From Cavenderia fasciculata (Eukaryota; Evosea; Eumycetozoa; Acytosteliales; Cavenderiaceae): a stretch of DNA of 64,000 nucleotides. A model generated the notes under the pieces. The model was not told where the DNA came from. It saw nothing but the letters and a program-made list of their open reading frames with translations, and ran no database searches. The stretch's first letter is position 1. Each line of letters begins with the position of its first letter. Below, piece after piece: positions 1 through 64,000 of this stretch. Both the position numbers and the translations under genes were made by a program. Location of the stretch: positions 4,092,674 to 4,156,673 of the forward strand of contig NW_004457729.1 of the NCBI RefSeq assembly GCF_000203815.1, read 5' to 3'.

Positions 1-1627
1 TGTTTAATTGGTTCAAGTGTGGATACAGTTGTTTCGAACAAAATAAATTCTTATCTTTTTGTATTTCTTCTTTGGTTTCCATTGAAAATACATTGTATAG
101 GACATCTGATTTGCGTTCATTGACACGACAATCGTAGAGATACAATGTATCGGGTGGAGCAATTGGTGAATTGATCGAGAATGGTCCCTTTAATGCAATC
201 TCTAATATTTTAACATCAACCAAACCATGACAAACAGCCAAAACAAAACCAACCATCTTTCTGATTTGATATTGAATAAAAGATTCACCTTCAATCATAA
301 ATTTGACCCATTCCTCTTGTTGTTGATCATTTGATTCTACCAAAAATGTTTCGCCAATTGTAAAGGAATGTATCTTTCTACAATTCTTTACATTTGTCTT
401 GTAAAAATTCATTTCATCAACTCTATTTATAACCTTTTTTTGTTGTTGTTGTTGTTCTTTTACTTTTTCTTCCTCCAATTCTTCCTCTTCTTCTTCTTCT
501 TCTTCACTTTCATCATCTTCATCATCACTTTGATTATTTTTACCTCTATTTTTCTTCTTTTTCTTATTATTCTTATTATTATTCTTATTATTATTCTTAT
601 TATTTTGATTATTTTGATTTTGTTGTTGTTGTTGTTGTTGTTGATTAATTAAAATTGAAGAATAAGTTTTTCTAAGAGTAGTAAAGTTGTGATAACTATT
701 TGTACCGATGAATAGTGAAAGTATCTTTTCATTGATTTCTTGCAATGTGAATTGATTGCCAAGGAATTTCTTTGGCAATACATAGTGATAGGTACGACTT
801 GAAGTTTGACGTCTTGGCATGAATGATCTAGAGGTGGTGGCCATTGAGACAATGTGAAGAGTTGGTGGAAGATAAGAATTGATTTGATCGATATAGGCAC
901 GCACACCTTCTTTGGTTTGGATCTTTTCACGATTGATGAGAATGGATGCACCGATGATGGTTGATAGCGAGTGTACACCCTTGTCGGTTCTACTTGATCG
1001 AGACCATTTGATACGAGTGACATCACCAAAGTTGGTTGGAAGGATCATACCAGAGAGAAAGAGAGCCTTTTCCAAATAATTCTCTAATGCAGGATACTTT
1101 TCTTCATAGGTGTACTCTAGACCAAAGTGACCGGTACCAACATAACTAAAGAGCATAGCAACTGGTGTCTTTTGTCGTTTTGTCTCTGACGATGAATTCT
1201 TGTCGACCACCTCTTTGTTTTCATTGTAGAATGCGTTACACAGTTGGATGTGTTTCTCCATCTCTTCATTCTTGTACTTTAATGAACGTTCTCTATCGAT
1301 ATCTCTCTTTTCTTGACTAACCGATGATGTTGGTGAACTTTTAAACTTTTCATCGTGTTTTAATCTTTTGATTCTACCTTGTTGAATGAATGCTTCTTTA
1401 TCATGATAGTTTCTACCCTTTGTAATATCTACTTTTTGTTCATCTACTACTCCTCCTACTACTGTTGCTGTTGTTGTATCTTTTAGATCATCTACTACTT
1501 TCTTTTCATCAGTGTTGTTTGCTGCTTCTTCTTCTGGATGATTTCTTTTTAATTGTTTTTGTTGTTCATTATTATTTTCAGTTACTACTAATACTGGTGC
1601 TACGGTACTTGAACTATCACCTTCCAT
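1..1627 (-). CDS. tRNA pseudouridine synthase, TruA/PUS1 family (3' end off window)
   Basis: Converts uridine to pseudouridine in tRNA. The single open frame starts at the ATG at 1625-1627 and runs off the left edge, giving about 541 residues here with no visible intron. The catalytic motif SRTDKGVHS lies around residue 215 (Asp). A later FIQYQIRKMVGFV stretch is the TruA-fold motif usually written R-x-x-V-R-x-hydrophobic-V-G. Residues 1-140 are a charged low-complexity leader. A Gln/Asn/Lys tract followed by an Asp/Glu-rich tract of about 75 residues (nucleotides about 425-655) interrupts the fold between LRKTYSSI and the second half. PUS1-like enzymes are commonly nuclear; no organelle signal is obvious. 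TruA membership is firm; choosing PUS1 over PUS3 is inference. Confidence 0.88.
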   Translation of the reverse strand, partial: MEGDSSSTVAPVLVVTENNNEQQKQLKRNHPEEEAANNTDEKKVVDDLKDTTTATVVGGVVDEQKVDITKGRNYHDKEAFIQQGRIKRLKHDEKFKSSPTSSVSQEKRDIDRERSLKYKNEEMEKHIQLCNAFYNENKEVVDKNSSSETKRQKTPVAMLFSYVGTGHFGLEYTYEEKYPALENYLEKALFLSGMILPTNFGDVTRIKWSRSSRTDKGVHSLSTIIGASILINREKIQTKEGVRAYIDQINSYLPPTLHIVSMATTSRSFMPRRQTSSRTYHYVLPKKFLGNQFTLQEINEKILSLFIGTNSYHNFTTLRKTYSSILINQQQQQQQQNQNNQNNKNNNKNNNKNNKKKKKNRGKNNQSDDEDDESEEEEEEEEELEEEKVKEQQQQQKKVINRVDEMNFYKTNVKNCRKIHSFTIGETFLVESNDQQQEEWVKFMIEGESFIQYQIRKMVGFVLAVCHGLVDVKILEIALKGPFSINSPIAPPDTLYLYDCRVNERKSDVLYNVFSMETKEEIQKDKNLFCSKQLYPHLNQLN

Positions 1628-2131
1628 TTTAATAGAGATATAACGAAAATATTACATGTATAATATTTTCGTTAAATTTAAAAAAAATTAAAAAAAAAAA
1701 AAAGAATTCTTTGGTATTTGATTCAAGGTAGAATACATACTCTTCGTCTAGAGTCCAGTTAAAAGCTGACTTCTTGACGGTGTACAATTCACATTTGAGA
1801 GAGAAGACACTGTCCTCATGGACGACAAGTCAACATTGGAGACTCTCAAATCGTCCAGATCACGGTAGAGTAGAACCTACAGATTCCTGATTAACAACAT
1901 TGAATTTACATCTTCTTATCCGATAATCATTATCAAAATTCACTAGAAAGCACTATCTTCAAGAAAATCAACATTCGGAATGTAGAAAGTATCAAAGATT
2001 CTTTCAACAGACCTCGCGAGATCCCAAATATTTATCAAAGAAGTGTAACAATCTTTGATATTATCTACGTAATGGATATGCTAACCGATTCAAAAAGGTA
2101 AAAAAACATCAGCATACTATACTTTTTTTTT
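1628..2131 (-). pseudogene. Relic-like island: degenerate coding-looking DNA with two inverted repeats
   Basis: This gap between the pseudouridine synthase start and the end of the giant minus-strand gene is richer in G+C than the other gaps. On the minus strand it translates in short coding-looking stretches spread over more than one frame, for example CELYTVKKSAFNWTLDEEY and SVERIFDTFYIPNVDF, with no continuous frame. It also holds two perfect inverted repeats: a 9-bp stem at 1793-1801/1843-1851 and a 10-bp stem at 1991-2000/2050-2059. It could be a decayed gene of unknown family or a structured RNA. I recognise no family. Confidence 0.3.
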
Positions 2132-5100
2132 TTATTGATTACAAACTAATGGGGTATTCATACGAACTGTATAACTACAAGGTGATGATTGTTCTAAACT
2201 AGTCACAGATGTTTGGTTGGTACCTGTAGCACAATAAAATATAATCGATAAAATAGGTTCATTGGGAGAGCATTGTAATGGTAGAGGTTGGTTTTTAGAT
2301 GCGTTGGCAGGGTTGGTGGTTTTAGTTGTCAATGTAGATGGATTCGTATTTTTATAGATCAATGCAATTGAACCTCCATAATTTGATACCCATTGACTAT
2401 TTGAATTGTTGGCAACTAAAATCCATCTATTATAATTGTAACTGCTCAAATTATTATTACTATTGTTATTGGTTACCAACATACATGATGCCATATCATT
2501 GATTGATATTCCATTATTATTATTATTATTATTATTTATATATTGATCACCTAATTTTTGTATACATTGATTTGATGTTCCACAAATACTAAAAATTAAT
2601 GTTTTCTTTTTTAATTTTTAGTAAAAATAAATAAATTAATAAATATGTTTTTTGATTATAAATTAATTTCTTTTTCAAATATACATACAGTTTCATAACC
2701 AATTTTTGAAACAATTTGATAATCAACTCTTGATAGAGGAGTAAAATCAATACCTTGATATCTACATTTTGGATTTGAACAAGCACTTGGAGTGATCATA
2801 TAGATATCATATTCACAAGGTGATGATTCTTTGATCCATACGGTTGCAATGGTACTTCCACATGCCAAATGTATTCTAGTTGTTCTTGGTTTTCCACCTG
2901 GACACACTGGTTTTGTAGTTTTAATGGTCAGTGTAGCTCCGGTATTATTTGCCACATTTGGTGACCACGTTGAAAATACAGTCTCACCCAAATGAACGAC
3001 TGGTGAGCCTACTTTAGACAGCGATGTTTGACAAACTGATAACCCATAGTTTGATGAATTTTTTACCTTGTACGTACATGTATCACATACTCCACAAACA
3101 TTCCATTCATATTTATATTCTTGTGATACCTGTTGTTTTTGTATTCTACCATTAATACTAACATTCTTTTCTTCTATTGATTTAATTGTTTTTTCAAATG
3201 TAATTCTATATATAGATACAAAAAAAACAATTAATTAATTAATTTAAACAATCTTTTCTTTCTTTTTTTTTTTTTTTTTTATAAGGCATACAAAGACATT
3301 GAAGTAAAATCTAAACCATTATAAATACAAGAAGGATAAGATGAACGATCAATCATTGGGATATTGGTATTTGGATATGTGACAGTGGGAGGTTGAATGG
3401 TTACTGAAGGAGTCCAAGAATAAGGAGTGAAATAAGTTGATAGACTAGATGGTTTATCGAAAAGTGACAAGACAATGGGACCTGGTCCAGAGACGGAAAT
3501 GTTGCTATCATCAATGTCGAGAGAATATTTTCCATCGAGTTGAGATTTTGTTTTGAATTGAGTACCATAGTAGATGGCATTGATTGTGATTCCACCCAAA
3601 CCAGATTCTTGTCCCTCTCGAATAAAATTACGATTCAAATCATTAAAGACATATCCACTAACAACAATCTTTGAATAATTGAATGGATAGGTATTGGCAA
3701 GCCATGTTGACGATTGTTCAAGTGTAATAATATTTCGAATATTTTTGGGTGGTGGTGATGCAAGTCTTGGGAATTGACATGATCTTTTGCGAGTAGAGAG
3801 TGGAAGTATGTTGGTACACACCAATTTAGTGACTCTATCAATATATAGTTGAGGTGGGTTATTTATATCATAATCATTTCTAATTATAATATTTTGACCA
3901 AATCTTGAAAATGATGGATAATCATTGAATAAATCTGTTGCTGCAATTTCAATGATCCAAGTCGTAGAAGAAGAAGAAGAAGAAGAAGAGGTTGTTGCCT
4001 TTCTTGTTGGATTTATATTTCTTGTTGAATTGTTGATTATATATAATGGATTGTTCAAGTTGGTTTGTTCAAATATATTGACTAGTTGATCTGGTGGTGT
4101 AGTGGCAGACACTATAGCGGTGATTGGTCCACTGGCAAATGATTTTGTTTGTACACTAGTAGAAAAGGTAAATCTACCAATCGGAAGAGTAATGGTAAAC
4201 AATGATTTAAAATGTGATTGCAATGACATTGAAACTGGACCACTGAATCTATCCAATGTAAAGAATCCAACGTTCATTTCCAGCGATGTAGTTTGTGGTG
4301 GTTGGAAATTAAATGGTATATTATTGAAAATAGGAATGAGTGATTTATCACTTGATTGAATGACTACCAAACATGATAAAGGACAGTCAATCGATTGACG
4401 ATAGTTGGATAACTTTAACTTTCTCGTTTCCTGTTTACCATTGTAATTTGTCTTTACCAACACAATTACACTTGATAGTTGAGCAAAAGACAGAGGAACA
4501 GGAGGAGGAAGTCGAGTTTTAGAACCTACACCACCAATACTATTTATAATTTCACTATCAATGACCAAATTTAAATTGACAGTGTACTTGAAAGAGATTA
4601 AAATTAAACCATCTTCTTTTGTTGTACTGGCTGTACAATCATTTGGTAGATTAAACTGTAAAGTTGCTAGACATTGAGTATTATTTGTTATTCCTTTACA
4701 CCATCCATATTGATGTGGATTGTATTCACCGTTGGTGACTGAAATATTTTGATTTCCATATTTCATGAAACCACTACATCCATAGTCACCATAGTTTGGA
4801 TTGAGATTGTAAAGATTGGAATAAAGATAACCAATCATCACTTTTACAGATGATATATAGTCAATGTCTATTGAATTTTCATTCAATTGGGTGATAATGG
4901 TCGTTTCATTGAGGTATGAAGAAGAGGAAGAGGAAGATAATGGACTATTGTTGAAAATAACCATTACACTTTTGAGAAGATAAGATACTTGACTCGGAAT
5001 AAAGTCAGATCCTATGATTGTCACTCTTTTAAGTGTGGAGTCGATCGATATTGATTTAATCAATGGCGGATTGTAAGAGAATATAGGGGTGATACCAATA

Positions 5101-8100
5101 GTTTTTTGATCACGAACCGATAGGTCCAACCGCAGATTGGCACCAATACCTTTTGGCAATAGACATTCTATAAATGTGGCAAATTGAGAGCATTGATCGG
5201 TAATATCAATCGATTGATTAATACGGATATAGTTGATTGATTCACTGGTCATACCCAATCCACTACCATATAGATGTATAAACTGACCAACAGTTGGTAT
5301 CCTTGTTGATGAAAGGTACTGAATCTCTGCAGCAGCAAAATAAAATGGAATACGATTGGATAGTTGACCATCTACTTGAACCAAAAGAGGGAATGGTCCA
5401 AATGAATTGGATGGAGGTACTCTACATTGAATGGTGGTCGTATTGTATTCCAACACAAAGCATCTATAATCTCCAATATTGACTAGTGGTGGTGAAAGAT
5501 TGGTACCAAATCTCAAACCAATAATTGTGATTACTTCCCGATCGGTCTTGCTCCAAATAGATACCGATGAACTAGAGGTACCATTTAATACACGTTGAAT
5601 GGTTGGTGGTGAATAGGATATCATTGATTCGTTGATATCATCGTTTTGATAGGTCGACAATGTATCACCAATAAAAACTCTAACCAATCTATTTCGACCG
5701 ACCGCTCCACCGATCAAATTCATTTTACATATAATTTGGGTATGAGTAATCGATTGTATGCTACATAAATCTTGACCAATAAAAACTTGTACCTTGTTCT
5801 TTTCAAAACCAAAATTTAATCCTTTAATTGTAATAATACTATTATTATCAATTAATTTTGGACCAACATTATAAATAATTGTATCTATAAAAAAAAATAA
5901 AATAAAAAAAGTTAGCAAATCTAAATCTATATATATATTTCTTTTTTTTTTTTCTTTTTTACTTACCATTATAATTAAAAAAGAAATTAGATTGAGATGA
6001 TTGATCTTTAATTTTAATTTGATGAGATTTACCAATATTAGGAGGAACAATACAAATTAATTTAGTATTTGATATAAACATTGTTTGTAAACATTCCTTT
6101 TCACCAATCATAGCTACATTGTATTCTGTAAAATAGAAACCAATCATTGTAATTTGGTAACCACCAGTTGTCAGTCCAGATACTTGTTGTATGTTTGATA
6201 TGGTAGGTCCGATATTTTTACATAATCCATTGTCTATAATTATTTTTTCAACCTTTCCCTCTACACTTGTAGAATTGATCTTTGTAATATTTAAAATATT
6301 ATCCAAAAGTAATTTGTTGTTTACAAGAGCAACATCGCAAATTGAGTTATTAACAAGTGTGATCAAGAGACCAAAGTTGTTTGTCTTTAAAGTTGAAGGT
6401 GATGGTAAATAGAATAAATCTACGCCACCATTTATATTCTTATTAAGTTGAATTGAATTGATAGAGTTGATAGCCATTACTATTAAATTGGTTATTGATA
6501 CAATTGATAGTGGATTATTACAAAGATCAACTATATAACTTGAATTATTACTAATAGTGTTATTATGATTAGAGTATTTGTAACATAGTGTAATATCATC
6601 AGAACGAATTTCATGATAAATATCCTCCAAGTACTCTAATAGTTGAGATGATTGTTGTTGTTGAGGATTGTTTAATAATATTTGAATGGCTTGATTGTTT
6701 TCATTGATGGTAATCCACATATCCAATGATTTCATTATTCTATCAATTACTTCTTGACCCAAGTTATTTGTATTAAAACTTTCAATAATATCATTTGGTA
6801 AAGGTGACAACTCTCTTTCTCTACTATTTTTTGAAATATTTTTAGACTGTTGTTGTTGTTGTATTTCAGGTGGTGTAATGACAAGGTTGTAATATAATAT
6901 ATTTAAATTTTGCATGGTTGATGTAGAGGATAGAGGATCTAATAGATTGTTGAAATAATTATTAATTGATAATTCATTGTTGTTGTCTGCTGCCAAACTA
7001 AAAACAAGATTTAACAATTGAATCCAATTAAATGCCATTGATCCTTGATTTTCATCACTAAATCCAGGTCTTCCATAACCAACATCATTATTTAAATCCA
7101 TTAAATCCCAAAATGCTCCAATTAAAGATATCATTTGATTATTAAAAATATTAATATTTTCAACATCTAAATTATAATCTTTTGGAAATTCAATTGCATT
7201 AAAACATTTTGGTATTATTGTATTATTTAATTTGTTTTCAATTTCCTAAATAATAATAAAATAAATTAAACTTGATATAATATTTTTCTTTTTCTTTTGT
7301 TTACATACATTAAATATTTTCATTGAAATCGATAATGATAAAGCATTAAATAGAGTTTTGGTATTGTTTGAATTTTGATAACTGGAATAGGCTGTTGGTG
7401 ATTGAGAGACAATTAATTGAAGGGTTTGTAGATAAATTAATTCAATTGAACATTGTTGACTGTTGCTATAGATAATTGAGGTTTGATCAAATGTTGAACG
7501 ACTATTGGAAGGATTTCTACCATCAATATCATATTTAATTTGAATTGGTTTATCAATCCAATCGGTAAATATGATTGATAGTGGTGAATTGTCAGAGGTG
7601 GTGGTGAATTGTTGAATAATATTCTTAAACTTTTTAGCAACCATAATATCATGTTGAAACTCTATCCAACCGTCATCTACAAATTTCAATCTATCTATTG
7701 GTCTTGAAACAATAGAGGGAGATGAAAACGTTGATGATGGTTGTTTTAAATTTAATGGTGGGAAATCTATATTATTATTATTATTATTATTCTTAATTTG
7801 TTGTTGATTTAAATTATTTAATTGAATTGAATTATCCAATGTACAAGCAATAGGTCTGCTATAAGAATCTAATTGATAGATACAACAATAAATATTATCT
7901 GTAATTGATGCAGCAGTATAAAGGAGACTGTATAACCTTTTATCTGTAAACATATATCTACTCGAAAATCCAATACCATCTTGGCTCTCTTCTCGATTTC
8001 TTATTGATTTTGATGTAAATGATGATTGACTTGAACTGATTTGTACAAATTGTTTTAAAAGTTTGGTTCTAACTCCATTGTTGTAGTTTTCTCTCTTTTT

Positions 8101-10868
8101 AAATGATACACTATTATTCTTGTTGTTGTTGTTGTTGTTGTTGTTTTGATATCTTATTGGAATATTAAAAGTTTGAGGGAATATTTCCAAAATTTCAAAC
8201 GAAACACCAATACTACTACTATTGTTGATGGGTTGACCTAATGAATTTAAAATTTCCAATGGTTGAGAAAATGGTATTGACCATGGTAAAAGAGTTGTTT
8301 CATCTTCATCCTGACTAGTAGAATAATATGATACCATTCTATTAAAATAAAATGATAAATGATCATTTTTAAAACATAATATTCCTCCTCCTTTTTTTTC
8401 CTAATAATAAATAAATAAATAATAAATAATAAATAAATATTAATTTAAATATTCTTGAAAAGTATAAAATTGTTTTATCTTACATACTTGACCAATATTT
8501 CTATTTAAATCACCAACACAAAAAATTGAAATATCAAACCCACTTGATTTGATTGGGTACATGCTATAAGCTTGTTTAGAATATAAATTAATCCTACCTT
8601 TTGAATTAATTAAACCTTCTTTATCAAAATATGCTAAATTAAAAACAAATTAATAATATGTAAATATTTATCCTCTTTTTTTTTTTTTTACATACATAAA
8701 TATTCAACATTTGATAATTTGGCTTGAATTGAATTCTTTGGATCCAATTTTAAATTTTGAGGATTATAAAAATGATTTGATGATTGGGAAACAGTACAAC
8801 CTTCGACAAACATTGGTTGATCGTATAATTCTACAACTCTTTCCCAAATATCAACGCCGACATTCTTGTTATTGGTCGCAGAGGAGAATACTACAGTATT
8901 ATCTTTTTTACCAGATCTAGTAATATATTTGGTTATCATTCTAGGTTTTGAATTATTATTACTATTTGATTTGTTATTATTATTATTACTATTCTTTAAT
9001 ATACTTGGATATCTTCCTTGTGTTGTTGTTGTTGAAGGTGGTGTACTGTTTTCATTATTTTCATTATTATTTTGATCATCATCTTCATTATTATTATTGT
9101 CCTTAAATCTTGATTGTTGATTTAAATATTTTAAAGAAGCGGTAATACTAGTTTTAGTAAATAATACAGTATTTGATAACCCTTTAATTTTAATTGAATC
9201 ATCAATCCAATCACATTTACTATTTGAATTATTATTATTTAAAAAACTTGAACATTCCTACAAAAAAAAAAAACGATCAACAACAATTAATTCATTTCCA
9301 TTTCATTTGTTGTATGATATCACCATACATACATTTAAATAATTTGATTTTAAAGAATTTAAATTATCAATAAATGAATTCTGATTATTTCTATTATTAA
9401 AATCATCAATATTTGAATTATTATTAATTAATCGATAAGAGTATAAAGCTGCATTTGTTTGAGCATAATATTTCAATGCAACTTGGTAATTGTCAAATTC
9501 CCTACAAAAGAAATTATGATTATTGTTTGAATTCTAAAAACATGACATGTGTTTTGGTTAGTGTTTTTGTTAAAAAGCAAATAAATAAATAAATAAATAA
9601 AGGATCCATTTGTTTAGAAAAACACATAGAGAGAGAGAGATAGAGAAAGAATATAAATATAATTTAAATAAATAGGTATTATATATATACTTAAAACATA
9701 TAATATAATTATATATAACAATATAGTAAACGTAAAACGAAGCAGAGTTCATACTACTGGTACTTACACCTCCTAGCCATCCATGGCTATCATCGGCATT
9801 GATACTATCATCTATTAAATATTCACTGTCGTCATCGTCGCTATCGGTTGTTTTGGCCTGTGTGAATGGATCTAGAAATGTCAAATTAAAGTTACCACTT
9901 GAACCTTTGACTTGTTGATAGAATTCATCGTAGATGTTTTTCAATTCTTCCGTTTCCGTTTGTGTTATCGTTTTACTCTTTGATTTGTTATTCAATTCCA
10001 ACCATCTTGAGGCTTTTTGTTTGAGTCGTGGTGGTGTTGCAATTGCTGGAAAAGCCGGTACACTATGAATTATATGTATACCATGCATAGTTGATTCATC
10101 CCACATAAACAAGCCTTTTCCTTGACCTTCTAATCCATCGAGTGGATAGGTAACAGTTTGTTCTCCACTCTGTTCATCTCGATGACCTTGAATATCATTA
10201 TAAGCCAAATAATTATAATCTCTGTATTGTAAAAATGTTGCTGCTAATGGACTTACGATAAAATCACCAATAATAATAACATTATTATTATTACCACCAT
10301 TATTGCTGATTGGTAATTTTCTAATTAAATTTGATTTCCAAGATGGTTGAATATTAAGAGAATCTGAATAAATGTATCTTCCACCATCATTTTCATTGTC
10401 ATTGTCATTTGGTTGTTGTTGATTTGCTACCCAATAAATATACCACCAATCTACTTGTTTTTGAAAATTTGAACCAGTTGTGATAGGGTCTTGTTGTTGA
10501 TCTGAAAGACCTCTACATGTTAATCGACCATAGTAACGATAGTAAGCTGGGTCAGATGTCATTGTACCATTCACCTCTACCGTCACTCTAAATCTTCGAT
10601 TTGAAAGGTAGACTGGAAGAGTACAAGTGATGGAACGATCATCAAACACACTTTGTACAATACACTGACCAGCCCCAACCAAATTGACGACAATATTTGA
10701 AATGTCATCTCCAAATGCTCTTCCTTTGATTTCAATTGTCTTTACAACTCCAATCTTGCCTTTGGATGGCACTACTTGTTCAATGCCCAGAAACGGAAAT
10801 GCCAAAACATGGTGACAACTGGATTTAATTAAAAATATTAAATAAATTAATATTAATAATCTATTCAT
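2132..10868 (-). CDS. Giant secreted DNase II / IPT-TIG / SdrD-B / MRH protein
   Basis: Nine exons were spliced by eye: 10868-9768, 9533-9333, 9257-8696, 8633-8488, 8400-7309, 7245-5967, 5884-3292, 3205-2689, 2605-2132. All phases close, giving 2654 residues. The start is the ATG at 10868, which opens a hydrophobic signal peptide (MNRLLILIYLIFLI). Then come one IPT/TIG domain (about 27-115); a DNase II domain (about 115-690: VDWWYIYW, GKGLFMWDE, HSVPAFP, FCVGDLNRN, GGGILC) swollen by Asn-rich inserts; an unclassified block to about 1365; about five TIG repeats (to about 1800); an SdrD-B-like domain (GYVFNDLNRN, about 2197-2250); and two Cys-rich MRH domains (from about 2311). The second HxK of DNase II is not visible, so nuclease activity is doubtful. 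It lies head to head with its paralogue at 12317. The last acceptor is the least certain junction. Confidence 0.78.
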
Positions 10869-12214
10869 CACAAATAATAAAAATGTTTAATTAAATAAAA
10901 TAAATAAATAAATAAAATAATTATCACTATTATTACTACTACTACTAATATTATTATTTGTTATTATTATTTTTAGATATTTTTTAATTAAAATGTTTAA
11001 AAAATAAAGTAAAGACTCTTAACCAATACTATCCCCTAACAATTTCCGAAATTGGGCATGGATTTGACTTCAAACAGAAACCGACACTATAGTACGTGTT
11101 GTAGTAGTGATGGTAGTAGTAGTAGTGTTGATGGTGACGATAAATGGGTGGTACAAATAGTACTAACGATTAAAGTAACTATCATGCATTCATATAATAA
11201 TAGTGTTGGAAATAACAATACCAATAATACTACTCTTTAGACACAAAGAGAGAGAGAGAGAGGAAGAGGATAAGAAGAATAATAGCAGTAGGTAGCGTAG
11301 CGTAGACAAGAGAAAGGACATATATTAATTTGATATGGATGGGAATAGATAGATCACTCAATTGATCATATCATCTGAGTGTGAGGAGTGGAGAAGAGAA
11401 AAGAATGTGTAGAAGCAAAATTGACGATATATATATATATAACAACAGATCTTGAATGTGTGTGTTTCGAGAGAGGGGTACATACATTTGATTTTAACCA
11501 AAACAAGTGTCGTTCAACTGATCAGTTGAATGTTGACTATTATGATGATTGGTCATTATAAGATCTTGTTACCAATCAAATTAACTCAATCATTTATATA
11601 TCATGATTCATTACACACCACGATGCATCATAAAAGTAGCTACCACCACCACCACCATATCGTTGCTGAAAGAAGAGTTGTAGAGTTGTCGTCATCCACT
11701 CTGTTATTATATGTGTGTTACTCGTGTCATGTCGTTTCTGCTTTGAAATCTATCTATCTATCTCTATGCACACAAGTAAATAAATACAAGTAAGAAATGT
11801 GTGAAGTTCATTGTACGCATTCTCTCTATTTTTGTATTGAATTATTTTGGTTTATAATATTATCATTCATTCACTTTATCGGTTGAATATTTATGATATA
11901 CCAACAACATACACTATCTATTTACAAATGGGTAGTTGAATATAATCCTTACATCTATATGCACTAGCTTATACAATCAATCAATCCTCAACACCCTACC
12001 TCTTGTCTACATCTATCAATCTCTCTGACCAACACACATTATGATGATGATGATGATGATAAAGGTGATTGAGAGTCTGGTTTGACTTGGAAACAAAGTG
12101 TAAAGAGTAAGAGTGTTATCTTTAAAAAAATACAGGTTAATCAACAACCTACTTTTTACTTTTTAACTTCTACACTAATATTACTACTACTACTAAAATT
12201 TAATATTATTTCCC

Positions 12215-12245
<31 letters not shown>

Positions 12246-12316
12246 ATATTATTTGTATGTCAATCTATTTATTATTATTATTATAATTTAAATATATAAA
12301 TATAATCATCTCGACA
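10869..12316. promoter_or_regulatory. Divergent intergenic promoter region, 1.45 kb
   Basis: This gap separates the two divergent DNase II-TIG genes and must hold both promoters. It contains AT-rich stretches, an (AT)n run at about 12217-12240, short GA and TATC tracts, and a near-identical ATTACTACTACTACTAA-type tract close to each start codon (about 10931 and 12180). Short open frames inside (for example 11052-11240 and 11530-11793) are low-complexity and look like chance. No tRNA or other known RNA gene was seen. Confidence 0.5.
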
Positions 12317-15300
12317 ATGATGATCATCATAGTAAACTATAATCGATACAATAATTTATTGATACTATTTTTAATATTATTTGTAATTACATCATCTTTC
12401 CATTGTACTACTGCTATATCACAACCAACAACAACAACCACTACTGCAACTTGTAAATCACCAACAGGTGATTCAGTACAATGGTGGTTTATAAAGAAAC
12501 TACCCTATTCAAACCAATATATTTATATTGATAACGATTCAAAAACTGTATGTATTGATCCATCTGGTTTTATATTTTATTTTATTTATTTATTTATTTA
12601 TTATTGTCAATCTAGATTCAATTTCAAAATGATTTAAGTGATGATCAATCAAGTTTGGCAAGAACATTATCTCAACTTTCTCAACAACAACAACAACAAC
12701 AATTGAATGGTGGTGGTGGTGGTGGTAGTGATCAAAATGATAATAGCGATTATTATTATTACTTTTATAATAATGAATTTCAAAACTTGAATAGTAATGA
12801 TAGAACCAACTTTCCACTACCAGCTGATAAATCAACTATTCAACCATCAACCGTTTATAGTTCATCAAAAGGAATAGTAATATTAAACAAACCACCATTA
12901 CAGAATAATAATACAAATAAGACATTTTCAGGAGCTTATATAGTTCATTCTCTATCAAGATTTCCTCAATTGACCACCACCACTACAAATTCATTTAAAA
13001 CACCAATTACACATCCAAATGGTACATGGTTTCCAACCGACTATTACCTCTCTCCACTTTCACCTTCACCGAGTTCATCGTACGGTCATTCACTTGTTTG
13101 TACATCATTTAAAGACTATGAAGATGTACGATATCAAATTCAATCAATCTATCCATACATTTACATGACCAATCTCAACCTACCATTCAAAGACCCACTC
13201 CTAAAGTCTACATTTAATTCACTCTTTTATCCCACCTATCCACCAAAATCATTGTATCTCAAACCCGATGCTATTAAGCTTCAATCGCTCTCTAGCCGAG
13301 ATGATAATGGTGATCGCGATCCCAACTCATCCATTTCGATTACTAGTTCGATAAAATGGGGTGGGGCATCAATTTGGCATTCATCAAATACTATAAACTA
13401 TATCTCTATACCTGTATGTTACAATTTAGATATATATATATATAAATAATTAACAATTATCATTTTTATTTAGAGTAAATATAAAAATCCATTACCAACA
13501 AACAATGGTAAAAATTCAACGATGGTATCATCTCCGATTACACATGTTATAAATTCACAAAAATTGCCAGGTGATTTGGTGACTAGATATAGAATAGATA
13601 GTGATAAATCACAATGGGATACAAGTGTTGATAAAGGTATATTTGGTGTTTCTACAATACAATCTTTATCTTGTATTGGTGATTATGATCAAAATATTAA
13701 TTCGGTAAATATATAAAATAATTATTATAATCATTTTGTACATTTGATTGACCCTTTCTATCTTTCTTTTTTTAGGCCAATGGAGAATTAATGATATGTA
13801 TAAATAATTCTATATTATCATCACTATTAAAATCAATGATTGTTAATTTAAATCCAATTCAATGTCATAAAGGAACTCCGTCGCCGACTTTATCAAACTG
13901 TACAAAACCAATAACAACATTAAATAGATTATTTAATTTTAATGGAAAGATTGGAATGAATATAAATGATTTAAAATCTTTGGACAATGAACTGATAACC
14001 TATTTTAAAGAGTTGCAATACAATATAGGTCAACCATTTTATTTGATGGAATCTACAAGTCTATTGGTTTATAACCCATCTATTGGTTGTAATCAACAAG
14101 ATGATCAAGATGGATCGGAGTTTGATATAATTGGTCAATTGGTACAAGTTAGAGGATGTAAATTGATGGATTCAATCTTGGAAACGAGTGTTTTTAGACT
14201 ACAAGATGCAGTGGTTTCATTTAGAAAAGAGTATTTACCAAAGATTAAAGTCCTTTTAAATGATCCCAGCTACTTGGTTTCAATTCATTACCATTCCCGT
14301 ATAATCACATTTCAAAGCATACAGAATGCAAAAGATTCAACAAGATTTGATTTGATTCTAGACAACAAATCACCTTCTCAAAGAATAATATTAATCTATA
14401 AAATATTAATATCATTACAACAAATATCAGAATCACTAGACAAGAGCAACTTGAAAAGATCAACAATAATCATTAATATTGACCATGATTATAATAGTGC
14501 AACCATCAATAATGATAAAGAGACAACATTTCAAATTCAAGGTATCAATCAATTCTTTCAATCCTATTCTCTTTATTTATTAAAACGTCTATGTCCATCG
14601 ATAATGACCAAAGATGATGAATCATCACTCAACAACAATAATAACAACAACAATAACAAACCATCAACAAAAGAACCACTAAGACAAGCACTTATCAATA
14701 TAGTTGCAATCAAATTGTTTAGATTGATATTTCCATTTATGGAATCATCTATGATTGGTACTTTTAACAATGGTTTGGATGGTTATGAATCAGATGGTGA
14801 TATTATCGAAGAAGACTATGGATTGTATTCATCAGAACGTATTACAACCTTTTTATTGGACCTTGTTCAAGACAATCAAGAACAATCAGACTATTACAAA
14901 ATCGCCTACAACAATAACAAAAAGATTACTAGAGTCCCCTTTTCAACGTTTTTGAATATGTTGTCCTCATTTCAGTCAACTTTGCAACCAGCCTCTTCCA
15001 ATATTCATCAATTTATTGATAATGTTGTCATTCGATACCTTTCATTGCAACCAGAATATAGAGGAGTCGATTTACAATCGTCAATGGCTCACATTAAATT
15101 TTCAAACAATATTTATCAATGTGATTATTGTACAGTACCTCCTTTTATTAAAGATTCATTTTACGATAGTTTTAAATATTGTCTCAAAAGTACAAATCCC
15201 TCCAAATCGACACTAGAAGATCTTGGAAAGGCTCTGTCTGGTTGGGTTGGTAATGACCAATACATTGTTACATTGCTTAGTGACTTTTCATCACCCAACA

Positions 15301-18300
15301 ATAATCTACAAAGAGGATTAAAACTATTAAAACATTTAATTGGTTGGAGTCTTGGGGAACATTGTGACTATTTTGGAGTGTTTGGTGGTCATCCTTGGAC
15401 TCCTCGTGGTGTTGTCCTCCTCACTTCTAGTTTATCAAGACTCATTGGATTTGCAAATGAAACGATCAACTATCCCGGTGAATTGGTAAAGACCTATTAT
15501 ATACCATGGATGAATGAAAGAGTTCAAGCTCCTCAAACTCAATCTGGTATTGGAATTGTAGTGGTTGACAATTTAATTTGTAGTTTTGGACAATACACAC
15601 TTCGAGAATTTAAAGAAAATGGTGGACGTGTTTTATTGCAATCATGTCCTCTTGCTCCCATCATTTCAACTATTAAATACCAAAAATCACCCTACTCATG
15701 GAATTCAACCACCATTACCATTAGTGGGTTTTCTCTTTTGACCTATTCATTTCCATCTACAACTCATATTCAACTAAAACTTACCAAAGAGAATGATAAA
15801 AGATCTCTGTCATCTTTGGTGGATTGTCAAGTTGGAGTTGATTTGGATTTTGATGATACTCAAGATACCATCATCTGTCAAGTGCCTGGTGGTTATGGAA
15901 ACTATACAATTGATATTGTAAAAGATGGCTTTAATTTTAAATCAATGTCACGTTTTAATAATCAAAACAACTATGGCAACGGTGATTCGATTGAATATAG
16001 ATCAACAAATTCTTTTAAATTCTCTTATTCTCGTCCAGATATTATATCAGTCACCTCAATGTCCTATCCACTTGACAACTATGGTACTGATATAACAATA
16101 AGAGGTATTAATCTTTTTAGAGATGCCAACAATCTTGGTAATCTAAAACTATCTCTTGAAAATAATAATCATTTTAAAATTCAAATTCCAATTTTAAAAT
16201 TTGAAAGAATTAAAAATCAAGATTATCTTTATTTTAAATCAAATGGTTCTGGTGAAAATAAGTATGTAAAAAAAAATATAGAAATAATATAATATAATAT
16301 ATTTATATTTATTAATTTTTTTTATTTAGTTTAATAATTTTAAAAATTGATAATATTATTATAATTAGAGATTATATTGGTAATTCAAAGATTAATTTTA
16401 AAATACCAATTATAAAGAATATAACTATTGGTAATATATCAAGTAATACATTATCATGTAATACAGGTGATATATTAACTATTAGAGGTGAATCATTTGG
16501 ATCAAGTTTAAATACACCCATTTCAGTCATGATTGGAAATACAATATACTTGTCAAATCAACAATACAATTCTTCACTGATTCAATGGATTAATAATAAT
16601 CAAATTAATGTTATTTTACCATCTGGTATTGGTCGAAATCAAAAATTAAGATTAGAAATTAATGGTCAACTTGCCATAATACAACAACAAACCAAAAATA
16701 ATAATAATCAAAATAACTCAAGTTTATTTATTAATTTTAATTCACCAAGAATAGAATATTTGGTACAAAAACCAAATAGTATTAGTACATTGCTTGGAGG
16801 AATTGGATGGATCATTGGTAAAAATTTCGGTTCAATCATGGATACAATACCATTGGTAACCATTTATGATGGAACCGTAGAATTGGATTGTGATTATTAC
16901 AACAATAACAATTTTAATCCATTATCATTATTACCAAATGATTTAAAATTGACATACAACTATGAAATATTGGAATGCCAAATACCACCTGGTATAGGAG
17001 ATGATATAAGACCTCTTTTGGTTGTTGGTGGATTGGAATCAAATTTACCTAGTCAAACCATTCGATACAACCAACCAACTCTAGAATCAATATCAAGTTA
17101 TAGTGGAGATACAGGTGGCACTGAAATTACAGTCAATGGCAGAGACTTTGTACCAAATGAATTATTATCAAATGATTTGGTCGTGGATAATAATAATTTA
17201 ATATCTGGAGATATAAATTATAGTAACATTAAAATAATATCAAATAATCAAGATGAAATTTCATGTCGTTCTGTCAATTGGTTGACTTCACAAAAGGCAT
17301 CATGTATTATTCCACCTGGTATTGGAAAGAATTTCCAATTCCAAGTGATTGTTGGTTATCAAAAATCAAAACCCAATAGATCACTGTTATTTTCATTTAA
17401 TCAACCAATCATCAACTCTATAAGTAGTAGTAATACGTGTGGAAGTGAAATTACCATCAATGGAATGAATTTTATTCCGATGGGATACCAACAACAATCA
17501 TCGTATATCTCTAGTGATAGCAATTTTGTAAAGATTGGTAATAAGCTATGTGATGACATTGTTTGGATCGATGATACAACTATTATATGTCAATCACCAC
17601 CTGGTCTTGGAAATAATATAAATGTCGATATTTTAATTGGTGATCAACCTCTGGCCATCCCCTTCAACTCCTTTTCATATTCTCCACCAATCATATTTGG
17701 AAATCAATCCTATAATTGTCCAACCATTGGTAATAATCGTATAACTATTATTGGTGAAAATTTTATCCCCTCCATCCTCCTCAAAAATAATAGTAATAAT
17801 AATAATAATAACAAATCAACAATTAAAATTGATAATAGAGAATGTTTGGAAATTAAATGGATAGATTTTAATAGAGTTTCATGCTTGGTACCAAATGGAG
17901 AAGGTTATGATAAATCTATTATTGTAACTGTTGGAGGACAGTCTTCAAGTGGAAATAACAAATTATTTTCTTATCTTGCTCCCATTATCTATTCAATCAC
18001 TCCAAACAAAATTAAAAATCAACAACAACAACAAAAACAACAACAACAAAATAATCAACAACAGATTATTACAATTGTTGGTGATAATTTTGGAATACAA
18101 CCACAAGTTTTTATACAAGGAGAAGATGGTACTTTATTAAATTGTACTGTATCATCAAAAAGAGATGATAGAATTATTTGTTCTATTCCAAAAGGGATTG
18201 TAAAGAATTCATTACAACCTATAGAGACACTGGTATACCAGGTTACAGTTGGTGCAATGGACGGAAGAAAAAGTCAACCACTAGAATTTACATATATTGG

Positions 18301-18861
18301 AGCACCAAAGATTTATTCCGTTCAGCCAAGTAGAGGATCAATAGTAGGTGGCTATCCAATTACGATTAATGGTAATTCGTTTATTGAAGGAACACAATTA
18401 TCTGTATCATTTAATGATAGAACCATTGGTGATGATCAAATGGTAGAGCAATCAAACTCTAGGATCATATTTAAAGCATCGTCTGGTGGTGGTTCCAATA
18501 TTCAAGTTTATGTAGTCGTTAAAATGGGTGAAGAAGAATATCTAAACAGTAATGAAAATAGAGAATTTAGCTTCAATGCGCCAATAATAAGATCCATATC
18601 ACCAAACAAGGGAAATAGCAGATCAAAGATTAAAGTAGAAATTAAAGGATCAGATTTGGGAACACTAGACTCTTCTAATGTTACCATTGGTGGAATACCT
18701 TGTACTGATCCAATTTATTCAAAAGATTCTACATCTCTCAAATGTTTGGTTCAACCATCAAACAAATTGGGTAAAAAACAAGTCAAAGTGGAATTTAAAG
18801 GTCAAATTTCAAATTTAAATATTCAATTTACACATCAAGATTATAATGATAACATTTATGA

Positions 18862-18896
<35 letters not shown>

Positions 18897-20729
18897 ATAA
18901 TGGTGAAGAATATACATCAACACCAAAACCAACCAATACTCCAACTCCAACACCTAAACCAACAACAACAAAAAAAGAAGAAGCAAGAATTGATGGTAAT
19001 ATATTCCATGATGCCAATTTTAATAACCTATTTGACAAGGGAGATGATCCGATGGTTAATGTTAATATTTCATTGATTGATGATCAAGGAATACCTAGAT
19101 ATACAACACAATCTACTCGATCTGGATATTATTCATTTACATTGGCAGTTGATAGTAGATATAATTTTAGACTTTTGGTAGATCAACCACTCTTGAAACC
19201 ACCATCAGATACATTTAATTCAGAATTTCAAGAAATTGGTTATATAATTCCAATTAATTATATTCCTGTCTATATTTATTCAAACACTACTTATATTAAT
19301 ATTAATATTGCTATATTTTCAAAATGTATGTAAAAAAACAAAACAAAAAAAAAAAAAGTAATAATTTATTAATTATTATTTTTAGCATCATTGGATTGTG
19401 TTGGTAGTTTAATATCAGATAGAAATCAAACCTTAAATTTACAATATGGAGTATTTGATTTAACCTATTTTGATTGGAAATCTTCAATGGTTAAATATTT
19501 TGTTTTCCCTCAAATTTGTAATGTTCTTTTAATTGATGATACTATCATTAGAATTAGATATAGTATGTAAAACATAAAAACAAACCAAAATAATTAATTT
19601 ATTTTTATTTATTTATTTATAGAAACAACATTAAATATAACATTATTTTATGATAATAATATGAATGGACAAATTGATAATGATGAAAAGATTGATTATT
19701 CAAATGATAAATTTATATTGACAGTACAGTCACAAATGAATGGTAAAAATGTAGTACTATCCTATAACACTACAATATTTTCAACCAATCATATCATCTA
19801 TGTACCAGGTGATTCTGTACTTTCATTGGTTAGAATTTATAATAATCTATTTAATCAATCTTCGTCGTCATCGTCGTCGTCGTCGTCGTCACAACATCTG
19901 TCGCCATTATCATCACCAAGTAATATTACAATACCAACAGTAAACAACAAGGTGATACCAATTGCAAGTCCAACCCTTCAAACCACAACATTTGTTCAAT
20001 TTGGAGTATTTAGAGTACCAAATAATCGATCAACCATATCATTTAAAGTTGTCTATGGTAATGTCAATGGTGGTAATGTCAATGGAGGTGGTGGTGGTGG
20101 TAGTGAACAAATATTAAATCTTTCCTATGGTAAATATGAAAGTTCATTTTTCAACTCTGCAGGTTGGTTCCAATCTCTAAACAAAAATGCAACCATTAGT
20201 TTTAAACTAAGTAATCCCAATCAAGCAGTTGCTATTTCTACCACACCAAACCCAAATATCTTTTCTTTTAATCCATCTTTAAAACATTCAGTCATGTCTT
20301 TTAAATTAAATCCTTCTTCTTTAATTTTTATTGAAATATTTGATCAAAGTATGTAAAAACAAAACAAAGATAAATTTTAAAATCTTTACTAATTTATTTA
20401 TTTATTTATTTATATGATAAGAATTATTTGAAAATATTCAAGTACCATATAATGGTGGTATTATTAATATTAAAAGACATTATCAAAATATACCAATATT
20501 CTATTTAAACCTAATAGAAATGAATTGTTATATAAACAATGACACTGATACAATGATACATTGTGATGTACCACCGTACAATGGTGGATCAGTTACAAAA
20601 TCTATTACATTAAAATGGAATAATATCATTCTTTATGCAAATTATTATCTAACCTATGGTAATAATAATAATGAAAATGGTGATTATAATAGTAATAGCA
20701 ATAATAATAATAATCAGTTTGATGAATAA
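12317..20729 (+). CDS. Giant secreted DNase II / IPT-TIG / SdrD-B protein (paralogue of the divergent neighbour)
   Basis: Eight exons were spliced by eye: 12317-12547, 12616-13413, 13474-13704, 13776-16261, 16330-19325, 19386-19562, 19623-20348, 20422-20729. They close in frame to 2650 residues. A hydrophobic signal peptide (about 1-35) and Thr-rich linker precede a DNase II domain (about 46-430) with SVQWWFIKKLP, VHSLSRFP, YGHSLVC and SCIGDYDQN. The second catalytic HxK position reads DKSQW, so His is replaced. A middle block (about 430-1040) has no family I know. About ten IPT/TIG repeats follow (about 1045-2075), then a Pro/Thr linker, an SdrD-B-like domain (IFHDANFNNLFDKGD, about 2133-2185), a second similar segment (FYDNNMNGQIDNDE, about 2310) and a short tail. 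There is no C-terminal membrane anchor. Probably a secreted matrix or binding protein (inference). Confidence 0.8.
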
Positions 20730-20844
20730 AAAAATAAATAAAAAAAATCTCTTTCTTCGAAAATAGCTTTTTAATACAATCATTCTACTCCGACCTTTGT
20801 CAAATAATCATAGAGGGGATAAAGTTATATTATGAATTCTTTAG

Positions 20845-22994
20845 ATGTACAACAAAAGAAGCTATGAATTAGATGATGCTCAGATTGCTGCTCTATTGGC
20901 AAACGTGGGTAGAAATTATAGTCAACAACAACAACAACAACAACAACAACAGCAACAACAACAACAGCAACAACAACAACCTAGTTCAACGCTGGTAGAA
21001 ACTAGTTTATCACCACTTAAGCAAACTAGAAGAATACAACCAAATCAAGTACCTTCCTCTACTACCACTACTTCTTCTTCTTCTTCTTTGCTAGAGATCA
21101 ATCCAATCTTTCAAAATGCATCACCCATCACATTGACTACTTCTTCTTCAACCTGTGCTTCACCAGACAAAAAAAGAGATAGAGATGACCAACAAGATGA
21201 TCAACTCACAGCAGTCATGTCTTCAATAAGTTTATCAACAACAAGGAAACCAAAGAAAAAGAGAAAGATACCAATGTTATTAATTGAACTAGGTCCATTG
21301 TCCTTTTTGATTAATACTCCACCATCCCTTATCGCTCCATTTTATTTTCAGCTGACCAATTGGTTGGCTATTGAAAAATCAAACTCGAATCAAAGTAATA
21401 ATAATAATCGCTCATTTCAACTCTGTGAGCAAAATATAAAACAATTGGAACAACGTAAGACAAAAATATATAGATTCAATAGGTAATCAATAATTAATCA
21501 TGTTTTTTTTTTTTTAAAGATTGTGAATCGCCAAAACTACTTGTAGATTATATAAACAGTATTGAAAATAGATCAAAATTGATTGAACAAATGAATACAA
21601 TCAATTCATTATTGTTTTTCGATAATGTAACCGATGAATTGTTGGACCAACCAAACAATAAGATTTTGAAATTACAAAAAGAACTTTGGTGGGTAAAGAC
21701 TGTGAATAAATGGTTTTCGAAAAAGCAAGACAACAAAAAAAAGACCAACCATAGCGATTGGACACCACTAAAGAAATGGTTGGCATTGTTGGTTGTCGAG
21801 TTGTGGTATAGATTCGTTTGGGCAAGACACACACAATTGGTTTACAATCAATTAAAAGGTGATGGTATTCATATTGACCAACATAAACATTCACATGTTT
21901 TCAATCAAAAAGATGTCATCAATCTTTTTGATTTGGGAATTAAAAAAAAGGAATCTGATTCTTCTTCTGATGATGATGAAGAGGAGGAGGAAGAGGAAGA
22001 TGAAGATAAAGATTTTAATGTAAATAATATTGTACTAGAGAATAATAATACAAAAAATAATAATAATAATAATAATATAACCAAAGAATGTCAATTGTTG
22101 GACAAGGATGAGGAAGAGGATGACGATGATGATGAAGATGATGAAGATGATAAAATTCAAGAGGATGAAATCAGTACTGAAGATGCAGGAGGAGACCAAC
22201 TTGAACAAAACTTTCAAATGGTACCAAAGGTTGTTTCATTATTTTTTAATCACCCTTCAATGACAGAGACCATAAATGACATTGAAGCAGAGTTTTGGGA
22301 AAATGGAGAGTGGAATATCAAAAAGGCTTTTGAAACATTCAGTCATATCGTTCACAGATATCATAGAGATAGTAAAACCCTCTCTAAATTGACGTATGCC
22401 GAAATTCACGAAGCAATTCATTCTTGCTACTCGAATACCTACATCAAATTTATCAATTTACTTGGAATCGACACCAAAGGAACAAATGATCATTTGTGGC
22501 ATTGGGCAGTTGACAACACTCGAGGTCCGAGCCAGGTGCTAGAGTTTGTAGACATGGTATTTACACAACAATTTAAACACCTAACACATAATGGAGAGAT
22601 ATCACACACGCACCACTTTTACAATCTCTTTCCTTCATATTCAGAGATCAAGATACCAATTCACCCAATAGGTGACTACCATCATTCAATCAAGAGTCGT
22701 CTCATCAAACAGGGTATCTTTAATACAGAGGTTGAAAAGATCGTAGAAACTCTTGATAGATTGGTAGAAGAAAAACAATTATTGGTTGGCAATTTAGAAA
22801 AATTGCAATCTTCCTCCTCCTCCTCCTCTTCTTCCTCGCAACAACCATCTTCTTTTGTTAGCAAAGATATATTTAAAAGCATAATCGAAGATCAAACTGC
22901 CAGACAGAGATATTTGGATCAGTTGATTGAAACATTGAAAAGAGAATACCACAGACTGACCAAAACTATAGATGACGATGGTGAAAATAAATAA
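20845..22994 (+). CDS. Unknown protein with Gln tract and acidic region
   Basis: Two exons, 20845-21454 and 21520-22994, join in frame to 694 residues. The donor is the GTAAGA at 21455, because the downstream GTAATC would put a stop just after the junction. The N-terminal part has a long Gln tract and a Lys/Arg-rich stretch (TRKPKKKRKIP) that could be a nuclear signal. The middle is Trp-rich and looks globular (WWVKTVNKWF, WLALLVVELWYRFVWARH). An Asp/Glu-rich tract around residues 340-430 separates it from a second globular part (AEFWENGEWNIKKAFETF, LWHWAVDNTRGPSQVLEFV). The end is coiled-coil-like. I recognise no domain. Its start lies 115 bp after the stop of the giant TIG gene. Confidence 0.72.
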
Positions 22995-23131
22995 ATAAAT
23001 ATTTCTGGGTAGAATCTATATTGTTTAAAAGTAGATTTTGAATGTTCCAAATTTTTGGGGGTGATGATCGTTGCAAAGTTTTTTTATAATATTATTACTT
23101 TAATTCTCATCAATCGATTAGACTGACCAAA

Positions 23132-23139
23132 ATGGATCA

Positions 23140-23172
<33 letters not shown>

Positions 23173-25500
23173 CGATGATAATGAACAATCTATTGTAACA
23201 TTATTACATAGCTACGGTGTCGGATCAGCAAGATACCTATCTTTCATTCCTACCAACAACAACGCAATCAATATATGTCCTACAAGTCATGATCCCAACA
23301 ACTCAATACAAAATGAAATTGATCCTTCTTCTAACCATTTGATAACTTTATCAATTGGTAGCTCTGTTTCAGTGTGGAACGTTCAGTCTCAACAAAGATT
23401 GTTATTCAAAAGGTTACATCAAGATATTATTACTTGTCTGATTAATCTCTCTCATGTATCACCTTATTCTTCTTCATCATCATCATCATCTTCTTCTTCC
23501 TCATCATCTTCTTGTAAACCAATGTATATTAGTGCATCATATAGTGGAGAGATTGGTGTATGGGATAAGAGTTGGAACAAAATAGGCTTTTATAGGTTAC
23601 CTGAAAGAAAGTCAATCAAAGTGATGCATCTATCTGTACATCCCTTGATTCAAATAATAGACAATCAAGAAGAAATCGAATCAATCAACATTGCAGTGAG
23701 TAGTGAAGCTGCAAATTGCACAATCTTTATTATCAACTACAATCTCTCGTCCTCTTTATTTAAGTTGGTATCTATTCAAGAAGGATTAAACTTTTTTGCA
23801 GAGATTAATCAAGAAAATAAATTGGTAACAATCCAACAGAATGTTGGAAAGGCTGGTTTCGAACATGATAGAACAGAACATATAGAGGATGATAAAGTGT
23901 CTTTGGTAGTCTATCAAGGCGTTGGTACTATGGAAAGTCCGGCAAGAAAAAAGTATCAATTTACATTTGACTCTCCACTTGGAGTTGAATGCGCTGTCGT
24001 TGTCAAGAACAAGAGTATATCCAATCAAATGGCTGTTGTCATTGGTAGAACAATAGCTGTCATGGATACTCTCAACGCACAATGCTTGTGGCGAGTAAAA
24101 TGTGAGGGTCATGGTGTAATTAAAGACATCATATTCGACGGGGCCACCCTTATCGTTCCCAATTCATCCAAACTTTTGGTATATCAATTTGGTATTAACC
24201 ATCCAATACAAACTATCAAATCAGAGCATGGTGCCGTTTACGCTCTTCAGTGGGCAATCAGAAATCAAAGAATATGGATATTTGATGAAGCTGGTGTTCA
24301 TAATATATCAATGATCAATAATAATAATCAAAATAATCAAAATAATCAAAATATTAATAATAATGATAATAATTTAGTTGATAGTTTTAAATTAATTCAT
24401 TATCAAATAACATGTTGTGGAGTAGATTTTAACCATGATGCATCGATGGTTGCAGGTGGAGACTTTTTTGGAAATTTATTAATTTGGTCATCAAGAGATG
24501 ATAATATTGGAGAAGCACCGATCAAAACCCATTCTTTTGGTATTCCTATTAGATGTTTGACTTGGTCATTAAATCAAAAAGAGGATAGAAACATTATAAT
24601 GGTTGGAACAATGGACGGAGGTTTAATGTGCTTTGATTTTATTAAAGAGGAATCGTGCTTGATTGCAAATTTAGATAATGATGCTATCACTTGTTTGCAA
24701 TGGGGAGGTAGCAACAGAGATTTACTAGCAGCTGGCACTACTGGTGGTAATCTATATCTCTTTCAATACAACCAAGAGACAAACACCTTTAAATTGCTTT
24801 GGAGAAAATTGGCGCACAAACCACATATTGGCAAGGAACAAGATCTCAAGTTTGGTTCAATCAACAAATTTGCAGAAATTTGGTCACTCACCTTTTCACC
24901 ACCATATCAACATGACGACAACAACAATATAATGATTGCTACCTGTTCAGAAGATCAAACCACAGCTATTTGGGAATTGGAGGAACAAGAAAAAGAACCT
25001 TGTCAGAGTATCAAGGTTTTGACAGGACATTCATTAGCAGTAACATGTGTTGATTGGATACATACCAATGAGATGGGAAACATTTTAGCTACTTGTGCAG
25101 ATGACCATACCATAAGAGTATGGAAAACATCAACAACAAACGTTGAAAATTGGGAAGAGATTGGAATATTCAAAACTACAGATGATGTGGGAGAGTGGCA
25201 CACTGTCACCTACCTTTCACTTATTGAATGTGAGAATGGTCGAGTAGTAGTGGCATGTTCAACACAAAATGGATGGTTATTCATTTTTGATCTCAAATCA
25301 ATGACAAAAGTGTTTTCTAAAAGAATTCATCTTGGGTCAATTGAAGGTCTAAAATGGAATAGATTAAAAAATAGAGTAAGTAAAAAAACAAAAAAAAAAA
25401 ATACATCAACTTTAGAATATTAAATCTTTTTCTTTTTTTTTTTTAGATTGCATCTTGTGCTAGTGATTGTTTAATACATGTTTATTCATTCAATAAATAA
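23132..25500 (+). CDS. WD40-repeat protein, unassigned
   Basis: Exon 1 is 23132-25375 and a short exon 2 is 25447-25500, together 765 residues. Several WD40 repeats are visible, such as LITLSIGSSVSVWNV, YSGEIGVWDKSW, MVAGGDFFGNLLIW, TCSEDQTTAIWEL and TCADDHTIRVWK. The final blade IASCASDCLIHVY is coded by exon 2. The length suggests two beta-propellers. An Asn tract opens the protein, and Ser-rich and Asn-rich loops interrupt blades. It is a likely scaffold; I could not match it to a named family. It converges on the BRC-motif gene, with only 33 bp between the two stop codons. Confidence 0.8.
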
Positions 25501-25533
25501 ATATTGTAAAATAATTTAGAAAATAGGTTTCCA

Positions 25534-26079
25534 TTATTTATCTTTTGGTGAAGATGGTTGTTCTTTATGAAAAGGTAACGTCAAATAGTTTAAAACATCA
25601 TTATACATTTGTTGAATCTTTTCAATTTCTTTTTCCTCTTGTTCATCTTGTTTGTTGTTGTTATTGATTGTATTTCCACCAGATATCATTTCAAATGCCT
25701 TTGATAGTTTATCGTTTGATATTCTAATAGGTTTACCAGCACATGTTTGAAATGAACTCTTTGATTTGTTATCATTTTTGTTTCTTTTCTTTAAGTCATC
25801 TTGGTCATCATCTTGTTGTTGTTGTTGTTGTTGATAATAAGATGATATAGTTTCATCGTCTTGTTGTTCATCATCATCATCATCATCATTTCTTTGTCTT
25901 GATCTCTTTGGAGTGGATTTCTTATTTATATCAGCAACTTGACTTTTATCATCATCTTTGATTGAACCAAACGGTTGTTTTGTATTATCCATTTGAGATA
26001 CATCTATTTTCTTGTTACTTGATTCAGATGGAAACAAACAAAGAAGATGTTGAGAAGAAGATTCATCGTTGTCATCCAT
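25534..26079 (-). CDS. Small acidic protein with one BRC-repeat-like motif
   Basis: Intronless, 181 residues, ATG at 26077-26079. Most of it is low complexity: an Asp run, Gln run and Lys/Asn stretch, with a basic TPKRSRQR segment that may be a nuclear signal. Around residues 112-133 it carries FQTCAGKPIRIS followed by NDKLSKAFEMI. This fits the BRCA2 BRC-repeat pattern F-x-T-A-x-G-K-x-hydrophobic-x-I-S-x-x-x-L-x-K-A, with Cys at the usual Ala. BRC repeats bind RAD51, so a recombination-linked role is possible (inference). No other BRCA2 domain is present. The C-terminus looks like a short helix. Confidence 0.6.
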   Translation of the reverse strand: MDDNDESSSQHLLCLFPSESSNKKIDVSQMDNTKQPFGSIKDDDKSQVADINKKSTPKRSRQRNDDDDDDEQQDDETISSYYQQQQQQQDDDQDDLKKRNKNDNKSKSSFQTCAGKPIRISNDKLSKAFEMISGGNTINNNNKQDEQEEKEIEKIQQMYNDVLNYLTLPFHKEQPSSPKDK

Positions 26080-26232
26080 TTTAATTATTAAAAGTCTGAA
26101 TGATCCACAACAAAAGAAACAAAGTTGGTGAAAAAATTTAAAAAGGAGTTGGGGATTTATTAATAAATGAATTGCGTTTTAAAAAAAAGATATAATATTA
26201 TTATTAATTAATTATTATTTTAAATTATTATT

Positions 26233-27914
26233 TTAAAAGAATAAAAATGTTTTCTTTTTGTGTTTAAGATTTAATTTATCGCCAATGTAAGAGATTTGTT
26301 CAAGTGCCCATTCCAAATCCTCTCTAGAGTGAGATGCAGAAATACAGAATCTAGTACGTGGACTGGTAAGAGGTGTGGCTGGGTAACCGACAACGACGAC
26401 GGCAATGTGACGTTCAAATGCAAGACGTGAGAATCTAGCAATCTTTGATGGATTGTACAACATGAGTGGAATGACTGGACTGTCCTTGTTACTAAGAATT
26501 GTGAATCCCATTTCACGAAGTGCCTCTCTGAAAAAGTTAGAGTTATCCTTTAGTTGTTTAATCTTGCGTTGACCCAAATCGGTACCATCTTCACCCAAGA
26601 TGACACGAAGAGCAGCACAAGCTTGCATTGCACATGGAGCACTCATCGAAGAAGCATAGACATAGGCAAATGTAGATTGACGAAGATGATCGATAAGTGA
26701 CTTGTCAGCGGCAATATAACCTCCAATCGATCCAAATGACTTGGTAAAAGTTCCCATGAGAATGTCAACGTCGGCTGGATCAACACCATAGTGATCACAA
26801 ACACCACGTCCATGTGGACCAAGAGCACCGATACTATGAGCTTCATCAACATATAGATAGCAACCATACTTCTTTTTGATTCTAACAATCTCTGCAAGAT
26901 GTAAGATTTCACCTTCCATCGAATAGATACCTTCGACAATGATGAGAATAGATGTCCATGGACGATGAGTCTTTGGTTGTCCTTGGATGATACTCTCACG
27001 AATGATATCTTCTAGGTGACGAGTATCATTGTGACGGAAGACACGTACCTTGGTACCAGTGGCCTTGCAACCAGTGGCAAGTGAAGCGTGATTAAGACTA
27101 TCGGAAATGATTAATCCACCCTTTCCAATGAGTGCAGGAAGAGATCCAGAGTTGGTAGCAAACCCCATTTCAAATACCAATGCATCCTCTTTACCAACAA
27201 ATCGTGCAGTCTCTTGTTCGAGTAGACGAAGTGGTGTAGTAGTACCAATGTCACTTGGTGAACTACATGTGAATGTTCCGTATTGGTAAATTGATTCTAC
27301 AACAGACTCTGCAATTGGTCCTTCATTTTGTGCAAATCCTAGATAATTGTATGATCCAAGATTTAAACATCTTTTCTTTTCTCCTGTTAATCTATATATT
27401 AGATTAGATTATAAAAGATATCGTAGAAAGAAGAGTTAGCCTTATTATTAATATATTAGTTTGATGCTTTGAGACTTACAATAATGGATCAGAATAATGC
27501 TTATTTGCTCTCAACATGACATCAATCCATGCACCTGGCATACTACAAATGGGTCTATCCCAACAATCTCTAATTCTACCATATAATCTTCTTTGATAAA
27601 AGTATTCAAACTCTACAAATAATGGTGCGTATCCCTAAAAGAGAAAAAAAAAAAAGAGAGAAAGTGAAAGAGAAGAAGGATTGTTGTTAGGAGTGAATGA
27701 TCATATGATGATGAGTTGTTTTATATTTATTTACCTTTGGTGTATGAACATAACGTTTACCAGTGATGAAAGCAAAAAATTCAGCAATCTTTCCTAAAAA
27801 GATAATAACTCCATAAGCAATATAAATCCATGCTACTACCCAATAGTCTGCATCATCAATATTATCTGTTTCTTCAACATCTACTGTTGGTGATGTACGA
27901 TGTTTCTCTACCAT
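26233..27914 (-). CDS. sptB: Serine palmitoyltransferase subunit 2 (LCB2)
   Basis: Condenses serine with palmitoyl-CoA, the first step of sphingolipid synthesis, at the ER membrane as a heterodimer with subunit 1. Three exons, 27914-27735, 27634-27480 and 27391-26233, close in frame to 497 residues. The N-terminal exon holds a membrane segment (VVAWIYIAYGVIIFLGKIA). Then come the family stretches GYAPLFVEFEYFYQRRLYGR and RPICSMPGAW, the alpha-oxoamine synthase core LNLGSYNYLGFA, and DEAHSIGALGPHGRG. The PLP-lysine motif GTFTKSFGSIGGY is near residue 323, as expected for the catalytic subunit. The upstream region carries a CC(T)6GG box. The symbol follows D. discoideum usage. Confidence 0.93.
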
Positions 27915-27924
27915 TTTTATATGT

Positions 27925-27961
<37 letters not shown>

Positions 27962-28118
27962 ACTCTACTAACTCTATCTATCTTGTGCGCGCGTTTGTAG
28001 TATTACTAGATGTTTTTTTGTATATCTCTTTTTTTAACACTAAAAATGGGTAGTTTTTCACATTATTGTGTAAAAAAAAAATAGATAAAATAAAAATAAA
28101 AAATCTTTTTTTTGCTTT

Positions 28119-28128
28119 CCTTTTTTGG
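28119..28128. promoter_or_regulatory. CArG-box (CC-T6-GG) upstream of the serine palmitoyltransferase gene
   Basis: A perfect CC(A/T)6GG site, the consensus bound by SRF-type MADS factors, about 205 bp upstream of the start at 27914. It sits inside an 18-bp string (28115-28132) repeated exactly at 58505-58522. Binding is inferred from the consensus only. Confidence 0.4.
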
Positions 28129-28137
28129 ATTTCACAT

Positions 28138-28182
28138 TGACAAAGAAGGTCAGGCTTACGCCAACATGATGACGACTTGTCA
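28138..28182 (+). ncRNA. Candidate small stem-loop RNA (class I RNA-like)
   Basis: In a compositionally distinct patch, TGACAA (28138-28143) pairs perfectly with TTGTCA (28177-28182), closing a 45-nt element. Next to the 5' arm lies CTTACGCCAA (28155-28164), which resembles the conserved motif of Dictyostelium class I RNAs as I recall it. Size and shape fit that family (42-65 nt, terminal stem). I could not find the expected upstream promoter element. A short coding-looking frame also crosses the patch, so this is tentative. Confidence 0.22.
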
Positions 28183-28206
28183 GACCTCTTGTGTATACAA
28201 GTAGTA

Positions 28207-29059
28207 TTATTTATTTATCAAATTTAAATGATCAAGTTGTTTGATTGTATCTTTGATGGTTTGATCGAGTTGGTAGAATGATAATCCCAATCGTTTAATC
28301 TTTGAATGATCGATGGTCCATTGTTTAACGATACTATCTGGAAGTGTCTGTGAAATGTTGAATTGAATGTTGGACAAGTCTGGATCATCTTTGGTTTGAT
28401 TGGTTGCAATCTCTACAAGTTGTTTCCAAGTTGATGTACTGTTTCCAACTAAATATCGTTGACCATCGGATCGATCATCTTCCAATACCAATACGTGTGC
28501 CAAACCTACATCCCTTACATCTACGTAGGGAACATAGGTTGGGAATGGTGATTGACCATTGAATAACATATTGATGTAAAGTCTTAGACTTTGATTCAAT
28601 ACATTGTTTAATGGTGGTCCCAATGTATAGGTTGGACAAATGACAGATAGTTGAAATCGTCGTTGTTTTCCACCATTTTGTTGTTTGTTCTTTTCATAAA
28701 AGTCCCATGCTGCCTTTTCTGCTTTCACCTTTGAAAGGAAATAAGGTGATTGTGTAAGTGTAGACGTTGTGTTCCAATCCTCTTCATTGTAGGCTGTATC
28801 TTTTGGTACAAAGTTTGGAGACAACGAATCAACGATTGCTCCACAAGATGATGTAATGATTACTTTTTTAATTGTTTCTACCTGAATGACAGCCTCTAAT
28901 ACTCTAAGAGTACCATTGACCGCAGGAATGATAATATCTTTTTCGGGATCAGGTGCACTATGAATGTATGGAGTTGCTGTATGTATCACATGAGTGCAAT
29001 CATTTAATAGTTTTACATAATCCGCATTCTCTAAATCTCCCTCTACTATCTCTATAATA

Positions 29060-29091
<32 letters not shown>

Positions 29092-29277
29092 GTTGTTGTT
29101 GTTGATAGAGTGAATGAATGATAGTTTAGATTGATCGTTTAAGTTTCTGACACAAGCACGAACACGATATCCCCTTTTAACAAGATTGGATATGATGTGT
29201 GAAGCTATGTATCCTGTTGCACCTGTAACAAACACCAAGTTATTCTGCTGATTATTACTATTATCTGTAGAGATCAT
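28207..29277 (-). CDS. NAD(P)-dependent reductase/epimerase, extended SDR (dihydroflavonol reductase-like)
   Basis: Intronless, 356 residues, start ATG 29275-29277. The Rossmann motif TGATGYIASHI is near the N-terminus. A YFLSK sequence matches the catalytic YxxxK of extended short-chain dehydrogenases, and ITSSCGAI supplies the upstream Ser. The profile resembles the dihydroflavonol-4-reductase / cinnamoyl-CoA reductase branch, which reduces ketones or activated acids with NADPH; the substrate cannot be told. A poly-Asn tract of about 15 residues sits in a loop between beta-2 and beta-3. Its stop lies about 290 bp upstream of the serine palmitoyltransferase start on the same strand. Confidence 0.85.
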
Positions 29278-29529
29278 CTATGTGGTAGGTAATAGTATTA
29301 AAAAAAAAAAATTTTATTATTATTAAATTTTTTTCTGTTTTTTTTGAGAGAGATTGTGCACAAACACAAACACCTTCCTTGACATTGGAGACCAAACAGG
29401 ACTAATATCGAGTAATTGATCACCTTTTGAGAATATATATAGATAGATAGAGAGAGGAGTTTAATCATATTCATTATAGATACAACAAACAACACATTTG
29501 TCAAACTACAACAACAACAAATAGATAAA

Positions 29530-31940
29530 ATGGGCAGTAGAGAAAGAGTACTTTATTGGCCAGAAACCTATCTTCGACACTCAGAGTTGGGAAGAGGTGT
29601 TAGTGGTGTTGTATACAAGGCTGCTCAAAAAGAGACAAACCAAATAGTTGCTATTAAATTGGTTGATCTAAATCAAAACAGATCTTCTTGGGAGTAAGTT
29701 ATATGATATGAACAACAACAACAACAAGAGATCCGATACATTTTGCTCACTCACATTACTTCTTTTTGTTTACCTACCTACCTACCTTTTATCTCAGACA
29801 AGTACAGGGAGAAATCAATGCATTATTAGCATTAAACTCACCAAAACAACATCAGAATATTATAAAGTTGATTGAATGTTTTGTAAGTATCTCAAAGTTT
29901 TATTCATCTTTTTCTATATAGTAAGCATTTATTAACCAAAATTTTGGTAGAGACATAAAACAACAGCAATCTTTGTTTTAGAGTATATAGATGGAGGAAC
30001 ACTTGAAGATTTTATGTACACATTTGATGAAGGACTACCAATTCCTCTTGTATCTCACATTGTCTACCAAGTAATAAGCGCAATCGAATTTATGAACAAA
30101 AACAAATGTTCTCATCGTGACATCAAACCAGCCAATATATTGCTCATGAGCAATAGAAAAAAGGTTGATATCTCTTCTCAAACTTGTGGTGACGATGAAA
30201 ATGAAGGAAATCAAAACTTTAGTACCTTGCCTGCGTCATCTCAACAAATGCAACAACAACAACAATCAACTACTACCTATTGCTACAGACAAGATGATTT
30301 ACCTGTTATTAAAATTACCGATTATGGTTATGCTTCCATCAACAAAAATGATAATGATATGCATTCTACCCTTGCTGGTTCCCCTTTATATATGGTAAAC
30401 AAAATAATAGATAGAGTCTAGTAGTAGTAGTAAAGAAACTAACATTATTCTCTTTTCTTTTTTTCTTTTTTCTTTTTTTCTCTTTTTACTCTTTTTACTC
30501 TTTTCTTTCATTTACTTTTTAGCCACCAGAAGTTATTCATATTATTCTCTCTCCAAATCTCGAGAGAAGCAAAGGAAAGATTGTAAATGACACTAATAAT
30601 GAAGGATATAACCCATTGTTGGTAGATGTTTGGGCTATTGGTGCTGTAACTTTTAGACTAATAACTGGTAGAGAATTGATCAATGAAATATTCCCCAACT
30701 TGAACCAAACAACAGTATTGGCTGCCCTAGTCAACTTGGCCAAGATGGTTGATACCGATGAATTCCAGAAAGGACTTGACCTCATTCCTCAAAAGTAAGG
30801 ATTAATCTTGGAAAGAAAAAAAAAAAAAAATTATAGATAGATAATTATAGATTTTAGAATTCACTAACCAATGTTTGTTTATTTTTTTTATATTCCTCTC
30901 TTTTTTAAATCAATTAACCAATCAACCAATTAATCATGGTGACATTTTCTGAATTTAGAATGAAAGAATATGGTGTTCAAGATGAAGATTCTATTAATTT
31001 TATCGTGGCGCTACTCAAGCTTGATCCAAAAGAAAGATTGCCTTTGCATGATACTCTCAATCATCCATTCTTGCAGATTGGTAGAAAATCTTTTGACGAA
31101 ACAATTATAAACTATAACCAAACGTCAACAAGTTCAAGCTTACCATCCGACATTAATGAATTAACCAGAGTTGATAGTAGTGTTACAAAAGATAATAATA
31201 ATAATATCAAGGAGGAAATAACCACCACAACCACCTCTACCCAACAACAACAACAACAACAACAGGATCAATCCTCACAACCGTCATTATCTCAAGAAAA
31301 TTCTACACCCAAATCTACCAAAACTGATGATACATCTGATACACCCACTACGACCCCTGTTATTACTACAACAACAACAACAACAACTTCAACCATCACC
31401 TCTAGTTTAACACCTCAAACAAAAAACTCACCACCATGGAGCTTCCAAAAACCATCAACATCACTTTTACCATCTATTATTTTATCACCACAAAGAAAAC
31501 TAAACACTATTAAACTTTTGCCATCAATGTTGCCAAATCCAGGACCAGAGGCTCCAGCCCAAGACACAATGATATGGCGAAATCCCCCCCAACCATGTGC
31601 TGGTGGCATTTGGACAACTATCATCCAAGACCCAATTTTCCATGTTCAATATGGCGTTTTAACGTCAATCATCAACACCTTTTCATCCAACAACACAAAC
31701 TATGAATACAGAATCATAACACAAACCAAATCACCTGTTGAGATTGCAGTCTCTAATTACAAGGAAAGCATACTCTACATGTACAACATTGTAAAGACTG
31801 TAGTCACACCTCAACTCATTTCGCTCTCGTCAAACTCTAATGATTCCTCAATTCTCAGGGCCTTGTGCACCATTCTACAACAATTGGACCAAGAACAAGA
31901 AGTTTTATCTTTTTCCTCTGGTTGGACTGTCCTATTATAA
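29530..31940 (+). CDS. Serine/threonine protein kinase with DYG motif
   Basis: Five exons, 29530-29693, 29798-29882, 29951-30394, 30523-30794, 30959-31940, close to 648 residues. The kinase domain spans about residues 15-385: glycine loop LGRGVSGVVYKA (21-31), ATP lysine in AIKLVD (43), HRDIKPANILL (Asp 140), ITDYGYAS in place of DFG, and SPLYM followed by PPEV where APE is usual. A low-complexity insert lies between the catalytic loop and the metal-binding motif. AGSPLYM is reminiscent of ULK/ATG1 kinases, but assignment is uncertain. A Gln/Thr/Ser-rich linker leads to a conserved-looking C-terminal domain (PNPGPEAPAQDTMIW onward) I do not recognise. Lys, HRD and the metal Asp are present, so it is probably active. 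Confidence 0.85.
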
Positions 31941-32178
31941 AACAAAATAATAAAAAAATCAAATGTCAAAAAAATCGCATAGTCAAAAATTTTATATTTA
32001 ATTATGACTTTGTCTTCTTCTTTTGAGTGGTTTTATTCGTGATCTATGAATCAAACGTAATAAATAATATAGATCATTTTGAAATCGTTAGTTGTTTGTT
32101 CCTTTGTAATATACAAATATTGATTGTTGTTGTTGTTGTTTTTAAAAATAATCTTTAATCGATTTTGTTGTTGGAAAG

Positions 32179-33178
32179 TTAATCCTTTTTGAGATCAGAT
32201 TCTTCAATCATTGCGTCTTCTACATTTCCTTTATATTTTGATAACATTTCTGAAGCTCTTTGTTCGGTAATGTGGAAGACTTCCATTAATAATGTGATGT
32301 TTTGAGGAGATGTATTTCCAACTGGAGCAGTTGGAGGGGTTGTAGAAACTGGTATTGGTGGTCTTATTTCGCCATTATGAATTGAAAATTGGTTTGATAC
32401 TGAACTATCTTGCTCTTGTTGTTGTTGTTGTTGTTGTTGTTGGAATTGTTGTTGTTGTTGGAATTGTTGTTGTTGTTGTGATTCTGGATAAATGTATGGA
32501 TTGAGTTCATTATATCCTTGGGGTAGTAAGGATTGATTGGCGACAATAGGATTTTGAGATGCAATTGTTACTTGATCAACCAATACTTCTGTGGTATTTT
32601 TTTTCTCATTGCTATTTGATTTCAAAACAGAGAATGGGAAAGGGATATGATTGAAAATCTTTGGTACTTGAGAAAAAATTGGATTGGATTGTGGGTTGGA
32701 TTTTGGAGGCTTGTTCAAAGAGGTGGTGGTAGTAGTGCTAGTTGTTGAATCTAAAGCCTGAACAATTGGAGATGGATCCTTTGATGGTGATGTGCCACTG
32801 TTATTGGCAATCTCTTCAAATGATTTCGAATCCAAAGAAGAGTAGGTTGAACCTACTGGTGACGTGTTTGGTGATATACTTGTTGGATTTAAAATATTAT
32901 TTAAACTATTTTCACCGATTATAAAATGATTACTAGAGGGATTGTTGATTTGGTTGGAATTCATTAAATGTTGTTGATCTGTGTTATTTAAAGTAATCAT
33001 TGGTTGCGGAGAATTTAAATGGTTGTTTGTTTTTGGTGTAATTGGTGCAGAGGAGGCATTATGACTATTATTATTATTATTATTATTAATTGATTGAGAC
33101 AAAATCAATGAATCCACAGATGTGTGAAAGTTGTTATGAGGCGTAAAAGTTTGATTAGTTTGTGAGGAACTATTATTA

Positions 33179-33213
<35 letters not shown>

Positions 33214-33745
33214 TCTAAGGGTTGAACTGGTAGTTTGGACAATTGATGTCATAAGAGATGGATTGGCAACTAAATTATTTATGACTTGTGGTATCATTTG
33301 TTGAACAAATTGATTCGATAATAAAGATACAAATAATGAATCTAGTCCATTATTTTGATTATTATTGTTATTGTTGTTGTTCTGTTGATTATTAAAGCTT
33401 GGTTGTTGTTGTTGATGACTAAAGTTTGATTTGCCTAATTTTTGAAAATATAATTAGTAACTTCATAAAAGATGATGATGATGATGTCTTTTTAATCTTA
33501 CGAATAATAGATAATCTTAATATTTGAGTATTTGATTCTTTGAGAAATAGAAAAGCTTCCTCCAACTCATCGTTTTGAGAAATCGTAATGTTATCGCCTA
33601 CTTCATCGATATAAGTGACTATGAATTGTTCTTTTAGGTGAAATATTTCTGTCAACTTTAATGTTAGTTCTCTAAAACTAGGAGATTGTTGAAAAGAAAA
33701 TCTTCTAACATCACCTTCAAAGCATGCTTTAAAAGTAAATACCAT
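32179..33745 (-). CDS. PB1 and UBA-like domain protein (p62/NBR1-like architecture)
   Basis: Two exons, 33745-33502 and 33434-32179, give 499 residues. Residues about 3-85 form a PB1 domain (VFTFKACFEGDVRRFSF; acidic patch YIDEVGDNITISQNDELEEAF), a heterodimerisation module. The C-terminal 45 residues (ITLLMEVFHITEQRASEMLSKYKGNVEDAM) look like a UBA/UBA-like ubiquitin-binding helix bundle. Between lie Asn, Gln and Ser/Pro tracts. The pairing of PB1 and UBA recalls SQSTM1/NBR1 autophagy receptors, but no ZZ zinc finger is visible. An ubiquitin-linked scaffold role is inference. Confidence 0.75.
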
Positions 33746-34173
33746 TGTACTAGTTGTTGTTGTTGTTGTTGTTGTTTGATATTATATTAAATGATTTGTT
33801 CTTTGCTTTGTTTGTTTTGTTTATGTTCTGTAGTTTATAATTTTGTTGTGAAATACTAGTATTACTTAAGGTGAAGAATCGTGGGGTTAAGAAAGATAGA
33901 TGAATAGTAATACTCTCACTTGCAAGTATGTGTGTATTTTATTTTAAAAATTAATAATAATAATTTTGAGCGAAAACCAATCTCCAATCCCAAAGACAGT
34001 GGGGGTTTTACCAAAAAAAAAAAAAAAAAGAATAACAAATTGATATGCTCTGAACCAATCGCTTTGTCTTTATAGACTATGGACACAATTAGACATGGTT
34101 TCATGACTCCCTAGCCCAATACTTAAAGAATCCAATCTCTTTTAGAGAGTAAGAAGGACGATTTTCTTTATCT
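33746..34173. other. Intergenic, promoter of the PB1 gene
   Basis: Contains the upstream region of the PB1 gene: Gln-codon-like GTT repeats in its probable 5' UTR, an A-rich run at about 34013-34029, and a mixed-composition stretch at about 34040-34140. I see no RNA gene or convincing coding frame. Confidence 0.4.
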
Positions 34174-34332
34174 TTAATCTAATGGGACACGATTTGTGTT
34201 AACTATAGGAGAAGAAGGTGACGACGAGGATAATGAATTCTTTACAAACTGTTTTAATCTATCACTGACCTTGAATTTCTCTAAATGAATACAGGTTAGT
34301 ATAGTGTCACTGGGACTATCCAATTTAATTTG
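34174..34332 (-). other. In-frame coding-like extension beyond the TAG stop of the RRM gene
   Basis: Directly after the TAG at 34333-34335 the same frame stays open for 52 codons to a TAA at 34174-34176. The codons read QIKLDSPSDTILTC, then IHLEKFKVSDRLKQFV and a Ser/Pro-rich end. Composition matches the coding region upstream, not the AT-rich 3' DNA typical here. Either the TAG is read through (context TAG-CAA), or a 51-nt in-frame intron (34333-34383, GTAGCA...TTTGTAG) removes it, or the stop is a sequencing or recent mutational event. Confidence 0.55.
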
Positions 34333-34724
34333 CTACAAACCATCAATGTCTTTGACTTGTGCCATTGTTATACCAGATGCTACAATTTCTTCCATCATCT
34401 GGTTATCTTCTTGCTCATGAAGATCTCCATTTTTATGTTGCTTGTTTGGTTGAGAGGAGAAATGAGGTGGAGAGGAGGAGGAAGAGGAAGATGGTGAAGG
34501 CGAGTGAGGAGAAAGTGGCTGTTGAGCCAATTTATGAATGACATTTATATCAATCATTTCTTTGGGTATATCTTTCGAGACTCTAATTGCCTTGGACGAC
34601 AACATTGCTTGATCCAACAACAATGAAGTATCTAATGATACTATATCTGAGAATATAATAAGTGCATCTTTGTGTTCAGGGTTTAATTTCTATATTAAAA
34701 AAAAAAGGAAGCTAATATTAGTGT

Positions 34725-34776
<52 letters not shown>

Positions 34777-34968
34777 GAAAGAAAGTACTTTGAATATGAT
34801 AGATTTAACAGGTCCACAGTAATTGAATAATTTTAATATTTCATCAACAGTAACTCTATTGTCAATATTGGTGACCCATACTGAAAACTCTAATACTGTT
34901 GTTGTTGTAGGAGGAGTGGTGCTGACACCAGATGATGATGATGATATGTTGCTTGTGAAGTTATTCAT
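34333..34968 (-). CDS. RRM (RNA-recognition motif) protein
   Basis: Two exons, 34968-34789 and 34689-34333, encode 178 residues to the first stop, or about 231 if the in-frame extension at 34174-34332 is used. After a Ser/Thr leader, residues about 27-110 form an RRM-like fold: RNP2-like FSVWVTNID, then LFNYCGPVKSIIFK, then DALIIFSD and SKAIRVS as the later strands. RNP1 aromatics are weak, recalling the Vip1-type RRM proteins. A Ser/Pro tract and a Gln/Glu-rich tail follow. The 99-nt intron carries a (GA)n repeat. A CArG box lies about 95 bp upstream of the start. RNA binding is inferred. Confidence 0.72.
34726..34771. repeat. (GA)n microsatellite inside the RRM gene intron
   Basis: About 22 GA units. 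On the coding strand this is a long CT tract filling nearly half of the 99-nt intron between the two exons. Confidence 0.95.
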
Positions 34969-35299
34969 TATAAATATATTATATATGTATTTGTAGCAAA
35001 AGAAGAATATCTATTTCGTTCGTTGTATTGAATGATAATTTAAATTAATTACAAAAATTTGCCTTTTTTGGTTTTAAAAAATAAATAGTTTTGTTTTGGT
35101 TTTTATTATATTACTAGTACTACAATTAACTTTGTAAAGGTATCATGATTTAGATAGAACTACTAAAGGTTTGGTGTTTGTATACAATGGAAGTGAATAT
35201 GATAGAGTCGTGACCCTGTCCTATATTGTTGTTATTGTTCTAAAAATACATGATTATTATTATTATGCTGTTCAACATTGTTTGTCGTTGTTGATTTTT

Positions 35300-35331
<32 letters not shown>

Positions 35332-35365
35332 TAGATAGCAGTTGTATTTGTCAATATCTATCAAA
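34969..35365. other. Intergenic with CArG box and GA/TA repeats
   Basis: Promoter region of the RRM gene and 3' flank of the next minus-strand gene. Holds a CC(T)6GG box at 35062-35071 and a (TA)n-(GA)n tract at about 35300-35336. Nothing else stands out. Confidence 0.5.
35062..35071. promoter_or_regulatory. CArG-box (CC-T6-GG) upstream of the RRM gene
   Basis: Perfect CC(A/T)6GG consensus about 95 bp upstream of the RRM gene start. A role for an SRF-like MADS factor is inferred from consensus only. Confidence 0.4.
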
Positions 35366-35938
35366 TTAATAGGCATTTGAAGGAGGAATAACAATTTTCT
35401 TTTTAGTAACAGACGATTCATGTTGTTTACCAGCCAACATGAGACCATAGACAGGATGTGAACTGCCACTAAACTTTGGTACAGACTTTGCCTTGTTATC
35501 GTTTTCGTTTGGAGCAGGTTTGCCAATAGCCGATTTATGGCTGCTGCCAGGTGTTCCTCCTCTTGGAATGACTTCATTCTTGAGGAATTTATCGAGTGCA
35601 ACACTACTGCGCTCTTTAGCACCAATAATTCTCTCGTTATCTACACCTGCTGTATAGTCTCGTTTCAAATTTGATGGTGACACTGAAGGTGATGACGATG
35701 ATGCACCACTAACAGGTCCTGTTGAAGAATGTTCATCATAACTTGGTGATTCCTAAATGATTTGATTTGATTGAATTGAATGTATTAATTTTTATAAACA
35801 TTATCATAATTATATTAACCATCATCATCATTGCATGAGTGAATAAACAACCAATATGATACACACCTTATTAACATCACCTGGTGATGATGCACTTTCA
35901 AATGCGCTTGATAGAGCTCTTACTGATGGTTCTGACAT
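35366..35938 (-). CDS. Small unknown protein
   Basis: Two exons, 35938-35867 and 35752-35366, close in frame to 152 residues. The start MSEPSVRALSSAFESASSPGD lies in the 24-codon first exon, and the donor is GTGTGT. The rest is hydrophilic, with a Ser-rich segment, then RDYTAGVDNERIIGAKERSS, FLKNEVIPRGGTPGSS and the end KKKIVIPPSNAY. Predicted mostly disordered, with no signal peptide or membrane segment. I recognise no family. Codon use is like its neighbours and the splicing is clean, so it is probably real. Confidence 0.65.
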
Positions 35939-36395
35939 TGTTTTCAACTATTCTATTATTACTATTATTATATTATTATTATTATTCCTAAATGATTAAC
36001 AACCAACAACAATTGTGCAGAGCAAAGATATCTATCTAAAATGAATGAATACTACTGATGATAAAAAAAAATTGATTAGCGTCGTGTAAAAAACAACAAA
36101 ACATCAAATCCATCCAATAGACTTTATCTATCTAGATAGAGACCACATACATAAATATTATTATTATCTTGACCTCTCTCTTTTCTCTCTCTTTTGACTT
36201 TTACCTTTAACTAGAGATATCCAATAACTATCAACTGAGTGAAATTGACAAACTTTGTCTGAAGGAAAAAATGGTTTGATTTTTTTTTTGAATATTATTA
36301 TAATCAAAGAAAAAAAAAAAAAAAAAAAAAAACTTGAAACCACCAACATTTTTCTTCGGTCGTCACAATTAAATATATATTACATAGATGTTGAC
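35939..36395. other. Divergent intergenic region
   Basis: Lies between the small unknown gene (-) and the LMBR1-type gene (+) and should hold both promoters. Contains ATT repeats, an A-run at about 36310-36331 and a CTCTCTTTT-rich patch at about 36174-36196. No gene seen. Confidence 0.45.
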
Positions 36396-38721
<2,326 letters not shown>

Positions 38722-38788
38722 AAAAGAAATAAAAGGACCTCCGTTGGTCAGCTGCAATAATAATATTTTATTTTATTTTACATTCTTT

Positions 38789-39776
38789 TTAATTTTTTTT
38801 AATAACAAGATAGCAAAGTAACTTCATAAAAGCATGGGTCACTGTAAACAGTACTCCACTAAAGCAGATTAAAAACAAAAAGTATTCATTCTTTTCCTTT
38901 GGAATGAGATCCCATGGCCAACCTTCCATATCTTCCCACCATTCATGTGCTTGATCTAAAAAGAATGGTTAGTAAGAAATGTGTAAAATGAACCAATAAT
39001 TATAGGTTTTGGTACATACTGATATTTAAATAAAATTGTTCACCGCTGGCCAATAATATTACTCTTGGGAATAATTTAGAGATTGAAACGACTGGAATAG
39101 TCATTGCCATACTTCCTACCCAACCCTTTCGAGGATATCCACCATTTCTATGCAAACAAAAGATTGACAGTGGTACAAACCAAGCGTGATGGGTCGATGT
39201 GATGATTTCACCCCAGGTGATATTTGGCCACGAGATGTATTCTGCATTGCCAATTGGGAATACACCCACGGTAAAGTATGAAATGACATCAATCACCCAG
39301 AGTGCATGCACAATAAGAGTTGCATTGAGGGCAACACCAAGAAGGAATGGTCTGTCCAACCAGATTGAGACAAAACCAAAAATGACAGCTAAATTGCATA
39401 GCCAAAGTGAATCTGCAAATCCAATGACACCTCTGTGTTGATATCTGACATACATCATTGATAGGTAGTAAAAGAACATGAATACACCTATTGCAACTAC
39501 AACTGTTCTATTATGATGAAAATTCTTCTTTGTTGTTTTTAAAAGTTGTTGCTTTCTTTGTTGTTTTGTTGTTACATTATTGTTAGTTGCAGTATTATTA
39601 TTATTATTATTATTATTATTGTTGTTGTTCACGTTTGATTTCTTTTTTGCAGCATTTACAGGGGAACTAGTTGTTTTGTTGGCGACTGCTGCTACTGACC
39701 CTATTGACGCAGATTGTTGGTGATGTTTGAGATCCTTCCTTAGGGATTCTTCAACAGATCTTTTATTTAATACCAT
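38789..39776 (-). CDS. Multi-pass membrane protein of unknown function
   Basis: Two exons, 39776-39020 and 38955-38789, close to 307 residues. A hydrophilic, Asn-rich N-terminal 90 residues precede about six or seven hydrophobic segments (VVVAIGVFMFFYYLSMMYV, LWLCNLAVIFGFVSIWL, FLLGVALNATLIVHALWVI, HHAWFVPLSIFCL and others). Polar motifs HHAWFVPL, NGGYPRKGW and NINQAHEWWEDMEGWPWDL lie at membrane edges. The last helix is LFLICFSGVLFTVTHAFM. From memory it resembles unnamed bacterial integral membrane proteins with an LW-x-D helix and a His-Trp pair, but I cannot verify this. No function is assigned. Confidence 0.75.
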
Positions 39777-40018
39777 ATCCTAGAGGTTGTTTATCTCTGC
39801 TGCTAATAATAAATTTAGAATTTAAAAGGTTTGTTAACAAAGAAAAAGATTTTTTAGGTTTGACGTCAACTTCAAAACTTTTTAAAAAATTAATTTTTTA
39901 AAGTTTTGTCGGTTAGGGTTTTTATTTTTATTATTATTTTTTATTGAGTGATATAAAGTCCACTACTGAATGATCTCTCTCTCTCTCTTTTCTCTCTCTT
40001 TTTTTTTTTTGTCGTTGC

Positions 40019-43000
40019 TTAAATGATTCCCAATAAATTACAAAAGAATTCTTGTTGTTTCTTTGGTGAATTTGCTTTTATACTTTGGGTGATTGTAGTT
40101 TCTTGTTGGAGGTTATAGATACAACTGAGAATTGCCAATAAAAGACAATTTCTTTCTCTAATCTCTTGGAGCAATTGTTTAAATGGATCGAGTTGAGAGT
40201 TGTTGTTATCAATGTCAGAGTTGGATTGTTGTAATTTGTTGTTAATTAATTGGTTGATAAATAATAATGTTCCAAAAAGTTGGTCTTTCAAAGTAATGAG
40301 GTACTACCGGAAGAAATATATTGGATTGTCTTAGATAGTAATGCGTATTGATTAGACAACATAAACAATTCCTGATTGTTGTAAAGTATTTATGTTGAAT
40401 AATGGCACTAAAAGATCGTGACGATGATGATTCTTGATCTTTTTCTGGTTCCTTTTCCTTTGAGGTGATTGGTTGAAACTTCTTTTCAATAAATTGAAAT
40501 TCATCAATTTGTATGGTTAGGTTCAACAATAAAAGGTGTGATATTGTCTGAATCTCTTGGAATACTCGATAGTGAAGATAGAAACGTTTCGTATGTTTTG
40601 TCAAAAGAGAAAACAAAAACATAATCTTTTCAATGAGGGCATACCAACGTTTTGTCAAGTGTTGCGTACAATTGACATTAAAGTAGGGGTCAATATATTT
40701 AAAGATTCTATCCTTGTGAGAGACAGCAAACGATAGGATACTATCTGCCATACGATCGCTATTCTCTAGTGTTATAGCAAATCCTGTTACCACTATAAGC
40801 ATTTTGCCCCAAATAATGTTCCAAGGATTCTTGACATAGCTAATATTGAATTGTTGCTGTTGATCATAGGATATTGGATTTGTGGCCAAAAGTAATCTTG
40901 AATCAATATAAGGTTCTTGTGAATACTCCATAAACATATGATCTCTTGAAAGGAATTCTATCACACCATGGTTGATGAGTAAAGATTCACACAAGAGCGG
41001 ATGACGACTGCATGCAACAAAGAACTCTAATATTGTTTTTGTTGTTTTAACTTTATCTCCATTTTCGTTTTGATTAAATGGCCAAGATGTTGGTTGAAGA
41101 GATTGCTCGAGTATCGACAAAATCTTTTCAATGAATCCGCGTGGTAAATTTGATCCAATCGTAGTATTGATATCTTGTGATAAAGTTGTCAAGGCTACTT
41201 TTAATAAATTAATAGACATATTGATTATGCTAAAACAAATTGACAAAGAAGATAAAGATGAAGTAGAAGTAGAAGAAGAAGAAGAAGAAGAAGTAGAAGG
41301 GGAGGACAAAGTATCTTCTTTTGTTGTTGTTGTAAATGAAATGATATATGAGATTGGATTTAAAAGTTTGTTGTATTCTTCAGTTGTAAAGGATTGTTTG
41401 TTTGAGTGTTTGATTAAAAGTAAAAGTGAGGATAATATTGGTAAAAAGGATGTACTGGAAATGCAATGATGATATTGGATAAGATTATTCAATATGGTGA
41501 TCAGTTTGATGATGTTTTGTTGGAGATCTTTGCCACCGAGTTTTTGATCATTTGAATTATTTTTCGTTGAATTATTGATTACCAAGACCAAAGGCTCCAA
41601 AAGTGACGATATCCAATCAAAATAGTGTGGTGAAGAGATAGAGGCGATAGTTTGAGACCCCAATGAACTCGTAAGAGTGACCAGAGAATTGACTAATAGG
41701 TTGAGCGTTGTTTTCATATTTCTCTTTGAATGGAGTTGTAATGTTTGTGGATGTTTGGCAATTGAAATCGATATAAATTTCGAGAGGGTATTAAACAAAA
41801 GGATCTTTGAATTGAATAATTGTTTCTTTGTATTGATTTGGTTCACCAATTCTACCAGATGTTGGTCATTGCTAATGAGTTTAAATTCGTCTACATCGTA
41901 AATGACCATTTTACAAAGCGAAGAGTTGATGGTTGGCAAATTTTGTGGATTGTTAACTTTTGATTCTAGTTTGTTCAATTCATTTTGCTTGAAATCATAC
42001 GATTCCAAACAATCATAATAATCTTGATCAACTATTGATTGTATAGATTTGATGATTTTAGTTGTTGTTGAATCATTATTATTATTATTATTATTATTAT
42101 TGTTGTTGTTTGATTTTTGTTGTAATAGTATGGTTGATAAAATGTTAATGTAATGATATTTTATAACATTATTGTAGAGAAGTTCCAATTCTGGTTTTGT
42201 GGTTGTTGGAGTAATGTCAGAATCTACTTGTTCAAATAACAATAAAGTATCCAATAGTTGAAGGGTGCTTGAATAGTAGATAGAGTTGTGATATAATAAA
42301 TCAACCAATGAGAATAATTCGACACAGAGTTGAAGGTGGGAATTTTCTTGTTGGGTCAACAATTTACAAAATAGTGATTGGAGAGTTGTATCTTTTCTAT
42401 TGTCAATAGATTGTAAGATTCTGTTGCAAAGTAGTGGCTGAGAGATGGCAAGATATTTGATAAATTTGATAATCGATGTTTTAATCGAAGTTCGTTGATA
42501 TTTATCGACCAAGATTGCAATTAAACCATTGATTGACTCGTCAGATACAAATGAGGAAAAATGTATCTGGTAGCTATCATAGCTTACAAGGATTGACGAG
42601 ATACGACATAGAATATCCAATGAAAGTTCTGCCGCTTCAATATCATCTCCCGTCACTATTACAGAAAGTAATAGAGATACCAAGTTGTTGGAAAAGAAAC
42701 TTTGAATAAATGATTCTATTGGAAGTGGTTGTTCTTGTTGTTGTTGATCATTTTGTTGTTGTTGATGTTGTTTTTCCAAATATTTAATTAAAAATAGGAT
42801 AAACTCTAACGACATTATACTATGTTTGATCGATTGGAATAGAGTATTTTGAGGTGCACCACCTTGACAGAACCATTGAATCATTTGATTGAATAATCTT
42901 TTTTCAACCTTTTGATTTCCCAACCTACTAAGTAAATAGATAAAGATACTATAGACTTGATCGAGCATTTCATATTCCTTTTTCTCTTCGTTTAGTTGTT

Positions 43001-44267
43001 GTTCAATGTGTTGTGGCATTTGGAATAAGAGTTGTTGTTGTTGTCTTTGTTGTTTAATGATGGTGTAATCGGATAAGAGTTGAATTAAAAAAGTGATGGT
43101 TGTTTCAGAGTGTGGTATGACACTATCGTGGGGATAGTAACGCATTTGATTACAGAGCAAGAGAACGATCGAGGATATGATGCTAAATGATTTTTTGTTG
43201 GTCTTTTCAATGTCGTAGATTTGGTGAAACAATGATCGAGAGTGGTGTTGGATTAAAGAGGCTGCACCACCGTCAATGGTGAAACCACTTTGAATTGATG
43301 GTGACCATACTGCATTTTGATGTAAAACAAGGAAGACCTGTTGCGAAAAGGTGATGGAAAAGCATGCAAATAACTTGATGATGTGTGCAATCAATGAAAG
43401 TCTTTTATCCTCTCGATTGTATGGTTCACAACACATTTGTTGAAGGATTTGTGCTAATCGACTGTGAATATTATTTTGTTGAAAAAGATTCCAATAATAG
43501 ATTCTCGTCGACATGTTATTTGAGATCATTCTGCACAACATTTGCAAGATATATTTAAATGTCAAATATTCCTCTTCTTCAACGTTGTGATGATTCTCTT
43601 TGAGGAACAATAAATTGTGATGATTAAAGTTTAATAATCTATCTACTATTAAATCTCCAAGCGAGTATAAAACCATATACCGATCTTTGTAGAGTTGAAG
43701 GGTTTTATATGACCCCTTAAAGATTGATTGTTGCTCCATTTGATAATAGTGCGTTGAAATTCCTGAAAGAGTCGATTGTGTTTTCTCTGAATCATCCAAT
43801 GTTGAGGAAATAATATTAAAATCATTTCCATTGATTGGTTGACTTTTATGATCAATATAATATTTAAATAATATTTGAAATCTAAAGAAGAAAAAAAAAA
43901 AAATGAAAATATTAATAAAAGTCCAACCTAACCTATTATTATCAACATACACATAAAGAGAGGATTTAACTTTATCATTTAAATCATTCATACAACTATG
44001 CAATAATTTAAATATTTTACTGGGACTAGTTAAAAGTACTGGTTGAGATACACAATATTTAAAGATATCATGTTGTACCAAGTCAAACGTTAATCCATTG
44101 ATTGAGATTGTTTGATTCAAACATTCAAACATAGTTACAACTGCTTGTTGATTTGTGTCTTCCAAGTCATAAACCTTTGTAAATCTTTCAATAAATGATT
44201 GAATAGATTCAATATATGCCGATGATATTAAACTCTTTAAAAATAAAATGGTTAAAAACTTTAGTTT

Positions 44268-44304
<37 letters not shown>

Positions 44305-45811
44305 AACTTACATCATTAATAATGTAGGGATGATTTAAAATGGATTGAATGTAATAAAAAGGATTAAACTCTAAGCATTTACTGATTAGTGACATTGATG
44401 AAGGTTCTGTACTGTGTGTTGGATTTCTAATGATAGAATTCAACAGAGCAGTAAAAACGATTGCAGAGGTTGCAGGTGTAAATAATGTTGCCATTGATGG
44501 TGATGATGAATTTTCAAATATTTGAATTAAATTAAATGCTTCATTATCTTTAATATTATTTCTATTAGAAAAAGGGGTATTAATATTAAAAATCTAAAAA
44601 AAGATTTATATAAATCTAAAACATACCTTTCAAGTGGGACATCACCCAAAGATTGAATCGATGACAAAACAATAATGTATTCTAATTGTAAAAGGAGAGA
44701 TCCAAGTTCATCTGCACCTCCAACAGCAGCAGTGTTGAATGACAAGAGATAATTTGAATAGCTTCCAACATTAATGTTTTTAATTTTCTCATATAGTTGT
44801 TCGAAATCCTTTGGAAAGATAGAATTTGACTTGTAGTAATAGATGAGGAAAATACACTCTGCAATGAAAGCTTGCTCTTGCACGATAGATATGGTGTATA
44901 GTTTTTGAAATGAACCTCCTGGTGCAATAACTGCCGAACACAAGATATCATCGATTGTAGAAGGGATTGAAAAGGTGGATAAATCTATTAAACTGGAAAT
45001 CAATTTAGATAACCATTCGAGACTATTCTTTTTAACCAACTTTTCAGACAGTGGTCCATAATCATAAATCGTAGTACTATCATTTGTTGTGCTAGCCGAC
45101 GTGTTGGTGGTGGTGGTGTCTTGGTCTTGTTTGGTAGGTGCCATTCTAAGAATCGATGAAACCAACAATAAAAGTGATTTCCTTTCTTGATAGTATTCTA
45201 TAAATAGTGGTTGAAGAGTTTGTTGAAGTTGTTTGTTTGACATTTTAGACCAATCTTTATAATATTTTGATTGTTGAACAAATACTATTGTTTCTAATTG
45301 ATCAAGATTCTTGTATTTGAAAAAAAAAAATGATTAGAGGAGAGAGAAGAGAAACAGAGTGTTGTCTACATAGCATACCAATAGTTTTGAAAGGTTTGAA
45401 ATAAATGATTTCTGAATGTCAGATAGATTGATATCTTTAGACTTTATAGTTATCTTGGTTGATGTTTGTACTTTATCATCTGATGCTTTTGAAGGTTTGA
45501 TATAATTATCTAATAGGTTATTCAATTTACCACTAATGTTTTCAATCATATTTTCCTATAGATTTATAGAAAGAGAGAACGAAAGAAAGAGTTTGAGTTT
45601 ATATGATTTAATATAAAACATTTCAACTTACCATTAATGATGCTGATACTATTTGATTATCAAAGTAATGTCTAATTAGGTTGATATCACTACATTTCGA
45701 ATCGTCTTGTTCAGTATCATCAGTCTCTTGATGTATTGAACTCAAACCTAATGGTGATGGTGATGATGATGATGATGACGGTATTTCTGGTTCATCATTA
45801 ACATTTGTCAT
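40019..45811 (-). CDS. nup188: NUP188-like nucleoporin, with an apparent frame break near the 3' end
   Basis: A large alpha-solenoid scaffold protein of the inner nuclear-pore ring. Exons: 45811-45632, 45555-45379, 45309-44627, 44561-44312, 44234-43933, 43881 to the end. The N-terminal third aligns with human NUP188: FIEYYQERKSLLLLVSSIL, then VQEQAFIAECIFLIYYYKS and FPKDFEQLYEKIKNINVGSYSN before SLGDVPLER. The first frame ends at 40242 after 1743 residues (human 1749). A second open frame (ITLKDQLFGTLLFINQLINN onward) continues in the +1 frame to 40019. The overlap contains a run of five A (40274-40278, + strand) where one base fewer would join the frames. No intron solves it. Sequence error and real frameshift are both possible. 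An in-frame ATG at 45877 is an alternative start. Confidence 0.7.
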
Positions 45812-45933
45812 TCTTTTCCTTCTTTTCTTCTCTCTTTGAAAAAGTAAATATGAATAGGTCAGATAAATAAAGATCATGTTGGCGCTCGAAAAAAATCAAA
45901 AAAAAAGGAGACTTTTTGGAAAATTAAATATTA

Positions 45934-45952
45934 TTATTTATTAATATTAACA

Positions 45953-46035
<83 letters not shown>

Positions 46036-48236
46036 TTGATTATTATTAATATGTTTAAATAAAATATCGGGCCATCCATTAATATCTATAGATTCAAGAC
46101 GAATTAAAACAGTTTCCATAGAAGGTCTGGCATCAGGGTTTTCGTTCCAACAATCAATCATTAATTGTACAAAATCGGGAGGACATGACCTTGGAATGGG
46201 AGGACGAAGACCCTCTCTTCCAACGGCAAAAATAACTTGGAATGGCGGCATTCCACTGTATGGATCTTGACGTGTTGCACATTCCCACAAAACAATTCCA
46301 AAACTATAAACATCTGCTTTGCTAGTATATCGTTGGTTTCCTTTTTGAAAGAAAATGGTCAGCAAATAGAATTACACAGATTTAAAAAAAAACAAATCTA
46401 CTTACTTATAACCTCGGGAGAGCTCCAACTAGGAGTACCACATGCAGTCATTGTATTGGCTTGTTCGATTGTGCTTAGACCAAAATCAGCTACTTTAACT
46501 TTCCAACTATCGTCAACTAGGAGATTATGAGATTTTAGATCACGATGGAAAATAACAGGGTTGGAGTTGTGAAGATAAATGATACCCTTGGCAGCATCGA
46601 TACACATGTTTTTAATCAGTGACCAAGGCAAGGGAATTGATGCATCGTGTAAAATATTATAAAGTGATCCTCTTGTCATATACTCTGTACAAATACAAAT
46701 ATTGGGTGGGATGGTACAAGATCCTAAATATTGAATAACGTTTGGATGTCTAAGATTTCTACATAATCATAAAAAGAAAATCATTATATTATATTGTTAG
46801 TAATGTAAAGTAAATTAAATAATTGAAAGAATACTTGTGACGGTTATAATACTCACTTCATTAGTTCAATTTCTCGGTGAAATTCCTTTAAAACATTCTC
46901 GTTGATACTATGTATTGGTAATTTTTTAATTGCTACAACTACACCTCTCCAGAATCCTTTATAAACTTCACCAAAGTTACCTTTTCCAATTCTTTCACCC
47001 AATTTAATTTCTGAAATATCAATATTCTTTCCCTCTTTAGATATAAATAAATAAAAAATCATTCTAGTTAGTACATTATTTTTTTTTCGCTTTCTTTTTT
47101 GTTTCATACCTTTTAATTGCATGTATCCAACTCTTCTCATTCTTTTCTTGATAAATACGAATAAAAGAATAAAGATAAGTAGACCACCGGTAACAGATGA
47201 CGCAATGATAATCCATTGAACGGGTGTTAAGGGCTTTTTGGGATTGTTTTGTGGAGGTGGTGCAGGGAGAGAATAATAGAAATAGGCATCTATTGATGAG
47301 AGACACATAGTATTTTGGACTACATAAAGTCTGAATTTGTTTGGTCCTGTTATATTGAGAGTGACATTGGCATCACTGACAAATGGTGCAACTACTACAT
47401 CGTGTACGCAATTTGGACAGGTACAATCGTTGATTTGTGGTACAGAAATTGATTGAGTATTAATTTCTACCTCTTCTATCAAGAAAACCATGCCTAAATT
47501 TGGCGAAAATGCATCACAATTAAATACCCCATGCAATACAAATGCTATTTCCTGTACTATAACATCGTCCGATGGGAATGGAAAATCGAAATAATTAACG
47601 CCGTCATTCCAATTGCCTCGAGGTGGTGATGGAAGTGATGATTGACATGCATAGTTTGCTGTATAGGTTCCTCCAGTAACATTACATATGACACAAGATG
47701 GTATTACAGTAGCCCCTTCCTATAGAAAGATTGAAAGAAAAAAAAAAGATATTATTAATAAACAAAATATATTTATCTATATATGTTTTTTTTGAATATT
47801 TAATATTTACCCAAAGCATAGTTGATGTTACAAGCGAGTAATTATTTGGGTTTGAAAATGGATATAAACTGGATGGTGTAGGAGAAGGAGTTGGTGCAGG
47901 TGAAGTAGTTAAACCTCCTGTTGTAGTTGATGATGGTGATGAGGAGCCAGTAGATATTGTTGTAGATCCACCACTTGTTGAATCACCTGTAGATGATTCC
48001 TCCTCCTGCTCCTCCGCCTCATTGCTACCAAAATCAAATAAGAGATTGTATTGATTGTTTTTAAATGTTGGTTCATTATTGTTGTTCTCGATGGCAGCAG
48101 CCGTCGTTATGAGATATGATGTTGATGAAGAAGAAGAAGAAGATAGAGATAATAAAATGATGGCAATGTGTGAAATAAAGAGAGTAATAAATATCTTTTG
48201 TATTGAAAATGAGGATGAGTGGGCCATCATCATCAT
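45934..48236 (-). CDS. Receptor-like TKL serine/threonine kinase (drk-like)
   Basis: Five exons, 48236-47811, 47719-47110, 47034-46857, 46758-46406, 46340-45934, close to 515 residues. It has a signal peptide (IFITLFISHIAIILLSL), a Ser/Thr-rich linker, a Cys-containing extracellular domain (PSCVICNVTGG, CTCPNCVHDV), one transmembrane helix (WIIIASSVTGGLLIFILLFVF, about residue 312) and a cytosolic kinase. Kinase motifs are complete: GERIGKGNFGEVYKG, VAIKKL, FHRDLKSHNLL, VADFGLS, and TPSWSSPEV for the APE site. This matches the Dictyostelium drk receptor-like kinases. The protein ends with a run of over 30 Asn straight after the kinase domain. The start has four ATGs in a row, and the first was taken. 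Confidence 0.88.
45956..46035. repeat. (ATT)n repeat coding the C-terminal Asn run of the receptor kinase
   Basis: About 27 uninterrupted trinucleotides. On the minus strand they are AAT codons giving poly-Asn at the very end of the protein. Confidence 0.95.
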
Positions 48237-48592
48237 CTTGCCAAATCGGTTTGTTACACTATTTCGTTGTTATTGTTGTTGTTGTTGTTGTTGTATGATA
48301 TAGTTGACTGTGTAAAAACAAAAGCTAAAGTATTAAATCGATCTAGTTGTTTGTTGTTGTTGTTGCTGCTGTTGTCTAAATAAATAGGTAGAATACATTG
48401 CAGTTGAACAAGTGATACAAGTTAGATTCTCTAAAGTTTTAACTATTTCTTCTTTTCTTTGTGTTTATAATGCCTATTACTATTATTATTATTGTTTTGT
48501 TAAAAATCTTGAGGAGGCAAAAAAAGAAAAAAAAATAAAAATAAAAATCTTTGTTGTGGCAAAAAGAGATTCTTCTCATAGTTCTCGATCAA
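48237..48592. other. Divergent intergenic region
   Basis: Lies between the receptor kinase (-) and the rRNA methyltransferase (+). Contains TTG/CTG-type repeats (about 48265-48295 and 48348-48375) and an A-rich patch (about 48521-48546). No other gene seen. Confidence 0.45.
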
Positions 48593-49693
48593 ATGCTTCA
48601 ACTACAAACGAGCTCAATTATTCAGACGATTATTGTTAAACAAAAGTTGTTCATATCACCTCTACTACGACTACAACAACAGCAATACCATGTAAATACT
48701 TTTCAACATTTGAATAGTAGTAGTAGTAGTAGTAGTAGATTGTATTCTACAAACAACAACCACCACAATAATAATAGTAATGATAGATCAGCAGCAGCAA
48801 CAAGAGGAATATTACCAAGATCTATAGCAAAAAACCTGAGAACATCAGATAAATGGGTAAAGAGACAAATGTGTGATAGATTCGTTTCGATGGCTAGAGA
48901 AGAGAATTATGTATCAAGAGCAGCATTCAAATTGGAAGAGATTGACGACAAGTTTAAAATATTAAAATATGGATCTACCATTATTGATTTGGGTGCCTCT
49001 CCTGGAGGATTCAGTCAAGTCGCTCAAAAACGTTGCTATTTCCAAACAATCAATACAACATTAAAATCATCAACAACAAACAAAAATAATCAGCAGAATA
49101 ATCAGAATCAGTTAAAAAAAAGAAAAGGATTGGTAATATCAGTTGATATAAATGGAGAAAAATTTGAACTCTATCAATCAGAAGAGGAAGGAATTGCAAT
49201 AGAGGACAGATATACCAACTTTATATGTGGTGATTTTAAATTAGCAAGCACCAAACAACAGATTAGACAACTATTGGCATTAAACAACAAAAAGACTATT
49301 GCGTCTGTAGATGCTGTAATTAGTGATATGGCACCATCATATTGTGGTGTACAATCACTTGATCATGATAGATTGATATCACTTGCTTCCGATGCATTTG
49401 AATTTGCCATCTCTGGCAACATTCTAAAAAAAGGTGGTAGTTTTGTTTGCAAGGTCAGTCGTGGAGGACAAGAAAATCTGTTATTCCAAAGAATCAAATC
49501 TCATTTTCAAACCGTAAAATCTTTCAAACCAAAGGCTTCAAGACAAGAATCTACTGAAATATTTTTTGTTGCTCTCAATTTTCTTGATCAAGACAATTTA
49601 ATCAATAATAATAATCAAATTCAACCAACGGCGACAACAACAACAACAACAACCAATAATAAAAATAGTATTTATGATGATGATGATAATTGA
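48593..49693 (+). CDS. FtsJ/RrmJ-type 2'-O-ribose rRNA methyltransferase, probably mitochondrial (MRM2-like)
   Basis: Transfers methyl from S-adenosylmethionine to a ribose 2'-OH of large-subunit rRNA. Intronless, 366 residues from the ATG at 48593. The N-terminus has Gln/Ser tracts and RLYSTN, which fits a mitochondrial presequence. The core shows SRAAFKLEEID (catalytic Lys), the SAM motif IIDLGASPGGFSQVA, ISDMAPSYCGV (Asp), SFVCKVSRGG (Lys) and SRQESTEIFFVA (Glu), so the K-D-K-E tetrad is complete. A Lys/Asn/Gln insert separates the SAM motif from the second strand. It converges on the GH38-like gene, about 40 bp apart. Confidence 0.9.
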   Translation: MLQLQTSSIIQTIIVKQKLFISPLLRLQQQQYHVNTFQHLNSSSSSSSRLYSTNNNHHNNNSNDRSAAATRGILPRSIAKNLRTSDKWVKRQMCDRFVSMAREENYVSRAAFKLEEIDDKFKILKYGSTIIDLGASPGGFSQVAQKRCYFQTINTTLKSSTTNKNNQQNNQNQLKKRKGLVISVDINGEKFELYQSEEEGIAIEDRYTNFICGDFKLASTKQQIRQLLALNNKKTIASVDAVISDMAPSYCGVQSLDHDRLISLASDAFEFAISGNILKKGGSFVCKVSRGGQENLLFQRIKSHFQTVKSFKPKASRQESTEIFFVALNFLDQDNLINNNNQIQPTATTTTTTTNNKNSIYDDDDN

Positions 49694-49732
49694 TCAAACT
49701 TAATTATTATTTAATTTATTTATTTAAATTAT

Positions 49733-50416
49733 TTATTCAATTTTATTTTCTTGATTTCCAGAAGAAGAAACAAAATTAAATAAACCAAAACTTGAAGACG
49801 GTGATTTGGAAGAGGATAATGATAGGAGAGGAGGAGGAGATGGGGAGATATCTTTACTCTTCTTTGAAGAGGACCCTTGATTATTATTTGCCTTGTGTTG
49901 CATTTTCAAAGCTTTGTATTGATAGAGTAGGAATCTATTTCTTGAAAAGATCCAAAGTACGTATGTAATCATTATAAACAAAGCACAACAAAGAACAATA
50001 TAAAAGTTGTCGGTTCCACTATGATCCTTTATCTTTTCTCTTCTTTGTGGAAACAATTCCTTTTTTCCCAACAACATGGTACCGTCATAAAAATCTTGTA
50101 ATTCCTTTTCCTTTAGATCAGGATTCTCGACTAGTTGTTGTTTGATATCGTCTATTAATTTTAATTGGTCCTTGATGATACCCAAAACTGTTTCTTTGAC
50201 ATGTACTTTTGATGGATTTGGTGGAGTCTTTTTGATTTCAACAAGTTGTTGTTTCACAAGTAGAGCCTGTGTGTTTAATTCTCTCTCCAACATTTTTAAA
50301 TGTTTTTCCAATGGACTTTGGGGAATATCAGATGTCACTCCATTTTGGTTCTCCATTCTTTTTAAAGTTAACTTTTTAATAAGAGTTGCCAATAATCCAT
50401 TTGAAGGTTTTTGGTT

Positions 50417-50455
<39 letters not shown>

Positions 50456-53400
50456 CTGTTGGCTTTGTTGTTGTTGTTGTTGTTGTTGATGTTGGGGAAA
50501 GTGAGCTGCTTTAGAGGATTCTAATTGATTGATTTGGTTAATCATATCTTTGTTTTGTTCCAACAGTTGATTGTTAATGTTTGATAATTCTTCAATCTTT
50601 TCAGAGTTTTCTTTTAATTTCTTAGAGTAGGATAATTCCAACTCTTGAGCTTTTTCTCTTAGCATTGATTCAATCAATTCTTTTTGTTGTGCTTCATTTC
50701 GAATTTGATTGTTTTCAAATTGACTCTTGATTTCATTGGTAAATTGTGTCATTTGCTTCATTTGTTCTAGTAATTGATTATTAATCTTTCTTTGTTGTTC
50801 CAATTCTTTAAATAAATTATTTTGATTATTATTACTATTATTATCCAAAGATTCATTTTTCTGTTGTTGTTGTTGTTGTTGTTGTGGTTGTGGGTGTTGT
50901 GGTTGTTGTTGTTGTTGTTGTTTAGGAACTATTTCTATTTCTATTTCATCTTTAGTTTTAATATTTTTTGAAGATTTGAACAACTTTAAAAGATTATTTA
51001 ATTTTTCCTCATCCAATTTGTTATCTTTTTTAACATGATCTTGCTTGTTACTTTCCTTGTATAACAGTTGTGAGTTGAAAGGTTTGGGTTGATCTTCCTT
51101 ATTAATTGTAGAGTCCTCTAATTTGTTTAAAAGAGAATCAGATTGCTTTTTTTCTCTCCAAAAATAATGTTGTTGTTGGCCAAATAATTTATCTTTTGGC
51201 AACGATAAGATAAAAGTTGATATTTGACCTGGTAGTAGAGAGACTTGCTTTTCATATTGAGGAGGTACAATATGATCAAGGGAGATATTTGCTTTTAAAA
51301 TGGATATTGGATCAACTGTGCTTTTGTGATGAATGTCACCACCAGTTGCCATCATAGTAGAAGCAAATATTTGATCAAAATCTATTTTGGTAACTGGAGT
51401 ACCTTTAATTGATCGATCAATGTTCATAATGGTAATGTAGATTTCTTTTTCCTTTGGTTCATCGATGCTGTCTTGTCTAAATATTGGTGACATTGCCAAA
51501 ACCGATACAGATGGTGGAATATTATTCATGTCAGAAATATAGGATTTTCTGCTGCATGAAACAACTACATTATCACTTCCAAGTTGAACGATAAATGGTT
51601 GGTTGATGGAACTAGAGAGATGATGTGGAAAAGAAGGTGACATTGATACTTGATCATCAAAGTTTAGCCAAAGAGGCACAACAACATGATTATTATTGGC
51701 ATCTCTGGCTTGATTTGATCTCAACATTATATCTATTGACCCCTCGGTAATAGAAGATACAGCCAATGGTACTCTTGTTAGGATTTGTAGTTTGACACCT
51801 TGTACTGAAGCCGAGTCACCAAGACTAGCGACACTTGTCATTGGGTAAAACGACGAATGGTAAGAGTTTTGATGGTTATTGTGCTGAGGTGGTGTTCTAC
51901 GAGAGAGAATCAATCCATTTGAATCTGTATAAAGGAATGGTGGTGTAGCTATTTGGCCATTTGTTCCAATAACATTTCCACCACTATTCATATTATTATT
52001 TGCTACCATTGTCATCATCAAGTTGTTTGATGATTTTGATGATGTCTGTTTAAGGGTGGCAAATCTGAGTACTGGAGTTGATAAAGTTGTATTTTCAGTG
52101 ATGATTGAAGTTTCATGGTAAACTGATTTTGAAATATCACCTTGGCCACTGATCAATTGAATAAATTGCTTTTTAAATGGAGTATTATTTCTAAATATAG
52201 AAATGGACTCTACCAAATTGCCTTTAATCATTCTTATCATAAAGGGATCCCGTGATTTTGATTGTCCAATATCACCACTACCAACAAAATTATGAGATTG
52301 ATTGTTGTTGGTCTGAACAAATTGTAGGTTTTGTTGTTCAAGGGCAATTTCTTGTGAATCTTTTGTTGACTTTAACAAGACAGACTCTAGAGAACCTGAC
52401 AAGTGGTTGATCTTTAGGCGATAATTTTGATTTTCTATCACTGGTTGTTGCGTTCCCAATCTTGCATAATGGATGACGAATGGACTAGAACCATCGCTAT
52501 TTTGACTGGATCTGGTTGGTAGATACGATAGAATGGTAGTTACCGAGGGTGTTGTAGTCTCGGTCACCAACCCTTTGGGATGATATTTGATTTCAAAACT
52601 AGCTATCGAATGAGGTTCGATTTTAGCAATAAACAAGAGTTGGAATTGATGGGGTGCAGAATCCCACTCTTCATCTAGCCAAACTGGATTAATTTGGGCG
52701 ATGACTGGAGATCTAGTGTCTAAATTTACTACAGATACCTTGGGTGTATCAACAAACAGAGAAATTAATTCTTCTTTTGTTTGATCAAACAAGTTTTGAA
52801 TGATAATAATCTGTTGTTTTGTCTTTAAAATTGGAATCATTGATTTTGAATCAAAAGAATCAACTTGAAGATCTTGGCAATCCATTAAAACACTATTAAA
52901 TTTCTTTTAAAAATAAATTAGAAAGAATAAGTAAATTGAAAAAATATTTTTATATTGTCTTTTTGAATATATGTTTACCTCTAGTATCAAATTTAATACA
53001 ATATTACAATGATCAATTTTTTGATTTAATTTATCATAAAAAGATTGTGACATAAAACCATTAGAGGAAAGGACATGATGATACCTAGTCGACAAAGATT
53101 GACACCAAGGTACAACTTGACCAAAATATTTAATTGTTGAACTATTAAATATTGTCTCTTGGATTTCTAGGTTCTAGAATAGGTTGAAATAATGTTAATA
53201 TAATATAATAAAAAAATAAAAAAAACTTTAAAAAATATATATTTACCATGATATTATTAAATAAATCGTTTGAAGAAAGAGAACATGATTGTTTGACTTT
53301 TTTCAGTAAGTTGTTCATTTGTTTTATCTTTAACTAAAAAAAAGTTCAAAAAGGTTAGGAATGGACTTTTGTTTTTTTAGATTAATTATTTTGCTTGCAT

Positions 53401-54734
53401 ACATATCTATTTGAAGAGTATTGAGAGATATAATATTGATCTTGATCGTTGCAATGTGAAAACAAATCACCACGATAGGTACCAAACTCTCTTGAATCTG
53501 GGATAACAGGTGTTCCAGGAACAAACAAAAGTTGGTCGGGATCGAGTTGGTTCTGTTCATCAAATTGGCCATTTGATTTATCAACCTCACCAAATGTTTT
53601 GGCTGGTGCCAATTCGACGGGATAAGGTGAGGAACGCAAGGCTTCGAAATAACCTGAAGCTGTGCTCCATCCAATGTGACAGTGAAGCGACTTGTCAGAA
53701 TTTATATAGGCAAAAACTGACTCGTATAGCGACATTAACTTGTGGAGTTGAGCCGATTGGGTACTGGAGGGCTGGACGGCAAACATTGTGATATCTCCTC
53801 CAAATGGGACTAGTAATTGATTGGTCCTATAGGATAATGCATGAGCTCTGTATTGCTCCAATAGTTTGGTTGAAATAAACTTAATGTCTTGTGGAGTGAC
53901 ATTGTAGTTTTGAAAACTATCACTGTTGTTTTTTAAATGAACAGTTGACTCTTGCTTTTCCTTTTTTCCAAGTAGATCCGAAATCATTGACTGAAATGAC
54001 ATGGATTGCTCACAAATCCTCCGATTTGGTCCGCATGAAAGGGAAACATTGTCATGTGATATGACATGAGTAAAGAGAGAAAAGGTAGAGTTTAGAGATG
54101 TTGATGCTTGTTTGGTTGGTTTCCACCAAAACTCTAGATGTTTGTCCGAGAATAATTGGCTTTTAAGATCTGAATTGATCTTGTTGATAACCAAATCTCG
54201 AATTTGAGTTTGGCTATACAATAAATGAGCAATCGCCTCTGAATGGCCATGGGATTGTGTATTCCAATAAACTTTGGGCAAAACTCCAAATGTACTCTGC
54301 AACCACTGATGTCCTTGAGTCATTTGGTCCATAAAGTCTTGATAATGAGTTATACCTTCATCCATTACTGTCATCATTCCCGATACAAATTCAAATCTTC
54401 CATTTGATATTAATCTAAAAAAAAAAAAAAAATTAATAAATAAATAAAAATGTTGCAAAAAAAATGTTTGATAATTACAGATCAAATGAATGTTTTTTTT
54501 GGTCTGATAAAGACTCCCACCATTTTTCAAAATAATAAACTTCATTCCAAATAAATGATCTTTGATCATTTTCTAAAAGCAACATAAAGATATGATCCAA
54601 TGCCATCAATGATAATGACATCATTGGGTCATCATCTGGATCATCATTACTTTCATCTTGATATTTTATACTATGTATTTTACTAGCTATTAGATCAGAT
54701 AAAAATGTACTTTTACCCTTTGATTCATTATTAA

Positions 54735-54770
<36 letters not shown>

Positions 54771-54958
54771 AAAAAACCATTTTTAACTATATTTATCTTT
54801 TTATTACTTACCTTTTCAATGTTTGTAAATGGAACAATATGGATCTGTAAGGGATGTCCACCACCTTCATTCCATCCAAAAACTGAACCCTTTTCAATCG
54901 TGTTTGCAATTAACATCAGCAAAAACAAAGAGAAAATAAAATTGGTTGAGAAAGCCAT
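49733..54958 (-). CDS. GH38 alpha-mannosidase-like pseudoenzyme with coiled coil and C-terminal membrane anchor
   Basis: Six exons, 54958-54812, 54735-54479, 54414-53403, 53333-53247, 53173-52979, 52903-49733, close to 1622 residues. It has a signal peptide (FIFSLFLLMLIANTI), then GH38 landmarks: LQIHIVPFTNIE where enzymes have VVPHSHNDPGW; NGRFEFVSGMMTVMDEG; VYWNTQSHGHS where enzymes have W-x-IDPFGHS; SCGPNRRICEQ; and TDSNGLILSRRT, FYPMTSVASLGD in the C-terminal beta domain. The zinc ligands and nucleophilic Asp are replaced, and the HHDAITGT stretch is not recognisable. After the glycosidase part come Gln tracts, a long coiled coil and a membrane helix (FYIVLCCALFIMITYVLWIF, about residue 1530) with a basic cytosolic tail. 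Likely a non-catalytic type I membrane protein of the secretory pathway (inference). Confidence 0.82.
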
Positions 54959-55339
54959 TTTTTCTCTCTCTCTCTTTACTTTTTAGAAATGTAGAAAGAG
55001 TAGAAAGAATGATTATTTTAATAAATACAGTACAGAGGTGGGAGTTCTTGTTGGTACTTGCAATTTATTTAATAACCACTACCAAAAAAATAAAAATTGT
55101 AATATTGTGTGATGGCAAAGGGATTGCAACCAAACCCCCCAACCCCACCTTCATTGCGTGTCCTATTATGTTGATCATTCTCTGTTTACTGACTAACACA
55201 CATAAAAATCTACCTTTTTTTTTTTTTTTTTTTTTTTTGTTGCTTTTTTTTTTTTTTGATTGAACCAACCCCCAATGATGACACACCAGCCAGCTAATTG
55301 ATTGAAATTTGTATTAAATAAGGGTGAGTGTTTTTGATG
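54959..55339. other. Intergenic with C-rich patch and T-runs
   Basis: Promoter region of the GH38-like gene and 3' flank of the syntaxin gene. Holds a C-rich patch at 55131-55149 (G-rich on the transcribed gene's strand) and long T-runs at about 55215-55258. Nothing coding seen. Confidence 0.5.
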
Positions 55340-56832
55340 CTAATCCTGATACCAATTTAAGAATAGCAGTGAAAGTGAAGATATGATTAAAAAAAAGAGG
55401 AGCATCACTCTAAAATCAAATGTCTTTTTTGTTGCTTGATAGATTTGTTCATTTCCTCTTCCTATATAATTGGTGGAATGAACTCCAGTGTCATAGATTG
55501 AATCGATTTGTTCTCTCTGTGCCAATATGTGGGGTGTAATCTGATCAAATAGTTGAGAGAGTTCTTCAATTCTTTGATTAATGGTTCTACAATAATAATA
55601 ATAAAAGTTACAAATTAATTAAGGACCCAAATTTTGTTTTGCAGTTGTTTTCGTCTTATACCTACAATATTTGATCGGGAAGTGTTTCCAATTCACCAAG
55701 AAGAAGATGATTTTGTTGTTCATATATTAATTTTTCATCATCGTCAAAATCAAAACTATTGTCTTGTGTATCACCATCAAATGTATTATCAAATGATGAC
55801 AAGGAAGATAAAGTTTGATTTTTTGATGACTTTAATGATCGATTTCTAATTTCTACATTTTCAATGGTACTGCTGCTGGCATTTTCATTTGTTTCATTTT
55901 CCATAGTTTCTTGTTGCTCGTTGTCAGCCTCTATATATAAATTTTCATTTTCTACCAGTGATGGAAACATACTAGGAGAACTCAAACTATTTTGAAATCT
56001 TTTTTGAAAATGTATTGATTGGATTAGCCTAACCTGTTGTCATGATAATAATGGCGATGATGATGATGATGATCACAATATAAACATACCTTTCATTTTC
56101 TTTTAATTTTATATTTACTCTAAATTCTCTTTGTTTCTTAAATTGATTAGTCACTTGAGAGAGATAGCAATGTAATTGATCAGTGACTGCAAAGTAAAAT
56201 CTTGTCTTGCAATCAAATTGACCAAGATCCCGAGAGAATAGATCATTTGGATCATCTCTAATCATATCTACCATGTTTGTTATTGTTGATGTTGTTTGTT
56301 GTTGTTGTTGTTGTTGTTGTTGTCTTTGTTGAAATTTAAAAGTATCAGCCACCAATGATTCCATCTTGTTGATACTATTATTACAAACTTCAATTTGTTT
56401 GATTGAAATACGATCAATCTCATCTCTTTCACTATCAGTCATTGCCAATCCACTTGTACCCCTTTGAGTGGTATGTTTGGCAGCATCAATATAAGAATCT
56501 CTATTCTCTACCAACATATCTCGAAGTGTATCTATATTATGAAGCTACAAAGAGAAATAAAGAATGAAATAAAGTAAGAGAGAGAAAGAGAGAAGAGAGA
56601 GAGAGAAAGAGTTGATGGTTGATAACTAAGAGGTCTTTGTGAATATTGTTTCAATATAATAACATACAATTGAAATGGAAGCTTTAAATAATACATCTCT
56701 TTCTTGTAATGGTTTACTAAATTTCAATATGTTGGTTGTTGATTGTTGTTGTTTGATGGTGGAAGATGACCTTGCATTTGATTTGCTATTTGTTCTAACA
56801 ATCTCTTTAAATTGATTACTAATATCTATCAT
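55340..56832 (-). CDS. Syntaxin 18-type Qa-SNARE (ER/Golgi retrograde fusion)
   Basis: Syntaxin 18/Ufe1 is the Qa-SNARE for Golgi-to-ER vesicle fusion. Four exons, 56832-56668, 56544-56090, 55998-55666, 55586-55340, close to 399 residues. The N-terminus MIDISNQFKEIVRTN and FKASISI match the family opening. The C-terminus has the SNARE helix (INQRIEELSQLFDQI, then ILAQREQIDSIYDTG), TNYIGRGNEQIYQATKKT, and a tail anchor (MLLFFLIISSLSLLFLNWYQD) with the WY ending typical of syntaxin 18. A Gln tract and acidic Ser/Asn-rich linker lie between. The start chosen gives the family N-terminus; the frame is open further upstream without better evidence. Confidence 0.85.
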
Positions 56833-57040
56833 TGTTGTTCTACATCTGTATTTAAATAAATAAAAGAAGACTCTACGATACCATTGTTTTTTTATTTTTT
56901 GATGAGTCACCCTAATATAATTACAATTTTATAATGATTTTTATTTATTTATGTATTATAAGATCTTATTTTTAATATATGTATGTTTTGTTTTTTTTTT
57001 TTAAATTGTTTGTAATATATATATATATATATATATATTT

Positions 57041-58366
57041 TTAGAGTTTTGATTTTTGCATGATTGCACCAAGTTTAGTGGCCAAGTTCATGTTACCAGA
57101 GATCTTTAACTTTGATTTCATAAAAGCAGTTTGGGCATTCAATTTACCGGTCATAATTTGTACAAAATCTTCATCACCAACGGTAATGGTAACTTGTTTG
57201 GCAGTGGCTGGACCTACAGTGATACTTCCATTGCCATTCTTGAGATCGATACTCCAAGATTGAGATTTACCTGCATCATTCTTGATGTCAATTTGGTAGG
57301 CACCATTGATCTTTTTGACGAGAGCAGCACCATCAGTGGCAATGGTTCTTTGAATTTGTTCAAAGATTTCAGATGCCTTGAAACCATCAACCTTGACAGA
57401 GGCAGGAGCGGCAGCAGCAGCAGCAGAGGCAGCTGGTTTAGTTGGCTTTACAAGAACTGGACCAGTGGTTGGTTTGTTGTTGACAGCACTTAAAATACCA
57501 CTGACAGATTCAGTAGCATTGGTTGGGTATTGTGGATTGTCAAAACTTTCAATTTGTGACCAACTGTCTCTGATTGATTCTGGAGTGATGTTACCATTGT
57601 GAACACCAGCACTTCTTTGGAAACGAACCTTGCTAACCCAACCAGCACCAACTTCAAAGATACTTCCACTCTCTGTGGTAGATTCGTGACAAAGATAAAG
57701 TACCAATGGAACGACAAACTCTGGTTTCATCATTTGAAGGATTTCTGGTGGCATGACAGATTCAGTCATACGTGAACCAGCAACTGGTGCAATTGCATTA
57801 ACGTTGATGTTACGAGCCTTTCCTTCTTGAGAGAGAGTATTAGAGAGACCAACAAGAGCCAACTTCATTGAAGAGTAATTGGCTTGACCAAAGTTACCAT
57901 AGAGACCAGCAGCTGAACTAGTCATAATGATACGACCATACTTGTTGTCACGCATATGATTCCAACAGGCACGAGTAAGTTTATAGGCACCTTTGACATG
58001 TACTCTATAGACAAGATCCCAATCTTGATCAGTCATCTTTCCAAAAGATACATCTCTCAAGATACCAGCATTGTTGATGACGATATCGATACGACCAAAG
58101 GCATTGAGTGCAGTTTGAGCAATCTTTTCACCATCCTCTACAGAGTCATAGTTGGCAACTGCTTGACCACCAGCAGCCTTGATTTCATTTACAACTTTAT
58201 CTGCAGCCTTTGCATTGTTACCTTCACCCGACGATGAAGTACCAAGATCATTTACGACAACCTTTGCTCCACGTTTGGCAAATTCCAATGCATAAACTCT
58301 ACCCAAACCTCCTCCTGCTCCTGTAATAATGACTACTCTATCAGTAAATAATAATTCTGATGACAT
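57041..58366 (-). CDS. mfeA: Peroxisomal multifunctional enzyme A (3-hydroxyacyl-CoA dehydrogenase plus SCP2 domain)
   Basis: Acts in peroxisomal fatty-acid beta-oxidation as the NAD-dependent D-3-hydroxyacyl-CoA dehydrogenase. Intronless, 441 residues, the length I recall for D. discoideum mfeA. Residues about 7-300 are a short-chain dehydrogenase: TGAGGGLGRVYALEFAKRGA, NNAGILRD, SSAAGLYGNFGQANYSSMK (catalytic Tyr and Lys). An Ala/Pro linker joins an SCP2 sterol-carrier domain (about 335-438). The final SKL is a peroxisomal targeting signal type 1. The enoyl-CoA hydratase unit of vertebrate MFE-2 is absent, as in the Dictyostelium protein. Codon use is rich in C/G-ending codons, fitting high expression. 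Confidence 0.95.
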   Translation of the reverse strand: MSSELLFTDRVVIITGAGGGLGRVYALEFAKRGAKVVVNDLGTSSSGEGNNAKAADKVVNEIKAAGGQAVANYDSVEDGEKIAQTALNAFGRIDIVINNAGILRDVSFGKMTDQDWDLVYRVHVKGAYKLTRACWNHMRDNKYGRIIMTSSAAGLYGNFGQANYSSMKLALVGLSNTLSQEGKARNINVNAIAPVAGSRMTESVMPPEILQMMKPEFVVPLVLYLCHESTTESGSIFEVGAGWVSKVRFQRSAGVHNGNITPESIRDSWSQIESFDNPQYPTNATESVSGILSAVNNKPTTGPVLVKPTKPAASAAAAAAPASVKVDGFKASEIFEQIQRTIATDGAALVKKINGAYQIDIKNDAGKSQSWSIDLKNGNGSITVGPATAKQVTITVGDEDFVQIMTGKLNAQTAFMKSKLKISGNMNLATKLGAIMQKSKL

Positions 58367-58508
58367 TGTAAATATATATGTGTATATGACTAATATATAA
58401 TAAAAATGAATAAATATAAAAATGATTACAATGCAAAAAGTTAACAGAGTGTGCAAAAAAAAAAAAAACAAAAACAAAAACAAAAATTTGTGAAGTGATC
58501 ATGCCTTT

Positions 58509-58518
58509 CCTTTTTTGG
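58509..58518. promoter_or_regulatory. CArG-box (CC-T6-GG) upstream of mfeA
   Basis: Perfect CC(A/T)6GG site about 145 bp upstream of the mfeA start. The 18 bp at 58505-58522 are identical to 28115-28132 upstream of the serine palmitoyltransferase gene. Confidence 0.4.
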
Positions 58519-58654
58519 ATTTATTACTCGTTGATATTAGTATGAATTTTACAATCAAAAAATATATACTTATATGCTGCGCACACATTAAAATATCTTT
58601 GAATCACATTTTATTTATTTTATATTTTTATTACCATTAAATTGAAAAAGAATT

Positions 58655-58777
58655 GAATTCCAAGTCCAAGCGCGGATTGACAGATTGTGTGGAAGAGAGA
58701 TCTTCCTTCTACAGGGCAAACGAATAGAGAGAGCATGGATCTGCAGAAGGAAATTTCGAAGGCCAGAGCTCGAAAAA
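58655..58777 (+). ncRNA. G+C-rich structured patch, possible small RNA gene
   Basis: A patch with much higher G+C than its surroundings. It holds a hairpin GGAAGA-GAGA-TCTTCC with a GNRA-type loop, and an 8-bp inverted repeat TTCCTTCT/AGAAGGAA enclosing the rest. A run of about 18 T follows at once, as a Pol III terminator would. It matches no RNA family I can name. Both strands also have short open frames, so a relic of coding DNA is possible. Confidence 0.25.
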
Positions 58778-58914
58778 TCTTTTTTTTTTTTTTTTTTTAA
58801 TTTTATTTTTTTAAATGTTGCTTCGTTTTGATGATTTCAAAGCAATCAATGATTCAACCTTTATAGTTTTCTCTAAAGTACTATAGTAATATTAAACACA
58901 AAAAGAGAGAGAGA

Positions 58915-60086
58915 ATGGAAATAGAAAAGACCAAAGACGGAGTAGTCGTATTAAATTATGCAGATCTTGTTGATAAAAAGGATCTAGGTAAAAGCATTGA
59001 AGAGGCATACGGATTCAATGGTATTGGATTGTTGGTAGTAAAAGGAATTCCAAAGGTTGAACAACTTCGTGATAGTCTTCTTCAACTTGCACCACAATAC
59101 TCTGCTCTACCCGATGATGTTAAAAATAAAACCGTTCACAAATCATCAAATTACTCCTTCGGTTGGAGTCACGGCAAAGAAATATTAAGACCCGGTGTTT
59201 TCGGTAAATTAAATTAAATTATATCTATCTCTATATATATATTTCTCTCTATTTAAACTCTATCTTATTTATCTTTTATCTATCTCTATCTCTCTGTTTA
59301 GATGAATACAAAGGATCATATTATAATAATCCACAATATGATACACCATTTGAAGACAATAAGATGGTAGAAGAATTCCCAGAGAGTTGTCATCCAAACA
59401 TTTGGCCAGTTCAAGACTTTCCACAACTTCGTCCAGCATTTATGGAGTTGGGTCAATTAATGGTAAATGTTGGAGAGTTGGTTGCCGAGCAATGCGATAT
59501 GTTTACAAGCACCAAGGTTCAGGGATACGAAAAGGACACTCTCAAAAACATTATCAATCAATCAAAGACTTGCAAGGCTCGTCTTTTGTATTATTTCCCA
59601 ATCGATCATGACGAAACTGAACGTACTCGTGATTCATGGTGTGGATGGCACAATGACCATTCCAGTCTTACTGGTTTGTGTCCAGCCATGTACTTTAATG
59701 TAACCAACGAGTCTGACGTTGTCAAAGATTCCGATATTGCATGTCCAGATACTGCTGCCGGTCTCTATGCCAAATCACGTGATGGTAAGGAGGTAAAGGT
59801 TATCATTCCACGTGATTGCATTGCCTATCAAATCGGTGAATGTTCTCAAGTTCAAACTGGTGGTATCCTCAGAGCCACCCCACATGCCGTTCAAGCAATC
59901 AAATATCCAGAGAGTAAAGGTGTTGGAAGATCTACCTTTGCTGTCTTTATGCAACCAAATGTAGATGTAGTATTGAATGCTCCACAAGGTATAAAGACAG
60001 AGGATGTTGCCGTTGGTCAATATCAACCAGGAATGACTTTTGCTGAATTTAGTAAAGTAACTATCGAAAATTATTATTCCGAATAA
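58915..60086 (+). CDS. 2-oxoglutarate/Fe(II)-dependent oxygenase, isopenicillin N synthase-like
   Basis: Two exons, 58915-59203 and 59302-60086, give 357 residues. The fold of this superfamily is recognisable: an N-terminal DIOX_N-like part (GIGLLVVKGIP) and the jelly-roll core. Iron ligands appear as WHNDHSSLTG (HxD) and ATPHAV (distal His), and the 2-oxoglutarate-binding Arg in GRSTFAVF. The substrate cannot be told. Related proteins hydroxylate small molecules. A CAP-x-MYFNV segment lies between HxD and distal His. It is divergent from mfeA, sharing a 548-bp intergenic region, and has similar codon use. Confidence 0.85.
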
Positions 60087-60134
60087 ATATAAATATAAAT
60101 GACAATATATAATTTAACTTTTTATTTGTTGTTG

Positions 60135-61871
60135 TTAATTTGATGGTGAACCAGTTTCTGGTTGTTGTTGTAAATTTTGTTGTCTTTGTTTGAATTTTTT
60201 ATCCAAATCTACCAAATGTTGATAGGTGTATCCAAATCCAAGACCAGAATGTTTATTTGCATCTCCAGAACTACTAGGTAATTGTTGGCTTCTCACTGTA
60301 TTGTCTTCTACACTTGATGAACCCGTTCCAAACATTGGACCTTGTTGTGTTCCACTTGATTCTTGCATTTGCGATCCAGTAGAAGTGGGAGGTACAAATG
60401 TTGCTTGTGATTGAGGTGGAATAAATGATCCTGAAGATAATGGAGGAACTGAACCATTGTTTAAAGAAGTAGAAGAAGAAGAAGAGATTGGTCTTGGTGG
60501 AGGGGGAGGAGGTACGGTTGACAATGAGTTTGGAGAAATATTGCTTGGTGGCATTTGACTTGCAAATTCATCCAAAATATTGTGATTTGACTCTCCATAC
60601 ATTGAATCTAATTTTTGTTGTCCATATTGTGGTGGTGGTTGGTTCATTGAGGATTGAAGGTTTCCGGAGTACATTTGATCTCCTATTCCAACTCCAGAGA
60701 ATCTTTGAGGTGGAGAAATACCATTGGGTGGTGAGATGCCTCCTTGAACCGATGATGGAGTAGGAGGTCTTACACCCATTCCCATACCCATATTTCCTGG
60801 TTGTCCCATTGGAGGTGCTCCAGCAAAGTTCATTGGGTTTGGTGGATAGGAAGTTGAAATAAATGGTTGGATTCCGTTTTGACTAGCAGATGCTGGGAAG
60901 GCATTGGCAGAGTTGATAATTGTTCCTGGTGGTACTGGTCCCACTCCAAATAAATTTGACAAACCACCTGGAGGAGGTGGTGGAGCAGATGAACTGTATT
61001 GAAATCCTGACATATTAAGAGGAACAACACCTTGAGGAGGAGGGGGGGGAAGATTGTTATTTTGATAGATAGCGTTGGGAGGTTGAGAACCAACTGGGTA
61101 GAATGATTGGTGGGATCCAGAAGCTGCTGGTAGGTATGAATAATAGTTGTTTGTAGTTGTAGTTGTATGAGTAGTTGATTTGTTTTGGTGTTGTTGAGAA
61201 TTGGGTGGTGGAGGAGGTGGACGATTTCTAACAACTTCTTGTTGTGGTGGTTGTTGTTGTGGTGGTGGTGGTTCTTGACGTTGACGTTGTTGTTGCATTT
61301 CTTGTTGTTGCATTTCCTTTTTAAAAGCTGATGATAAATGTTCTTCATTTACAAGTACCTGAACATTTACAACTTGATAGGTACCATCAAACCAATCCCA
61401 AAAAGAACGAAGGAATTTTCTTGCTTCAATAAGAAAATAGGAAAGAGTACCACAACCAACAGCAGCGGTGATTCCATAAGTGATAAAAGCAGCAGCAATA
61501 CCCAGTTTTTTAATTCTTGCCCAATAATCAATTTGGAGAATAGTTCCACCATCGACATCCTTTTTAATTTGAATTCTATACTTTTGGTGAAAGTTTAATC
61601 TTAGTCCAGATTTTCTACCTTGAATAAAACCATTTGGGTTGTATTTATCACATTGATATTTTTGATAAGCCCACCATGATTGAATGGCCGTTGTTAACGA
61701 TGAAACTGGTATATCCAATCCAAAATACTTTCTTGATTGAACAAAATCGAATACCTTTAAAACAAAAAAAATAAAATAAAATAAAAAAGTGTGAGTACCA
61801 AAAAATAGTATCATAAATATTTTTAAAAAAATACTTACACTAAGTACTCCTTTAGTACTATCTTTGGTCAT
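60135..61871 (-). CDS. Proline- and glutamine-rich protein with membrane segment(s)
   Basis: Two exons, 61871-61839 (11 codons) and 61754-60135, close to 550 residues. Residues about 12-160 look globular: RKYFGLDIPVSSLTTAIQSW, then QIDYWARIKKLGIAAAF, with hydrophobic segments (IAAAFITYGITAAVGCGTLSY) and FLRSFWDWFDGTYQVVNVQV after them. The remaining 380 residues are Pro/Gln/Gly/Asn-rich, with poly-Pro stretches (PPPPPPNSQQ, LPPPPPQGVV) suited to binding SH3, WW or profilin. The end is helical (YTYQHLVDLDKKFKQRQQNL). I recognise no family. A membrane-linked adaptor is a guess. A CArG box lies about 150 bp upstream. Confidence 0.75.
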   Translation of the reverse strand: MTKDSTKGVLSVSIFLKIFMILFFGTHTFLFYFIFFVLKVFDFVQSRKYFGLDIPVSSLTTAIQSWWAYQKYQCDKYNPNGFIQGRKSGLRLNFHQKYRIQIKKDVDGGTILQIDYWARIKKLGIAAAFITYGITAAVGCGTLSYFLIEARKFLRSFWDWFDGTYQVVNVQVLVNEEHLSSAFKKEMQQQEMQQQRQRQEPPPPQQQPPQQEVVRNRPPPPPPNSQQHQNKSTTHTTTTTNNYYSYLPAASGSHQSFYPVGSQPPNAIYQNNNLPPPPPQGVVPLNMSGFQYSSSAPPPPPGGLSNLFGVGPVPPGTIINSANAFPASASQNGIQPFISTSYPPNPMNFAGAPPMGQPGNMGMGMGVRPPTPSSVQGGISPPNGISPPQRFSGVGIGDQMYSGNLQSSMNQPPPQYGQQKLDSMYGESNHNILDEFASQMPPSNISPNSLSTVPPPPPPRPISSSSSTSLNNGSVPPLSSGSFIPPQSQATFVPPTSTGSQMQESSGTQQGPMFGTGSSSVEDNTVRSQQLPSSSGDANKHSGLGFGYTYQHLVDLDKKFKQRQQNLQQQPETGSPSN

Positions 61872-62017
61872 ATCTTTTTTTTTTTTTATATATATAATGA
61901 AATCTATAATAATAAACAATGTGGTTATGTAGAATGGTTTGAAAACTATAGAAAAAAAAGTAGAACTATGAATAGTATGAAAAATCTCTAGTGATAAGTA
62001 AAAAAAAATTTTTTTTC

Positions 62018-62027
62018 CAAATTTGGT
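62018..62027. promoter_or_regulatory. CArG-box (CC-AAATTT-GG) upstream of the proline-rich protein gene
   Basis: Perfect CC(A/T)6GG consensus about 150 bp upstream of the start codon at 61871, in AT-rich DNA between this gene and the end of the WD40 gene. Confidence 0.35.
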
Positions 62028-62097
62028 AATTATTTTTTTTTTGAAAATATATATATCATTAAGAGATATTTATTTTTTTCGTACATCTAGATCCAAT

Positions 62098-64000
62098 TTA
62101 ATTTTTGTTAAAGATATTATTACTGGTAAGTGTTGGGTTGATTGATGCGATGGTGTAATCCAATAAATAAGTTTTTTGAATGATACGATCTACTCTGTTG
62201 AAATGTTTTTCATTATATGGAATCATTGACTCTAAAAGAGTAGCCAATTCTTTTTCAAAAGATAATAATTGTTCTGCTTTTAATCTATTAAAAAAGAAAT
62301 TGAGAATTAATAAAAAATAATTTATAAATATTTCTTTTCTTTTTTCTTTTTTCTTTTTTTTTTACTTACAAAGTCAAAATTGAATATAAAACAATTTGAG
62401 AGACATGAACAAATCTTGAATTTGTATTCCAGTCTCTAATATATTTGAGACACTTTAACAAATCATTTGTTGAAAGTTTTGAAAGAACCGATTTCATTAG
62501 AGAATTGTTGTCTTGGTTATTTTCCTCTATTTGTTTGTCTTGTTCCATTACAATTGTTTGAAATATTCTTAAAGATTGATGAGGTTGATTCAAAATCAAA
62601 GCCAACTTTAAAGATCGAGAATAATCTTTTTTTAAAAGTGAAGTATCCAACATTTGTTGGTTGAGGATTTGTTCTTCTTGTTTGCGGTGATGTTTTTCCT
62701 GTTCTGTAACAGTATGATCGCTCCAAACAATAATCTTTGAATCGGATCCACCAGTGATAAATTGAGGATGTTCCTTGTCCTTGGAGTTGTGGTTGACTGC
62801 CAATGACCACACCTTGCTGTTTTGGTGAGCATTCTCTTCGTCAAATGTAGCTACACATTCGCTCGTCTTGATGGTCCATAATTTCAAGAGACCATCGCTA
62901 CTACTAGATATGACTTGCATACCATAGGTAACAAAAGATGCTCTCAAAACCGATGTTTGATGTCCCTCTAATGTCTTGAGACAAGTGTAATCAACAAGTG
63001 ACCACAACTTTATGGTACCATCAGCCGAACAGGTCAAGAGACACTGATCGACTGGTGAAAATTCTGTATACCAAATACCTCTTTTATGAGCCTTGAATGA
63101 TTGTACCAATGAAAGGTCTGATATATTCCATATTTTAACATAACCATCTTGTGATGCCGATGCACAAATCTTATCATTTGGTGCAATTGCAATACAGTTG
63201 ATATCCTTTTCGTGTGCAACAACTGTTTTACTAACTTGTAATAGTGGTTGTGATGTTGTTGTTGTCTTGGCATCTGTATTTGGTAGTTTCCACAATTTAA
63301 TTGTTTTATCACCACTACCAGAGATTGCAAATCGATTGGATCCTGCTTTCTTGGAGATGGCAACACTTGTAACCTCGGATGTATGTCCCTTTCCAATTGC
63401 AATACATTTATGTTGATTGGCATCCCACAATCTTATAGTATGATCTTTTGATGCCGATACTATTGTCTTTCCATCGGCAGAAACGTCCAATGACATTACT
63501 AAATTTTCATGACCTCTAAGTAATTTTGGTTGTTTAGTTTTTAAATTATAACATCTAATCTAAAAATTAAATTTAAAAAAAAAAGAAATAAATAGTTAAT
63601 ATATATATATAAATATTATAATAAATTAAACTATGCATACTTCATTTGAATTTGTTGCAACAGCAATATTATCTTGATCAATATATTTGATATCAACAAT
63701 TTCATCATTGTAACCAATAATTTCACCATTTCTTTCCATTGTATTTGTATTAAATTTCATAATATTATGTTCTGATGTGATTGATAATAATAAATCACCA
63801 CGACATCTAAAAAAAAAAAAAAAAAAATTAAAATTAATATTTAATATTATTAATTAATTATTAATTTACTTACAAAACAGATGTAATAATATTTGGATTA
63901 TTTAAAAATTCAGAAGCTTTTTCCATTTCCTTTTGAGTTTTCTTTTTAAATTCGATACCTTGGTCATTCCAAAGGCATTCACCAGTTTCGATACACCATG
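62098..64000 (-). CDS. utp13: U3 snoRNP WD40 protein TBL3/UTP13 (5' end off window)
   Basis: Part of the UTP-B complex of the small-subunit processome, acting on pre-18S rRNA in the nucleolus. Visible exons: 64000-63874 (partial), 63806-63641, 63559-62370 and 62284-62098, with phases that agree. WD40 blades are clear (GHENLVMSLDVSADGKTIVS, SASQDGYVKIWNI, TCSADGTIKLWSL, SSSSDGLLKLWTI). The last exons form the UTP13-specific helical end: YSRSLKLALILNQPHQSLRIF, CLKYIRDWNTNSRFVHVSQ, MIPYNEKHFNRVDRIIQKTY. About 560 residues are in the window; the N-terminal propeller lies beyond the right edge. Confidence 0.9.

Follow-up and report, generated by a model that had tools for sequence, protein, structure and literature searches.

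Paired giant genes joining DNase II to TIG repeats in a social amoeba, with a possible role as partner genes

The closest described system is the allorecognition pair TgrB1 and TgrC1 (Tiger family) of Dictyostelium discoideum. As set out in the available portion of PMC12324515, these are diverging paired genes on one promoter, their products form heterodimers, and the partners diverge unequally. In that portion, one-to-one orthologues of the two genes tgrB and tgrC are reported for the discoideum clade only, and the homologues known from beyond it are looser.

The IPT/TIG family OG5_153020 is expanded outside D. discoideum, with 9 members in Ddis, 43 in Asub, 35 in Ppal, and 50 in Dfas (available part of PMC4334915), and deoxyribonuclease II activity is a GO term among lineage-specific expansions (available part of PMC8535579). 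These two counts may include part of the family described below, although the fusion, the pairing, and the loss of catalysis go unmentioned in the accessible parts of both papers. A literature search found no paper describing a DNase II-TIG fusion, in line with the first-pass annotation of this DNA, which knew of no described protein joining DNase II to TIG repeats and an SdrD-B-like module.

The window is a stretch of 64,000 nucleotides from Cavenderia fasciculata. Splice-aware models place in it two divergent multi-exon giant genes, much as first proposed with 2654 and 2650 residues. Both are predicted to encode secreted proteins. Gene A lies on the minus strand (10868..2132). Its first four exons are 10868-9691, 9501-9333, 9257-8696, and 8633-8488, followed by 8400-7309, 7245-5967, 5884-3292, and 3205-2689. 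What follows down to 2132 is uncertain, and the predicted length is 2,525, 2,631, or 2,669 aa, varying with the choice of last exons. Gene B lies on the plus strand (12317..20729), with exons 12317-12547, 12616-13413, 13474-13704, 13776-16261, 16330-19325, 19386-19562, 19623-20348, and 20422-20729. It is predicted to encode 2,650 aa, or 2,604 aa in an alternative model.

The two genes have in common a divergent intergenic region of 1,448 bp (10869..12316). Inspection by eye found in it, upstream of gene A, no open frames resembling further, missing N-terminal TIG exons. The layout makes a regulatory region common to both genes plausible. Counting against common regulation, a scan of eight intergenic regions found no consistent promoter motif. 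Counts of G-box-like, CACCC, and TTGTGTG motifs were not consistently above those in shuffles, and the lowest p among the eight regions and three motifs was 0.02, for the G-box of unit a at locus C13 (2 against 0.11).

Both window proteins start with a hydrophobic segment which, judged by hydropathy, is a predicted signal peptide. Beyond it no transmembrane segment was detected in either (hydropathy window 19, threshold 1.7). One or more internal hydrophobic segments, most scoring 1.7-1.9, occur in several of the paralogue models. Tgr proteins are transmembrane, and they are shorter than the A and B proteins of the window. The pair does share with Tgr proteins its TIG/IPT domains, a signal peptide, and a divergent pairing of two gene classes, seen at 8 of 9 loci in the genome. 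However, because no transmembrane segment was found, the window proteins are not filed as Tgr and are likened to them by description only.

Pfam profiles were run on the spliced window proteins, with further runs on single exons. In the spliced proteins, DNase_II (A 2.4e-19, B 9.2e-41) and TIG (A 1.1e-35, B 1.1e-57) both lie over the Pfam cut-off, which bears out the fusion read at first pass. The DNase II-like domain of gene B (12449..13856) covers profile positions 1-325 of 326. That of gene A is spread across five exons (8300..10463, low end approximate) and matches in two stretches. The two genes had been given a common domain order, starting with signal peptide and DNase II. This holds for B, but in A a single TIG, previously missed, lies between the two (10533..10784; E 7.0e-8 or 2.5e-8). 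The sequences it matches best are those of the final N-terminal TIG in the A genes at locus C9.

Next comes an unclassified block, at 6222..8300 in A and 13857..15644 in B. The two blocks are homologous (hhalign probability 99.1, E 6.9e-19, the aligned range taking in the first TIG). No Pfam match over any cut-off was found for the block of A, and none at E <= 1 for that of B. A profile search of the PDB with the block gave two chance-level matches, both to the serotonin receptor. Searched against its own genome at E <= 0.001, the B block found nothing but itself, being too diverged for such a search. An AlphaFold model (three window rows) was useless, with a mean pLDDT of 35.1 and a pTM of 0.24.

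The TIG array follows the block. In A, the places matched by the genome search run from 5343 to 6207; in B, seven TIG stretches lie at 16330..18990. To the eye, TIG-like sequence in gene B is visible from 15645 onward. When a TIG exon was compared with the PDB, 17 sequences matched, none of them a Tgr. The top matches were circumsporozoite proteins, through a low-complexity stretch, and then the HGF receptor and plexins.

It is very improbable that each locus is really several separate genes or that the window genes are pseudogenes. The gene finder did merge neighbouring genes at some other loci, and in window B the block and the array, as Pfam delimits it, meet across a predicted 68-bp intron. 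Against this, one exon of window A (10868-9693) holds a TIG (2.5e-8) together with DNase II (4.4e-13), and another (7245-5968) carries the end of the block plus one TIG (5.5e-10). A single exon of the B paralogue at C13 likewise holds block and TIG (9.8e-10). In window B, the DNase II match extends 27 residues into exon 13776-16261, which contains the whole block and by itself gives no Pfam match at E <= 1. Neither reading frame, as spliced, contains an internal stop (2,650 codons in B, 2,525 in A). The domain order is repeated at other loci, and the adjacency of DNase II and TIG is not due to chance, because it recurs at nine loci.

Close to the C-terminus, both genes carry an SdrD-B-like region, a point of likeness to colossins. 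Colossins are giants of SdrD_B and Cna_B domains; the window genes have a single weak SdrD-B-like copy each. A colossin-like giant lies elsewhere in the genome (locus C8). The module claimed at first pass is present as a weak segment in each gene, but under the SdrD_B cut-off of 29.7 bits in both. In B (18998..19177) it scores 22.9 bits in the whole protein or 25.1 in the exon. In A (3516..3668) nothing is reported in the whole protein, and the exon gives 15.1 bits (E 0.027). Several paralogues pass the cut-off. An MRH-like region (PRKCSH_1), which the same annotation had suggested looking for, is found in A (2689..3205; E 1.5e-5; 25.2 bits against a cut-off of 23) but is not reported for spliced B.

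The genome containing the window holds 19 DNase II-TIG genes at 9 loci, 10 of class A and 9 of class B. Eighteen come from a genome search with DNase_II, and window A was added from Pfam on its spliced protein. The counts are based on the two domains and not on model lengths, some of which are too long (B_C17 at 4,600 aa; possibly A_C9 and both C14 models). The models of A_C14, A_C7, and A_C9a have doubtful start exons, and in that of B_C13a the 5' end is spurious and includes a stop read as X. A genes have the order signal peptide, TIG modules, DNase II, block, TIG array; B genes have signal peptide, DNase II, block, TIG array. Window A retains just one of the N-terminal TIGs. Every locus has one A and one B, and C9 has a second, unpaired A. 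The arrangement is head-to-head at all loci except C17, where the pair is in tandem (8 of 9; binomial p 1.1e-4, or 1.3e-3 with the C13 triplicate counted once). Also present in the same genome are a canonical DNase II and, with it, three copies in tandem, with motifs intact.

The first-pass annotation explained the pair as a local inverted duplication with one common regulatory region. The divergent layout, the similar lengths, and the common list of domains fit this explanation, which the DNase II tree nevertheless makes extremely improbable. The tree splits A from B (A clan aLRT 94/UFBoot 86; B separated with 98.3/98). Making window A and window B (A_C5 and B_C5) sisters costs 54.7 log units (AU p 3.7e-7, KH p 0); the conservative SH test does not reject it (p 0.125) and leaves the duplication some room. 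Window A and window B are 23% identical. Six other A genes show 29-33% identity to window A, and six other B genes 22-32% to window B. As regards the DNase II domain, local duplication is largely refuted. The split of A and B into two classes of paralogues is an old one, and a private inverted duplication of the window pair is not supported. Independent duplication at every locus was also considered, and all tests reject it (AU p 1.6e-36). Across loci, A and B distances correlate (Mantel 22/5040 on the tree, 9/5040 on identity), so duplication probably carried both genes of a pair along together.

DNase II (PF03265, PLD superfamily; solved relative PDB 5i3e/5unb) reportedly has two HxK motifs, both requisite. 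With positions anchored on 5i3e, both motifs are retained in nine of ten A genes, and neither is complete in any of the nine B genes. The sole exception in class A is window A, where both catalytic histidines are replaced: the first site reads GQGKG (His to Gln; 10113..10127) and the second LYSK (His to Tyr; 8575..8586). Window B has SSSKG at the first site (His to Ser; 12859..12873) and VDKG / DKGI at the second (His to Lys, Lys to Ile; 13627..13638). The family thus resembles DNase II in its full-length domain and in the motifs of most A genes. It differs in that the domain sits within giant TIG proteins and in that the window copies and all B genes lack complete motifs. To judge from these residues, both window copies look dead and probably bind rather than cut. 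As a hypothesis for the window pair, the first-pass suggestion of a recognition protein derived from a nuclease is a good one, because neither protein keeps an HxK motif. It is not simply transferable to the family, because most A genes keep both.

The nine A genes with both motifs, and a very variable stretch between those motifs, lend something to a role in feeding or defence against bacteria. A would be a secreted nuclease digesting prey or biofilm DNA, varying in an arms race with bacterial inhibitors, and the TIG arrays and B would serve as adhesive adaptor or decoy. The multiple gene copies and the lack of a detected membrane anchor in the window proteins also suit it. This is possible but doubtful: it leaves the pairing, the correlated divergence, and the loss of motifs in nine B genes and window A unexplained, and a canonical DNase II with three intact copies is already present.

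In recent duplicates, the DNase II domain of A is much more diverged than that of its B partner. Between units b and c of C13, DNase II windows are 51-77% identical in A and 92-97% in B. The first 280 residues of these A proteins are 98-100% identical. The trough is broad and not confined to DNase II, with 88-91% at aa 277-670, 74% directly before the domain, and 63% in the window following it. Units b and c both differ from unit a over the whole A N-terminus (56-73%). The A duplicates at C9 likewise diverge most in the DNase II domain (58%). Positive selection is not claimed, because dS and dN climb together; of the 15 DNase II windows in A, just 3 have an omega above 1. The peak can be accounted for with no selection at all, by older coalescence, by gene conversion in the flanking sequence, or by a hot spot of mutation.

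A variable live partner, in head-to-head live/dead pairs copied as units, is what would be expected if A were a polymorphic nuclease aimed at non-kin cells and pseudo-enzyme B neutralised or addressed it. This is decidedly unlikely: unlike a small immunity protein, B is a giant of similar anatomy, it is conserved in the places where A is variable, and in the window it has no live partner.

The reading preferred here, with a rough probability of 0.45, is that these genes form a multi-locus family of heterotypic partners, a secreted pair resembling TgrB/TgrC with nuclease or pseudonuclease heads. The anatomy of the genes is well supported. As in the available text on TgrB1/TgrC1 (PMC12324515), there are two classes of TIG protein, paired diverging genes, local duplicates, and unequal divergence of partners; DNase II heads go unmentioned for Tgr in that text. 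Under the partner-gene model, A and B of a pair would be co-expressed from their common intergenic region and would interact extracellularly by way of their TIG domains, as TgrB1 and TgrC1 do, and the heads would confer specificity on the complex. In most pairs A may additionally cleave nucleic acid while B serves as adaptor or regulator. For the window pair, nothing but binding would be left, in the form of recognition of a partner or of nucleic acid. The missing transmembrane segment in the window proteins, the tandem pair at C17, and the extra unpaired A at C9 count against this reading.

A bolder version, which is unlikely, sees in the head-to-head nuclease/pseudonuclease TIG pairs a multi-locus system by which social amoebae other than D. 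discoideum recognise each other. The live nuclease head would be a polymorphic tag, the dead sibling would act as the receptor matched to it, and pairs like that of the window would have dropped catalysis for pure recognition. If true, allorecognition would here come with a nuclease effector built in, in a system that runs parallel to tgrB/tgrC or predates it. With two matched classes, nine loci, and a very variable domain, the family is a candidate gene system for telling kin from non-kin. It is also a clear example of how an enzyme fold has been recruited, here as live/dead partner pairs inside giant secreted proteins.

The family to which the two window genes belong was surveyed in one genome, the source assembly of 31.0 Mb in 21 contigs. 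It holds 33 exon-level matches to DNase_II; 14 control genomes gave none. One match is a canonical stand-alone DNase II gene (C7:1359541, 3.5e-88) and three are tandem genes on C12. Four weak matches (C1, C16, C18 and C21) stand outside the family gene count. The remaining 25 resolve into 18 genes, or 19 with window A, the minus-strand gene of the window (10868..2132), which the genome search did not match. These genes adjoin TIG matches at nine loci: C2, C5 (the window), C7, C9, C13 (three), C14 and C17. Several gene starts in the models are uncertain, and for units b and c of C13 the DNase II part was analysed, with TIG arrays placed by the positions of TIG matches. The C12 genes (C12:1289382-1297536; models of 709-781 aa) are DNase II-like; their HxK motifs are intact and their C-terminal extension is long and charged. 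Among the 150 of 449 TIG candidates scored, none lies near them.

The family consists of two classes. In the B class (n = 9), DNase II directly follows the signal peptide. In the A class (n = 10), it is preceded by TIG/E-set modules: the domain begins at aa 797-917 in eight of the models, at about 1,105 in the C14 gene, whose start is doubtful, and at 128 in window A. The A and B genes lie head to head at eight of nine loci and in tandem at C17 (p 1.1e-4 if random neighbour orientation is 1/4; with the C13 triplicate counted once, 6/7 and p 1.3e-3). An additional A gene lies downstream at C9, where two tandem A genes adjoin a single B (C9:296951-325060) and the second is without a visible partner. 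The C14 B gene has six carboxypeptidase-regulatory-like stretches on its long C-terminal exon. Inverted copies of another gene family, sharing the motif KSVITNKQ, flank the C17 cluster (730647-733214 and 761598-764262). An 8,080-codon open frame full of SdrD_B repeats, colossin-like, is found at C8:586082-609196.

In the window, 1,448 bp separates the starts of the divergent genes, at 10868 (-) and 12317 (+). Window B, the plus-strand gene (12317..20729), encodes 2,650 aa, or 2,604 in another model; window A encodes 2,525, 2,631 or 2,669 aa, depending on the choice of its last exons. Pfam searches of the spliced proteins match window A to TIG (1.1e-35), DNase_II (2.4e-19, split in two stretches) and PRKCSH_1 (1.5e-5, above cut-off), and window B to TIG (1.1e-57), DNase_II (9.2e-41, profile positions 1-325 of 326) and SdrD_B (1e-4, under cut-off). 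The first-pass annotation had given both genes the order signal peptide, DNase II, block, TIG array and SdrD-B-like domain. DNase II and TIG are indeed present in both, and the SdrD_B match of B stays below the cut-off. The order fails for A, in which one exon carries TIG (2.5e-8) followed by DNase II (4.4e-13). A single exon of window B carries the end of DNase II and the block, the unclassified region before the TIG array; searched alone, it matches no Pfam domain. Both proteins have a signal peptide and, by hydropathy, no transmembrane segment after it; several paralogue models show internal hydrophobic stretches.

To the same annotation the divergent layout suggested an inverted duplication. 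In a tree of the DNase II domain (23 sequences, 332 columns, VT+F+I+G4), the A genes form a single clan (aLRT 94, UFBoot 86), and support of 98.3/98 sets the B genes apart from A, from the C12 genes and from the canonical gene. In topology tests on 16 of these sequences, separate A and B clades fit as well as the maximum-likelihood tree. Window A and B as sisters are rejected by AU (p 3.7e-7) and KH (0), though not by SH (0.125), which argues against the inverted duplication. A tree with every pair as local sisters is rejected by all tests (AU 1.6e-36). Across seven loci, A and B distances correlate (r 0.65, 22/5040 permutations), as do identities (r 0.61, 9/5040). C13 and C14 are sisters in both A (UFBoot 96) and B (100); a sister grouping of C9 with C17 has 99 in B and a weak 24 in A. 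Branches within the A clan are weak, and the placement of C2 differs between the two parts of the tree. Because of the tree, the topology tests and the correlated distances, the A/B pair is most likely an old unit that was duplicated as a unit.

The N-terminal modules of A genes are mostly symmetric. In eight models, from C2, C7, C9, C13 and C17, there are 51 internal exons as far as the DNase II start; 46 of these have lengths divisible by three, and many hold a single TIG/E-set unit by eye. In 7/8 models the first exon has a phase-1 end. Loss of a symmetric exon would leave the reading frame intact. Symmetric exon modules are also found in animal extracellular proteins. The closest matches to the single N-terminal TIG of window A are the last such TIGs in the two A genes of C9 (5.2e-5 and 8.5e-5), so window A seems to have lost its others.

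Both HxK motifs of DNase II are reportedly requisite, a result attributed to Schafer in 2007. They occupy two PLD halves that meet at the active site (PMC9208542). Alignment of the canonical gene to PDB 5i3e places them at GHTKG and DHAKW. Both are complete in nine of ten A genes, the canonical gene and the three C12 genes; neither is complete in any of nine B genes. C2 B keeps H with K replaced by R, and in C17 B the His is displaced by one position. The window A sites, GQGKG and LYSK, have lost both histidines (codons CAA and TAT) and retain both lysines. In the HS..FP motif, the histidine is present in 23/23 sequences.

The two classes also diverge differently, in a few comparisons (three units at C13, one pair at C9; protein windows of 100). 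In C13, units b and c share 97-100% DNA identity over about 1 kb of the A N-terminal exons and 58-85% in the A DNase II region, where protein windows are 51-77% identical in A versus 92-97% in B. The stretch that separates the HxK motifs gives the minimum (51%), with both motifs intact. The trough is wide, with identities of 88-91% over aa 277-670, 74% over 670-768 and 63% past DNase II, then 87%. The A gene of unit a is more distant throughout (DNase II 38-82%, before it 56-73%); its B gene is at 82-98%, except for a first window of 64-68% from a faulty model. In the C9 A duplicates, identity is likewise lowest within DNase II (58%, dS 0.70); it is 84-98% towards the 5' end and drops to 69-73% in other stretches. 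dS and dN increase together. Across 15 DNase II windows of the C13 A genes, omega spans 0.29-1.53, with three above 1; in B it spans 0.2-0.89. The pattern fits homogenisation of the flanks around a protected or hot segment; selection is not proven.

The first-pass annotation named no described protein joining DNase II to TIG repeats and an SdrD-B-like module. A DNase II-TIG fusion was not found described in the open-licence papers searched, partly at the level of title and abstract. Enriched GO terms in lineage-specific expansions include deoxyribonuclease II activity (PMC8535579), and one table counts 50 members of an IPT/TIG family in D. fasciculatum and 9 in D. discoideum (PMC4334915, Table 2); each tally may include parts of this family.

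The paired genes have many TIG domains and an enzyme head that seems active in one class and inactive in the other. A use of the proteins in feeding or against bacteria appears rather unlikely, and an effector paired with its antidote quite improbable. The closest precedent is TgrB1/TgrC1, likened by anatomy and gene layout: diverging genes share a promoter, their products heterodimerise, and divergence is unequal, 80-90% versus 65-70% (PMC12324515). By this analogy, in a reading given as a whole a probability of about 0.45, A and B would associate heterophilically, the DNase II heads would confer the specificity of the association, and most pairs would have nuclease action as well; in the window pair binding alone would be left.
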